Below are positions 1 to 41,847 of a stretch of DNA of 41,847 nt, one piece after another. Below the pieces are notes generated by a model. The model made no database searches. It worked only from the letters and a program-made list of their open reading frames with translations, and was not told the origin of the DNA. Both the position numbers and the translations under genes were made by a program. The first letter of the stretch is position 1. Each line of letters opens with the position of its first letter. This stretch comes from a virus. The stretch is taken from positions 1-41,847 of the IMG/VR virus record IMGVR_UViG_3300047171_000023. One strand, written 5' to 3'.

Positions 1-122
1 ACCGCGAAAACGCCGACGAAACCGAACTCCTCGCCGCCCTGTCGCCCATCCTCGCCGCCTTCGCCGAACACCGCCACCCCGGCGAAGGGTTCGGCGATTA
101 TGCCGCGCGTTGTTGGGTGTGA
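1..122 (+). CDS. C-terminal end of a host nitrite/sulfite reductase-like protein (partial)
   Basis: An open frame enters the window and stops at TGA 120-122, leaving 40 codons. The tail reads ...HRHPGEGFGDYAARCWV. A G-E-x-F-G-D-(F/Y) motif near the C-terminus is typical of siroheme nitrite/sulfite reductases (NirA/CysI family), which carry out six-electron reductions in the cytoplasm. The catalytic part lies outside the window, so the identification rests on this short motif. The Mu-like prophage is inserted one codon-length beyond the stop, so the gene is not interrupted but is separated from its natural downstream sequence. Confidence 0.5.
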   Translation, partial: RENADETELLAALSPILAAFAEHRHPGEGFGDYAARCWV

Positions 123-127
123 GGGGT
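123..127. repeat. Left target-site duplication GGGGT
   Basis: GGGGT lies directly before the TGT that opens the prophage and directly after the host stop codon (TGA 120-122). The same pentamer follows the ACA at the right end. Five-bp duplications are characteristic of Mu-family transposition. Confidence 0.85.
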
Positions 128-312
128 TGTCCGCTGACACATCAACCTGGAATCCGGGATTGAGTGGGAACAAACGGGACGACGAGGGATAGACCGTTGG
201 TTTCACGGGGAAAATCGGCGTTTTTTTTCGGCATCGTTTTGACATCCGGTTTGGGCGATAAGGGCTCGACAGGGCTACTTTTGGGGCGTCTGGCGGGTTG
301 TGCAGATTGGTG

Positions 313-385
313 TTCAAGGGCGTCTTAAGGGCGTCCTAAGAGGCGGTCAATGCGGCTTAAATGGCGGTTTTCTGCCGCTTAGCGG
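313..385. repeat. Left-end array of degenerate 11-bp phased repeats
   Basis: Successive 11-mers read TTCAAGGGCGT (313), CTTAAGGGCGT (324), CCTAAGAGGCG (335), GTCAATGCGGC (346), TTAAATGGCGG (357) and TTTTCTGCCGC (368), then TTAGCGG. Each places a short A/T-rich step about one helical turn after the last. The first units are nearly identical and later ones decay. Similar units occur at 5404-5425, 19035-19067, 27503-27545 and 41505-41581. They may bind the transposase, a nucleoid protein or gyrase; the function is unknown. Confidence 0.6.
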
Positions 386-456
386 AAGGGTGAAAGGGCG
401 TCGGATGCGGCGGTCACCTTGGTCGATCCCGATTTCAGGAAGGCTCCACAGGGCAC

Positions 457-560
457 GAACTGTATCATTAGGATAAAATCCCTAGTCATTCTGTATCATT
501 GAAAACATTAGGTTTTCTGGCTTCTGATACAGTTCGGAACGGCCAAACTGTATCAAAAAA
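457..560. promoter_or_regulatory. AT-rich array of four CTGTATCA boxes
   Basis: The octamer CTGTATCA occurs at 460-467, 491-498 and 548-555, and inverted at 525-532. The last two form a perfect 10-bp inverted repeat (525-534 with 546-555) around an 11-nt spacer. CATTAGG also repeats at 466-472 and 506-512. The array lies 330-430 bp from the left terminus, beyond the 3' end of the leftward lysogeny operon. It could be a transpositional enhancer/operator region like Mu IAS, or transposase binding sites. No T-run follows on the minus strand, so it does not look like an intrinsic terminator for that operon. Confidence 0.5.
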
Positions 561-568
561 TTCGGAAA

Positions 569-940
569 TCAGCCCCGATAAATGCGGTTTTCGTTAGATT
601 TATCGTTAGTGGCTTTGGGCGCCTCATGGCGGGCGAATTCCTCACGTACGGCGCGCTGAACGGCGGCGGCCGTGGACCGGCGGCTACGGCGCAAGAGCGC
701 GATGATAATGAGAACGATGACTAAGCCGAGCGGCGAAAAAAAGGCTATCAGAAGAAGTACGGCGAGAATGAACAGCGCGCGTATTGCCTGATAGAGGAAG
801 TTGAGCAGGTCTTCCCACCAGCTGCGCTTCTGGGGGACTGTCGCGCCGGCCTGGATCGAGGCGGGGGGGATTGCATTTTGAGCACTCGTATCCGGTAGTC
901 GAACGCCGTGTTCGCCATCCAGCAATGGGTCGCGGGTCAT
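569..940 (-). CDS. Small two-helix membrane protein co-transcribed with the repressor
   Basis: This 123-aa protein has a polar N-terminus (about 1-50), then two adjacent hydrophobic helices (about 52-68 and 70-83, with FILAVLLLIAFF and VIVLIIIALL) and a basic RRSRRS tail that should stay in the cytoplasm. Its ATG overlaps the repressor stop codon (937-940), so it is probably translated by coupling from the lysogenic transcript. I recognise no family. A membrane protein expressed with the repressor during lysogeny suggests superinfection exclusion or another lysogenic conversion role, but that is inference from position only. Confidence 0.7.
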   Translation of the reverse strand: MTRDPLLDGEHGVRLPDTSAQNAIPPASIQAGATVPQKRSWWEDLLNFLYQAIRALFILAVLLLIAFFSPLGLVIVLIIIALLRRSRRSTAAAVQRAVREEFARHEAPKATNDKSNENRIYRG

Positions 941-1395
941 TTCAAATCATCCCCAGTTTTAAATTCGATTTTTACCTCGGCAAGCTTGTGACCGATCCGA
1001 TAAGGCGGAGAAACCCACTCGAAGACAGCTCTCAGAACGGGTTTTTCCGTCATCGTGTACGCATCCTGGCAGGAACGTATCAAAATCAGAAGAGCGGAAA
1101 AGTTGACAGTCGATTCCAGGATATCGCGGCCAAATATCGAGTTCTCGGAAATTCGACTCGGTTCTTCGGGCTTAGCACCTGTTGCCAGCCAGTCGAGAGA
1201 GATCCCGCAGGCCGCAGCGATCCTTGCCCCTCTGGACAACTTGATGTCGGTCCCATTGAGATAATCATGAAGCGTCGAAACCGGCACATTTGCTGACTTT
1301 GCAACCGTCGGAATGCCGCCGGACCGGTTGATTGCGTCCCGAAGCCTCGCGCACACTTCAAGTTGAGAATTGTCAGTTTTCTTCGGCTCTACCAT
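937..1395 (-). CDS. XRE-family phage repressor (Mu c functional analogue)
   Basis: This 152-aa protein has an N-terminal helix-turn-helix at about residues 15-70 (AINRSGGIPTVAKSANVPVS, then LHDYLNG and ISLDWLATG), typical of lambda-Cro/XRE repressors of transposable phages. The C-terminal half is unassigned and has no obvious LexA-type Ser/Lys protease signature. It is transcribed leftward, divergent from ner, which is the standard immunity layout. It should hold the early promoter at 1463-1491 silent in the lysogen. It overlaps the downstream membrane-protein gene by 4 bp. Confidence 0.85.
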   Translation of the reverse strand: MVEPKKTDNSQLEVCARLRDAINRSGGIPTVAKSANVPVSTLHDYLNGTDIKLSRGARIAAACGISLDWLATGAKPEEPSRISENSIFGRDILESTVNFSALLILIRSCQDAYTMTEKPVLRAVFEWVSPPYRIGHKLAEVKIEFKTGDDLK

Positions 1396-1450
1396 CGGAC
1401 AGACTCGCTTAAGTTATTGAAAAATCTAGCATAAAGCCGGAACGTGTTGT

Positions 1451-1504
1451 TCCGATTTGTCGTTGACATAATACAGGAATTCGGATATTGTTCGGTAATT
1501 CGGA
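1451..1504 (+). promoter_or_regulatory. Early promoter and operator region between repressor and ner
   Basis: TTGACA (1463-1468) and TATTGT (1486-1491) are separated by exactly 17 bp, a strong sigma70-type promoter with a predicted start near 1498. Two direct copies of AATTCGGA (1478-1485 and 1497-1504, 19 bp apart) and a near-inverted copy TCCGATTT (1451-1458) overlap it. These are candidate operators for the XRE repressor and/or Ner. The -10 element covers the TTG at 1488, which rules that codon out as the ner start. Confidence 0.7.
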
Positions 1505-1514
1505 CTTCTGTAAC

Positions 1515-1805
1515 ATGTCGGAGCGGACATTGGCACAAAAAAATGCGGCTTTACATCCCGAAATGATTAAGGCCGAACTTCGCCTTCGATACGGTTCGCT
1601 GACGCGCGTTGCGAAGCTCTTGGAGATTTCGCTGAAAAGCGTGTCGGGTGCGATCCGGTATCCGGGCCTCTCGGTTCGTACCGAGGGACGGATTGCGAAG
1701 TTACTTGAGCGCCCGGCTTACGAAATCTGGCCTGATCGTTACACCGCCGAGGGCGAGCCTCGGCGTCGTGCTTATACGCGACGGCGCCGAGGAGCCGCGT
1801 CATGA
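1515..1805 (+). CDS. ner: Ner-like early regulatory protein
   Basis: The 96-aa protein (ATG 1515) has a Ner/Nlp-type helix-turn-helix (about 28-50: SLTRVAKLLEISLKSVSGAI) followed by the family hallmark E-I-W-P-x-R-Y at 70-76. In Mu, Ner damps both early and repressor promoters to favour lytic growth. The start was chosen because an upstream TTG at 1488 falls inside the predicted promoter. The basic tail (RRRAYTRRRR) may add non-specific DNA contacts. Its stop overlaps the start of the ParB-like gene in an ATGA-type junction. Confidence 0.85.
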   Translation: MSERTLAQKNAALHPEMIKAELRLRYGSLTRVAKLLEISLKSVSGAIRYPGLSVRTEGRIAKLLERPAYEIWPDRYTAEGEPRRRAYTRRRRGAAS

Positions 1806-2605
1806 GCGATACTGTTCTGACGATCCCGATCAGCCAGATTGAGGTTTCCGACCGCCTGCGCATCGTGGATCAGGCGGAAGTCCAAAAACTGGCCCATTCC
1901 ATCAAGAGAGTCGGCCAGATTTCGCCGGTCGAAGTGCGCGCCATCGAGGCAGGTCGATACCGGTTGGTCGGGGGCGCACACCGAATAGCAGCGATCGAGG
2001 CGGCTGGACTGGATAAGGTCCGTGCGGTCCTGTTCGAAGGAACCGACGATCAGGCGCGGATGCGTGAGATCGACGAGAACCTTTACCGGCATGAATTAAG
2101 CCCATTTGACCAAGCCGAATTTCTGGCGGAACGGCGGAAAATTTGGGAGAGATTATACGGCCAGGTCAAGCGCGGGGGTGATCGCAGATCAAAGTCTCAG
2201 ACTGAGACTTTGATCAATGCTTCGGTTTTCATCGCGGAGACCGCAACGCTTTTTAATCTCAGCCGAAGCACCATCAACCGCGCGTACGCGCGGAAACACA
2301 AGATCAGTCCGGATCTCTGGAAAATGCTTGCGGGAACGCCGGTGGCAAAGAGCGCCACGTTTCTGGACCGGCTGGTTAGGATGACAGTCGAGCAACAATT
2401 GCTCGTTGTAAAGAACATCAAAGAGCGCGGGTGTTCTGTGGAATGGGCCGTCGATATGGTGCGCTCGGCTGATCGCCAGAAATCTCTTCAAAAACTGACT
2501 CCGAAGCGGGCTCTCGCCGCTCTCCGCAAAGCCTGGAAGGTAACCCCGGCAACAGAGCGCTCGATCTTCCTTAATGAAATCAAAGACCAGGATGAAATTC
2601 CATGA
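1802..2605 (+). CDS. ParB/Spo0J-domain protein
   Basis: The 267-aa protein has an N-terminal ParB-like domain: ISQIEVSDRLR (10-20), a Q-I-S-P-V-E-V strand, the GGAHR box in place of the usual GERR-type motif, and ENLYRHELSPFDQAEF corresponding to the ENLxRxxLSPxExA helix. A helix-turn-helix follows (ATLFNLSRSTINRAYARK). Such proteins appear in the early region of several Mu-like phages. Because Mu-like prophages integrate, plasmid-style partition is not needed; a DNA-binding role in regulation or replication, or a ParB-type nuclease or CTPase activity, are alternatives. Confidence 0.8.
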   Translation: MSDTVLTIPISQIEVSDRLRIVDQAEVQKLAHSIKRVGQISPVEVRAIEAGRYRLVGGAHRIAAIEAAGLDKVRAVLFEGTDDQARMREIDENLYRHELSPFDQAEFLAERRKIWERLYGQVKRGGDRRSKSQTETLINASVFIAETATLFNLSRSTINRAYARKHKISPDLWKMLAGTPVAKSATFLDRLVRMTVEQQLLVVKNIKERGCSVEWAVDMVRSADRQKSLQKLTPKRALAALRKAWKVTPATERSIFLNEIKDQDEIP

Positions 2606-2922
2606 AAACAGTAGATCGCATGAGGGCGTTCAACAATGCCCTTCTGGACGACATGCTATTTAACAACGATTGTCCGGAGCGGATTCGAGATCAATTGAGT
2701 GCTGCCGCTTTGGTACGCTTGTTCAGCCTAGAGAACTCGATTGGGAAGTCTGCAAGGCTTGCGGCGTGGGTATTAGGCGTTTCAATTTCCACGGTCTACC
2801 GGCGTATTGCCGAGTATCACGATGTCAAACTTGAATACAGCATACTCGCAGGCCCGTTCAATCGTGCGGTGCGTTCTGAATTTCGGGTTGAGCATCACGT
2901 CAACAACATGGTGGCGTCATGA
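2602..2922 (+). CDS. Small predicted HTH protein, function unknown
   Basis: A 106-aa product whose ATG overlaps the ParB-like stop by 4 bp and whose stop overlaps the next start. Residues about 50-72 (ARLAAWVLGVSISTVYRRIAEY) look like a helix-turn-helix with a T-V-Y-R recognition helix. I recognise no family. Its place inside the early operon suggests a regulatory or replication-accessory protein. Confidence 0.6.
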   Translation: MKTVDRMRAFNNALLDDMLFNNDCPERIRDQLSAAALVRLFSLENSIGKSARLAAWVLGVSISTVYRRIAEYHDVKLEYSILAGPFNRAVRSEFRVEHHVNNMVAS

Positions 2923-3143
2923 GCATCGATCGGTCGGATTTCGGGCCGCGTGTGGCGGTGCTGATGGTGCCGCGCGTGACCAGCGGGCGGCAGCGGTCGC
3001 TTGAAACGATGATTGCTGTCGAAGTGGTGCGAGCGCTCGCGGATGGGCCGGTCACTCAGTTCAGTGCGGTGGTCGAGGGCATTCAGATCGCGTGCCGCGA
3101 CAACGGCATCGTGCTGACTGTCGAGCCGGGGTTCGCATTATGA
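2919..3143 (+). CDS. Small early protein of unknown function
   Basis: This 74-aa product is joined to both neighbours by 4-bp overlaps. It is mixed alpha/beta with no transmembrane segment or cysteine motif. Internal features include VAVLMVPRVTSGRQRSLETM and a C-terminal GIVLTVEPGF strand. The case for it being a real gene is its tight fit in the operon. Confidence 0.55.
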   Translation: MSIDRSDFGPRVAVLMVPRVTSGRQRSLETMIAVEVVRALADGPVTQFSAVVEGIQIACRDNGIVLTVEPGFAL

Positions 3144-3289
3144 TCGCGCTGCTGCGGCAAGAGTGGAAAGTCTGCGTTGGCACCGCCGCTATCGCGCTTG
3201 TCGCGATTATTGAGCCGCAATGGGCATTTCAAACCGTGCGGTTTGTCAGCGCCGGAATTTATGCGGTGCTGCTGGCGGCTTCGTCATGA
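3140..3289 (+). CDS. 49-aa membrane peptide
   Basis: It starts at ATG 3140, overlapping the previous stop (ATGA), and ends by overlapping the next ATG at 3286. The peptide begins MIALLRQEWKVCVG and carries hydrophobic stretches (TAAIALVAII and VSAGIYAVLLAA) that could form one or two membrane helices. No family is recognised. The start/stop overlaps on both sides support translation. A longer frame opening upstream at 3092 is less likely because it would overlap the 2919-3143 gene. Confidence 0.5.
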   Translation: MIALLRQEWKVCVGTAAIALVAIIEPQWAFQTVRFVSAGIYAVLLAASS

Positions 3290-3447
3290 GCATCGAGCAG
3301 CGGATTGCAAAGCTCGGTATCGCCAAGCCTTTGCGCGAGACCGAGGACATGATCGCCAGTGTCTATCTTATCCTGGGTGGTCGGCTTTCGCTCGAACGGG
3401 TGGCTGTCTGCGTCAACGATATCGAAGGGTTCATGAGCCGTCGATGA
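3286..3447 (+). CDS. 53-aa protein of unknown function
   Basis: It starts at ATG 3286, which overlaps the preceding stop, and ends by overlapping the transposase start (3444-3447). It is soluble and helical (MSIEQRIAKLGIAKPLRE, then ASVYLILGGRLSLERVAVCV). It is held in the operon by 4-bp overlaps on both sides. No recognised domain. Confidence 0.5.
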   Translation: MSIEQRIAKLGIAKPLRETEDMIASVYLILGGRLSLERVAVCVNDIEGFMSRR

Positions 3448-5408
3448 TTCAGGCTATCGCCCTTTCACGGGAGTGGTTTTCGGCGGCTGAGCTGGCTGGC
3501 TTGATGCTACCCTCGATGCCGGTTGGGCGCCCGAACGTCGCCCGGTATGCGGCGTGCTTTGGATGGGACCGGACTGACCAGGCGCGCAAGCGGGCTGGGC
3601 GCGGCGGGGGGCTGGAGTATCATTATTCGCTGCTGCCGGCGGCGGCGCAGACGGCGATTGTTGCGAAGTTTGCGGTTGCGAGCAAGGCCGCGCCGGTGCC
3701 GGTTGATCCGCGGCCGGATGCGGCGGATCGGGGGGCTTTGTGGGTCTGGTTTGAGAAGCAGACCGAGGCACGGCGCGATGAAGGGCGGCGGCGGCATAGC
3801 GCGCTGCTGCTGATCGAGGCGATGGTGCGCGCGGGTGCGACCAGGGCCGATGCGGTGGCGCGGGCAGAGCAGGATTTCGATGCTGGCGCTTCCACCATTC
3901 ATGAATGGACCGAACGGGTGCGCGGCGTGCCACGGAGCGACTGGCTGGCGGTGCTGACGCCGCAGGCGCGCGGCGGCAAGCGCGAGAAGATCGCGATCGA
4001 TAACCGGGTGTGGGACGCGTTCAAGGCGGATTATCTGCGGCTGTCCCAGCCGTCGTTCGAGAGTGCCTATCGGCGGACCAAGGCGATCGCCGAGGCGAAC
4101 GGCTGGACGATGCCGACATCGCGGACGCTGCGGCGCCGGGTGGATGCGCTGCCGGCCTCGATGGTGGTGCTGGCGCGCAAGGGATCGGAAGCGTTGAAGC
4201 GGATGTTCCCGGCGCAGGAGCGCGACCGTTCGCATTTCCATGCGCTGCAGGCGGTGAATACCGACGGTCACAAATGGGATGTGTTCGTGAAGTGGGAGGA
4301 TGGCACGATCGGCCGGCCGCTCACGATCGCGTACCAGGATTTGTATTCGGGCAAGTTTCTGGCTTGGCGCACGGCAAAGTCGGAAAGCCAGGACACAGTG
4401 CGGCTCGCGTTTGGCGATATGATCAAGCGGTTCGGGCTACCGGATCGCTGTTATCACGACAACGGGCGGGCGTTCGCTTCGAAACGGTTGACCGGCGGCA
4501 CGCCGAACCGTTTCCGCTTCAAGGTGAAACCGGAAGAGGCTGTCGGGATCATTACGCAGCTCGGCGTCGAGATTCACTGGACGACGCCGTATGCCGGGCA
4601 AAGCAAGCCGATCGAGCGCGGGTTTGGTGATTTCGCGCGCGACATTGCCAAGCATCCGGCGTTCGAGGGGGCCTATACCGGCAATTCGCCGATGGCGAAG
4701 CCGGAGAACTATGCCAGCAAGGCGATTCCGATTGCCGAATTCAAGGCGGTGATCGATCGTGAGATCGCGGCGCATAACGCGCGGCCGGGGCGGCGATCGG
4801 GCGTGTGTGGCGGGACGCTGAGCTTCGATGACGCATTCAATGCCAGTTATGCGAACGCGCTGATCAGGAAGCCGACGGCCGAACAGCTGCGGATGTGCAT
4901 GCTGGCCGGCGAACAGGTTCTGGTGCGCGAGAAGGACGGCACAATCCATCTGTTCGGCAACCGGTTCTTCGACGAGGCGCTGTGGGCGCATCGCGGTGAA
5001 CGGGTGACGGTGCGGTACGATCCGGATGATCTGCATGCGCCGCTGTTCGTGCAGAACGCGGCCGGCGTGCCGATCTGCACCGCGGCCGAGATCGAGGCCA
5101 CCGGGTTCGACGATACCGAGGCGGCACGGGTGCATGCGCAGGCGCGCGGGGCGCATCGGAAGGCGACCAAGGCGTTGCTCGATGCGGAGCGGGTGCTGAG
5201 CCTCGCTGACCTCGCGAAATTGCAGCCTGCCAGTGCAAATCAGCCTGATCTGCCGGCGCCGGCGGCGGTGCGGCCGTTCCGGCCGACGCGCGGGAACCTC
5301 GCACTCCAGGAAGAGTTCGTGCCGGATCGATCGGCGACAATCACAGATTTTGACGAGCTTTTGCGGCGCGGCTTGGCGCGCGAACGCGCGGCGAAAAACG
5401 GGCTTTAG
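3444..5408 (+). CDS. Transposase A (MuA-like DDE transposase)
   Basis: At 654 aa this is close to MuA (663 aa). The N-terminal winged-helix Mu DNA-binding domain starts at once (EWFSAAELAGL, then MPVGRPNVARYA). The catalytic core has D274 (NTDGHKWD), D339 (YHDNGRAF) and E391 (KPIERGFGDF), almost the spacing of MuA D269/D336/E392, followed by the Mu-transposase C-terminal barrel with a V-R-Y-D-P motif. It cuts and joins phage ends for integration and replicative transposition. The ATG at 3444 overlaps the upstream stop; the frame stays open to 3177, but that would run through two genes and give an unrelated N-terminus. Confidence 0.95.
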   Translation: MIQAIALSREWFSAAELAGLMLPSMPVGRPNVARYAACFGWDRTDQARKRAGRGGGLEYHYSLLPAAAQTAIVAKFAVASKAAPVPVDPRPDAADRGALWVWFEKQTEARRDEGRRRHSALLLIEAMVRAGATRADAVARAEQDFDAGASTIHEWTERVRGVPRSDWLAVLTPQARGGKREKIAIDNRVWDAFKADYLRLSQPSFESAYRRTKAIAEANGWTMPTSRTLRRRVDALPASMVVLARKGSEALKRMFPAQERDRSHFHALQAVNTDGHKWDVFVKWEDGTIGRPLTIAYQDLYSGKFLAWRTAKSESQDTVRLAFGDMIKRFGLPDRCYHDNGRAFASKRLTGGTPNRFRFKVKPEEAVGIITQLGVEIHWTTPYAGQSKPIERGFGDFARDIAKHPAFEGAYTGNSPMAKPENYASKAIPIAEFKAVIDREIAAHNARPGRRSGVCGGTLSFDDAFNASYANALIRKPTAEQLRMCMLAGEQVLVREKDGTIHLFGNRFFDEALWAHRGERVTVRYDPDDLHAPLFVQNAAGVPICTAAEIEATGFDDTEAARVHAQARGAHRKATKALLDAERVLSLADLAKLQPASANQPDLPAPAAVRPFRPTRGNLALQEEFVPDRSATITDFDELLRRGLARERAAKNGL

Positions 5409-5425
5409 ACCCGGACTTAGACGGC
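5404..5425. repeat. Two phased CTTAGAC-type repeats between A and B
   Basis: CTTTAGAC (5403-5410) and ACTTAGAC (5415-5422) lie 12 bp apart in the 44-bp A-B gap. On the complementary strand they read as CGTCTAAG-like units resembling the left-end 11-mers. With only two copies the similarity may be chance. Confidence 0.3.
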
Positions 5426-5452
5426 CATACGACCACGTAAAGGGAAGACAAA

Positions 5453-6448
5453 ATGGTTTTGAATACTGAGCTTGATTTCGACACGATTGAGCCGGTGGTG
5501 GTGCCGCAAGAGCCGCCGGCGCTGACGGACATTCGGGAGCGGTTGCGCGGTGTGGCCCAGGTCGAGGGGCTTTCGATTGCCTCGATCGGCAAATTGGCGG
5601 GCGTGGGGCATTCCACGGTTTCCGCTTTTCTGAAAGGCAATTACGCCGGTGACAACGCGAAGGTTGCCGAGCGGATGCGGCTGTGGCTCGACCAGCGCGA
5701 GGCCATGGTGCGGACCAAGGCGACGCTGCTGAACACGATTCCGTTCACCCGCACGAAGACCGCCAAGGCGTTTCTGGGCGCGCTGGAATACGCGCAGATG
5801 CTGGGCGATCTGGTGGTGATTGTTGGCGGTCCTGGCGTCGGCAAGACGAGCAGTGCCGAGCACTACGCCACGACGCATCCGAACGTGTGGCTGGTTACGG
5901 TCGATCCGTCCTGCGCTTCGTCCTATGCGCTGCTGGATTATCTGGTTGATGCGATCGGGCTGTCTGAGACTTCGCCGCACAAGCGGGTGCGGGCGATCGC
6001 GACCAGGCTGCGCGATACCGAAGGGCTGCTGGTGATCGACGATGCCCAGGTGCTGACGATGGGTGCTGTCGAAACGCTTCGGGCCATTCATGATCGTTCG
6101 AAAATCGGCATGGCGCTGATTGGTAATCATGAGGTCTGGTCGCGGCTGGAGAACGGTGGTGGCAAGGCGCAGTTCGCGCAGGTGACATCGCGGGTTGGCG
6201 CGCGGGTGAATGCGCCGAAACCGAGTGCTGAAGACATCGATGCGCTGCTCGATGCGGCGCAGGTGGTCGATCGCGAGCAGCGCAACATGTTCAAGCACAT
6301 CGCGAACAAGCCGGGCGCGCTGCGGCAGATGATCAAGACGCTGCGGCTCGCACGCAAGGTGGCTTCGGGCGCCGACGAGGAGCTGACCGCGGCGCACATC
6401 AGCCACGCCTATGAGCGGCTGAGCGGCGCGCCGGAGGGGCGGTCATGA
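5453..6448 (+). CDS. Target-DNA activator B (MuB-like AAA+ ATPase)
   Basis: The 331-aa protein has an N-terminal HTH (about 40-65: SIASIGKLAGVGHSTVSAFL), Walker A GGPGVGKT at 125-132 and Walker B LLVIDDAQ with D196/D197, as in MuB (312 aa). MuB forms ATP-dependent filaments on DNA, delivers target sites to the transposase and provides target immunity. A good Shine-Dalgarno (AGGGAAG, 5441-5447) precedes ATG 5453. It follows A after a 44-bp gap and overlaps the next gene by 4 bp. Confidence 0.93.
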   Translation: MVLNTELDFDTIEPVVVPQEPPALTDIRERLRGVAQVEGLSIASIGKLAGVGHSTVSAFLKGNYAGDNAKVAERMRLWLDQREAMVRTKATLLNTIPFTRTKTAKAFLGALEYAQMLGDLVVIVGGPGVGKTSSAEHYATTHPNVWLVTVDPSCASSYALLDYLVDAIGLSETSPHKRVRAIATRLRDTEGLLVIDDAQVLTMGAVETLRAIHDRSKIGMALIGNHEVWSRLENGGGKAQFAQVTSRVGARVNAPKPSAEDIDALLDAAQVVDREQRNMFKHIANKPGALRQMIKTLRLARKVASGADEELTAAHISHAYERLSGAPEGRS

Positions 6449-6645
6449 GCGCGCCGGCGTCTGACGATGGCGGTCGCGCGCGGCGTGCGGCGATCCGCGA
6501 TCTGATCGACTGGATCGATAGCGACGGAACGACGAAGGCGCTGGCCGCGATCGAACTGCTCGAACTGAACGATCAGGATATCGAGACGATTTTCATGGGC
6601 GATCGGCGGGTCAAGCGCATTCCGTTTCTCGGGCGCGTGAGCTGA
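6445..6645 (+). CDS. Small early protein, unknown
   Basis: This 66-aa product overlaps the B stop (ATGA) and ends in a TGATG junction with the next ORF. It is mostly helical and acidic in the middle (RDLIDWIDSDGTTKALAAIELLELNDQDIETIF), with a basic C-terminus. No family recognised; a B-associated accessory protein is possible. Confidence 0.55.
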   Translation: MSAPASDDGGRARRAAIRDLIDWIDSDGTTKALAAIELLELNDQDIETIFMGDRRVKRIPFLGRVS

Positions 6646-6938
6646 TGAGCCGTGACCCGAACCCTGCGGATTGCCCGGTTTGTGAGGGCGTTTGCGTGGT
6701 CGCGGGTGATGTCTGCCGCCGGTGCGCGGAGCTGGCGGAATTGCAGTTTCTGGACTGGCTCGCCTCGCGCGGCGAGCGAATTGCCAAGAGAATTCAACCG
6801 AATTTTAACCACGAGAAAGTAGGACATGGGACGTACCCCAAAGCCGCGCGTGAAAGCGCCGGCGAGCGGATTTGTCGTACCGCAAAGCCGCCAACAAGTG
6901 ATCGACGCGATCGCCGAAATTGGGCGGCGGCAGCGTGA
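6645..6938 (+). CDS. Cysteine-motif small protein overlapping gam
   Basis: The 97-aa frame starts at ATG 6645 sharing one base with the previous stop. The first 50 residues carry CPVCEGVC and CRRC, a possible four-cysteine zinc site. The last 37 residues run out of frame over the start of gam (6826), which is unusual here, where most junctions overlap by 4 bp. The N-terminal half looks real; the C-terminal part may just be read-through to the next available stop. Confidence 0.45.
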   Translation: MSRDPNPADCPVCEGVCVVAGDVCRRCAELAELQFLDWLASRGERIAKRIQPNFNHEKVGHGTYPKAARESAGERICRTAKPPTSDRRDRRNWAAAA

Positions 6939-7362
6939 ACGTGCGCGGATCGAGGCGGATATGAACGATGCGATCGCCCAGGTGAAAGAGCGGTTCGAGA
7001 TGGATGCGGAGCCGCATTCCAAAGCGATCGAGGCGCTGCGCGATGGTGTGCAGATTTACTGCGAAGCGCACCGGGATGAACTGACACAGGGCGGCAAGGT
7101 GAAGACGGCGGCGTTCGCCTCGGGCGAAGTGCGGTGGCGGGTGACGCCGCCGAAGGTGAAGATCACCGGCGTCGAGGCGGTGATGGACGCGCTGCGGCGG
7201 ATGGGACTTGCGAATTTCCTGCGCGAGAAGGTCGAGATTTCGAAAGAGGCGATTCTGGCCGATCCGGTTGCGGTCGCCGGCGTGCCAGGAATCAAGATTG
7301 AGCAGACCGAGGAATTCGTGGTCGAGCCGTTCGAAGCCGCGCTGGATGAGGTGGTGTCATGA
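6826..7362 (+). CDS. gam: Gam-like host-nuclease inhibitor
   Basis: The 178-aa protein matches Mu Gam (174 aa) in size and layout: an N-terminal coiled coil (about 22-80: QVIDAIAEIGRRQRERARIEADMNDAIAQ...) and a C-terminal region with FASGEVRWRVTPPKVKI and the IKIEQTEEFVVEP ending. Gam is a Ku-like homodimer that coats double-strand ends and blocks host exonucleases such as RecBCD or AddAB. ATG 6826 follows an AAAGTAGG ribosome-binding site. The stop overlaps the next small gene. Confidence 0.9.
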   Translation: MGRTPKPRVKAPASGFVVPQSRQQVIDAIAEIGRRQRERARIEADMNDAIAQVKERFEMDAEPHSKAIEALRDGVQIYCEAHRDELTQGGKVKTAAFASGEVRWRVTPPKVKITGVEAVMDALRRMGLANFLREKVEISKEAILADPVAVAGVPGIKIEQTEEFVVEPFEAALDEVVS

Positions 7363-7535
7363 ATCATGCGAATTCAGGTGGGCCGCATCTGCGCCTGGTG
7401 AGCGAGGATGATCGGCCGGCGCGGCGATCGAAGCTCGATGGGTTGATGCTGGCGGCGATGTTCCTGGCGTCGGCTTGCGTTTCGGCGTTCGTGCTCGGCG
7501 CGGTCGCGCGGCTTGGGTGGGAGTTGGTGCGATGA
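7359..7535 (+). CDS. 58-aa single-pass membrane protein between gam and gemA
   Basis: ATG 7359 overlaps the gam stop (ATGA) and TGA 7533-7535 overlaps the gemA ATG at 7532. The peptide begins MNHANSGGPHLRLV, has a charged stretch (SEDDRPARRSKLD) and one hydrophobic helix (GLMLAAMFLASACVSAFVLG) near the C-terminus. It is too short for common gene-calling cut-offs, but the overlaps on both sides make it credible. Function unknown. Confidence 0.6.
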   Translation: MNHANSGGPHLRLVSEDDRPARRSKLDGLMLAAMFLASACVSAFVLGAVARLGWELVR

Positions 7536-8008
7536 GCGCCGTCGCGGCTGATCCGGCGTTGCGGCGCGCGCGGGTTGCGAAAATCCACATCGCGAAGAAG
7601 AAGCTCGCGATGGAGGATGACAGCTACCGTGCGTTGCTGCGCCGTATTACCGGCAAGGATAGCAGCACGGCGCTGGCAATCGCCGAGCTTGACCTGGTGC
7701 TGGCGGAGTTCAAGCGGCTTGGGTTTCACGATGCGCCGGATGCGCGGCGGTATCGCAAGCAGGCCAATCATCCGCATGTGCGCAAGGTCTATGCGCTCTG
7801 GTGGGCGCTGAAACCACATTTGAGAGACGGATCAGATGCGGCTTTACGGTCGTTCGTCCGGCGACAGACGCGGTGCGATCTGACGCCGGACGGAGTGAGT
7901 TCACCCGATTTTCTGAACCCCGAGCAGGCGAACAAGGTGAACGAGGGGTTGAAGGCGTGGCTCAAGCGTGAGCGCGCGGCCAAATCGACCACGGAAATTT
8001 CCGCTTGA
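7532..8008 (+). CDS. gemA: GemA-like regulatory protein (Mu gp16 family)
   Basis: The 158-aa protein carries the family signature: IHIAKKKLAMEDDSYRALLRRITGK..S near the start, a central HPHVRKVYALWWALKPHL and a C-terminal LNPEQANKVNEGLKAWLKR. GemA of Mu changes host gene expression and DNA supercoiling; its biochemical activity is poorly understood. ATG 7532 was chosen because it overlaps the preceding stop; the frame also opens at 7475, inside the upstream gene. Confidence 0.85.
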   Translation: MSAVAADPALRRARVAKIHIAKKKLAMEDDSYRALLRRITGKDSSTALAIAELDLVLAEFKRLGFHDAPDARRYRKQANHPHVRKVYALWWALKPHLRDGSDAALRSFVRRQTRCDLTPDGVSSPDFLNPEQANKVNEGLKAWLKRERAAKSTTEISA

Positions 8009-8024
8009 CGACAACGACGCACAT

Positions 8025-8248
8025 GGCGCAGGTTCCGCTCGCTACGACGCAGCCTGAAACCTGCGCCGCACGCAAGCTGACTGTAGGCGCCGGGTTCCGC
8101 GTTGGAGCCGTTCCCATAATTCCGGGTGGCGCAGGTGTATGTCCGAGGGTGGCGCGTGAGCGCAGCCTAAAGACCTGCGCGGCTGTCCCTACAGCAGCTT
8201 TTCAGCACCCGGAATCGCATGGTGCGGTTCCCTATGTAGGAGCGTTCT
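8025..8248 (+). ncRNA. Candidate structured regulatory RNA/leader with competing stems
   Basis: The 240-nt gap after gemA is dense in perfect complementarity. GGCGCAGGTT (8025-8034) pairs with AACCTGCGCC (8058-8067). TTCCGGGTG (8120-8128) pairs with CACCCGGAA (8206-8214), enclosing GCGCAGGT (8129-8136)/ACCTGCGC (8173-8180) and GCTGT (8182-8186)/ACAGC (8191-8195), a three-way junction. The inner stem contains GCGC-GTGA-GCGC (8152-8163), a GNRA tetraloop. CCTACAG (8188-8194) can also pair with CTGTAGG (8081-8087), and its first six bases with TGTAGG (8235-8240), which overlaps the AGGAG ribosome-binding site. This suggests a cis-acting translational or transcriptional switch for the gene at 8249. 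Confidence 0.5.
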
Positions 8249-8920
8249 ATGACTGCGTTAAAATTCACGAAGATGGTTGCCGTTCCCTCCGACCCGGTTC
8301 CTCAGGACTGGGTGAGGGTCGGTCAAATTTGTCCAGCCCTGGACATTTCTGTCCGGACCTCGCGGCGGATTTTGGAGCGAGTTCCCTTTACGATCCACGA
8401 GGCGACATTCATTCCGGAAGAGACGGATTCGGGCACGCAGATGGTCCGAGTTTTCAGCAGGAAGGGCGCTCTCAAGCTCGCGCTTCTCAGCCGAACGGAG
8501 GCGGGCGAGAAGGTCGCGCTGTTGTTGCTAGATCAAGCGGAACGAGGCATCAGGCGTCAGCCGATGATCGGCTCGGAGCAGATTGCCTCTGCCCCTCCGA
8601 CGATGGAAGTGGTCAATGTGCTGGACGAGATCGAGCGGTTGCTCAGCCGGGGCGAGTTGACGGCGGATGCGATCGACGCCTTTCGGCGCGGAGAGCGGAT
8701 GGTCTCGCCGGATCAAACCCTGATTGCGCTGGCCGACGAGAGGGATGCGCTGGCGAAGGCGCAAAGCCGCATCATGGCGGCGTTGCTGGAGAACGACCGG
8801 AAGGCGGTGCGCGCGGGTTACGCCTCCGGCGCGGTCTCGCGATTCCGCAAGATGCGGGCCAAGCTGGCGCAGCTTCAACTGCCGTTCTCGGATGGGGGCG
8901 ATTCCAATGCAGCCGTCTGA
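8249..8920 (+). CDS. Predicted early regulatory protein, possibly antirepressor-like
   Basis: The 223-aa product starts at ATG 8249 after AGGAG (8238-8242). The N-terminal third has an HTH-like segment (RVGQICPALDISVRTSRRIL) and then VRVFSRKGALKLALLSRTEAGEKVALLLLDQAE, which loosely recalls the phage BRO-N/antirepressor pattern (sheet, then LxxLxxxSR and a helix). The rest is helical (about 120-215). The family is not certain. The structured leader upstream suggests expression controlled after transcription starts. Confidence 0.65.
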   Translation: MTALKFTKMVAVPSDPVPQDWVRVGQICPALDISVRTSRRILERVPFTIHEATFIPEETDSGTQMVRVFSRKGALKLALLSRTEAGEKVALLLLDQAERGIRRQPMIGSEQIASAPPTMEVVNVLDEIERLLSRGELTADAIDAFRRGERMVSPDQTLIALADERDALAKAQSRIMAALLENDRKAVRAGYASGAVSRFRKMRAKLAQLQLPFSDGGDSNAAV

Positions 8921-9092
8921 CACGCTCTCCGACGTGTTCAACGCGGCGGCCGCGCTGGAGACGCTCGGGGCGCTGCTGGTTGAGGTCGGTCACGATCTGC
9001 CGCCGGTCAGCGCGGCGGGGCATGGGCATCTGCTCGTCCTGCTCGGGCGTGACCTGCAAAGCTGTTGCGAGAAGCTGCTCTCGCCAAACTGA
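8907..9092 (+). CDS. 61-aa last gene of the early operon, unknown
   Basis: ATG 8907 overlaps the end of the preceding gene by 14 bp. The peptide starts MQPSDTLSDVFNAAAALETLGALLVEVGHD and ends ...RDLQSCCEKLLSPN; it is helical with two adjacent cysteines. It is followed at once by a strong intrinsic terminator, which supports its place as the end of the transcription unit. No family recognised. Confidence 0.5.
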   Translation: MQPSDTLSDVFNAAAALETLGALLVEVGHDLPPVSAAGHGHLLVLLGRDLQSCCEKLLSPN

Positions 9093-9103
9093 CGTGACTG
9101 CGA

Positions 9104-9130
9104 GGGTGGCCCAAATTGGGCCACCCTTTT
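9104..9130 (+). terminator. Rho-independent terminator ending the early operon
   Basis: GGGTGGCCC (9104-9112) and GGGCCACCC (9118-9126) form a perfect 9-bp G/C stem with an AAATT loop, followed by TTTT (9127-9130). It lies 11 bp after the last early gene and only 20 bp before the GTG of the activator gene. Confidence 0.85.
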
Positions 9131-9149
9131 CACGGTTGAGCGTGCTCCC

Positions 9150-9488
9150 GTGAGTGAACTGGGCTCCCTGCTGGAATTGCTCGGCACCGAGACCGCTGTT
9201 GCGCTGATCGAGGCGCATGGTGGCACGCGGATTTCGGTGCCGATGTCCGCCAGTGCGGATAGCCCGCTGCGCGCGCAGCTGGGCGATTCCGGATATCTGC
9301 GCCTGGTGCAGTATTTCGGGGGGCATCTGATGCAGGTGCCGACGGCGAAGAAATGGCGTATCCAGGTCTATGATGCGCGTGGCATGACGCGGCGCGAGAT
9401 GGCGCGGCGGCTGGGCTGCACCGAGGCGACGGTTTACAAGCTGCTCGCCGCCAAGCGCGATGAGCGCCAGATGTCGATGAACATCTGA
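9150..9488 (+). CDS. Mor/C-family late transcription activator
   Basis: The 112-aa protein (GTG start) matches the Mor/C family in size and layout: an N-terminal dimerisation region (LGSLLELLGTETAVALIEAHGG), a central beta segment (R-I-S-V-P...YLRLVQYFGGHLMQVP) and a C-terminal HTH (about 79-103: MTRREMARRLGCTEATVYKLLA). In Mu, Mor activates the middle promoter and C the four late promoters. Only one such gene is present here, just before the first late palindrome, so it probably does the late job alone. A terminator lies 20 bp upstream, so it needs read-through, antitermination or a promoter I could not find. Confidence 0.88.
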   Translation: MSELGSLLELLGTETAVALIEAHGGTRISVPMSASADSPLRAQLGDSGYLRLVQYFGGHLMQVPTAKKWRIQVYDARGMTRREMARRLGCTEATVYKLLAAKRDERQMSMNI

Positions 9489-9503
9489 CCTGAACGGGTC
9501 GAT

Positions 9504-9549
9504 TGCTCAAAGGTTTGAGCAAGGCAGGTTTCGCGGGCGCGCGTAGTCT
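9504..9549 (+). promoter_or_regulatory. Late promoter 1 (Plys-like): activator palindrome plus -10
   Basis: A perfect inverted repeat TTGCTCAAA-GG-TTTGAGCAA (9504-9523) is followed about 20 bp later by TAGTCT (9544-9549), a plausible -10, and 6 bp later by the endolysin ATG (9556). The palindrome centre lies about 42 bp upstream of the expected start, a class II activator position. The same element occurs at 19195 and 31305. No Shine-Dalgarno is present, so the message would be leaderless. Confidence 0.75.
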
Positions 9550-9555
9550 CGCGGC

Positions 9556-10107
9556 ATGGTTCAGACGATTTCCCCCGTATTTATCAAGGTTTTCGCCATC
9601 CTGATCGGTGAGGAGGGCGGGTTTACCAACGATCCGGCCGATCCCGGCAACTGGACCGGCGGCGTGGTCAATGCGGGTGTCTGCAAGGGCACGAAGTTTG
9701 GCATTTCGGCTTCGGCCTTTCCTGGCACGGACATCGCGAACCTCACGCTCGATCAGGCGCGGACGATCTATTCGGTGGCGTATTGGGCGCCGATCGAGGG
9801 TGATGCGGTGCCGCCGGCGATCGGGCTGCTGCTGTTCGACGCGGCGGTGAACAATGGCGTCGACCGTTCGGTGCGGTTTCTGCAGGCGGCGCTTGATGTG
9901 GCCGTCGATGGCGTGATGGGGCCGCAGACGCGGGATGCGCGCGATAGGGCTGTGCATGCCGATGCCAAGGCGCTGGCGGTCGAGCTGCTGGCGCGGCGGA
10001 TCGATTTCATGGGCGGTCTCGCTGAATGGCTGAGCTTCGGGTTGGGATGGTCGCGGCGGCTGGCGGCGTTGCCGTTCAAGGCGGCCGATTTGGGAGGTTT
10101 CGCATGA
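9556..10107 (+). CDS. Endolysin, GH108-type lysozyme with peptidoglycan-binding tail
   Basis: The 183-aa protein opens with the glycoside hydrolase 108 signature ILIGEEGGFTNDPADPGN, with the expected catalytic glutamate at E20, followed by T-K-F-G-I-S (about 52-57). The C-terminal half (FDAAVNNG...RFLQAALDVAVDGVMGPQT) matches the associated peptidoglycan-binding domain. It cleaves the glycan backbone during lysis. There is no signal peptide, so a holin should release it. It is the first gene of late block 1, with an apparently leaderless start. Confidence 0.9.
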   Translation: MVQTISPVFIKVFAILIGEEGGFTNDPADPGNWTGGVVNAGVCKGTKFGISASAFPGTDIANLTLDQARTIYSVAYWAPIEGDAVPPAIGLLLFDAAVNNGVDRSVRFLQAALDVAVDGVMGPQTRDARDRAVHADAKALAVELLARRIDFMGGLAEWLSFGLGWSRRLAALPFKAADLGGFA

Positions 10108-10694
10108 GCCCGCTCGCGCTGTTTGTTTTGTTTGTGATCTATGCCGGCATTGTCTGGCGGTTGCGCGGCGGGGCGTTCACGACGCTCACCGGTATCGATC
10201 CGGGCACGGATGGTGCGCGGTTGGGGTGTGCGGTGCTGATGGGGGCACCGCTCGCGCTGCTGCATGCGGATTGGCGTGCGCTGCTGCTGATCCCGGCGAT
10301 ATTCATCGGTCTACTGATGGCGGGCTGGGGGCCGTTTCAGGGAATGGGGACGGAAGATGTTCCCGGTTACGCGCCGGAGAAAAGCTGGTTGCGCTGGTTG
10401 CCCGACCGGTTGGGACTCGCGCCCGGTAGTTATTGGCACGATTGGGTCGGCATGACGCAGGCCGGTGTGGTGTGCGTGGCGCCATCGGCCATCGTGGTCG
10501 CATGGGTGGCGCACTGGACGACGATGCCGCCGCTGATGGTTTTGGTGTGCGGTGCGGCGTTCGGTGAGGCCTACACCATCGCGCGGGCGCCGCTGCCGAG
10601 CATTCCGAAATTCGTGACCGGGCAATCGTGGGGCGAAGTGTTCGCCGGGATGCTGTTCGGCGCGTCGATCGCGGCGCCGTTCATTTTCAACTGA
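10104..10694 (+). CDS. Multi-pass membrane protein of the lysis region
   Basis: The 196-aa protein overlaps the endolysin stop by 4 bp. Hydrophobic segments at about 3-18, 43-53, 57-73, 112-132, 136-153 and 180-195 suggest five or six membrane spans. No family is recognised. Between the endolysin and a holin-like gene it may assist lysis, but its size and polytopic character are unlike a typical small holin. Confidence 0.65.
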   Translation: MSPLALFVLFVIYAGIVWRLRGGAFTTLTGIDPGTDGARLGCAVLMGAPLALLHADWRALLLIPAIFIGLLMAGWGPFQGMGTEDVPGYAPEKSWLRWLPDRLGLAPGSYWHDWVGMTQAGVVCVAPSAIVVAWVAHWTTMPPLMVLVCGAAFGEAYTIARAPLPSIPKFVTGQSWGEVFAGMLFGASIAAPFIFN

Positions 10695-10704
10695 GGAGAC
10701 TGAC

Positions 10705-11358
10705 ATGAGCGACATGTTGGGAACGGCCGCGACCATCGCCGAGGATGTCGCCAAGGGTGCGTCGGCCGGGTCGATCGTGCCGGGGTTCGGCACGGCGATC
10801 GGCGCGATCGGCGGGTTGGCGCTGGGGATTGAACCGGCGATCGGGCAATGGCTGTTCGGCAAGAACGCGCCGGCGGTGCAGCAGGCGGTAAGTTCGCTCG
10901 CGACCAGCGTGACCGGCACGGCCGACCCGCAGGCGCAGGCGGCGGCGCTGGCCGATGCGGCGGTGGCGGCGAAAATGCGGATCGGGCTCGCGCAGATCGC
11001 AGCACAGCAGGCGGAGGCCGGCTGGCAGGATCATGTGAATGAGCTGACCGCGCGGCTGAGCGATGTCGCCAATGCTCGCGCGCAAGAAGAGGCGCTGACC
11101 AAGGCCGGCTCGCCCGTGCAATGGGCGCCGGTGGTGATTTCCGTTGTGGTTCTGGTGACGTTCGGCGTGGTGGTGGGTGCGTTGTTGTTGCGCGCGGTGC
11201 CGGCTGGATCGGAAGCGCTGATCAACGTGCTGCTGGGCACGCTGGCGACGATGGCGGTTTCGGTGGTGTCGTTCTGGGTGGGTTCGTCAAGCGATAGCAG
11301 GGTCAAAACGCATTACATGGCGCAGGCCTCGGCCGCGGCCGCCCGAGGTAAAAACTAA
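10705..11358 (+). CDS. Holin-like protein (GTA-type 3TM family)
   Basis: The 217-aa protein has a glycine/alanine-rich amphipathic N-terminus (SIVPGFGTAIGAIGGLALGI), a long helical region and two clear C-terminal membrane helices (about 143-165 and 172-192) ending in SFWVGSSSDSR. This resembles the three-helix holins found with gene transfer agents and alphaproteobacterial phages. It would form the membrane lesion that frees the endolysin. A GAGGAG ribosome-binding site lies 7-12 bp before the ATG. Confidence 0.75.
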   Translation: MSDMLGTAATIAEDVAKGASAGSIVPGFGTAIGAIGGLALGIEPAIGQWLFGKNAPAVQQAVSSLATSVTGTADPQAQAAALADAAVAAKMRIGLAQIAAQQAEAGWQDHVNELTARLSDVANARAQEEALTKAGSPVQWAPVVISVVVLVTFGVVVGALLLRAVPAGSEALINVLLGTLATMAVSVVSFWVGSSSDSRVKTHYMAQASAAAARGKN

Positions 11359-11690
11359 TGCAGCTTTCAAGCCAACCGTTCGATGTGATCTCGGTCGCGA
11401 TTCTGGGTGCGTCGACATTGATCTCGGCGCTGATGCTGCGTTTGCAGGTGAGGTTGGCCAAAAAAGTGGACGCAGACAATCTGGCCAAGCGGGTCGAAAC
11501 GCTGGAGACCCGGACCGCAAGCATGCCGACGCACGCTGACCTCGCGACCATCGGGCTGCGGCTCGGCACCATCGAGCAATCGACGGCGGCGACCGGGGCG
11601 ACCGTGCAGGGTGTGAGCAAGGCGCTCGATGGCGTGTCGCGCCAGCTCGAGATCATCCAGGAGCATCTGCTGGACGGGAAGCCGTCATGA
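11358..11690 (+). CDS. Mu gp25-like protein (DUF2730 type)
   Basis: The 110-aa protein has one N-terminal membrane helix (about 10-28: VISVAILGASTLISALML) followed by a coiled coil rich in L/E/T heptads (ADNLAKRVETLETR...LEIIQEHL). Size, topology and position between the lysis genes and the gp26-like gene match Mu gp25. It may act as a spanin-like or lysis accessory protein, but no function is established. Its start shares a base with the previous stop (TAATG). Confidence 0.75.
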   Translation: MQLSSQPFDVISVAILGASTLISALMLRLQVRLAKKVDADNLAKRVETLETRTASMPTHADLATIGLRLGTIEQSTAATGATVQGVSKALDGVSRQLEIIQEHLLDGKPS

Positions 11691-12001
11691 GCGATTATGC
11701 CGAGCTTCTCGCCGAGGATCGCCGTCAGTTCATTCTAGGCGCGCTGAACGAGGCCGATGATTACCGGATGAACGATTTGTCGCTCAAGGCGGTGTTGGAA
11801 CGGTTCGGGCATCGGGTCGGGCGGGACATTATTCGTGCTGATCTAACCTGGTTGACGCAGCACGGGTTGGTGCGGGTCGAGCGGTTGGGTGGTGATGAGC
11901 CGAACGGCCCCAGCGTGTGGCTCACTACCTTGACCGAGAGCGGGCAGGACGTGGCACGCGGCCGGCATCATCCGGGTGTGGCGCGGCGCCCACCCGCATG
12001 A
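11687..12001 (+). CDS. Mu gp26-like small winged-helix protein
   Basis: The 104-aa protein begins MSDYAELLAEDRRQFILGAL and has a winged-helix-like core (LKAVLERFGHRVGRDIIRADLTWLTQHGLVRVE) with a C-terminal beta hairpin containing VWLTTLTESGQDVA. It matches the gp26-type protein that sits between gp25 and gp27 in Mu-like phages, and probably works with the packaging genes. Confidence 0.8.
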   Translation: MSDYAELLAEDRRQFILGALNEADDYRMNDLSLKAVLERFGHRVGRDIIRADLTWLTQHGLVRVERLGGDEPNGPSVWLTTLTESGQDVARGRHHPGVARRPPA

Positions 12002-12582
12002 GCAGGCCCAGCAGCGTCGATCGGCTGCCGCCGGAAGTGCGCGAGGCGATCGGGCGGTTGCGCGAGGCGGGCCATACGATCGATGAAATTTTGGCGCATC
12101 TGGCGGATATGCAGTCGAGCGTTTCACGCTCGGCGTTGGGGCGGCATCTGAAAGGGTTCGATGGGCTACGCGAGAAGACCAAGCGCTCGCGCGACGTAGC
12201 GGACGCGCTGATGCGCAATTTAGGTGATGCGCCGGAAAGCAAGACGGCGAGGCTGAACATCGAACTGCTTCATTCTGCGGTGCTCGATGTCATGATGCGG
12301 GCAGAGGATGGTGAGACGATCGATGCGCGCGGCCGCGCCGCACTCGATGGCAATCCCGAAGGTGTGATGATGCTCGCCAAGGCGTTGGATCATCTGGGGC
12401 GCGCAACCAAAACCAATGTCGATGCGATTGCAGCGGTAGAGAAGCGGGCGGCGGAAAAGGCGACCAAGGAAGCGGTCGCGGCGGTCGAGAAGGTGGCGAA
12501 GGCGGGCGGCCTGACGGCGGAGACGCTCTCGCAGATCAAGGCCGGGATATTCGGCGTGAGGCCGGCCGATGCGCCGGGTTAG
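11998..12582 (+). CDS. Mu gp27-like small terminase subunit (DUF3486)
   Basis: The 194-aa protein (ATG 11998, overlapping the previous stop) starts MSRPSSVDRLPPEVREAIGRLREAGHTIDEILAHL, the N-terminal HTH typical of the DUF3486 family, then S-R-S-A-L-G-R-H-L-K. The C-terminal half is a long alanine-rich helix (AVEKRAAEKATKEAVAAVEKV). It should recognise the phage end and recruit the large terminase for headful packaging. Confidence 0.88.
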   Translation: MSRPSSVDRLPPEVREAIGRLREAGHTIDEILAHLADMQSSVSRSALGRHLKGFDGLREKTKRSRDVADALMRNLGDAPESKTARLNIELLHSAVLDVMMRAEDGETIDARGRAALDGNPEGVMMLAKALDHLGRATKTNVDAIAAVEKRAAEKATKEAVAAVEKVAKAGGLTAETLSQIKAGIFGVRPADAPG

Positions 12583-12778
12583 TGCCAAGCAGGTCGCACC
12601 GTTCGCGGGATCGCTGGCGGATGGCGTATGCTGTGTGTGCGGCAAGCGCGGGATCGCGGTGTTGGCATCCGGCCGAAATGCGAATGGCCTGATCGAGCGG
12701 GTTTACTGCGCGATCGAACCCTGCGCGAAAGCCGAGGGCTGGCCGTGGGTGACGCAGCCATGGAAGCGCGCGGTATGA
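12569..12778 (+). CDS. Small cysteine-rich protein in the packaging region
   Basis: The 69-aa product overlaps the gp27 stop by 14 bp and the next ATG by 4 bp. It has CCVCGKRG (about 22-29) and YCAIEPC (about 46-52), four or five cysteines that could bind zinc. It is not part of the Mu template and its function is unknown. Confidence 0.55.
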   Translation: MRRVSAKQVAPFAGSLADGVCCVCGKRGIAVLASGRNANGLIERVYCAIEPCAKAEGWPWVTQPWKRAV

Positions 12779-13077
12779 GCCGTAGCAGGAAGGCGCATTT
12801 TGAGTTGGGTGATATCGGCGTGCGGATGCTGGCACTGCATAAGCAGGGCTTGAACTGTATTGAGATCGCGGCACGGCTCCAGATCGCGGTCAGCTCGGTC
12901 TATAATCGGCTGCCGGCCTTGAAACGGAGCGCCGGGCTTGATGTCAAAGGGCGCGGTACACCGCCGAGCGGGCTGTGGGACGTTCCCGAAATCAAGCCCG
13001 AGCGCATGGCATATGGCACCGCGCCGCTGCCGGCGAATTGCACGCTGGCGCGACGCATTCTGGGTTTGCCCACATGA
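12775..13077 (+). CDS. Small HTH protein in the packaging region
   Basis: The 100-aa protein (ATG 12775, 4-bp overlap) has a helix-turn-helix at about 15-45: DIGVRMLALHKQGLNCIEIA, then ARLQIAVSSVYNRL. The C-terminus is proline-rich (RGTPPSGLWDVPEIKPE). It could be a late regulator or a packaging accessory. It is not recognised as a Mu core gene. Confidence 0.6.
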   Translation: MSRSRKAHFELGDIGVRMLALHKQGLNCIEIAARLQIAVSSVYNRLPALKRSAGLDVKGRGTPPSGLWDVPEIKPERMAYGTAPLPANCTLARRILGLPT

Positions 13078-13325
13078 GCCCTGAGGAATGCCAGGCGATC
13101 GAGGCGCAGGCGGGCGCGGTGCGCATGTTGCTGGATGGGATGCACAATCGACTGGCCCATCAGGGCTGCGATCAGCGGGCGCTGTTGCGGGCGCTGACGG
13201 ATTACATGGCGATGATCATCATCGAGGGCGCGGTGCCGGGCATGCAATGTGCGGTGCTGGCGGCGACGCAGGCGATGCTGGCGGAGCGGGTGATGGGTGT
13301 TGTGCAGGTGGCCGGGCATGGATGA
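13074..13325 (+). CDS. Small helical protein, unknown
   Basis: An 83-aa product joined to its upstream neighbour by a 4-bp overlap. It is almost entirely helical and alanine/methionine-rich (MSPEECQAIEAQAGAVRMLL ... AAVLAATQAM-like run). No family recognised. Operon position supports it as a gene. Confidence 0.5.
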   Translation: MSPEECQAIEAQAGAVRMLLDGMHNRLAHQGCDQRALLRALTDYMAMIIIEGAVPGMQCAVLAATQAMLAERVMGVVQVAGHG

Positions 13326-13605
13326 GCGCGAGCGCACGCGCTGGCGGCGGCATCATGCCAAGCTCACCGATCTGGCGTTGGGCGAAAAGCTCGATGCGGA
13401 GGGGAACTGGCGGCTGCCGCCGGTGCCGTTTTTTACCGAGGTGATGCAGACGATCGATGAACTGATCGGACGCGCGGCGCAGCTGGAGGCGGAACTGGCG
13501 GATTGCAAAGCCGAGCAGCGGCCGAACGGGTGCGGATCATCGAGCGTGGGTGGCGGCTATGCCGAGGCCGTGGCGCGCCATGAAAAGCTGAGCAGCTGGC
13601 CGTGA
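13318..13605 (+). CDS. Small coiled-coil protein before the terminase
   Basis: The 95-aa frame starts at ATG 13318 (MDERERTRWRRHHAKLTDLA), overlapping the preceding stop by 8 bp, and its stop overlaps the terminase GTG. The middle contains LPPVPFFTEVMQTIDELI, then a coiled coil (AAQLEAELADCKAE). Function unknown. Confidence 0.5.
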   Translation: MDERERTRWRRHHAKLTDLALGEKLDAEGNWRLPPVPFFTEVMQTIDELIGRAAQLEAELADCKAEQRPNGCGSSSVGGGYAEAVARHEKLSSWP

Positions 13606-15155
13606 GCACCGCGCTCGATCTGCCTGATGTGTTTCTGCCCTATCAGCAGCGGCTTATGGCCGGCACGGCGATGTCCGCGGTGCTGGTGGTCGAGAAGTCG
13701 CGGCGCACCGGGTATTCGTGGGCGGCCGCGGCGATCGCGGTGCTGACGGCGGCGGCGGGGATCGGTGCCGGCGGCATGGACGTGTTTTATATGGGCTACA
13801 ACTTAGAGATGGCGCGAGAGTTCATCGACTATTGCGCGGAGTGGGCGCGCCAGGTCGAGCCGGCCGCGGCCGAGGTGGATGAGACGCTGTTCGAGGATGG
13901 GCCGGAGAAGTCGATCCGCGCGTTCCGGGTGAAATTCGCATCCGGGTTCAAGGTGCTCGCGCTGCCCTCCGCGCCGCGCGCGCTGCGCGGTATGCAGGGG
14001 TTGGTGATCATTGACGAGGCGGCGTTCCATGATGAGCTGGAAGAGCTGCTGAAATCGGCCTTCGCGCTGCTGATCTGGGGTGGGCGGATCATTGTGATCT
14101 CGACCCATAATGGCGAGACCAATCCGTTCAACGTGCTGGTGCAGGACATCCGCGCCGGGCGCCGGCCTTATGAGTTGCAGCGGCTGACGTTTGATGAGGC
14201 GTTGGCGCAAGGCCTGTATCAGCGCATCTGCCTGACCACCAAAAAGACCTGGTCGCCGGAGGCCGAGACGGCGTGGCGCACCGAGATCATCGGTTTCTAC
14301 GGCGATGGTGCTGATGAGGAATTGTTCGTCGTGCCATCCGCCAGCGCGGGCAGCTACCTTTCGGGCGCGCTGATCGAGGCGCGGATGGAAGTGGGGATTC
14401 CGGTGGCGCGGTGGAACTGCGCATCGGGGTTCGGCGAATGGGCCGAGCATCTGCGCAAGGCCGAGGCTTCGCACTGGATCGAGACCGAGTTGGAGCCGAT
14501 CGTCACCGCGCTGCCGAAGGATGGGCGCTACGCGATCGGGCTGGATTTCGCGCGCAAGGGCGATTTGACCGTGGTGTGGGTGTTTGCGGTGGGGCGCGAT
14601 CTGGTGCGGCGCACGGCGCTGGTGATCGAACTGCGCGACTGCCCGTTTCGGCAGCAGGAGCAGGTGTTTTTCTGGCTTGGTGATCGGCTGGTCAATTTTG
14701 TCGCCGCCCTCGATGCGACCGGCAACGGCATGTATCTGGCCGAGGTGGCGGCGCAGCGGTTCGGCGCACGGGTGATCCAGGTGATGCTGTCGGAGAGCTG
14801 GTACCGCGAGCAGATGCCGCCGTGGAAAGCCGCGTTCGAGGACGCGATGCTGACGCTGCCGCGCGATCGGGACATTCTGAGCGATCATCGCGCGGTCGGG
14901 TTGGTGCGCGGGGTTGCCAAGGTGATCGAGCGGTCCGGCGATGTTGGCAAGAAGCGCCACGGGGATTCGGCGATCGCTTCGGCGCTGGCGTATTTCGCGT
15001 CGCGCGAGGAGCCGGAAGAATACGCCTATGATCCGGTGCGCAACGACACCAAAGAGGCGCGGAAATGGCACGATCGCGCGCCGGCGGATGAGGATGATGA
15101 ACGGGCGGCGGGACGCGATTGGATGCCGCCGTTGCGCGGGGGGGTGATGGCATGA
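13602..15155 (+). CDS. Large terminase subunit (Mu gp28-like)
   Basis: At 517 aa (GTG start overlapping the previous stop) it shows a terminase-type Walker A variant EKSRRTGYSW (31-40), Walker B LVIIDEAAF with D138/E139, coupling motif IISTHNGE-like (V-I-S-T-H-N-G-E), and a C-terminal RNase H-like nuclease with YAIGLDFARKGDLT (D315). The enzyme cuts the host DNA next to the integrated phage and drives headful packaging into proheads. It is well conserved and apparently intact. Confidence 0.93.
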   Translation: MSTALDLPDVFLPYQQRLMAGTAMSAVLVVEKSRRTGYSWAAAAIAVLTAAAGIGAGGMDVFYMGYNLEMAREFIDYCAEWARQVEPAAAEVDETLFEDGPEKSIRAFRVKFASGFKVLALPSAPRALRGMQGLVIIDEAAFHDELEELLKSAFALLIWGGRIIVISTHNGETNPFNVLVQDIRAGRRPYELQRLTFDEALAQGLYQRICLTTKKTWSPEAETAWRTEIIGFYGDGADEELFVVPSASAGSYLSGALIEARMEVGIPVARWNCASGFGEWAEHLRKAEASHWIETELEPIVTALPKDGRYAIGLDFARKGDLTVVWVFAVGRDLVRRTALVIELRDCPFRQQEQVFFWLGDRLVNFVAALDATGNGMYLAEVAAQRFGARVIQVMLSESWYREQMPPWKAAFEDAMLTLPRDRDILSDHRAVGLVRGVAKVIERSGDVGKKRHGDSAIASALAYFASREEPEEYAYDPVRNDTKEARKWHDRAPADEDDERAAGRDWMPPLRGGVMA

Positions 15156-15475
15156 TCGAGAATGCGCGCGAGACCGGCGAGCGGGAAGAGACGGCGGCGG
15201 AGGACGCGCATCGCCAGGCGCGATCTGAAGCGATGTACATCGGCCAGATCGTCACGCGGTTGATGGCGAGCGATGCGATGAAATTCCCAGCCAATGCCGA
15301 GTTTCTGAAGCGGCTCGATCTGGCGCTGAACGTTTACAACGGCACCGTGGCGCGGGGCGATATCGATCGGGTGAAGGATATGGCCTGGAAATGGCGACGG
15401 CAGATGCCGGCATCGCCGTTGACGCCGAAACTGCCGCCGGATGATCCGATCGTGAAGGAGATGGGACTTGCTTAA
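15152..15475 (+). CDS. Hypothetical protein between terminase and portal
   Basis: The 107-aa product overlaps the terminase stop by 4 bp. An acidic N-terminus (ENARETGEREETAAEDAHRQ) is followed by a helical region (IVTRLMASDAM...FLKRLDLALNVYNG) and a proline-rich C-terminus. I recognise no family; position suggests a packaging or portal accessory. Confidence 0.5.
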   Translation: MIENARETGEREETAAEDAHRQARSEAMYIGQIVTRLMASDAMKFPANAEFLKRLDLALNVYNGTVARGDIDRVKDMAWKWRRQMPASPLTPKLPPDDPIVKEMGLA

Positions 15476-15692
15476 GCCGATCGCGCAGATGAGCGCCGCC
15501 GAGCTGCGCGCCGAACTCGATGCGGCGATGGAGGCCGAAAAACTGGCGGAATATCAGAACGGCCTGACCGCGTGGCTCACTGCGCGTGATGCCGCGATCG
15601 AGCGCCAACGTCTGTGCGTCGACGAGATGGCGCGCAGACAGGCGCATTGGGAAGCGGTGAACGGTGCCATGGGAGGGATGAGCGGTGGCTGA
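15468..15692 (+). CDS. Small coiled-coil protein before the portal
   Basis: The 74-aa frame starts at TTG 15468; an ATG at 15489 is a possible alternative. It is one long charged helix (AAELRAELDAAMEAEKLAEY ... RLCVDEMARRQ) ending MGGMSGG. Its stop overlaps the portal GTG. Function unknown. Confidence 0.45.
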   Translation: MLKPIAQMSAAELRAELDAAMEAEKLAEYQNGLTAWLTARDAAIERQRLCVDEMARRQAHWEAVNGAMGGMSGG

Positions 15693-17385
15693 ACCGATGT
15701 CGTCGCTGGTCGATCAATACGGCGCGCAGATCCCGCGCAAGCTGCTGACGCAGGAGATATCGGCGCCGGATTACCAGAGCGCGCGGCCGCCGTTCGAGGG
15801 GCATGTCGCGTTCGGCATGTCGCCGCAGCGGTTGGGTGCGATCATCCGCGCGGCGGACGCCGGCAACACGCTCGAATGGATGATCTTGGCCGAAGAGATC
15901 GAGGAGCTGTTTCCGCATTACTACGCGGTGCTCAGCAAGCGCCGCCGCCAGGTGACGCAGCTGCCGATGACGGTGACGACGGCACCGGACATCAAGAACG
16001 GCGAGAAGCACGCGGATTTTGTCCGCGCATGGCTCGCCACCGGGATGCTCGATCATGCGCTGTACGATGTGACGGATGCGATCGGGAAAGGGTTCTCGGT
16101 TTCGGAGATCATGTGGGAGACCAAGCCGGGCGTCGTGCGCCCGGCGGAAATCCGCTGGCGCACGCCACGGTTTTTCGAGCTGAGCTGGGAAGATGGCGAG
16201 ACGTTGTGGCTGCGCACCCTGGCCGGGTTCGAGGAGCTGGCGAAGCACAAGTTTCTGGTGCATCGCCACCCGAGCAAATCGGGCGGTCCGGTGCGGTCCG
16301 GCCTGACGCGGGCGGTGGCGTTTCTGTGGATGTTTTCGAGCTACACGCTGCGCGACTGGGCGGTATTCACGCAAGCCTATGGGCTGCCGGTGCGGGTGGG
16401 CACGTATGGGCCGGGCGCTTCGGAATCGGACAAGCGGGTGTTGTGGCGGGCGGTGAGTTCGATCGCCGGTGATCTGGCGGCGATCATCCCGGCCTCGATG
16501 AAGATGGAGTTCATCGAGCCGAAGGGGAAGGAAGGTGTTGATCTCTATCCGGTGCGCGCAAACTGGTTGAACTACGAGGTCAGCAAGCTGGTGCTGGGCT
16601 CGACCGCCAGCACGGATGCGATCTCGGGTGGGCATGCGGTGGGCCAGGAGCATCGGGCGGCCGAGCAGGATGTCGAGCGGTATGATGCGCGGCTGCTGCA
16701 AAACTCGATCACGCGGCAGCTGGTGGCGACAATGATCGCCTTCACGTTCGGGCCGCAGGACGCGTATCCGCAGGTGACGATCGGCCGGCCGGAGCAGGTG
16801 CCGATGAGCGATGTGATCGCGGCGGTGGCGGATTTGGGGCCGCTGGGGTTCAAGGTGAAGGCGGCGGAGATCAGGGATCGGTTGCAGCTGACCAAGCCGG
16901 AAGACGGCGATGAGGTGCTGGGGCCGCCGCCGCCACCACCGCCTGGTGCGCCTGGCGCGGGCGGTGCGGCGGGGTCGAGCGATCCGACTGCGGCGGCTGC
17001 CTTGAAGATCAAGGCCAATCCGCATCCCGAGATCAATCCGCTGTCGGATGAGCGGGCGCTGCATGCGGTGCAGGGGGCGCTCCTCGGGCGTTTCGTGGCG
17101 ATGCACGCGGCGCAAGGCGGTGGGTTAAAGACGGAGATGCCGGCGGTGTTTGATGCGCTCTCGGCGCAGATATCGGCCGAGGCCACCGGCGCGCTGGAGG
17201 GTATGACCGAGCAGCTGCGCGCGGTGATGATGTCCGCGACCGATCTGGCGGATTTCGCGGCGAAGCTGGCGCCGCTCAAACTCGACGATGCCGCGTTCGA
17301 GGCGGCGATGGCGCGGGGCATGGCGCTTGCGCATCTGGCAGGACAAGCGGCATTGTTGGACGAATTGCAGCCCGCGAAGGGATAG
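15685..17385 (+). CDS. Portal protein (Mu gp29-like, DUF935)
   Basis: The 566-aa protein (GTG start) has the DUF935 layout: an N-terminal arm (LVDQYGAQIPRKLLTQEI), FVRAWLATGMLDHALYDVTDAIGKGFSVSEI, and a central AVFTQAYGLPVRVGTYGPGA segment. A proline run (PPPPPPPGAPGAG) near residue 413 separates core from tail. Portal dodecamers form the DNA gate at one capsid vertex and dock the terminase. Confidence 0.92.
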   Translation: MAEPMSSLVDQYGAQIPRKLLTQEISAPDYQSARPPFEGHVAFGMSPQRLGAIIRAADAGNTLEWMILAEEIEELFPHYYAVLSKRRRQVTQLPMTVTTAPDIKNGEKHADFVRAWLATGMLDHALYDVTDAIGKGFSVSEIMWETKPGVVRPAEIRWRTPRFFELSWEDGETLWLRTLAGFEELAKHKFLVHRHPSKSGGPVRSGLTRAVAFLWMFSSYTLRDWAVFTQAYGLPVRVGTYGPGASESDKRVLWRAVSSIAGDLAAIIPASMKMEFIEPKGKEGVDLYPVRANWLNYEVSKLVLGSTASTDAISGGHAVGQEHRAAEQDVERYDARLLQNSITRQLVATMIAFTFGPQDAYPQVTIGRPEQVPMSDVIAAVADLGPLGFKVKAAEIRDRLQLTKPEDGDEVLGPPPPPPPGAPGAGGAAGSSDPTAAAALKIKANPHPEINPLSDERALHAVQGALLGRFVAMHAAQGGGLKTEMPAVFDALSAQISAEATGALEGMTEQLRAVMMSATDLADFAAKLAPLKLDDAAFEAAMARGMALAHLAGQAALLDELQPAKG

Positions 17386-17389
17386 TCCG

Positions 17390-18496
17390 ATGCCAACCAC
17401 CGCCGAAGCGGTCCGGCTGCCGTACAAAGAGGCGATCGATTTTTTCCGCCAGAAGGTGAGCGTGCCGTCCGCGCATTGGACGCAGGTGATGGACCAGGCG
17501 CATGCGCGCTCGTTCGCGGTGGCCGGAGCGACCGATAAGGCGCTGATCGAAGATCTGCGCGGCGCGGTCGATAAGGCGATCGCGGAGGGTACCGGGTTCA
17601 AGGCGTTCCAGACCGAGTTCGATGCGATCGTGCAGAAACACGGCTGGGTGCATCACGGGCATCCGCAGTGGCGGGCGCGGGTGATCTATGAGACCAACAT
17701 GAGCACGGCGGCGGCCGCCGGGCGGTATGCCCAGGCGACGCAGCCGGATGTGCTGGCGGCGTTTCCCTACTGGGAATGGTATCACACGCCGGTGCAGCGC
17801 CCCCGGCCGCAGCACGTGGCCTGGTCAGGGATGATCCTGCGGGCGGATGATCCGTTCTGGGATACGCATTACCCGCCGTGCGGCTGGGGTTGCCGGTGCA
17901 TTGTGTATTCGGTGTCGGAAGGCGATTTGCGCCGGCGCGGCAAAAAAGGGCCGGATGCATCGCCGAAGATCGAGTGGCGGGATTACATCAACAAGACGAC
18001 GGGTGTGGTGACCAAGGTGCCGACCGGGGTTGATCCTGGCTTCGTCGGCAATCCGGGCAAGATTTGGAAAATGGGCGCGAAGGCACCGATGGAAGCGCCG
18101 AAGGTGACGGCGATCGGCGCGACACCGCCGGTGCTGGCGCCGGACGGTGAGGCCAGCGTGTCGCCCGAGACGCTGCGGGCGTTCATCAATGAGCCGGAGG
18201 GCGCGGTGCAGGTTGGCGTGCCGAGCGATGCCATGACCAGCGCTGACGGGAAGGCCACGCGGATATTGCTGCCGGCGGAGACGATGAAGGTGGCGATGAA
18301 GGATGCGATCGATGAGAGCGTGCTGCGCCGGTTGCCAGCGATCATCGCGGAACCGGCATCGATCGAGCATGGCGCGGATGGCGGCGTGACGCTGACCGGC
18401 AAGAAGCGTGCGGACGGCAAGCACCTGGTGCTCACCCTCCAGCACAACAAGGCACTCAATGCGCTGGTGATCCTGCTGCTGCGATTGCTCGGCTGA
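17390..18496 (+). CDS. Minor head protein, Mu F-like
   Basis: The 368-aa protein (ATG 17390) has the Mu F-like head-morphogenesis region at about 60-190: RVIYETNMSTAAAAGRYAQA, then the WYHTPVQRPRPQHVAWSGMI stretch and DTHYPPCGWGCRCIV, the conserved cysteine motif of the family. The C-terminal 110 residues (APDGEASVSPETL...HLVLTLQHNKALNAL) are a separate domain I cannot name. It is needed for head assembly and may be injected with DNA. Confidence 0.88.
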   Translation: MPTTAEAVRLPYKEAIDFFRQKVSVPSAHWTQVMDQAHARSFAVAGATDKALIEDLRGAVDKAIAEGTGFKAFQTEFDAIVQKHGWVHHGHPQWRARVIYETNMSTAAAAGRYAQATQPDVLAAFPYWEWYHTPVQRPRPQHVAWSGMILRADDPFWDTHYPPCGWGCRCIVYSVSEGDLRRRGKKGPDASPKIEWRDYINKTTGVVTKVPTGVDPGFVGNPGKIWKMGAKAPMEAPKVTAIGATPPVLAPDGEASVSPETLRAFINEPEGAVQVGVPSDAMTSADGKATRILLPAETMKVAMKDAIDESVLRRLPAIIAEPASIEHGADGGVTLTGKKRADGKHLVLTLQHNKALNALVILLLRLLG

Positions 18497-19002
18497 TGCC
18501 GGGGGTGAACTTCACCGTCGAGTTCGATCAGCGGCCGGTGATCGATGCGCTGGCGCGGCTGGCTGCGGTGGGCGAGCGGCCGGAGCGGTTGATGGCGCTG
18601 CTGGGCGAGCGCCTGGTGGATTCCACGCGGCGGCGGTTCGAGACCAATGTGGGGCCGGATGGCGCGGCGTGGGCGCCCCTGAATGCGGCCTATGCGGAGG
18701 TGCGCAGGCCGGGGCCGATCCTGGTGCAATCGGGCAATCTGCGGGACTCGGTGCATTTCGAGACGGCGGGGCGCACCGTTCGGATTGGCAGCTCGATGAT
18801 CTACGCGGCGGTTCACCAGTTCGGCGCGGTGATCAAACCGGTGCGGGCGAAGGCGCTGGTGTTCGAGCTGGGCACCAAGGGGGTCATTCGGGTGAAAAGC
18901 GTGCGAATTCCGGCGCGGCCGTACCTGGGGATCAGCGCGGCCGATGCGGAGATGATCATCGAGGATACGCTGGCGTTCGTGGAGCGGGTTTTCGAGGCGT
19001 GA
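18496..19002 (+). CDS. Virion morphogenesis protein, Mu G-like
   Basis: The 168-aa protein matches the phage virion-morphogenesis (Mu G / P2 S tail-completion) family: RFETNVGPDGAAWAPLN near residue 48, LVQSGNLRDSVHFE at about 75-88, and VHQFGAVIKPVRAKALVF, then IPARPYLGISAAD. It joins or completes head and tail. It is the last gene of late block 1; the intergenic gap after it corresponds to the Mu G-I junction. Confidence 0.9.
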   Translation: MPGVNFTVEFDQRPVIDALARLAAVGERPERLMALLGERLVDSTRRRFETNVGPDGAAWAPLNAAYAEVRRPGPILVQSGNLRDSVHFETAGRTVRIGSSMIYAAVHQFGAVIKPVRAKALVFELGTKGVIRVKSVRIPARPYLGISAADAEMIIEDTLAFVERVFEA

Positions 19003-19034
19003 GCGGCGGATGCGCGGCGCAGGGACCGGTCGGA

Positions 19035-19067
19035 TTTTAAGACGAGCTTAAGACGCCCTAAAATGGG
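19035..19067. repeat. Central 11-bp phased repeats (G-I junction)
   Basis: Three successive 11-mers, TTTTAAGACGA (19035), GCTTAAGACGC (19046) and CCTAAAATGGG (19057), fall in the 246-bp gap at the physical middle of the prophage. CTTAAGACGCCC (19047-19058) is the exact reverse complement of GGGCGTCTTAAG at 318-329 in the left end. Mu has its strong gyrase site between G and I at the same relative place. No T-run or strong hairpin marks it as a terminator. Confidence 0.5.
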
Positions 19068-19194
19068 GTCCAGCGGCTTGCGCCGGATTTTTCGAGCTAC
19101 TACGCTGCCGGGACGGACGCGCCTTGTACGGGCTTAAAACGGCCAGTTCTGATTTCAGGCTCGCGCGCGCGAAAATACCCCGATCCGGAGACGA

Positions 19195-19241
19195 TTGCTA
19201 AACGGCTTGAGCAAGCCGAGCGGTTGCCGCGCCGGTAATCT
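19195..19241 (+). promoter_or_regulatory. Late promoter 2 (PI-like): activator palindrome plus -10
   Basis: TTGCTAAA-CGGC-TTGAGCAA (19195-19214) is followed 21 bp later by TAATCT (19236-19241), a good -10, and the protease ATG at 19249. Spacing nearly matches the element at 9504-9549. There is no Shine-Dalgarno before the ATG. It sits exactly where Mu has PI. Confidence 0.75.
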
Positions 19242-19248
19242 CCGGGCC

Positions 19249-20253
19249 ATGGACGTTTCCTCCCTTTACCTGGGTATTGCCCAACCCGCCGGCGACGGCG
19301 CGGCTCATTCGGTGGTGGCGCAAGCCGCACCGGATTGGCTGCACCTGGTGCCGGCGGGGGTTTTTTATGGGCGGGATGGGCGCGGGCCATACAAGGTCGG
19401 TAACGCCGATGCGGTGATCGCGGCTTCGATGGCCGAGGGCAAGATCGCACTCGATGAAAATCACGCGACGGATTTTGCCCAGACCACGGGCGTCGCCAGT
19501 CCCGCGCGGGGCTGGTTCGACCGGCTGGAAGCACGCGCCGATGGGATTTGGGGTCATGTCGAATGGAACGAGTCCGGCGCGGCGTTGATGACCGATAAGG
19601 CTTATCGCGGCGTTTCGCCGGTGTTTACCCACAGTAAAGACGGCTCGGTCACGCGGATATTGCGCGCGGCGCTGACCAACACGCCGAACATCGCGCAGCT
19701 GGCGACGCTGCACAGCGCGGCTGACCCCGCGAAACCCTCGGCTCAATCCACAGGAGTGATGATGGAACTTTCCACAGTGCGGCATGCCCTTGGGCTGCCG
19801 GACACGGCGGATGAGGCAGCCTGCCTTGTCGCCATGAACGCGCAGCGGGAGACCGTGGCGCGCCAGAGCGAGCAGATCGCCACATTCGGCAAGACGACTG
19901 TGCCGGTGGATCGGGTGATCGCGCTGCAAACCGAGATCGCGACGATCAAGCAGGGGCAGGCGCACGACAAGGCGGTTGCCGTGATCGATGCGGCGATCGC
20001 CGCGGGCAAGCCGATCGTGGCCGTGCGCGAGCAACTGATCGCGCAGCACATGAGCGATCCCGCGACCGTCGAGACGCTGATCGCTGGGATGCCCTCGATC
20101 CACGCCGCGCGCGGTGGTGATGGCAAGTTCAAGGCTGGCGAAGACCCCGAAATGATGTCGTCCGAGGATACCGCGGTGTGCTCGAAAATGGGCATCGAGC
20201 CGGGGGCGTTCAAAGCGTGGCGCAAGGCGCAGCGTGAGAAGGGAGCGAACTGA
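19249..20253 (+). CDS. Prohead protease with C-terminal scaffold (Mu I/Z-like)
   Basis: The 334-aa protein resembles the Mu-like I protease family: WLHLVPAGVFYGRDGRGPYKV, I-A-L-D-E-N-H-A-T-D-F-A and GIWGHVEWNESG...YRGVSPVF. The C-terminal half is a helical scaffold (VMMELSTVRHALGLPD ... QIATFGKTT), ending FKAWRKAQREKG. The protease matures the prohead and cleaves the scaffold. ATG 19249 is chosen over TTG 19195 because the latter is the first base of the activator palindrome. The start seems leaderless. Confidence 0.88.
   Translation: MDVSSLYLGIAQPAGDGAAHSVVAQAAPDWLHLVPAGVFYGRDGRGPYKVGNADAVIAASMAEGKIALDENHATDFAQTTGVASPARGWFDRLEARADGIWGHVEWNESGAALMTDKAYRGVSPVFTHSKDGSVTRILRAALTNTPNIAQLATLHSAADPAKPSAQSTGVMMELSTVRHALGLPDTADEAACLVAMNAQRETVARQSEQIATFGKTTVPVDRVIALQTEIATIKQGQAHDKAVAVIDAAIAAGKPIVAVREQLIAQHMSDPATVETLIAGMPSIHAARGGDGKFKAGEDPEMMSSEDTAVCSKMGIEPGAFKAWRKAQREKGAN
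19762..20253 (+). CDS. Nested in-frame scaffold protein (Mu Z-like)
   Basis: Within the protease frame, AGGAG (19752-19756) lies 5 bp before ATG 19762 (a second ATG at 19759 is adjacent), in frame with the outer gene. It would give a 163-aa protein equal to the scaffold half. Mu makes scaffold Z the same way from inside gene I, giving excess scaffold without protease. That the inner start has a Shine-Dalgarno while the outer one lacks it supports independent, stronger translation. Confidence 0.65.
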   Translation: MELSTVRHALGLPDTADEAACLVAMNAQRETVARQSEQIATFGKTTVPVDRVIALQTEIATIKQGQAHDKAVAVIDAAIAAGKPIVAVREQLIAQHMSDPATVETLIAGMPSIHAARGGDGKFKAGEDPEMMSSEDTAVCSKMGIEPGAFKAWRKAQREKGAN

Positions 20254-20702
20254 TGGCGCTTTCAGCACCGATCATTCTGGCCCGGCGCGGCGCGCGCTCC
20301 GGCCGCACCGATTTCGGCTATCCGGTGGCGCCGGGTGTCACTGTCTATGGCGGCGCCGTCGTGGGCTTGAATGCGGCCGGGCAGCTGCAACCGATCCAGA
20401 CGGCGGCCGGCACCGTCGCGGGCATCGCCACCACCGCCTGCGTCGCGTTCGCGGGCATCGCGGTGGACACCTACCCCAACGTCGGTGTGGCCACGCCGAG
20501 CCCGCAGCCGCTGGTGGCCGCGCGCGAGTGCTACATGATGACCGTGCCGGGCGCGGTTTTTTCGAACATCGGGCAGCCGGTCTATGCGGTGGATGACGGC
20601 ACGCTCACGCTGATCCAGCCGACCACCGGTTTCACCGGCGCGATCGGCATTCTCGCCGGCATCGAAAACGGCAACACCTTCGTTCTGATTACGGGAGCCT
20701 GA
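20253..20702 (+). CDS. Capsid decoration/cement-like protein (DUF2190-like)
   Basis: The 149-aa all-beta protein reads GYPVAPGVTVYGGAVVGLNA, G-I-A-T-T-A-C-V-A-F-A-G, MTVPGAVFSNIGQPVYAVDD and ends in a G-I-L-A-G-I-E-N-G-N-T-F-V strand, like cement proteins found just before the major capsid gene. It probably stabilises the capsid shell. It begins at ATG 20253, sharing the last base of the scaffold stop. Confidence 0.75.
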   Translation: MALSAPIILARRGARSGRTDFGYPVAPGVTVYGGAVVGLNAAGQLQPIQTAAGTVAGIATTACVAFAGIAVDTYPNVGVATPSPQPLVAARECYMMTVPGAVFSNIGQPVYAVDDGTLTLIQPTTGFTGAIGILAGIENGNTFVLITGA

Positions 20703-20703
20703 T

Positions 20704-21645
20704 ATGCCGCAGATCAATCTGCCGCTGTTGTTGTCGATCAATGACGCGGTCAACATGTCGTTCAACACACAGTTGTACGCGACGCCGAGCCTTTACAAGA
20801 AATGGTCGTTTCTCGCGACCAGCACCGGCCGCAGCGAGTTGTATCCGCGCCTCGACATGCTTCCGGGCCTGCGTCGCTGGACCGGCGACCGCGTGGTCTA
20901 TGATCTGTCGGCCAAATTCTTCACCATCGAGAACGAGCCGTTCGAAGAGACCATCCGCGCCGACGCGCACCAGGTGGAGGATGACCAGTATGGCTTCCTC
21001 TCCGGCGTTGCCGCGCAGATCGGCCAGGATGCGGCACAGCAGCCGGATTTGATGACCACGGGGCTGTTTCGGAACGGCACGACGCAGCCGACCTATGACG
21101 GGCAGTATTTTTTCGACACCGCGCATCCGAATTACAATGCGCTGGGCCAGCCGACCGCACTGCCGAACTATATGCCGGCGACCAATGGCTACACCGGCCC
21201 GAGCTGGTATTTGTTGGACACGTCGAAGGTGCAGAAGCCGTTTATTTTCCAGACGCGCCAGCCGTTCCGCATCGTGCCGAAATTCTCGCTGACCGATAAT
21301 CCGGTGTTTTTCGACAAGGAAATCATCTGGGGCGTCGATGGCCGGTGCGCGGCCGGGTATGGGCTGTGGCAACTGGCGTACCGGAGCGACAACGCCCTGA
21401 CCGTCGCCAATCTGGAGACGGCGCGCGCCGCGATGGCGGCACTGCGCCGGCCGAACGGCACGCCGATGGGTATTGGCATGACCGGCTTGCAGCTGGTGGT
21501 GCCGACGTCGCTGTATCCGCAGGCGCGGGCTTATTGCGAGAACGAGTTCCTGCCCGCGGGTGATCCGCTGGTCGGCACATCGGGCACGGCGTCCAACACC
21601 TTCAAGGGGCTGGCGACGGCGATTGAAAACCCCTGGCTGAACTGA
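20704..21645 (+). CDS. Major capsid protein (Mu T-like)
   Basis: The 313-aa protein matches the Mu gpT family: INLPLLLSINDAVNMSFN at the N-terminus, WSFLATSTGRSELYPRLDML, a YDGQYFFDTAHPNY motif and IGMTGLQLVVPTSLYPQARA near the C-terminus. It forms the icosahedral HK97-fold shell. It follows the cement gene after 1 bp and is within late block 2. Confidence 0.93.
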   Translation: MPQINLPLLLSINDAVNMSFNTQLYATPSLYKKWSFLATSTGRSELYPRLDMLPGLRRWTGDRVVYDLSAKFFTIENEPFEETIRADAHQVEDDQYGFLSGVAAQIGQDAAQQPDLMTTGLFRNGTTQPTYDGQYFFDTAHPNYNALGQPTALPNYMPATNGYTGPSWYLLDTSKVQKPFIFQTRQPFRIVPKFSLTDNPVFFDKEIIWGVDGRCAAGYGLWQLAYRSDNALTVANLETARAAMAALRRPNGTPMGIGMTGLQLVVPTSLYPQARAYCENEFLPAGDPLVGTSGTASNTFKGLATAIENPWLN

Positions 21646-21655
21646 GGCATCGATC

Positions 21656-21931
21656 ATGGATCAGAAACTGGTCGTATTCTGCCGCGTGCCGGGCCGGTGG
21701 CGCGCCGGCATGCAGCATCCGCAGGTCGCGGAATATCCGCTCTCGCATTTCAGCGCGGCACAGCTGGCCGAATTGCGCGGCGACGAGGCGTTCAGCCTCG
21801 CGATCGGCGAAATGGCCACGCCCGCCATGGTCGAGCAGCTGATGGGCAACGCGTTCGCCCGTGAGCACGATGCCGCGCGCAAGGTTGCGGCGGTCGAAAG
21901 CGGCAAACCGGGCAAAGGGGCCAAGGCTTAA
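21656..21931 (+). CDS. Mu gp35-like small structural protein
   Basis: The 91-aa protein between the capsid and gp36-like genes has an RVPGRWRAGMQHPQVAEYPL segment followed by SAAQLAELRGDEAFSLA, the N-terminal pattern of the gp35 family, and a lysine-rich end (GKPGKGAKA). It is probably a minor head component. Confidence 0.65.
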   Translation: MDQKLVVFCRVPGRWRAGMQHPQVAEYPLSHFSAAQLAELRGDEAFSLAIGEMATPAMVEQLMGNAFAREHDAARKVAAVESGKPGKGAKA

Positions 21932-21933
21932 CC

Positions 21934-22410
21934 ATGGCTTACGCGGCCGTCAGCGACATGATCGATCGGTTCGGCCAGGCGGAGATGATCCGCCTGTCGA
22001 CCGCCGATGGCGCGCCGATGGTCAGCGTGAACGGCGAGATGATCGACCGCGCGCTCGATGATGCTTCCGCGATCATCGATACGTGGCTGCGCAAGCGTTA
22101 CCGGATGCCGTTGACGGTCGCACCCCCGGAAATTCGCCGGGCGTGCTGCATTCTGGCGCGGTATGATTTGAGTATCGGTGAGCAGCGCAATCCTTCGGAA
22201 CAGACGATCGAGGACCGCAAGGAGGTGATGACCTGGTTGCGCGCGATCGGCGCGGGGACGGCGTTGCTCGATCTGGCCGAAGTGCCGGTATCGGATCAGA
22301 GCTACGCCACGCAATCGAGCCGGACACAGGTGTATAATCCCGATCCGCTGGCGGATTACGGCACCGGCTGCGGGCCGCAGGTTGATGGGTTCTGGAGCGG
22401 CGGCGCATGA
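21934..22410 (+). CDS. Mu gp36-like head-tail connector (DUF1320)
   Basis: The 158-aa protein shows the DUF1320 pattern: MAYAAVSDMIDRFGQAEMIRL, then ALDDASAIIDTWLRKRYRMP and IRRACCILARYDLS. The family is a head-completion/connector adaptor that binds below the portal. It overlaps the next gene by 4 bp. Confidence 0.88.
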   Translation: MAYAAVSDMIDRFGQAEMIRLSTADGAPMVSVNGEMIDRALDDASAIIDTWLRKRYRMPLTVAPPEIRRACCILARYDLSIGEQRNPSEQTIEDRKEVMTWLRAIGAGTALLDLAEVPVSDQSYATQSSRTQVYNPDPLADYGTGCGPQVDGFWSGGA

Positions 22411-23054
22411 GCGGGGCGATTCCAGCCTCGGTCCAGGCGATCATGCCGGGCCCGCTCAATCTGATCGGGCGGGCGCTCCAGGCGCGGTTGCAGGCGGCGT
22501 TTCCGCTGAGCCTGTTTCAGCATGATTTCGTGCCGGCGAAGCTCGATGCAAAGGCGTGGGGCAAGCTGACCTCGCGCACGCCGTTCATCGGGCTCGGCTG
22601 GAACGACGTGGCGCCGACGCGCGAGGCCGGGCGGCTGTTCAGCGGGTTCAGCGGATGGTCAGTGTTTCTGGTCGCGAAGAACAATTACTCGATCGGGGCG
22701 CGGTATTTCGGCGATTTGCAGGGCCAGCAGGATGCGCCCGGCCTGTTTGCGATGACGCAGGTGGCGGTTGCGATCCTGCACGGGTTGAAAATCCCCGCCG
22801 TGGGATCCGTCGCGGTGGTGCGGGCCAGCAACGCCTATGGCGAGGGCTGGGATGAGAACATGGCGACGTGCGTGGTCGACCTGAGCGTAAACACCACGAT
22901 CGCGTTGATCGATGCGGTGACGCCGCCGGGTGATCTCGGCTTGTTCGAGACGTTGAACACGGTGTGGAATCTGGCATCGCCGGTGGGCAACGCGGGCGGG
23001 GTTGATGAGCTGAACGATGTGATCGCGGTGCCGACACAGATGGAGACGAACTGA
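22407..23054 (+). CDS. Mu gp37-like protein (DUF1834)
   Basis: The 215-aa protein has the tail-terminator-like arrangement of DUF1834: IGRALQARLQAAFP, a central FSGWSVFLVAKNNYSIGARY strand pair, FAMTQVAVAILHGLKIP and NMATCVVDLSVNT. The length and position after gp36 match Mu gp37. It likely caps the tail or joins it to the head. Confidence 0.85.
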   Translation: MSGAIPASVQAIMPGPLNLIGRALQARLQAAFPLSLFQHDFVPAKLDAKAWGKLTSRTPFIGLGWNDVAPTREAGRLFSGFSGWSVFLVAKNNYSIGARYFGDLQGQQDAPGLFAMTQVAVAILHGLKIPAVGSVAVVRASNAYGEGWDENMATCVVDLSVNTTIALIDAVTPPGDLGLFETLNTVWNLASPVGNAGGVDELNDVIAVPTQMETN

Positions 23055-23278
23055 TGGACATGGTGAAAGTCGTGCCGGGAGCCGGGCGCGTTGTGCGGCT
23101 GGAGCCGGGTGCCAAGCCGCTGAAGGCCACGGGTGCGACGGTGCCGTTGACGCTGCTGATCCGCAAATGGATCGCCATTGGGGATCTGGTGGTAGCGCCG
23201 GCCGCGCCGGCAGCGGCAGCTGCGCCGGCGATCGCGGCCACGCCGGTTAAGTCCGAACCCACGGGAGCGAAATCATGA
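23054..23278 (+). CDS. Mu gp38-like small protein (DUF2635)
   Basis: The 74-aa product reads MVKVVPGAGRVVRLEPGAKPL, then IRKWIAIGDLVVAP with an Ala/Pro-rich tail; the V-x-x-R-x-P-G and W-x-x-x-x-x-G-D-V-x-x patterns fit DUF2635. Such proteins sit just before the sheath gene. It overlaps both neighbours by 1-4 bp. Confidence 0.8.
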   Translation: MDMVKVVPGAGRVVRLEPGAKPLKATGATVPLTLLIRKWIAIGDLVVAPAAPAAAAAPAIAATPVKSEPTGAKS

Positions 23279-24816
23279 GCCAGAGTTTCGGGGGCGCGCT
23301 CGCGCCGGCGCAGAGCCAGACGATCAGTTTTTCGGAAATCCCGTACAATATCCAGGTGCCCGGCACCTATTACGAGGTGCGGCCGAATTATTCGCAGTCC
23401 GGGCTGCTGAGCTATCCCGCGAAGGCGCTGATCATCGGGCAGATGATCACGGCCACCAATGATCCCGCGCCGGATGGCGCGGGCACGATCAGCGTGGGTA
23501 ACGCCACGCCGAACGTGCCTTATCCAGTCTATTCGCTCGGCCAGGCGCAGGCGCTGTTCGGCGCCGGCTCGATCGTGGCGCAGATGGTGCAATCGTTTCT
23601 GCTCGCGAACCCTTGGCTGCCGCTCGATGTGATCGGCGTGGCGGATGCGACGGGTGCGACCCAGGCGACGGGCGGTTTCTCGATCACCGGCACGGCGACG
23701 GCGAACGGCACGCTGAGCCTTTCGGTGGGTGGCATTTTCGTCCAGGTGCCGGTGTCCAGCGGGCAGACCGGCATACAGGTGATGGTCAATGCGCAGACCG
23801 CCGTTGGCGAGGCTTGCCCGATCGATGCGACGAATAGTCTTTCGGCGCTGAAATGCGTCAATGCGGGCACGCTGGGCAACACGATCGACGTGCGAATCAA
23901 TCCGCAGCCGGGCGATGTGACGCCACCTGGCCTGACCGTGACGGCGACGCCGCTCACCGGCGGTGCGACCGACCCGAGCATCGCGAACGCGCTGAGCGCG
24001 ATCGCCACAATCTGGTACACCGATATCGTGATGTGTTTTAACGATACCGCCAATGTCACGCTGCTCGAAGAGGCGTTGGCCACGCGCTACGAGGCGATGG
24101 GCAAGCTCGATGCGCAGGCCTATCGGGCGATCGCCGGTACGCCGGGAACGATGCAAGGCAATCAGGGCCTGTATAATTCGCAATATGCCTCGGTGATCGG
24201 GTTTCAGAACCCGCTCAATCCGACCTGGGTGATCGCGGCCGCCTATGCGGGTGTGTGCAGCTATAATCTAGCCAACGACCCATCGCGCCAGCTGCGCGAT
24301 CTGGCGTTGCCGGGGATTATCGCGCCGGCGGCCGTGGATCGGTTCAGCGAGACCGAGCGGAACATTCTGCTGGCGGCCGGGATTTCGACGTTCAATGTGC
24401 AGGTCGATGGCACCGTCACGATCGAGCGCGCGGTGAGCGAATATCTGCTCGGCAGCGGCGGCGTGCCCGATACTTCGTGGCACGACATCATGGTCGCGAA
24501 AACCATGAGCCGGATCCGCTACGACTGGGTGGGCTACGTGTCGCTCACGTATCCGCGCAACAAGCTGGCGGATGACGGCACGCTGGCGGCCGAGTTCGAC
24601 CCGACCGTGGTGACGCCGAGCCGGTTGCAGGCGAGCTGGGCTGGGCGCTCGCGGGTGTACGCCGAGCTGGGCTGGATCGAGCATGCCACGGCGCTCGCCA
24701 AGCAGGCGGTGTTCGTGCGTGACCAGACCGATCCGAACCGGGTGAACGCGCGCCAGCAGGTGCAGATCATCGGTAATCTGATGGTGCTCGCCGGGCGTCT
24801 CGAATTCTCGCAATAA
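23275..24816 (+). CDS. Contractile tail sheath (Mu L-like)
   Basis: At 513 aa it is close to Mu L (495 aa). Key features are FSEIPYNIQVPGTYYEV at the N-terminus, a central insertion domain with GGFSITGTATANGTLSL, and the C-terminal sheath core: APAAVDRFSETERNILLAAG, then YLLGSGGVPDTSWHDIMVAK and SYLTYPRNKL-like (S-L-T-Y-P-R-N-K-L-A-D). It contracts to drive the tube through the envelope, so the phage is a myovirus. Confidence 0.93.
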   Translation: MSQSFGGALAPAQSQTISFSEIPYNIQVPGTYYEVRPNYSQSGLLSYPAKALIIGQMITATNDPAPDGAGTISVGNATPNVPYPVYSLGQAQALFGAGSIVAQMVQSFLLANPWLPLDVIGVADATGATQATGGFSITGTATANGTLSLSVGGIFVQVPVSSGQTGIQVMVNAQTAVGEACPIDATNSLSALKCVNAGTLGNTIDVRINPQPGDVTPPGLTVTATPLTGGATDPSIANALSAIATIWYTDIVMCFNDTANVTLLEEALATRYEAMGKLDAQAYRAIAGTPGTMQGNQGLYNSQYASVIGFQNPLNPTWVIAAAYAGVCSYNLANDPSRQLRDLALPGIIAPAAVDRFSETERNILLAAGISTFNVQVDGTVTIERAVSEYLLGSGGVPDTSWHDIMVAKTMSRIRYDWVGYVSLTYPRNKLADDGTLAAEFDPTVVTPSRLQASWAGRSRVYAELGWIEHATALAKQAVFVRDQTDPNRVNARQQVQIIGNLMVLAGRLEFSQ

Positions 24817-24827
24817 GGGTTAGATAG

Positions 24828-25190
24828 ATGACACAATCACTCGGCGTTACCGATGTCACCTGGAACGGCGTGAAATATCCGTGCGAGAAGGGGGCGACGT
24901 TCAAGCAGGGCGGCCTGGTCAACAAGCCAGTCTACGCGGGGCGGCAGACGTTCCGCAGCCAGGAGCCGATGGCGACCGAGGTGAAGTTCTCGACGCCCTA
25001 CACCGGCGCGACGTCGCTCGCACCGTTCAGCGACGGCAACGAGCATGAGCTGCAGTTCATCTGCGACACCGGCCAGACTTATGTCGCGCCCAACGCCTTC
25101 GTGGTGGGCCAGGTTGAAATCACCGGCGGCGAAGGCGGCAAGATGACCGTGACATTCAACGCCAATACCGCCGAGGAGCTGCTGCCGTGA
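24828..25190 (+). CDS. Tail tube protein (Mu M-like)
   Basis: The 120-aa protein matches the Mu tail-tube family in size and features: GVTDVTWNGVKYPCEKGATF, RQTFRSQEPMATEVKFSTPY and a C-terminal GQVEITGGEGGKMTVTFNAN. It stacks as hexamers inside the sheath. It follows the sheath gene by 11 bp and overlaps the chaperone gene by 4 bp. Confidence 0.92.
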   Translation: MTQSLGVTDVTWNGVKYPCEKGATFKQGGLVNKPVYAGRQTFRSQEPMATEVKFSTPYTGATSLAPFSDGNEHELQFICDTGQTYVAPNAFVVGQVEITGGEGGKMTVTFNANTAEELLP

Positions 25191-25609
25191 GCATTTCGGA
25201 CCAGGTGGTGATGCTGACTGACCTCGATGACGATGCGAACGCTGGTGCGGCCGATCTGGTGAGCGATGACACGTCGGCCGAGACGTTGCCGGAAGGGTTG
25301 ATCGCCGATGGTGAAAATTATCGGCTGCCACTGCGCCGGCGCGTGACGATCAAGTTCAAATCGGGTGACGGCACCGTGCGCGAGGAGAGTTTCGCGGAAC
25401 TGCCAATGCGCCGGCTGACCGGTGGCGACATGCGCCAGATGATGACATCCGACCGGCGCGATGGCGCGCTGCTGCTGCTCGAACTGGCGGTGACGCTGCC
25501 GGCGTCGCGCACCAAAACGGTGATCGATCGGCTCGATGCGCCGGATCTGCGCCGGGCCATGGCGGTCGTGGCTTTTTTGGCAGGCACGTCCCCACAGACT
25601 GGCCCGTGA
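25187..25609 (+). CDS. Tail assembly chaperone, short form (Mu gp41-like)
   Basis: The 140-aa product resembles gp41/E-type tail assembly proteins: YRLPLRRRVTIKFKSGDGTV, then EELPMRRLTGGDMRQMM-like and a helical C-terminus. It coats the tape measure during tube assembly. Near its 3' end lies the heptamer T-TTT-TTG (25573-25579) in the correct codon phase for a -1 shift, so a longer product is probably made as well. Confidence 0.85.
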   Translation: MSISDQVVMLTDLDDDANAGAADLVSDDTSAETLPEGLIADGENYRLPLRRRVTIKFKSGDGTVREESFAELPMRRLTGGDMRQMMTSDRRDGALLLLELAVTLPASRTKTVIDRLDAPDLRRAMAVVAFLAGTSPQTGP

Positions 25610-25737
25610 TGCTCGCCGCGATCGGCCGGCATTTCGGCTGGTCGCGCGCGGAGCTTGAAGCACTGAGCGGGGTCGAGATGCGGTTCTGGATCGGCGCGAT
25701 CAATCAGTTTCATGAGCGTGTGAAAGGCAACCCCTGA
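25573..25737 (+). CDS. -1 frameshift extension of the tail assembly chaperone
   Basis: A -1 shift on T-TTT-TTG (25573-25579) leaves frame 0 after codon 131 and enters a frame open to TGA 25735-25737. The extension reads GRHVPTDWPVMLAAIGRHFG, then a helical SRAELEALSGVEMRFWIGAI end, giving a 183-aa fusion. The -1 frame also has an ATG at 25609 overlapping the short-form stop, so separate re-initiation (42 aa) is an alternative. Programmed shifts in tail-assembly genes just before the tape measure are widespread in tailed phages. Confidence 0.7.
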   Translation, partial: FFGRHVPTDWPVMLAAIGRHFGWSRAELEALSGVEMRFWIGAINQFHERVKGNP

Positions 25738-27506
25738 TGGCCGCTGACATGGTTGCTTCCGTCACGCTGCGGCTACGCGACCAGATGAGCGCCGGCATTG
25801 ATGAGATCAAGCGCGAGTTCGGATCGGTGCAGGCAACGCTGGATAAGCTGACCGTGGTGCTCGGCGATTTGCAGGGGACGCTCGATGCGCTGCGGATGCC
25901 CGGTGCGATCAACCAGTCGCTGCGCGGCACAATCGGCGAGGCCGATGCGGCGGCGCGGGCGGTGACGTCGATCGGCGCAGCTGCGGATGCCAATATCGAC
26001 CGATTCCGTGCGATGAATGCGTCGCTGAACAATTGGACAGGAGTTGGCGCACCCATCAACGGCGTGAATGCATCAGAAGTGCCGAATGCAGAACCGAGTC
26101 CTCGCGATCCCATTCAACGCATGGGCGGCCCACGGCGGGAATCGGACACGATCCACAAACACACGGACTGGCTCACGGATGGCATCATCGGTGCGATCAC
26201 CATCGCATCCGGCTACGACGCCATTAAAAAATACGGTGATTATGACAAGACGCTTCGACAGATCGCAATCACGGAAAAACTGAGCGGTCCAGCCGCGACG
26301 GATGAAACCCTGCGCTTGCGAGCGATGTTCGACCATCTATCGGTCAAAGACAGGCAAAGCAGCGCCGCGCTCGCGGATGCGTATTTCCGCATGATTACCA
26401 CGCATATCCCGGCACCGATCGTGAGCGAGGTAATGCCTGACATTGCCATGATGGCGACGGCGCATGACGTTTCGCCCTACGACATGGCGGATGCGGCGTT
26501 TGCGATCAACGACAGCTACAAGATCGGGCCGAACGGGATGCTGCCGGCCCTCGAAATGCTGGCGACCGCCGCGAAGCAAGCTCATTTCAGCCTCGCGAAT
26601 TTTGGGACTGATTTGAAATCGATCGGCGGCGTGATGAACACGATGCAGCTGACCGGGCGCGATAACTTGAATATGGCGGCGGCATCGCTCGAAACGATCA
26701 TCAAGAACTCGACGCAGCCCAACCAAGCGGCGGCCGACTATCGGGACTTCCTGGTCTATCTGAACTCATCTGGAATTCAGATGGCTGGTGAGCGGCTATT
26801 GTTCAAACGCCGATTGGCAGCGTCCCAGCCGCTGTTCGATAAATATCACATCAAGCCGGTTTCGATCTGGGCGATCGAGGATGGTGCAAAGGCAAAAGGG
26901 CAAAACGAGCAGGAAGCAGTGCTTGATTATCTGCACGGTATTACGAAGAAAATGCCGGGCGCAGACGCGGCCAAATATCTGAACACCATGTTCGGCAATC
27001 AGCAATCGGCGATGGCGGTTGAATCGATCCTGTTGCACTGGAAGCAATACAACGCCCTCATCTCCAAACTGGGCAACGTAAACATGGCCAGCGGAATGAA
27101 GGATTTCGAAACCGCGACCAAGGGCGTCAATAGCGCCGTTGATCGCCTCGACGAAAACCTGACCCAGCTGGAACGAGGGATTGGCCGCCATCTGGTGCCT
27201 GCGTTGCACACGGTAAACTGGCTGCTCGATCAAATACCGACCGATACGCCGGTGGCCGGCGGAACGCGTGCCCAGGCGGCCGCGTGGCGGCGAAAGCAAC
27301 AATCGTTGGAATGGGGCCCGATGGCCGTTGGCACTGCCGGCGAACCCCTCCCCGCGGCGATCATGCCGAATGATTCGAACCGCGCAGCGCACACGGACGC
27401 GATGCATCATCACGCGGCCGCGTTGCGCGATCATGCCGATGCGTTGCGCAGCGGCGCGCATTCGGGCGGCAGCGCGCCGACGGGGCCGATGCTTAACCGG
27501 CCTTAA
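25737..27506 (+). CDS. Tail tape measure protein
   Basis: The 589-aa protein lies directly after the chaperone pair, as tape measures do. The N-terminus is a coiled coil (IDEIKREFGSVQATLDKLTV); the central part has SGYDAIKKYGDYDKTLRQIA and ALADAYFRMITTHIPAPIV with helical segments, and the end is rich in H/A (HHHAAALRDHADALRS). It sets tail length and passes into the cell during injection. At 589 aa the tail should be fairly short. Parts of the sequence (about 26050-27200) are visibly less GC-rich than the neighbours. Confidence 0.85.
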   Translation: MAADMVASVTLRLRDQMSAGIDEIKREFGSVQATLDKLTVVLGDLQGTLDALRMPGAINQSLRGTIGEADAAARAVTSIGAAADANIDRFRAMNASLNNWTGVGAPINGVNASEVPNAEPSPRDPIQRMGGPRRESDTIHKHTDWLTDGIIGAITIASGYDAIKKYGDYDKTLRQIAITEKLSGPAATDETLRLRAMFDHLSVKDRQSSAALADAYFRMITTHIPAPIVSEVMPDIAMMATAHDVSPYDMADAAFAINDSYKIGPNGMLPALEMLATAAKQAHFSLANFGTDLKSIGGVMNTMQLTGRDNLNMAAASLETIIKNSTQPNQAAADYRDFLVYLNSSGIQMAGERLLFKRRLAASQPLFDKYHIKPVSIWAIEDGAKAKGQNEQEAVLDYLHGITKKMPGADAAKYLNTMFGNQQSAMAVESILLHWKQYNALISKLGNVNMASGMKDFETATKGVNSAVDRLDENLTQLERGIGRHLVPALHTVNWLLDQIPTDTPVAGGTRAQAAAWRRKQQSLEWGPMAVGTAGEPLPAAIMPNDSNRAAHTDAMHHHAAALRDHADALRSGAHSGGSAPTGPMLNRP

Positions 27507-27512
27507 GGCTCG

Positions 27513-27545
27513 TTTCAGAGTGGCTTTAGAGTGATTTGAGAGTGG
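27513..27545. repeat. Three 11-bp repeats TTT(C/A/G)AGAGTG before the N-like gene
   Basis: TTTCAGAGTGG (27513), CTTTAGAGTGA (27524) and TTTGAGAGTGG (27535) are tandem 11-mers in the 42-bp gap between tape measure and N-like gene, preceded by CCTTAAGG (27501-27508). AGAGTG recurs at 27517, 27528 and 27539, exactly 11 bp apart. The last unit ends 3 bp before ATG 27549 and its GAGAG may serve as the ribosome-binding site. Confidence 0.6.
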
Positions 27546-27548
27546 CGC

Positions 27549-28829
27549 ATGGTTGATATCATCGGACTTTATGACTCCCTGCTGCATGCCTCAATCGGCG
27601 GGTTTCCGTTCGAGGTGCTGGACACGCGCGAGGAATTCGGGCGGCGGGTGCAGCGGTTCCTGTTTCCGGGGATCGATCAGCCGACCTTCCAGGACATGGG
27701 CGTGCAGGATGGCGTGCTCAGCGTGACCGGCCTTCTGGTCGGCGATGATTACGTGCAGCAGGCGCAGAACCTGCGCTTCGTGCTGCGCCAGCCGGGGCCG
27801 TTGACGTTGGTGCATCCGTGGCTGGGCAATCTGGCCGTGGTGCTGAACGGGCCGAACGCCGCCTCGATCAGCTTGGTGAATACCGAGCTGCGGATCGCGC
27901 GGTTCAGCCTGTCGCTGTTCCTGTATGTGCCGCCCCCGCCGTCGCTGGCTGATACGCTTTCGGCGATCGGCACGGCGGTGACCAGCACGATCAACGATGC
28001 CGAGGGATGGATCGCCGGCGTGCTGGCACCCGTGGTGCTGCCGCTGGCGGCGTTTGCCTATGCGCAATCGTGGGTGCGCTCGATTTCAACCGGGTTCGCG
28101 GCGATCGTGAATTCGGGCAGTTCGGGCGCTGCGATCGGGGCTGCGACCGCACCGGCGATCGCGGCGCTGGTGGTGCCGGCGACGACGCCGAACCAGGCCT
28201 GGGCGATCGCCACGGCGGCGGCGGTGGCCGCGGTGCCGGCGGCGATTGTGGGGGCTGCGCAACCGGGCGTGCCATCGGCCGTCGCACCAGGTGGGGCAAC
28301 CACGGCAGCGGTCGCGGCCGCGCCGGCGGATGCGACTTCGATGTTGTTGCAGGCGGTGAGCATTGCGACGGCGGGGAACGCCAACCCATCGCCGGGCCCG
28401 GCGCTGGCGGCGGCGTTGCAGGCGATCATCGTCGCGAACGCGGTGCAGGCATCCGCGCTGATCGCCTATGATTCGGTGCAGGCCGCGCAGGCCGAGGCGC
28501 TGGTGCTGATGTCAGCGCTCGATGCGGCGATCGTCGCGGCCGCGACGGCCGCGCAGACCGCGCCGCAGCTGGCAGCCCCGGTGTGGGATGATCTGGTCAG
28601 CCTGAAATCCGCCCTGGCTTCGGATACCAATGCGCTGGTGGGGCGGTTGCCCTCGGTGGTGACGGTGAACACTGCTCGCACGCTGCCGGCGTGGCTGATC
28701 GCGCAATATGTCGCCGGCGACGTGCCGGGCAAGATGTACGCGACCTATGCGGATATCGTGGCGCGGAACGTGGTGGCCAACCCGGCGCTGGTACCGGGCG
28801 GCGCGCTTGAAGTGTTGCAGGTCGCATGA
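27549..28829 (+). CDS. Baseplate/DNA-circularisation protein (Mu N-like)
   Basis: The 426-aa protein has the DNA-circulation N-terminal domain: LHASIGGFPFEVLDTREEFG, RRVQRFLFPGIDQPTFQDMG and QPGPLTLVHPWLGNLAVV. The middle (about 160-330) is very Ala-rich and helical. In Mu, N is a tail/baseplate protein and is injected with the DNA, with reported circularising activity. It overlaps the hub gene by 4 bp. Confidence 0.85.
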   Translation: MVDIIGLYDSLLHASIGGFPFEVLDTREEFGRRVQRFLFPGIDQPTFQDMGVQDGVLSVTGLLVGDDYVQQAQNLRFVLRQPGPLTLVHPWLGNLAVVLNGPNAASISLVNTELRIARFSLSLFLYVPPPPSLADTLSAIGTAVTSTINDAEGWIAGVLAPVVLPLAAFAYAQSWVRSISTGFAAIVNSGSSGAAIGAATAPAIAALVVPATTPNQAWAIATAAAVAAVPAAIVGAAQPGVPSAVAPGGATTAAVAAAPADATSMLLQAVSIATAGNANPSPGPALAAALQAIIVANAVQASALIAYDSVQAAQAEALVLMSALDAAIVAAATAAQTAPQLAAPVWDDLVSLKSALASDTNALVGRLPSVVTVNTARTLPAWLIAQYVAGDVPGKMYATYADIVARNVVANPALVPGGALEVLQVA

Positions 28830-30046
28830 GCGGGTCGATCCCCGCCGCGCCGTCTTCCACCGGGCTGGCGCTCACGGTGGATGGGCATGTGTTCTCGCGC
28901 TGGATGGTGGCCTCGGTCGATCGCGATTTGCGCAATATCGCCGGCACGTTCAGCCTGACCTATGACGATAGCGGGCGCGATGCGCAGGCGCTGGTGCCGG
29001 ACCTGGATCGTGCGCCGCCGTTCGAGATCGTGCGCGCGGGCATGGCGTGCGTGATCGCGATGATCGGCAGCACGGTGTTGAAGGGCTACATCGATGAGGT
29101 TTCGGTCAAGCGCTCGGCCGGGCGGCTGAGTGCGACGATCACCGGGCGCGACATGACGGGCGATATGGTCGATTGCGCGGCCGCACCCACCGGGCCGGTC
29201 GAGTGGCGCAATTTGAATGCGCTGCAATTGGCACAGATCTTCGCCAAGCCGTTCGGGATCACCGCGCGGGCGGATGTGCCGCTGGGTGATGCGTTTCCGG
29301 TGTACGGCATCGAGGTGGGCGAGACGGCGATGCTGGCGCTCGAACGCGCAGCGCGGCAGCGGGCGCTGCTGGTGGTGAGCGATGGCGTGGGCGGCTTGCT
29401 GCTGACCAAGGGCGGGTCGAGCCGGGCGCCGGCCGCGATCCAGGTTCCGGGGAATGCGTTCGAATCGTCCTATCATTCGAACTGGCGGCAGCGGTATTCC
29501 GATTACTATGTGAAGGGCCAGACCAATCCGCGCCTGGCGCGGTACGGGCGCAAGGCTGGGCTGACCTCGGCCACCAATCCCACCAGTGCGCCCGGCGTGC
29601 CGCCGGCGGTGAGTGCGACGGTGGCGGAGGCGGCGAGCGTGCAGATGACCGGGCACGCGATCGATCCGCAGATTACGCGCTACCGGCCAACCGTGCGCGG
29701 GGTGCGCACGCAATCGGGCTCGGCATCGGTCCAGGCGCAGGCGGAATGGGCGCTGCGGGTGGCGCGCGGCATGGGCGAGCAGGCGCAGTATTCGGTGCTG
29801 GAATGGGATGTGGGGGGCGCGTTGTGGCTGCCCAACCAGATCGTTTCCGTGACCGATCCGTATGCCGATATCAACCGGGATATGCTGATCGCGAGCGTGG
29901 GCTATCGGCTGAGCAACCGGGGGCGATCGACCGTGTTGGGAATCGCCGGGCGCACCGCGTTCGACCGGATTGCGGAGCCGGCGCAATCGGAAGGGTTCAT
30001 TCAGAAAAAAGCGCCACGATCGTTCGGGCCGACGCGCAATGGGTGA
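28826..30046 (+). CDS. Baseplate hub protein (Mu P / gp44-like)
   Basis: The 406-aa protein follows the hub pattern: LALTVDGHVFSRWMVASVDR, a F-S-L-T-Y-D-D-S-G strand, DEVSVKRSAGRLSATITGRD and a C-terminal ALWLPNQIVSVTDPYADINR, then MLIASVGYRLSN. It trimerises as the D/gp27-type hub on which the spike sits. Location between N and gp45 supports this. Confidence 0.9.
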   Translation: MSGSIPAAPSSTGLALTVDGHVFSRWMVASVDRDLRNIAGTFSLTYDDSGRDAQALVPDLDRAPPFEIVRAGMACVIAMIGSTVLKGYIDEVSVKRSAGRLSATITGRDMTGDMVDCAAAPTGPVEWRNLNALQLAQIFAKPFGITARADVPLGDAFPVYGIEVGETAMLALERAARQRALLVVSDGVGGLLLTKGGSSRAPAAIQVPGNAFESSYHSNWRQRYSDYYVKGQTNPRLARYGRKAGLTSATNPTSAPGVPPAVSATVAEAASVQMTGHAIDPQITRYRPTVRGVRTQSGSASVQAQAEWALRVARGMGEQAQYSVLEWDVGGALWLPNQIVSVTDPYADINRDMLIASVGYRLSNRGRSTVLGIAGRTAFDRIAEPAQSEGFIQKKAPRSFGPTRNG

Positions 30047-30049
30047 GGC

Positions 30050-30544
30050 ATGATCGACGAGATTTTCGGCGCGCTGCGCGGGTTGGCCAACATCGGCGTG
30101 GTGCAATCGGCCAACGACACCGGCGAGGTCCAGACCGTGACGGTGATGACGGCGGATGGTGCCGTGCGCGCAGATGTCGAGGTGATGCAGATTTATGGGT
30201 TTGCCTCGCTGGCGCCGGCGAACGGGGCGATCTGCCTGCTGATCGCGGTGGGTGGCGATCCGGCGAATTTGCGGGCGTGGCCGGTGGCCGCACCCGCGGC
30301 GCGGTTCGGCGGGATGGCGGCTGGCGATACCTGCGTCTATGCGCAGGATGGTTCGCGCATCCATATCAAGCAGGGCGGCGTGATCGAGATTTGGGCCGGG
30401 GCGTCGCTCACGATCAACGCGGCCGAGGTGACCATGACCGGCACGCTGAACGTGACGACCGACGTGGTGATCGCGGGCGGATCGTACATCCATCATACCC
30501 ATCCTGACGCGCAAGGCGGTGAGACCGGGCCACCGACCGGCTAG
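30050..30544 (+). CDS. Baseplate spike (Mu gp45-like)
   Basis: The 164-aa protein begins MIDEIFGALRGLANIGVVQS and has an OB-fold region (GEVQTVTVMTADG), then a beta-helical tail (HIKQGGVIEIWAGASLTINA) ending with a HHTHPDAQ motif near residues 147-154 where histidines can bind metal at the tip, as in Mu gp45 and P2 gpV. It pierces the outer membrane. Confidence 0.9.
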   Translation: MIDEIFGALRGLANIGVVQSANDTGEVQTVTVMTADGAVRADVEVMQIYGFASLAPANGAICLLIAVGGDPANLRAWPVAAPAARFGGMAAGDTCVYAQDGSRIHIKQGGVIEIWAGASLTINAAEVTMTGTLNVTTDVVIAGGSYIHHTHPDAQGGETGPPTG

Positions 30545-30572
30545 AAAAAAATGGCAACCAGTAAAATATCAT

Positions 30573-30608
30573 TTGACGGCGATACACTGACAATGTATAA
30601 GACTTACA
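30573..30608 (+). promoter_or_regulatory. Sigma70 promoter with operator-like inverted repeat for the cargo cassette
   Basis: TTGACG (30573-30578) and TATAAG (30596-30601) are separated by exactly 17 bp, the best sigma70 match in the late region. Between and over them lies ATACA-N7-TGTAT (30582-30598), an inverted repeat positioned to let a bound protein block the promoter; TGTA/TACA also flank the -10. The surrounding 80 bp are strikingly A/T-rich. A predicted start near 30608 gives a normal 5' leader to ATG 30653 but would exclude ATG 30551. Confidence 0.7.
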
Positions 30609-30652
30609 TACCCGGTGGGATTGGCCCGCTGGACGAAGTGAGGAACTTAAAG

Positions 30653-30901
30653 ATGTCTTACACAATCCGCGAAATCGAAGCTGGTTTTCTGATCATCACC
30701 CCGGCCGGGAATGTGATTTACGGCGATGATCGCCCGCGTATCTTCCCGACCGTTGCTCACGCCGAAGCCTATATCGAATATCTCGTCCGCTTCGATGCGC
30801 CGCATCCCGGCTTGACGAAATCCCAACGCCGCGACGTTCGCCGCGAGCTCGGCGCGAAGATCGGCCTGACTTATGATCAGGCGCGCGGGTACTTCGCGTG
30901 A
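30653..30901 (+). CDS. Cargo gene 1: 82-aa protein of unknown function
   Basis: From ATG 30653 (AGGA at 30641-30644, 8 bp upstream) it encodes 82 aa: MSYTIREIEAGFLIITPAGN, an acidic/aromatic middle (YGDDRPRIFPTVAHAEAYIE) and a basic helical end (LTKSQRRDVRRELG). The frame extends upstream to ATG 30551 (116 aa), but that codon precedes the predicted promoter. No family is recognised and there is no counterpart in Mu here. It has its own promoter, so it may be expressed in the lysogen. A defence, anti-CRISPR or antitoxin role is possible but unproven. Confidence 0.65.
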   Translation: MSYTIREIEAGFLIITPAGNVIYGDDRPRIFPTVAHAEAYIEYLVRFDAPHPGLTKSQRRDVRRELGAKIGLTYDQARGYFA

Positions 30902-31296
30902 TCACAGCGTTCGCGTTGCTACTCGATCGATGCGGCCTCTCGATCCGGGAGGCCGCCGATTATCTTTCGGTGCGGCCTGATACGGTGAAATCGTGGTCGG
31001 CGGGGCGAAACCCTGCGCCGGCTGGTGCCGTTGCCGAATTGCGGTCGCTTTATCAAAAAATCGATCGCGCCGCGCGCCAGGCGCTCGCCGAGATGGCGCA
31101 GGCGCCGGAAGGCATCGATATCGAAATCGGCATCGCTGCGGACGATCATGAGGCCGGTTTACTTGGTCTGCCTTGTGTCGGCGCGCACGCGGCGCTCCTG
31201 GGCTTGATCGTCGCGGGTTCGTCATGCGCTGTCAGAATCGTGCCACGCGGATCGACCGGTGCCACGGCCGCAGCGGCGGAAATTCACCGGAAATAA
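30898..31296 (+). CDS. Cargo gene 2: HTH protein, possible autorepressor (Aca-like)
   Basis: The 132-aa protein (GTG 30898) overlaps the stop of cargo gene 1 by 4 bp. A helix-turn-helix covers about 14-37 (LSIREAADYLSVRPDTVKSW, then SAGRN), followed by a helix with P-A-P-A-G-A-V-A-E-L-R. This resembles the layout of Aca2/YdiL-type regulators (LxxSxxEAAxxI...W..GR...P..V..E). The C-terminal half is hydrophobic and unassigned. It is the natural candidate to bind the inverted repeat at 30582-30598 and repress the pair. Other HTH families are equally possible without a search. Confidence 0.65.
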   Translation: MITAFALLLDRCGLSIREAADYLSVRPDTVKSWSAGRNPAPAGAVAELRSLYQKIDRAARQALAEMAQAPEGIDIEIGIAADDHEAGLLGLPCVGAHAALLGLIVAGSSCAVRIVPRGSTGATAAAAEIHRK

Positions 31297-31304
31297 CCGG
31301 CTGA

Positions 31305-31351
31305 TTGCTCAAGCCATTGAGCAAGACGGCGATTTGCGCGCGCGCGATGAT
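31305..31351 (+). promoter_or_regulatory. Late promoter 3 (PP-like): activator palindrome plus weak -10
   Basis: TTGCTCAA-GCCA-TTGAGCAA (31305-31324) is followed by GATGAT (31346-31351) at the place where the other two late promoters have TAGTCT and TAATCT, and by ATG 31360. The -10 is weak, so dependence on the activator should be strongest here. No Shine-Dalgarno precedes the ATG. Confidence 0.68.
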
Positions 31352-31359
31352 GCGCGCCA

Positions 31360-31833
31360 ATGGCAAACCCGGTGGTCGATATTGCGCTCGCCTATGATCC
31401 GATCAATCGGCGGTGCGATGTCATGTTCAGTGGCACTGATTTCGCGCTCGATGCCACGCCGGCTTCAGCCATTTTGATGAGCACCTTCGCGGATCGCCGG
31501 GCGCATCCCGATGATCCGCTGACCGATGCGGTGCCGGATTGGAGCAACCCGTCGAGCCTGGTGGCGCGGCGCGGGTATCCTGGTGATTTCCTCTCGCCGA
31601 CCGGGGGCAAGGTCGGTTCGCGGTTCTGGTTGCTCGGTCGCCGCAAGGCGACCGAGGCGACGCGCAAGGATGCCGAAGGTTACGCGGCCGAGGCGTACGC
31701 GTGGATCGAGACCCGGCGCAATCTGGCGGTGCAGGTCACGGTGCGGCTGGTGAGCACGCTGGCGACGCCGGCGATGGGCATTCTGGTGCGGGTAGGCCGC
31801 ACGCAACTGGCGTTGCAGCGGGCGCTTTCATAA
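31360..31833 (+). CDS. Baseplate wedge protein (Mu gp46-like)
   Basis: The 157-aa protein matches the gp46/gpW-25 wedge family: DIALAYDPINRRCDVMFSGT, then FADRRAHPDDPLTDAVPDWS, RRGYPGDFLSPTGGKVGSRF and WLLGRRKATEATRKDAEGYA. It is a wedge component joining hub and sheath. It is the first gene of late block 3, with an apparently leaderless ATG. Confidence 0.9.
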   Translation: MANPVVDIALAYDPINRRCDVMFSGTDFALDATPASAILMSTFADRRAHPDDPLTDAVPDWSNPSSLVARRGYPGDFLSPTGGKVGSRFWLLGRRKATEATRKDAEGYAAEAYAWIETRRNLAVQVTVRLVSTLATPAMGILVRVGRTQLALQRALS

Positions 31834-31834
31834 C

Positions 31835-32893
31835 ATGCCCTGGCCGGTTCCCGCACCCGGTGTGATTTCGGCACGCGCGGCCTCGCTGTTCGAGCAGCTG
31901 CTGCCCGGCATCGATGCGCGCAACGACAACACCGTGGCGACCACGCTGACGCGGATCACCGAGCTTGGCGCGCAGGATCTGTATTTCGAACAAGGGTATT
32001 ACGCGCAGCAGCTGATGCCCGACACCGCGACGGATTGGCTCGGGCTGCACGGCGCCGAGTGGGGCGTGCCGCAGGATCAACCCACCGCGGCGGCTGGGAA
32101 CGTGCTGGTGACCGGTGTCGCGAACGGTGTGATCGCATCCGGTGTTCAATTCACCTCGCCCGGGAAGGCGCTCTATGTCAGCACCGCCGGCGTGACGCTG
32201 AATGCCGAGGGCGCGGGCTCGATGCCGGTGGCGGCCGCCGTGGCGGGCAGTGCGGGCAATCTGCCGGCCGGCACGTTGATGACCGTGGTGAGCCCGGTCG
32301 CGCAGCTTGCGCCGCAAACCGGCACGGTCGACCCCAACGGTATTACCGGCGGCCTCGATCTGGAAAGCGAGGTGTCGTGGCGATCGCGCATTCTGGCGAA
32401 AATCCGCACCGAACCGGCCGCGGGGAACTATGGCGATTACGTCGAGTGGATCGGCGAGGCGTTGCCCGGCGCGATCGGTGTGTGTCCGCCGGGGGCTTGC
32501 GGCGGCGGCGTGGTGAACTGCGCTTTCGTGATGCCGGGGCCGACCGCGCCGACCGCTGAAGAGATCGCGGTGGTGCAGGCCTATATCGAAGGGCTGGCAC
32601 CGGTGACGGCCGAAGCGAATATCACGGTGTTCGGCGCCACGTTGCAGCCGGTCAATCTGGTGTTGCAGGTACGGCCGAATACCGTAGTGATCCAGGCGGC
32701 GGCGCAGCAGGCGCTGGCGCTGTTTTTCCAGCAGAGCCTGACGATCGGCGGCACGCTTTATATGTCCCAACTGGATGCGGCCTTGGCGACGGCGGATGGC
32801 GAGACCTATCATGAGCGCCTCGCGCCATTGGCGGACGTGGTGACACCCAGCCTGTTCACGCTGCTGACCCTCGGCACGGTGAGTTTCCAATGA
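31835..32893 (+). CDS. Baseplate J-like protein (Mu gp47-like)
   Basis: The 352-aa protein shows the baseplate-J pattern: LLPGIDARNDNTVATTLTRI, TATDWLGLHGAEWGVPQDQP, PAGTLMTVVSPVAQLAPQTG and ESEVSWRSRILAKIRTEPAA, then NYGDYVEWIGEALPGAIGV. It builds the wedge ring of the contractile baseplate. It follows gp46 by 1 bp and overlaps gp48 by 4 bp. Confidence 0.92.
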   Translation: MPWPVPAPGVISARAASLFEQLLPGIDARNDNTVATTLTRITELGAQDLYFEQGYYAQQLMPDTATDWLGLHGAEWGVPQDQPTAAAGNVLVTGVANGVIASGVQFTSPGKALYVSTAGVTLNAEGAGSMPVAAAVAGSAGNLPAGTLMTVVSPVAQLAPQTGTVDPNGITGGLDLESEVSWRSRILAKIRTEPAAGNYGDYVEWIGEALPGAIGVCPPGACGGGVVNCAFVMPGPTAPTAEEIAVVQAYIEGLAPVTAEANITVFGATLQPVNLVLQVRPNTVVIQAAAQQALALFFQQSLTIGGTLYMSQLDAALATADGETYHERLAPLADVVTPSLFTLLTLGTVSFQ

Positions 32894-33486
32894 GCGGCAC
32901 GGGCCGCACGCCGGCACAGGTGCTGGACGGGTTGCTCGCGATCGGGCCGCAGGGCGATGGCATGCCGACCACGCCGGATACGAATTACGCCGCGATGCTG
33001 ACGCCGCTGGCCAATGAGCTATCGCTGGTCGAAGCGGCGATGCTGAGCTTCATGCAGGAGATCAACCCGCGTACCGCGGTCAATCTGCTGTCCGATTACG
33101 AGCGGGTGCTTGGCCCTGATCCCTACGGGCGCGATACCGGCACGTTGACGCTGCAGCAGCGCCAGGCGCTGGCTTATACGAGGTGGACCGGCAAGTTCGG
33201 CGCGCGGGCTGCCGATTTCATCGCGCTGGCGGCGAGTTTCGGGGTCGCAATCAGCATTCAGCAATACAGCGTCTCGAGCGTGGCGCAGGGGATCGGCGAT
33301 TATCTGACCACGGCGCCGACGCAGTACGCCTGGGTGGTGACGCTGCCGACGCCGGTGCTGACCTTGGCCGGCATTGGATCGGAGATCGGCGATTATTTTG
33401 ACTCGTTCCCGCCATCGCTGGTGCAGCCGGTGATCCAGGCGCGCGCGCCGGCGCAGACATCGCCGTATTTTTCATACACCGGATAG
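32890..33486 (+). CDS. Baseplate/tail-fibre attachment protein (Mu gp48-like)
   Basis: The 198-aa protein resembles the gp48/YmfQ family: LLAIGPQGDGMPTTPDTNYA, MLSFMQEINPRTAVNLLSDY, ERVLGPDPYGRDTGTLTLQQ, RQALAYTRWTGKFGARAADF. It is thought to connect fibres to the wedge. Gap to the next fibre gene is 16 bp. Confidence 0.9.
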   Translation: MSGTGRTPAQVLDGLLAIGPQGDGMPTTPDTNYAAMLTPLANELSLVEAAMLSFMQEINPRTAVNLLSDYERVLGPDPYGRDTGTLTLQQRQALAYTRWTGKFGARAADFIALAASFGVAISIQQYSVSSVAQGIGDYLTTAPTQYAWVVTLPTPVLTLAGIGSEIGDYFDSFPPSLVQPVIQARAPAQTSPYFSYTG

Positions 33487-33502
33487 CAGGGGCGCAAGCG
33501 CA

Positions 33503-34327
33503 ATGTATTGGATCACCGGGCAGTACGCATTAACCGTCAACGGCGTGGGGCAGTTCCAGGCCGCCGATCCGGGCGCGGGGATTCCCTACGGCACCATGTT
33601 CACCTCGAACTGGTTCAATGACACCCAGAACGAGTTGTTGAATATTCTGACGGTGTGCGGGATCGCGCCGGCGCCGGGCACGCCGACGCAGGTGATGCAG
33701 GGGCTGCAGAGTTTTATCGGCAAGAACCATCAGTCGTTCTCGGCGAACGGTGATTTCACCGTGCCGGCCGGGGTTTACGTCGTGCACGTGATGTGTGTCG
33801 GCGGCGGCGGCGGCGGCGGTGGGTGCGGTGGAGGCGGCGGCGGTGGTGCGGGCGGCGGCGCGGGCGGGGCCGCGATCGGGTATGTCAGCGTCACGCCGGG
33901 GCAGATCATCCCTGTCATTGTTGGCGCTGCCGGCAGCGGCGGCGCGGCGTCGGCCGCCCCGTCCGGCAATGGCGGCAATGGCGGCAATTCGAGCTTCGGG
34001 ACGTTCCTGACCGGTAACGGCGGCGGTGGTGGCGTGGGCGCGTCGCCCACGCAGAATTCGGCCGGTGGACAGGGCGGCGGATGGACCAACGGCGGTCAAA
34101 GCGAGAACGGCGGCTACGGTGGGGACGGGCAGTATATCAACAATTCGTATGGTGGCTTCGCGGGCAATGGCGGTTCCTCGATCCGTGGTGGCGGTGGCCG
34201 GGGCGCGCAAGGCGGCGGCACCCAGACTTTAGGGCAAGCAACCGGCAGCGGCGGCGGCGGTGCTTATGGCACGATAGCAGCGGCCGGTGGCGCGGGTGCG
34301 CCGGGCCGCGTGATCGTGAGCTGGTAA
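33503..34327 (+). CDS. Glycine-rich tail fibre/adhesin
   Basis: The 274-aa protein has an N-terminal virion-attachment part (MYWITGQYALTVNGVGQFQA, DPGAGIPYGTMFTSNWFND) and a glycine-rich C-terminal half from about residue 97 with GGGGGGGGCGGGGGGGAGGG-like runs separated by short loops (NGGNGGNSSFG, GGYGGDGQYINN). Such spaced poly-Gly segments form polyglycine II bundles in phage adhesins such as the S16/T2-type gp38 tips, where the loops bind the receptor. It is probably a receptor-binding protein. Confidence 0.75.
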   Translation: MYWITGQYALTVNGVGQFQAADPGAGIPYGTMFTSNWFNDTQNELLNILTVCGIAPAPGTPTQVMQGLQSFIGKNHQSFSANGDFTVPAGVYVVHVMCVGGGGGGGGCGGGGGGGAGGGAGGAAIGYVSVTPGQIIPVIVGAAGSGGAASAAPSGNGGNGGNSSFGTFLTGNGGGGGVGASPTQNSAGGQGGGWTNGGQSENGGYGGDGQYINNSYGGFAGNGGSSIRGGGGRGAQGGGTQTLGQATGSGGGGAYGTIAAAGGAGAPGRVIVSW

Positions 34328-34328
34328 C

Positions 34329-34676
34329 ATGACCAAGCGGTTTCTGCTCTGGTTGCGCCAGGTTGGGCTCCTCGGCGACGAGGCGCTTAACGTGTTGGCG
34401 CTCGGCGGCGCGTCTGATCAGACGGTAAGCCAGGATGCGGCAGTTGCTGATTTGCAGTTGCATGAGCGGTGGGCCGTATGGCTGTGCGCGGCGCTTTCCG
34501 TGCTGGTGCAGCGCGGGCATTGCGCCAAGCAGATCGCCGGCGCACCGATGTCGTTTTGCAATTATGTTCGTGCGCTGATCTGCATCGTGGCCGCGTTCGG
34601 CGTGATTTGGGTCTGTGCCGATTGGCTAGCGCATGCGGCAACGGGCGTGGTGCACCTGGTGCTAAGCCGCGCATGA
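34329..34676 (+). CDS. Small membrane protein of the tail-fibre cassette
   Basis: The 115-aa protein reads MTKRFLLWLRQVGLLGDEAL, LNVLALGGASDQTVS, a R-W-A-V-W-L-C-A-A-L helix and GHCAKQI, then a C-terminal membrane helix (RALICIVAAFGVIWVCADWL). The L-N-V-L..G...D-x-T-V-S and H-C motifs recall a common small phage family found near fibre or lysis genes, whose function is not known. Confidence 0.6.
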   Translation: MTKRFLLWLRQVGLLGDEALNVLALGGASDQTVSQDAAVADLQLHERWAVWLCAALSVLVQRGHCAKQIAGAPMSFCNYVRALICIVAAFGVIWVCADWLAHAATGVVHLVLSRA

Positions 34677-35431
34677 CGGACATTAAAATCAAGCGCGGAT
34701 CATCGCTCTCGCTGACCCTTGCGGTCGCGAATGCCGATGGCAGCGCGTTTGATTTATCGACCGTGAGTGTGGCGGGTTCCGTCCGTGATCCGCGCGGGAA
34801 TTTTGTGGCTGCGCTGAGCGTCACGCTCGGGTCGAGCTTGGGCGTGGCGACGGTGAGCGTTGCCAATACGACCAATTGGCCGCTGGGGAATTTAACGGCC
34901 GACCTGCTATTTGTGGCGGCCGGCCAACAGGTGATCAGCCAGAGTTTTGCCATCCGGGTCGAGCGCGGGGCGACGTGGCTTTCGGCGGATCCAGGTTCGT
35001 ACAATCCCATCACGCAAATGAGCATGTCGAATGCGGGCGGTGGCGTTGGTGGAGTTGTGATGCCGCCGCTGGTGCTAGGCACGGCCGGCCAAACCATTAC
35101 CGGTACGGCCGCGGTTTCGGTGAGCGGCTATATGGCGGTCAGCGCATCGAGCGCAGGGCTTTCGCCGGCGGACAGTACGAATGCCGCGCTCGCTGGCTCG
35201 GTGATTGGCGTTGCCACGAACGGCGCCAATGCCGGCGCCACGGTTACGGTGCAGGCGCAGGGACCGGTGAGCTTCAATGGATGGTCCTGGATACCAGGCG
35301 AGCCGGTTTTTGTGGGCGCGGCCGGCGTGCTGACGCAATCGCCCCCTTCGGTCGGATTTTCGCAAGTGATCGGGGTGGCCGAAACGGCGACCACGCTGAT
35401 CGTGGATTTGTCGTCACCCGTTCTTTTGTGA
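34673..35431 (+). CDS. Tail fibre-associated protein with beta-rich repeats
   Basis: The 252-aa protein (ATG 34673, 4-bp overlap) has an N-terminal immunoglobulin-like region (IKIKRGSSLSLTLAVANADG, then SFAIRVERGATWLS) and a C-terminal beta domain (PADSTNAALAGSVIGVATNG ... AGATVTVQAQGPVSFNGW, GEPVFVGAAGVLTQSPPSVG) like cement/fibre-shaft folds. It probably forms part of the fibre or links it to the baseplate. Confidence 0.65.
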   Translation: MTDIKIKRGSSLSLTLAVANADGSAFDLSTVSVAGSVRDPRGNFVAALSVTLGSSLGVATVSVANTTNWPLGNLTADLLFVAAGQQVISQSFAIRVERGATWLSADPGSYNPITQMSMSNAGGGVGGVVMPPLVLGTAGQTITGTAAVSVSGYMAVSASSAGLSPADSTNAALAGSVIGVATNGANAGATVTVQAQGPVSFNGWSWIPGEPVFVGAAGVLTQSPPSVGFSQVIGVAETATTLIVDLSSPVLL

Positions 35432-35438
35432 GGTTGTT

Positions 35439-35945
35439 ATGGCTCTTCAAAAATTCATTGCCCTCGTCGCGGGGCGGCTTTCCCAGATCAGTCCGCTACA
35501 GGCATCCGCAGGCTCGGGCAGTGCCGGAGCGATCGTCGCGCTGAACAGCGCGGGGCAGATCGACAGCACCATGTTGGGTGCTTCATCGGGTGAGGCGTCG
35601 GTGAGCGTGCTGGCGAGTGAGGCGATCTCGGCGGGGTCGATCGTCAACATCTACAACAACGCGGGTGTCGCCACAGTTCGGAACGCCGACAACACCACGG
35701 CGGGCAAAGAGGCGACCGGGTTTGCCCTGGCAGCGATCGCCAGTGGCGCGACCGGCACCGTGACCCTGCAAGGCATCGTCACCGGCCTGACCGGGCTGAC
35801 GCCTGGGGCATTCGAGTATCTCGGCACGGTGGGCGGGTTGACCGTCACGCCGCCAACCACGAGCGGCAACATCAACCAGATCGTCGGGACAGCTTTGACC
35901 GCGACATCCCTCATGTTCCGGCCGGAAGAGCCGATCACGGTCTGA
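35439..35945 (+). CDS. Tail fibre protein with shared N-terminal module (copy 1)
   Basis: The 168-aa protein starts MALQKFIALVAGRLSQISPL, then QASAGSGSAGAIVALNSAGQ. This 45-residue module recurs at the start of the next gene. The C-terminal domain is beta-rich (GSIVNIYNNAGVATVRNADN ... FEYLGTVGGLTVTPPTTSGN) and resembles the C-terminal domain of the 34673-35431 protein. Module sharing is typical of fibre genes that diversify by recombination. Confidence 0.7.
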   Translation: MALQKFIALVAGRLSQISPLQASAGSGSAGAIVALNSAGQIDSTMLGASSGEASVSVLASEAISAGSIVNIYNNAGVATVRNADNTTAGKEATGFALAAIASGATGTVTLQGIVTGLTGLTPGAFEYLGTVGGLTVTPPTTSGNINQIVGTALTATSLMFRPEEPITV

Positions 35946-35948
35946 TCG

Positions 35949-36659
35949 GTGGCCGCGCTTCAAAAACTGCTGGCTCTGGTCAACGGGCGGCTGGCTCAGA
36001 TATCGCCCGTGCAGACCAGCGCGGGCGCGGCGAGTGCGGGGCTGGTTCCGGCGCTGGGGGCTGGTGGTGTGCTCGATGGCTCGATGGTCGCCGCAGCTCC
36101 GCCGGTCACTGGAATGCCATCAGGGTTCGTTACCCTGGTTTCACCGAACAGGACTTGGAACGACACAAACTCGCAGACGAAGATCGTTGCCAACCAATGG
36201 ATGCGGAGCAATGTCCTTTGGCGGTTCGCGCAATCGCCGGCCTATTTAGGCATCTTCCAAAACTACGGGTCAACCGCAGGGAACGGTCGCATCGTGGTGA
36301 ACAGCGTTGATCCTACTACTGGCAACCCGAGTGGGGTCGTCTACGATTCTGGAAGTTTCGCGATCGGCACGGGCGGCATCTACCTGTCCAGTCTTGCTAT
36401 AGCGAACAAAATAGAGCCGGGAGTTTATTTGTTCGACTATTGTGGTGACTCGGCACAGAGCCTTGCTTCCTGTTCCGAAAACAGCGCGGGCGTAGTCGAA
36501 GGGGCCTGGTCCGACCTTATCTACCAAGTACCCGCTCAAGTCTACACCTACGCAGGAGCGATAGCGACACTGCCGCCGGCAACGAAATCGTCCTGGGTGG
36601 CCCAAAACCCTGCTGTCGGTGTAGGCGGTAATCGCCTTGCATTTTTTGGACAGTTTTAA
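35949..36659 (+). CDS. Tail fibre protein with shared N-terminal module (copy 2)
   Basis: The 236-aa protein (GTG 35949) starts MAALQKLLALVNGRLAQISP, then VQTSAGAASAGLVPALGAGG, clearly related to the start of the upstream gene. The remainder is different: VTLVSPNRTWNDTNSQTKIV and QVYTYAGAIATLPPATKSSW with aromatic, Asn- and Ser-rich content. Its DNA from about 36110 to 36590 is less GC-rich than its neighbours, suggesting a recently acquired receptor-binding domain. Confidence 0.7.
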   Translation: MAALQKLLALVNGRLAQISPVQTSAGAASAGLVPALGAGGVLDGSMVAAAPPVTGMPSGFVTLVSPNRTWNDTNSQTKIVANQWMRSNVLWRFAQSPAYLGIFQNYGSTAGNGRIVVNSVDPTTGNPSGVVYDSGSFAIGTGGIYLSSLAIANKIEPGVYLFDYCGDSAQSLASCSENSAGVVEGAWSDLIYQVPAQVYTYAGAIATLPPATKSSWVAQNPAVGVGGNRLAFFGQF

Positions 36660-37198
36660 TGAGCGAGATATATAGCAACTTCGCGGATCAGCCAGGCCTT
36701 CAAATCGCGTTGGATGCCGCGGGGATTGGTTGTTGGTGGCAGGGGGGCGAACTATGGGTCTCCGACCTGACTGCCGCGCAAGCGATCGTAGCCAGTTACA
36801 ACGCGCTCCCCGCCATTCAAGCCGCCTCTGTCGCGACGGTCGAAGCTAAGCTCGCCAGCAAGATCGCAGCGGGCCTCGTAATCGGCAGCAGCACGGTCGC
36901 GATCGATCCGACCACGCAATCCGAAATCAACCAGCTTTGCAATCTGGCACACGTCACGATTGCCGGGCTGACCTCAGTTGTATGGCCCACTACCCCTACG
37001 CGCTATTGGCCGGTGCTCAGTGGGTCTCCGATCGCGCTGGCCACCCCGCAGGATGCGCTCGCGATTGGCGTGCCAGCCGCGCATTACGTGTGGTCGCTCA
37101 AAAATTATGCCGACACGTTGGCCGCACAGATCATGGCCGCGACCACCAGCGCCGCCGTCGCCGCCGTCATCACCAACGCGAACTGGCCGACATCATGA
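36659..37198 (+). CDS. Tail fibre assembly-like protein (DUF4376-like)
   Basis: The 179-aa protein has GIGCWWQGGELWVSDLTAAQ near the start and a C-terminal helical domain with VAIDPTTQSEINQLCNLAHV ... ALATPQDALAIGVPAAHYVW, resembling DUF4376 domains of fibre assembly proteins. It may chaperone or cap the fibres. It overlaps both neighbours (1 and 4 bp). Confidence 0.65.
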   Translation: MSEIYSNFADQPGLQIALDAAGIGCWWQGGELWVSDLTAAQAIVASYNALPAIQAASVATVEAKLASKIAAGLVIGSSTVAIDPTTQSEINQLCNLAHVTIAGLTSVVWPTTPTRYWPVLSGSPIALATPQDALAIGVPAAHYVWSLKNYADTLAAQIMAATTSAAVAAVITNANWPTS

Positions 37199-37473
37199 GC
37201 GCGTCTCTGCCGGCATCGATCACGATTACGCAGAGCGGCATCGGGGCGCGGGTGACGATCGAGAACGGCGATATCAATGCGCCGCCGCTCGGTTTGCCGC
37301 CTTATCCGATGTCGTCCAACCCGGGCGAGACTTGGTGGCTCACGACGCAAAACGGGGTGCTTACCTGGGTGCAGCAGCCGGACGCGCCGAGCAACGCCAT
37401 AATGACCCTGGAAGACGCCCAGGGATTTCTGCTGCTGGAAGATGGCGAAGGCGCCATTTTAATGGAGGTCTAA
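37195..37473 (+). CDS. Small fibre-cassette protein
   Basis: The 92-aa product starts at ATG 37195 overlapping the previous stop. It is proline/glycine-rich in the middle (NAPPLGLPPYPMSSNPGETW) and ends in a repeated acidic hairpin, LEDAQGFLLLEDGEGAILME, a motif common at the C-terminus of small fibre proteins. Function unknown. Confidence 0.55.
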   Translation: MSASLPASITITQSGIGARVTIENGDINAPPLGLPPYPMSSNPGETWWLTTQNGVLTWVQQPDAPSNAIMTLEDAQGFLLLEDGEGAILMEV

Positions 37474-40400
37474 GTGCCTGATTCAACCGTCTCACAGCTC
37501 ACTCAGGTAGCGTACAAAGGCACATTGATCGTGCCGGCGGTGGACATGACCGCGCCGGTAGGACTCAAAAATGTCGCCGTCACGCTCGAAGAAATCGTTG
37601 CCGCCGCTGGCACTGGTGGATCTGGCTCGACCGGCGCGACGGGTTCAACCGGGAGCGCAGGGCCAGCCGGCCCGATCGGCCCGCAAGGTGAGCCGGGGCC
37701 GATTGGTCCAGGCGGACCTCAAGGTGCCACGGGTCCATCAGGGCCGATGGGGCCGCAGGGCGAGCCTGGGCCGGTTGGATCGACCGGTGCGACTGGCGGG
37801 ATTGGGCCGGCTGGGTCAGTGGGGCCGCAAGGTGTGCCAGGGCCGACGGGTGCGACGGGTGGGATTGGTGCGACCGGACCGATCGGGCCGATCGGGCCGC
37901 AGGGCGAGCCTGGGCCAGTTGGTGCGACGGGTGGAATCGGTGCGATCGGACCGGCGGGGCCGATCGGGCCGCAGGGTTTGCCTGGGCCGCAAGGGCCGCA
38001 GTTCGATCCGGCCGGCACCGATATCAGCGCGGCCGTGGTTAAGGTTGCGGGCGCGGCCAATGATGAAACGCTCGCGCTCGCTTTGTCGAACGCCGTGCGC
38101 ATTGAGGCGATGGGCGGCGCGTCAGGTGGGTTCGATAACACCGCTATCCTGGTCAAAGCCTGCGCGCTTGGTGTGCCCGTTCTGTTCGGGCCGGATACCT
38201 ATGTGATCGATGGAGAGTGCGACATTCCAACCAATGCCGTGCTGATCGGCGTGCCGGGGATGACCGTCATTACGCGCGATACGGTAGGGCTGCCGGGTGC
38301 GGCTGCCCTCGCCGTCGAGACGGATAATAATGCGGCCTGGATCTATTTCACCGGGCCGAGCGTGACCGTGCATGGCATTATTTTTGATGCCAACAATGCG
38401 CTCGCGACATCGAACACCTGGGGTGTGGTGATCGGCGGCGCGGTGAAGACGAGCGATTTCCGGCGTACGCTGGTGCGGAACGTCAACGGCGAAACGTATT
38501 TTCAGGACGGCTTGCGCTTCCTAAGCAACACGAATGCGGGGCCACACCGGCTGACGCTGTGCGGCTTTACCGGCAACAAGCTGAACGGCTGCACGGCCAA
38601 TGCGGTGCAAAACATCACGTTTGATCAGTGCTTCGCCACTGGCAACGGGCAGACGGGCATTCAGGTCGATGTGCAGGACCCCGACATGGTTCTGACGGCC
38701 TCTGGCATTATCCTTCGCGGCAACACCGCCACCGGCAATGCCAACGGAATCCAGGTCGGCGATCCGTCGATTCCCGGATCATCGGATCCAACCAAAAAGT
38801 ACGGCACCGAATATATGCGCGTGCTGAAACCCATCATCGAGGGAAACATCACCAACTCCAACGGTGCGGGGTACGATCTGATCGTATCCGGCTGTCTCGC
38901 GCCGCGTGTGACTAAGAACTTCGTCGGATCGGGCGGCATTCTGTCGAACTGCGCGATCGATCAGCACATCGAGGGCAACGATGTCGAGGAAGGTGCGACG
39001 TTTTCTGCCGGGCGGATCGGCATCGATGTCGGCGGATCGATCAACCCGACGATCACGGGAAACCATGTCAAAGGGTTTATCCTGTCCTGCACGCCGGGCG
39101 GCACGACGAACGCGCGCATCACCGGCAATCGGTTCGAAGGGATGTCCGGTCCGGCGATCGATGCGCAGCACATCGAGGGCGGCTCGGGCGGCTCGTTTGG
39201 CCTGGTTTCCTCTGGTCTGACGATCGATGACAATACGATCGATTACAGCGCGATCGCCGGCGCTTCGGGTGTGCTGCTGGCCGATGCGCTGCCGGGCGCG
39301 TCGCTGACCAATAACAAATTCATCGGCCCTGCCGGCAGTTCTGGCGTCAGCGGGACTTACGTCGGGCTGCACACGTCCGGCAATCTGTTGAACGGCGCGC
39401 CGTTCAGCGGCACGGTGTCGAGCGCGGGCGCGCTGGTGATGCCGGCAGCGGCCGAAAACTGCACGATCAGCGCGGCCGCCTCGGCAACGATTTCGACCGT
39501 CACCACGCCGGATGCCGTGTCGCTCGCGGGCACGATCAGCGCGATCTCCGTTTCAAGCCCAGGCACCGGCTATGATTTGAATACCACCGTGGTGACGATC
39601 AGTGGCAACGGTACCGGCGCGACGGCGAGTGCGGTGGTGTATGGCGGGGGTGTCATCGGCATCGAAATGACCAATGGCGGCTCTGGCTATACCGCCGCGA
39701 CAGCCACGATTACTGGTCCAGGCACCGGCGCGACCGTGGTGCCGATTATCGGTCAGCCATCGCCTGCATTTGCGCCGGGGCGGCGGATTCACGCGGTCAA
39801 TCTGACCACACAAGCTCTGACTGTTTCGCCTGGTGCGATCACCACGCCGCGCGGCGGCGCGAGCATGGTGCCGCCCGGCGTGGTCGCTTCGTTCAATCTC
39901 GATGGTTCGTCCATCCTGCTCGCCGGCACGCCTGATCTGACACCGGAATCGATGGGCGCTGTCGGCAACGGCGTCGCCGATGACACGGCGGCGCTGAATG
40001 CGTGGATCGCCGCGGTCAAAGCCACGGCGCCGGCCAATGCTTCGTTGTCGTACGCGCTGCGGAAAAATGCCGTTTATAAGGTTTCGAACTCGGTCAATTT
40101 CGGCTTCGCCGGGCCCGGCGATGGCAATCCGGCATCGGTGGTGCATGGCAACGGCGCGACCATCATGGGCACGGCGCCGAGCGGTGCGCTGGTCGATTTC
40201 ATCAATTTCGGTCCCGGTACCGTCATGAACGATCTCAAGATCGTCGGCGTCGCTGGTGGTGGCCAGCAGGTCGGGCTGCTCTACGGCACGTCGAGTGCGT
40301 TTGTCGGCAATTTTGTGCATCGTAACACCACGATTTTCGGGTACTTCGCCTATGGTTGTGAGCTTAATCGGGGTGCCGATATCTGCGTCGCTTACAATCG

Positions 40401-41478
40401 ACTGACGGCGAATTCCAACACCACGGGCATCGGCCAGGCGATCGGCGATGCCGGGTTTTCGGTGATCGTCGACAGCCAGGGGCAGTGGCCTGTCACCTCG
40501 GCGATCACCACGCTGGAGCCGATCACGGCCGGCAATTCGCTGCAATACAAGAGCTACGATTGTTCGGATACGGGCTCGGCCGGTTCGCCTTACTGGTTCG
40601 ACACCAATGTCTCGCCGCGGTTTTTCAGCACCTATTGCAATTCGGTGGGCGCTACGGCGGTGCCGGTCGCGGTGATTTACATCCTTCAAACGCTGCAGGC
40701 GGGTGCGCCGTGGGTGCATTGGGATGTGCATGCCGAAAAGATCGGCTCGCTGTCGTGCATGTTCGCATTCAAAGCGCCGTGGGCGACCGCGGGAGCGCAG
40801 GCGTCGATCTATTTCGACCATTTCTACATCAAGGATCAGGGGTTTGAGGGGACTGCGCACTTGTTCGTCGCCGATGCGAATATCGCCCTGATCCGGCTGA
40901 GCGGCTTTGAAAGCGACGTGCTGTTTCAGGCTGGCGGCACCATGTTCGACCAGCCGGGGATCTATCAGATCATCGGCAAAATCCGGCATTTGTCGCCGGC
41001 GGAATGGGTGGCGCCCGCGCTGTTCACTGGTGATTTCGAGAGCGGATTTCCGGCATCGCAATACACTTTCGGCAATGGCGTCGCCTGGCATAAGCTGACT
41101 TCGATTCAGGGCGGCAATCCGCTGATCACGCTGGTCGGCACCGGCGCGCTCAATGTTTTGGGGCCCGAGCTGGGCGGCACGCTGCTGCTGCAGGCTGGGG
41201 CTTTCATCGGCATGTCGAGCGCTGTGGTGACGGCTGCGGGGTCGACGTTCGCGACGGCCGTGCAGTGCACGGGCATGTATAATGTCATCGAAGGATCGGC
41301 GGCCGGCGGCGTGATCATGCCGAACGTAATCGGCGTCGAGACCACTTACGCCAGTCAGTGCAGCGGGGCGGTGACAGTCTATGGTCCTGGCGGCGGCGTG
41401 GTGGCAACCATCGCGGCCGGCGTCACCACACCGATCAAGATTTTCCGCTTCAGCGCGACCACGTATTTCATCAAGTAG
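37474..41478 (+). CDS. Giant tail spike: collagen-like shaft plus two beta-helix regions
   Basis: The 1334-aa protein (GTG right after the previous stop) has four parts. Residues 1-45 form an anchor. Residues about 51-178 are Gly-X-Y collagen-like repeats ([20 protein letters not shown] etc.). From about 185 to 690 is a right-handed beta-helix (NALIRGNTA-like turns such as [28 protein letters not shown]). Residues about 690-770 hold two GSGY...GTGA repeats, and from about 825 a second domain starts with [20 protein letters not shown], the pectate-lyase-type spike signature. It likely binds or degrades surface polysaccharide. It is the last phage gene. Confidence 0.82.
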
Positions 41479-41738
41479 AGGTCTCAGTGATGCGAGTGGA
41501 GCGGTCTTAAGCCGCTCTCGGCACCGCGCAAATCACTCCCAAACAGCATCTTAGGATGCCGCTAAACCGATTTTATCAGGCGTGAGGGGCGCTGATTTCG
41601 CGCGGATCGTCGAGTGGTGATACGACGCCGATATGGACGAAGTTAGGGATTTCCGCGTTGCGCTGTTATCGAAAAATCGAAAAACTCGAATTTCCGGCTT
41701 TAAATGGCAAATTTTCCGAATTACGGTGGCGAGCTACA
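41479..41738. other. Right end of the prophage, non-coding
   Basis: No gene is seen in these 260 bp. An 11-bp phased array covers 41505-41581 (TCTTAAGCCGC, then weaker units, TCTTAGGATGC at 41549, CGCTAAACCGA at 41560). Near the terminus, TTTCCG occurs at 41692-41697 and 41713-41718, 21 bp apart, and read inward this gives CGGAAA boxes that match the GGAA at positions 22-25 of both ends. These are the best candidates for transposase contacts. Mom/com-type genes, which occupy this end in Mu, are absent. Confidence 0.6.
41505..41581. repeat. Right-end 11-bp phased array
   Basis: Consecutive 11-mers: TCTTAAGCCGC (41505), TCTCGGCACCG, CGCAAATCACT (41527), CCCAAACAGCA (41538), TCTTAGGATGC (41549), CGCTAAACCGA (41560), TTTTATCAGGC (41571). 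A/T steps recur at the same place in nearly every unit. On the other strand GGCATCCTAAG (41549-41559) is close to GGCGTCCTAAG (330-340) of the left end, so the arrays at the two ends are inverted relative to each other. Confidence 0.5.
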
Positions 41739-41743
41739 GGGGT
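41739..41743. repeat. Right target-site duplication GGGGT
   Basis: GGGGT follows the ...GAGCTACA right terminus and matches the pentamer at 123-127. Removing 128-41743 would rebuild an uninterrupted host sequence running from the reductase stop codon into the hairpin region at 41759-41802. Confidence 0.85.
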
Positions 41744-41758
41744 AAAGCAAGCAAGGCG

Positions 41759-41802
41759 GGGGGCTTTGCCCCCTCGACCCCCACTAAGGGCGAGGCCCTT
41801 AG
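41759..41802 (+). terminator. Host hairpins beyond the prophage, probable terminator/repeat of the reductase gene
   Basis: GGGGGC-TTT-GCCCCC (41759-41773) and CTAAGGGC-GAG-GCCCTTAG (41784-41802) are two perfect hairpins in the host flank. Before the insertion they would have lain about 35 bp after the reductase stop codon. The second has no immediate T-run, so they may equally be an interspersed palindromic repeat of the host chromosome. Confidence 0.45.
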
Positions 41803-41847
41803 AACCCGCTAGTTTTAGGCAAGGGGAGGGCTGTCCAGTCCAGACAC

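Follow-up and report, generated by a model that had tools for sequence, protein, structure and literature searches.

A mobile two-gene insert of a Mu-like phage, probably governed by a divergent Aca2-like autorepressor at the DNA and RNA level

Introduction

The acr-aca1 operons of Mu-like Pseudomonas phages are inserted sets of small variable genes combined with the gene for an HTH repressor. The Mu-like phage sequence analysed here, a stretch of 41,847 nucleotides (positions 1 to 41,847 of IMG/VR record IMGVR_UViG_3300047171_000023; hereafter the window), likewise combines, in the midst of its tail genes, a small gene of a variable kind with an HTH gene. This locus raises the question of what the two genes are, how they are controlled, and whether the first of them encodes an anti-CRISPR protein (Acr), as had been suggested by a sequence-only reading of the window.

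Results and Discussion

A self-promoted insert between two baseplate genes

Positions 30573-31296 are a self-promoted insert of two genes between the gp45 and gp46 genes of the phage, and the gene order around it is as follows.

28826-30046: gp44 gene, a Mu-like baseplate gene
30050-30544, + strand: baseplate spike gene resembling gp45, to the left of the insert (Pfam PF06890, E 3e-14)
30653-30901, + strand: gene 1, ATG start, 82-aa orphan cargo protein whose sole relative was found in locus L008 (42-43%)
30898-31296, + strand: gene 2, GTG start, 132-aa HTH regulator of predicted Aca2/YdiL fold, with Asn38 as recognition residue
31360-31833, + strand: baseplate wedge gene resembling gp46, to the right of the insert (Pfam PF07409, E 9e-20)
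31835-32893: gpJ-like gene

Genes 1 and 2 overlap by 4 bp (GTGA), and the GC content dips to approximately 0.52 across the promoter and the start of gene 1, compared with 0.64-0.71 in the surroundings. In an Acidiphilium prophage (L015/L184) with tail genes 64-79% identical to those of the window, the gp45-gp46 gap measures about 70 bp and holds no insert, and the junction is equally devoid of an insert in L175, which resembles L015. The HTH protein of L015, 67% identical to that of the window, is encoded about 3 kb downstream of gp45-gp46, beyond the tail-fibre genes, and its gene is preceded by an unrelated 114-aa cargo gene. The more distant L008, whose tail genes are mostly 35-47% identical, carries a cassette at the same gp45-gp46 junction, together with a homologue of gene 1 (42%). 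The insert thus has its own promoter and is absent from relatives at the same place (L015 and L175), as the moron proposed by the sequence-only reading should be, and the comparison supports its description as a probable exchangeable moron-like cassette inserted between gp45 and gp46. Because this junction is empty in relatives, genes 1 and 2 are not tail proteins conserved in all related phages.

A perfect 8-bp inverted repeat, TTGCTCAA-GCCA-TTGAGCAA, which is not followed by a T run, is located directly after the stop codon of the HTH gene (31305-31324). Relatives share a GCGCGCGCGCG stretch just 5' of gp46 (31334-31358) whether or not they have the insert, as seen in the gp45-gp46 gap of L015, in L008 (5390-5520) and in L177 (4350-4570); this stretch marks the native gp45-gp46 spacer.

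The HTH protein belongs to a divergent Aca2-like family

The sequence-only reading had noted a loose resemblance of gene 2 to Aca2/YdiL, and both profile search and structure prediction bear it out. The best PDB match of the HTH profile is the Aca2 protein 7EZY (E 3.6e-6, positions 7-88), and hhalign aligns the protein with Aca2 of phage ZF40 (probability 83%, E 8.7e-6). Foldseek searches with the AF2 model (pLDDT 92, pTM 0.83) returned only Aca2, YdiL or SO3848 chains as the top nine PDB matches, all near full length and with probability 1.00; this predicts an N-terminal HTH followed by an Aca2-type C-terminal dimerisation domain. By sequence profile 7EZY is the closest solved relative, and its fold also ranks among the nearest (TM 0.67/0.71), at an identity of 22% in the structural alignment. 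YdiL (1S4K) and SO3848 (2OX6), which share the fold near full length, are described (PMC8434428) from outside phages, where their genes stand alone or beside an SMI1/KNR4 gene. The Pfam model Aca2_YdiL (PF08965) scores the window protein with 16.2 bits, below its cut-off of 23.8, and matches 8 of 19 family members weakly (best E 1.3e-4). The protein is for this reason called Aca2-like and is not filed as Aca2; model and profiles support gene 2 as a putative divergent regulator of the Aca2/YdiL fold.

Its family comprises approximately 40 phage or prophage loci of Alphaproteobacteria. Initial scans gave 11 viral and 9 genome loci, and the use of a profile then gave 21 viral loci. Among 385 genomes of the class, 21 contain a relative at E 0.001, three of them strong. 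Where the title of a host record gives the class or a lower group, it is nearly always alphaproteobacterial (Acidiphilium, Acetobacteraceae, Pelagibius, Minwuia); the exception is a bin titled Burkholderiales, whose contig has the same sequence as that of a bin titled Rhodospirillales (L013/L014). The phage collection contained a single record with a partial relative, the plasmid collection none, and none of the first 19 family members matched a defence family well. The first part of the HTH coding sequence contains an 11-bp stem resembling a terminator (30932-30956), which may reflect codon constraint only.

Operator and recognition residue change together

The promoter of the insert consists of the following elements.

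30573-30578, + strand: -35 element TTGACG; in most relatives TTGAC stands a few bases 5' of the operator
30582-30598, + strand: putative operator ATACAC-TGACA-ATGTAT, overlapping the -10 element; family consensus NTACAN-N5-NTGTAN, with covarying half-sites
30596-30601, + strand: -10 element TATAAG, at a 17-bp spacing from the -35 element

These elements, the Shine-Dalgarno sequence and the 4-bp overlap are all present in the sequence as originally described, and promoter and palindrome are conserved in relatives. Taken by itself, the combination of promoter and palindrome in the window is weak: where chance predicts 0.31 matches with up to two mismatches, 1 was observed. The promoter also escaped the automatic promoter scan, because its -10 element lacks the final T. 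The same order of -35 element, operator and leader recurs 5' of the HTH gene in 34 non-redundant loci, and it is this conservation, not rarity, that leads us to judge promoter and palindrome real. The core TACA-N7-TGTA is kept in the 34 loci, two of which have one change in the left half, and the outer bases of the two half-sites change in concert (A..T in 25 loci, G..C in 7, C..G and C..T in one each). For the HTH-family genes of L016 and L130 (L130:5001-5450) neither an operator nor a leader was detected.

The outer operator bases are matched by the protein. All seven loci with a G..C operator encode Arg38, while the others encode Asn38 with the exception of L060 (Ser), and residue 38 is the alignment column most strongly associated with the G operator (Fisher 1.9e-7, as against 4e-4 for the next column). 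In a tree from which this column was left out, residue and operator each change five times; independent residue/operator pairs on supported branches number three and are all concordant, which alone is too few for significance (sign test p 0.25). An example is provided by L078, which combines Asn with ATACAC, and its sister L136, which combines Arg with GTACAC; their cargo proteins are 70% identical. A scan of viral sequences for the G-type operator, blind to the protein, yielded 37 stretches, four of them with an HTH gene; these added two new distinct loci, L208 (identical to L229) and L213, and both encode Arg38, as predicted beforehand. L130 has Arg38 but no detectable operator for comparison. 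Contacts of Asn with adenine and of Arg with guanine are textbook protein-DNA pairs. The comparison thus argues for a specificity match, in which Asn38 would pair with A..T operators and Arg38 with G..C operators, and provides strong evidence that the HTH protein reads the promoter palindrome. Gene 2 had been proposed as an autorepressor acting on the inverted repeat: the choice of target gains support from the covarying half-sites and the matching residue 38, and repression itself is what we infer from it.

A related arrangement was seen at L139:105-172, where a palindrome, TGTGTATACACA, and a hairpin, GTCGCGGGATTGGCCCGCGGC, precede a 66-aa gene; no HTH-family gene was found on this 6.8 kb contig, which perhaps represents another Aca2-like branch or control in trans.

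A two-hairpin leader RNA accompanies the HTH family

Between the promoter and the start codon of gene 1 lies a leader with two hairpins, which the sequence-only reading had overlooked.

30612-30632, + strand: hairpin P1, CCGGTGGG-ATTGG-CCCGCTGG, indicated by covariation in 33 leaders, covariance model match and minimum-energy fold
30636-30648, + strand: hairpin P2, AAGT-GAGGA-ACTT, with the Shine-Dalgarno sequence in its loop and an A-U variant of the AGGT/ACCT stem that occurs in other loci
30640-30643, + strand: Shine-Dalgarno sequence GAGG of gene 1

The covariance model R1 matches the window leader at 30612-30648 (35.2 bits, E 1e-5), and the minimum-energy fold of this leader consists of exactly P1 and P2 (z -2.9). 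P1 has 8 bp and a loop A-N-(N)-R-G that stays constant while the stems vary. In a MAFFT alignment not fitted to the structure, 88.6% of cells pair in P1 versus 75.9% in shuffled alignments and less than 48% in slid versions, double changes occur at seven of the eight pairs, and RNAalifold predicts P1 unaided. P2 has 4 bp, in most loci follows P1 at a distance of 3 nt, and presents the Shine-Dalgarno sequence in its loop, its stem occurring as AGGT/ACCT, AAGT/ACTT (window), AGGC/GCCT, AGGG/CCCT, AGCC/GGCT, CGGT/ACCG and GTGG/CCAC. Fixed 5' arms of P2 reach 282 against their own downstream sequences, whereas swapped arms give a mean of 174 and a maximum of 230 among 5000. The leader alignment fitted to the structure has 95.0% of cells paired (76.7% when shuffled) and 55 cells with double changes (versus 12.3), figures that are favoured by the fitting, since this alignment leans towards the structure. 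L004, L060, L021 and L141 lack P2 or have it displaced, and some leaders have a weak P2.

R1 searches find the leader in nearly all HTH loci. Among the 98 stretches from a scan for the promoter palindrome, every one with a downstream HTH-family gene has the leader, while R1 found none adjoining the promoter in the 80 stretches that share the palindrome and lack an HTH gene. The G-type scan gave the same picture: no leader adjoined the promoter in the 33 of 37 stretches without an HTH gene, and a leader at E <0.05 was present solely in the four HTH-linked ones. On 385 chromosomes R1 gave, beyond the known site in Acidiphilium G002, weak matches only, and Rfam has no family for the window leader. 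Operator, leader and HTH family are therefore linked and travel together.

The leader thus places stem-loops conserved by covariation at the ribosome-binding site of gene 1 and suggests that autoregulation has a further layer, at the level of translation. At L135:4253-4292 both hairpins are present with compensatory stem changes and with neither operator nor promoter palindrome, and the cargo gene directly follows an upstream gene. This leader without an operator suggests that the RNA layer can stand alone, and L135 is a possible natural case of RNA-only control.

Gene 1 is one of many unrelated cargo genes

An alternative reading of gene 1 as a 116-aa frame that opens at the ATG at 30551 would extend through promoter and leader. 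It was rejected, because conservation of that stretch is at the level of DNA/RNA and not of protein, and because the position equivalent to 30653 is where the homologue in L008 begins. The AF2 model of the 82-aa protein, built from two sequences, is fair (pLDDT 88), with a beta-rich N-terminal half followed by three helices, and a fold search with it returned nothing below E 0.06. Gene 1 has no relatives among Acr, Pfam, NCBIfam or PHROG families or known folds. A search of the 385 genomes of the class, run without positive control, returned no relative, phage records gave no significant one, and viral contigs yielded L008 alone.

Alternative small genes stand beside the HTH gene across the family: the 40 cargo ORFs in 33 loci fall into 28 clusters (BLASTP). 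Each operon has one to three cargo genes, the last of which usually overlaps or abuts the start of the HTH gene. Nearly all are orphans, as the 39 cargo proteins scanned gave one weak Pfam match, one weak NCBIfam match, at most four matches to unlabelled PHROGs and at most three weak PADLOC matches; NCBIfam and Pfam recognised no Acr in the member operons. Cargo types are also recombined. The 216-aa cargo protein of L040 fuses two types that L095 and L140 each carry on their own, and L017 combines two types found apart in other loci. In L009 and L053 the leader precedes a cargo of more than one gene, the last of which encodes a related large protein (202-246 aa). These comparisons support gene 1 as presumably exchangeable cargo, and its association with the Aca2-like regulator makes a function in anti-defence fairly probable.

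Comparison with known Aca2 systems

Aca2 of Pectobacterium phage ZF40 (acrIF8-aca2; PF08965; PDB 7B5J, 7VJO/P/Q) reportedly controls its operon at both the DNA and the RNA level (Birkholz et al. 2024, as cited in PMC12456014). It shares with the window protein, near full length, the two-domain fold of HTH and dimerisation domain, and in both phages the HTH gene is second in a two-gene operon with a palindrome over the promoter. The ZF40 leader forms a 9-bp hairpin with an AUGG loop and then a 4-bp hairpin of which the Shine-Dalgarno sequence is the 3' arm, whereas P2 of the window carries it in the loop. By score the ZF40 leader escapes R1, and Rfam has no family for it, so that the likeness rests on folding, as a shared architecture whose homology is not proven. 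In aca2-like loci of Pasteurella, too, a GC-rich hairpin is followed by a smaller one near the Shine-Dalgarno sequence.

The two systems are otherwise far apart. Identity in the structural alignment is about 14-15%, the window protein has a longer C-terminal part, the operators differ (TACA-N7-TGTA versus TGTTCGC-GATT-GCGAACA), and the window operon has no proven Acr partner. Aca1, in turn, is a single-domain HTH protein of about 79 aa (PMC9410906), whereas the window protein has the Aca2-type second domain. The exchange of cargo around one regulator is the behaviour of acr-aca loci. The analysis adds to the known Aca2 systems a distant branch that has an operator type of its own, a covarying leader and a pool of orphan cargo genes.

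Alternative explanations

A strict acr-aca operon, with gene 1 as the anti-CRISPR and gene 2 as its Aca, is a sub-case of the explanation favoured below, and a fairly unlikely one. The architecture, the Aca2 fold, the operator and the leader are all compatible with it, and Acidiphilium G002, host of the L015-type prophage, has a type I-C CRISPR system with cas1. Its array is cut by the contig end, and the seven spacers have no match beyond chance in the prophage contig, the window or the other loci, so that no self-targeting was seen; Cas1 was found in only four of nine host genomes, and a known acr lies upstream of just 3% of Aca2-like proteins in bacterial genomes (PMC9410906). With, in addition, no Acr family or fold match for gene 1, the anti-CRISPR function suggested by the sequence-only reading gained no support, and gene 1 is in our view doubtful as an anti-CRISPR in the strict sense.

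Rather unlikely is regulation at the DNA level alone, with leader hairpins that act without the HTH protein, for instance by setting a basal translation rate or through a host factor. The weak P2 of some leaders would fit, and RNA binding is assigned to the HTH protein by inference, but the leader occurs solely with the HTH family, keeps its loop while the stems vary, persists in L135 without a detectable operator, and has a similar counterpart before acrIF8-aca2 of ZF40.

Toxin-antitoxin and acr-aca operons resemble each other (PMC9410906), and a type II system, in which gene 1 would be a toxin and gene 2 an autoregulating HTH antitoxin, would share the small gene followed by an HTH gene, the overlap and the promoter palindrome. 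Antitoxins bind one cognate toxin, but here one HTH lineage is combined with some 28 unrelated cargo clusters, including two- and three-gene cargos, in place of one-to-one families; no match to a toxin family or fold was found, and a leader that masks the Shine-Dalgarno sequence is unusual for type II, which makes this reading very improbable. The reading of the two genes as a late tail-operon pair, encoding an assembly chaperone or tail factor whose HTH-like fold is incidental, was rejected as scarcely credible. The genes do lie between gp45 and gp46 in the window and L008, and there is a weak PHROG match to a tail assembly family, but they are missing there in L015 and L175, occur with other cargo elsewhere, and have their own promoter and operator.

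A model for the operon

The explanation that we favour, with a probability of roughly three in four, is that 30573-31296 form a mobile moron operon under a divergent Aca2-like autorepressor acting on both DNA and RNA, with gene 1 as its exchangeable payload. Upon phage entry or induction the near-consensus sigma70 promoter would be free and gene 1 made at once. The HTH protein, presumably translated by coupling through the 4-bp overlap, would build up as a dimer and bind the palindrome over the -10 element, closing the promoter, with Asn38 probably reading the outer A-T pair, as the comparative evidence strongly indicates. The dimer, or its HTH heads, may also bind P1/P2, mask the Shine-Dalgarno sequence and stop translation of existing mRNA, as the linkage of leader and HTH family and the Aca2 precedent suggest. 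Expression would thus be limited as phage copies increase. The payload itself is most likely a small counter-defence protein, whose overproduction would be costly.

Significance for phages of Alphaproteobacteria

Aca proteins are the main bait for the discovery of anti-CRISPR and other anti-defence genes. The branch described here has no NCBIfam model and its leader no Rfam model, and the literature consulted contained no mention of it. Together with a window protein under the Pfam cut-off, this means that guilt-by-association searches would miss the branch. The R1 covariance model and the HTH profile provide a specific search tool, as two blind scans returned gene and leader together or neither, and the match of Asn38 or Arg38 to the operator makes repressor specificity testable. 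The chances appear about even that these loci represent an uncatalogued alphaproteobacterial Aca2-like branch, in which a dimer with a one-residue DNA code and a leader clamp guards at least 25 unrelated, uncharacterised counter-defence proteins that are mobile as cassettes. The branch is usable as bait for many new anti-defence genes, and its leader would extend the control of both DNA and RNA by one HTH protein to a distant branch of the Aca2 fold.
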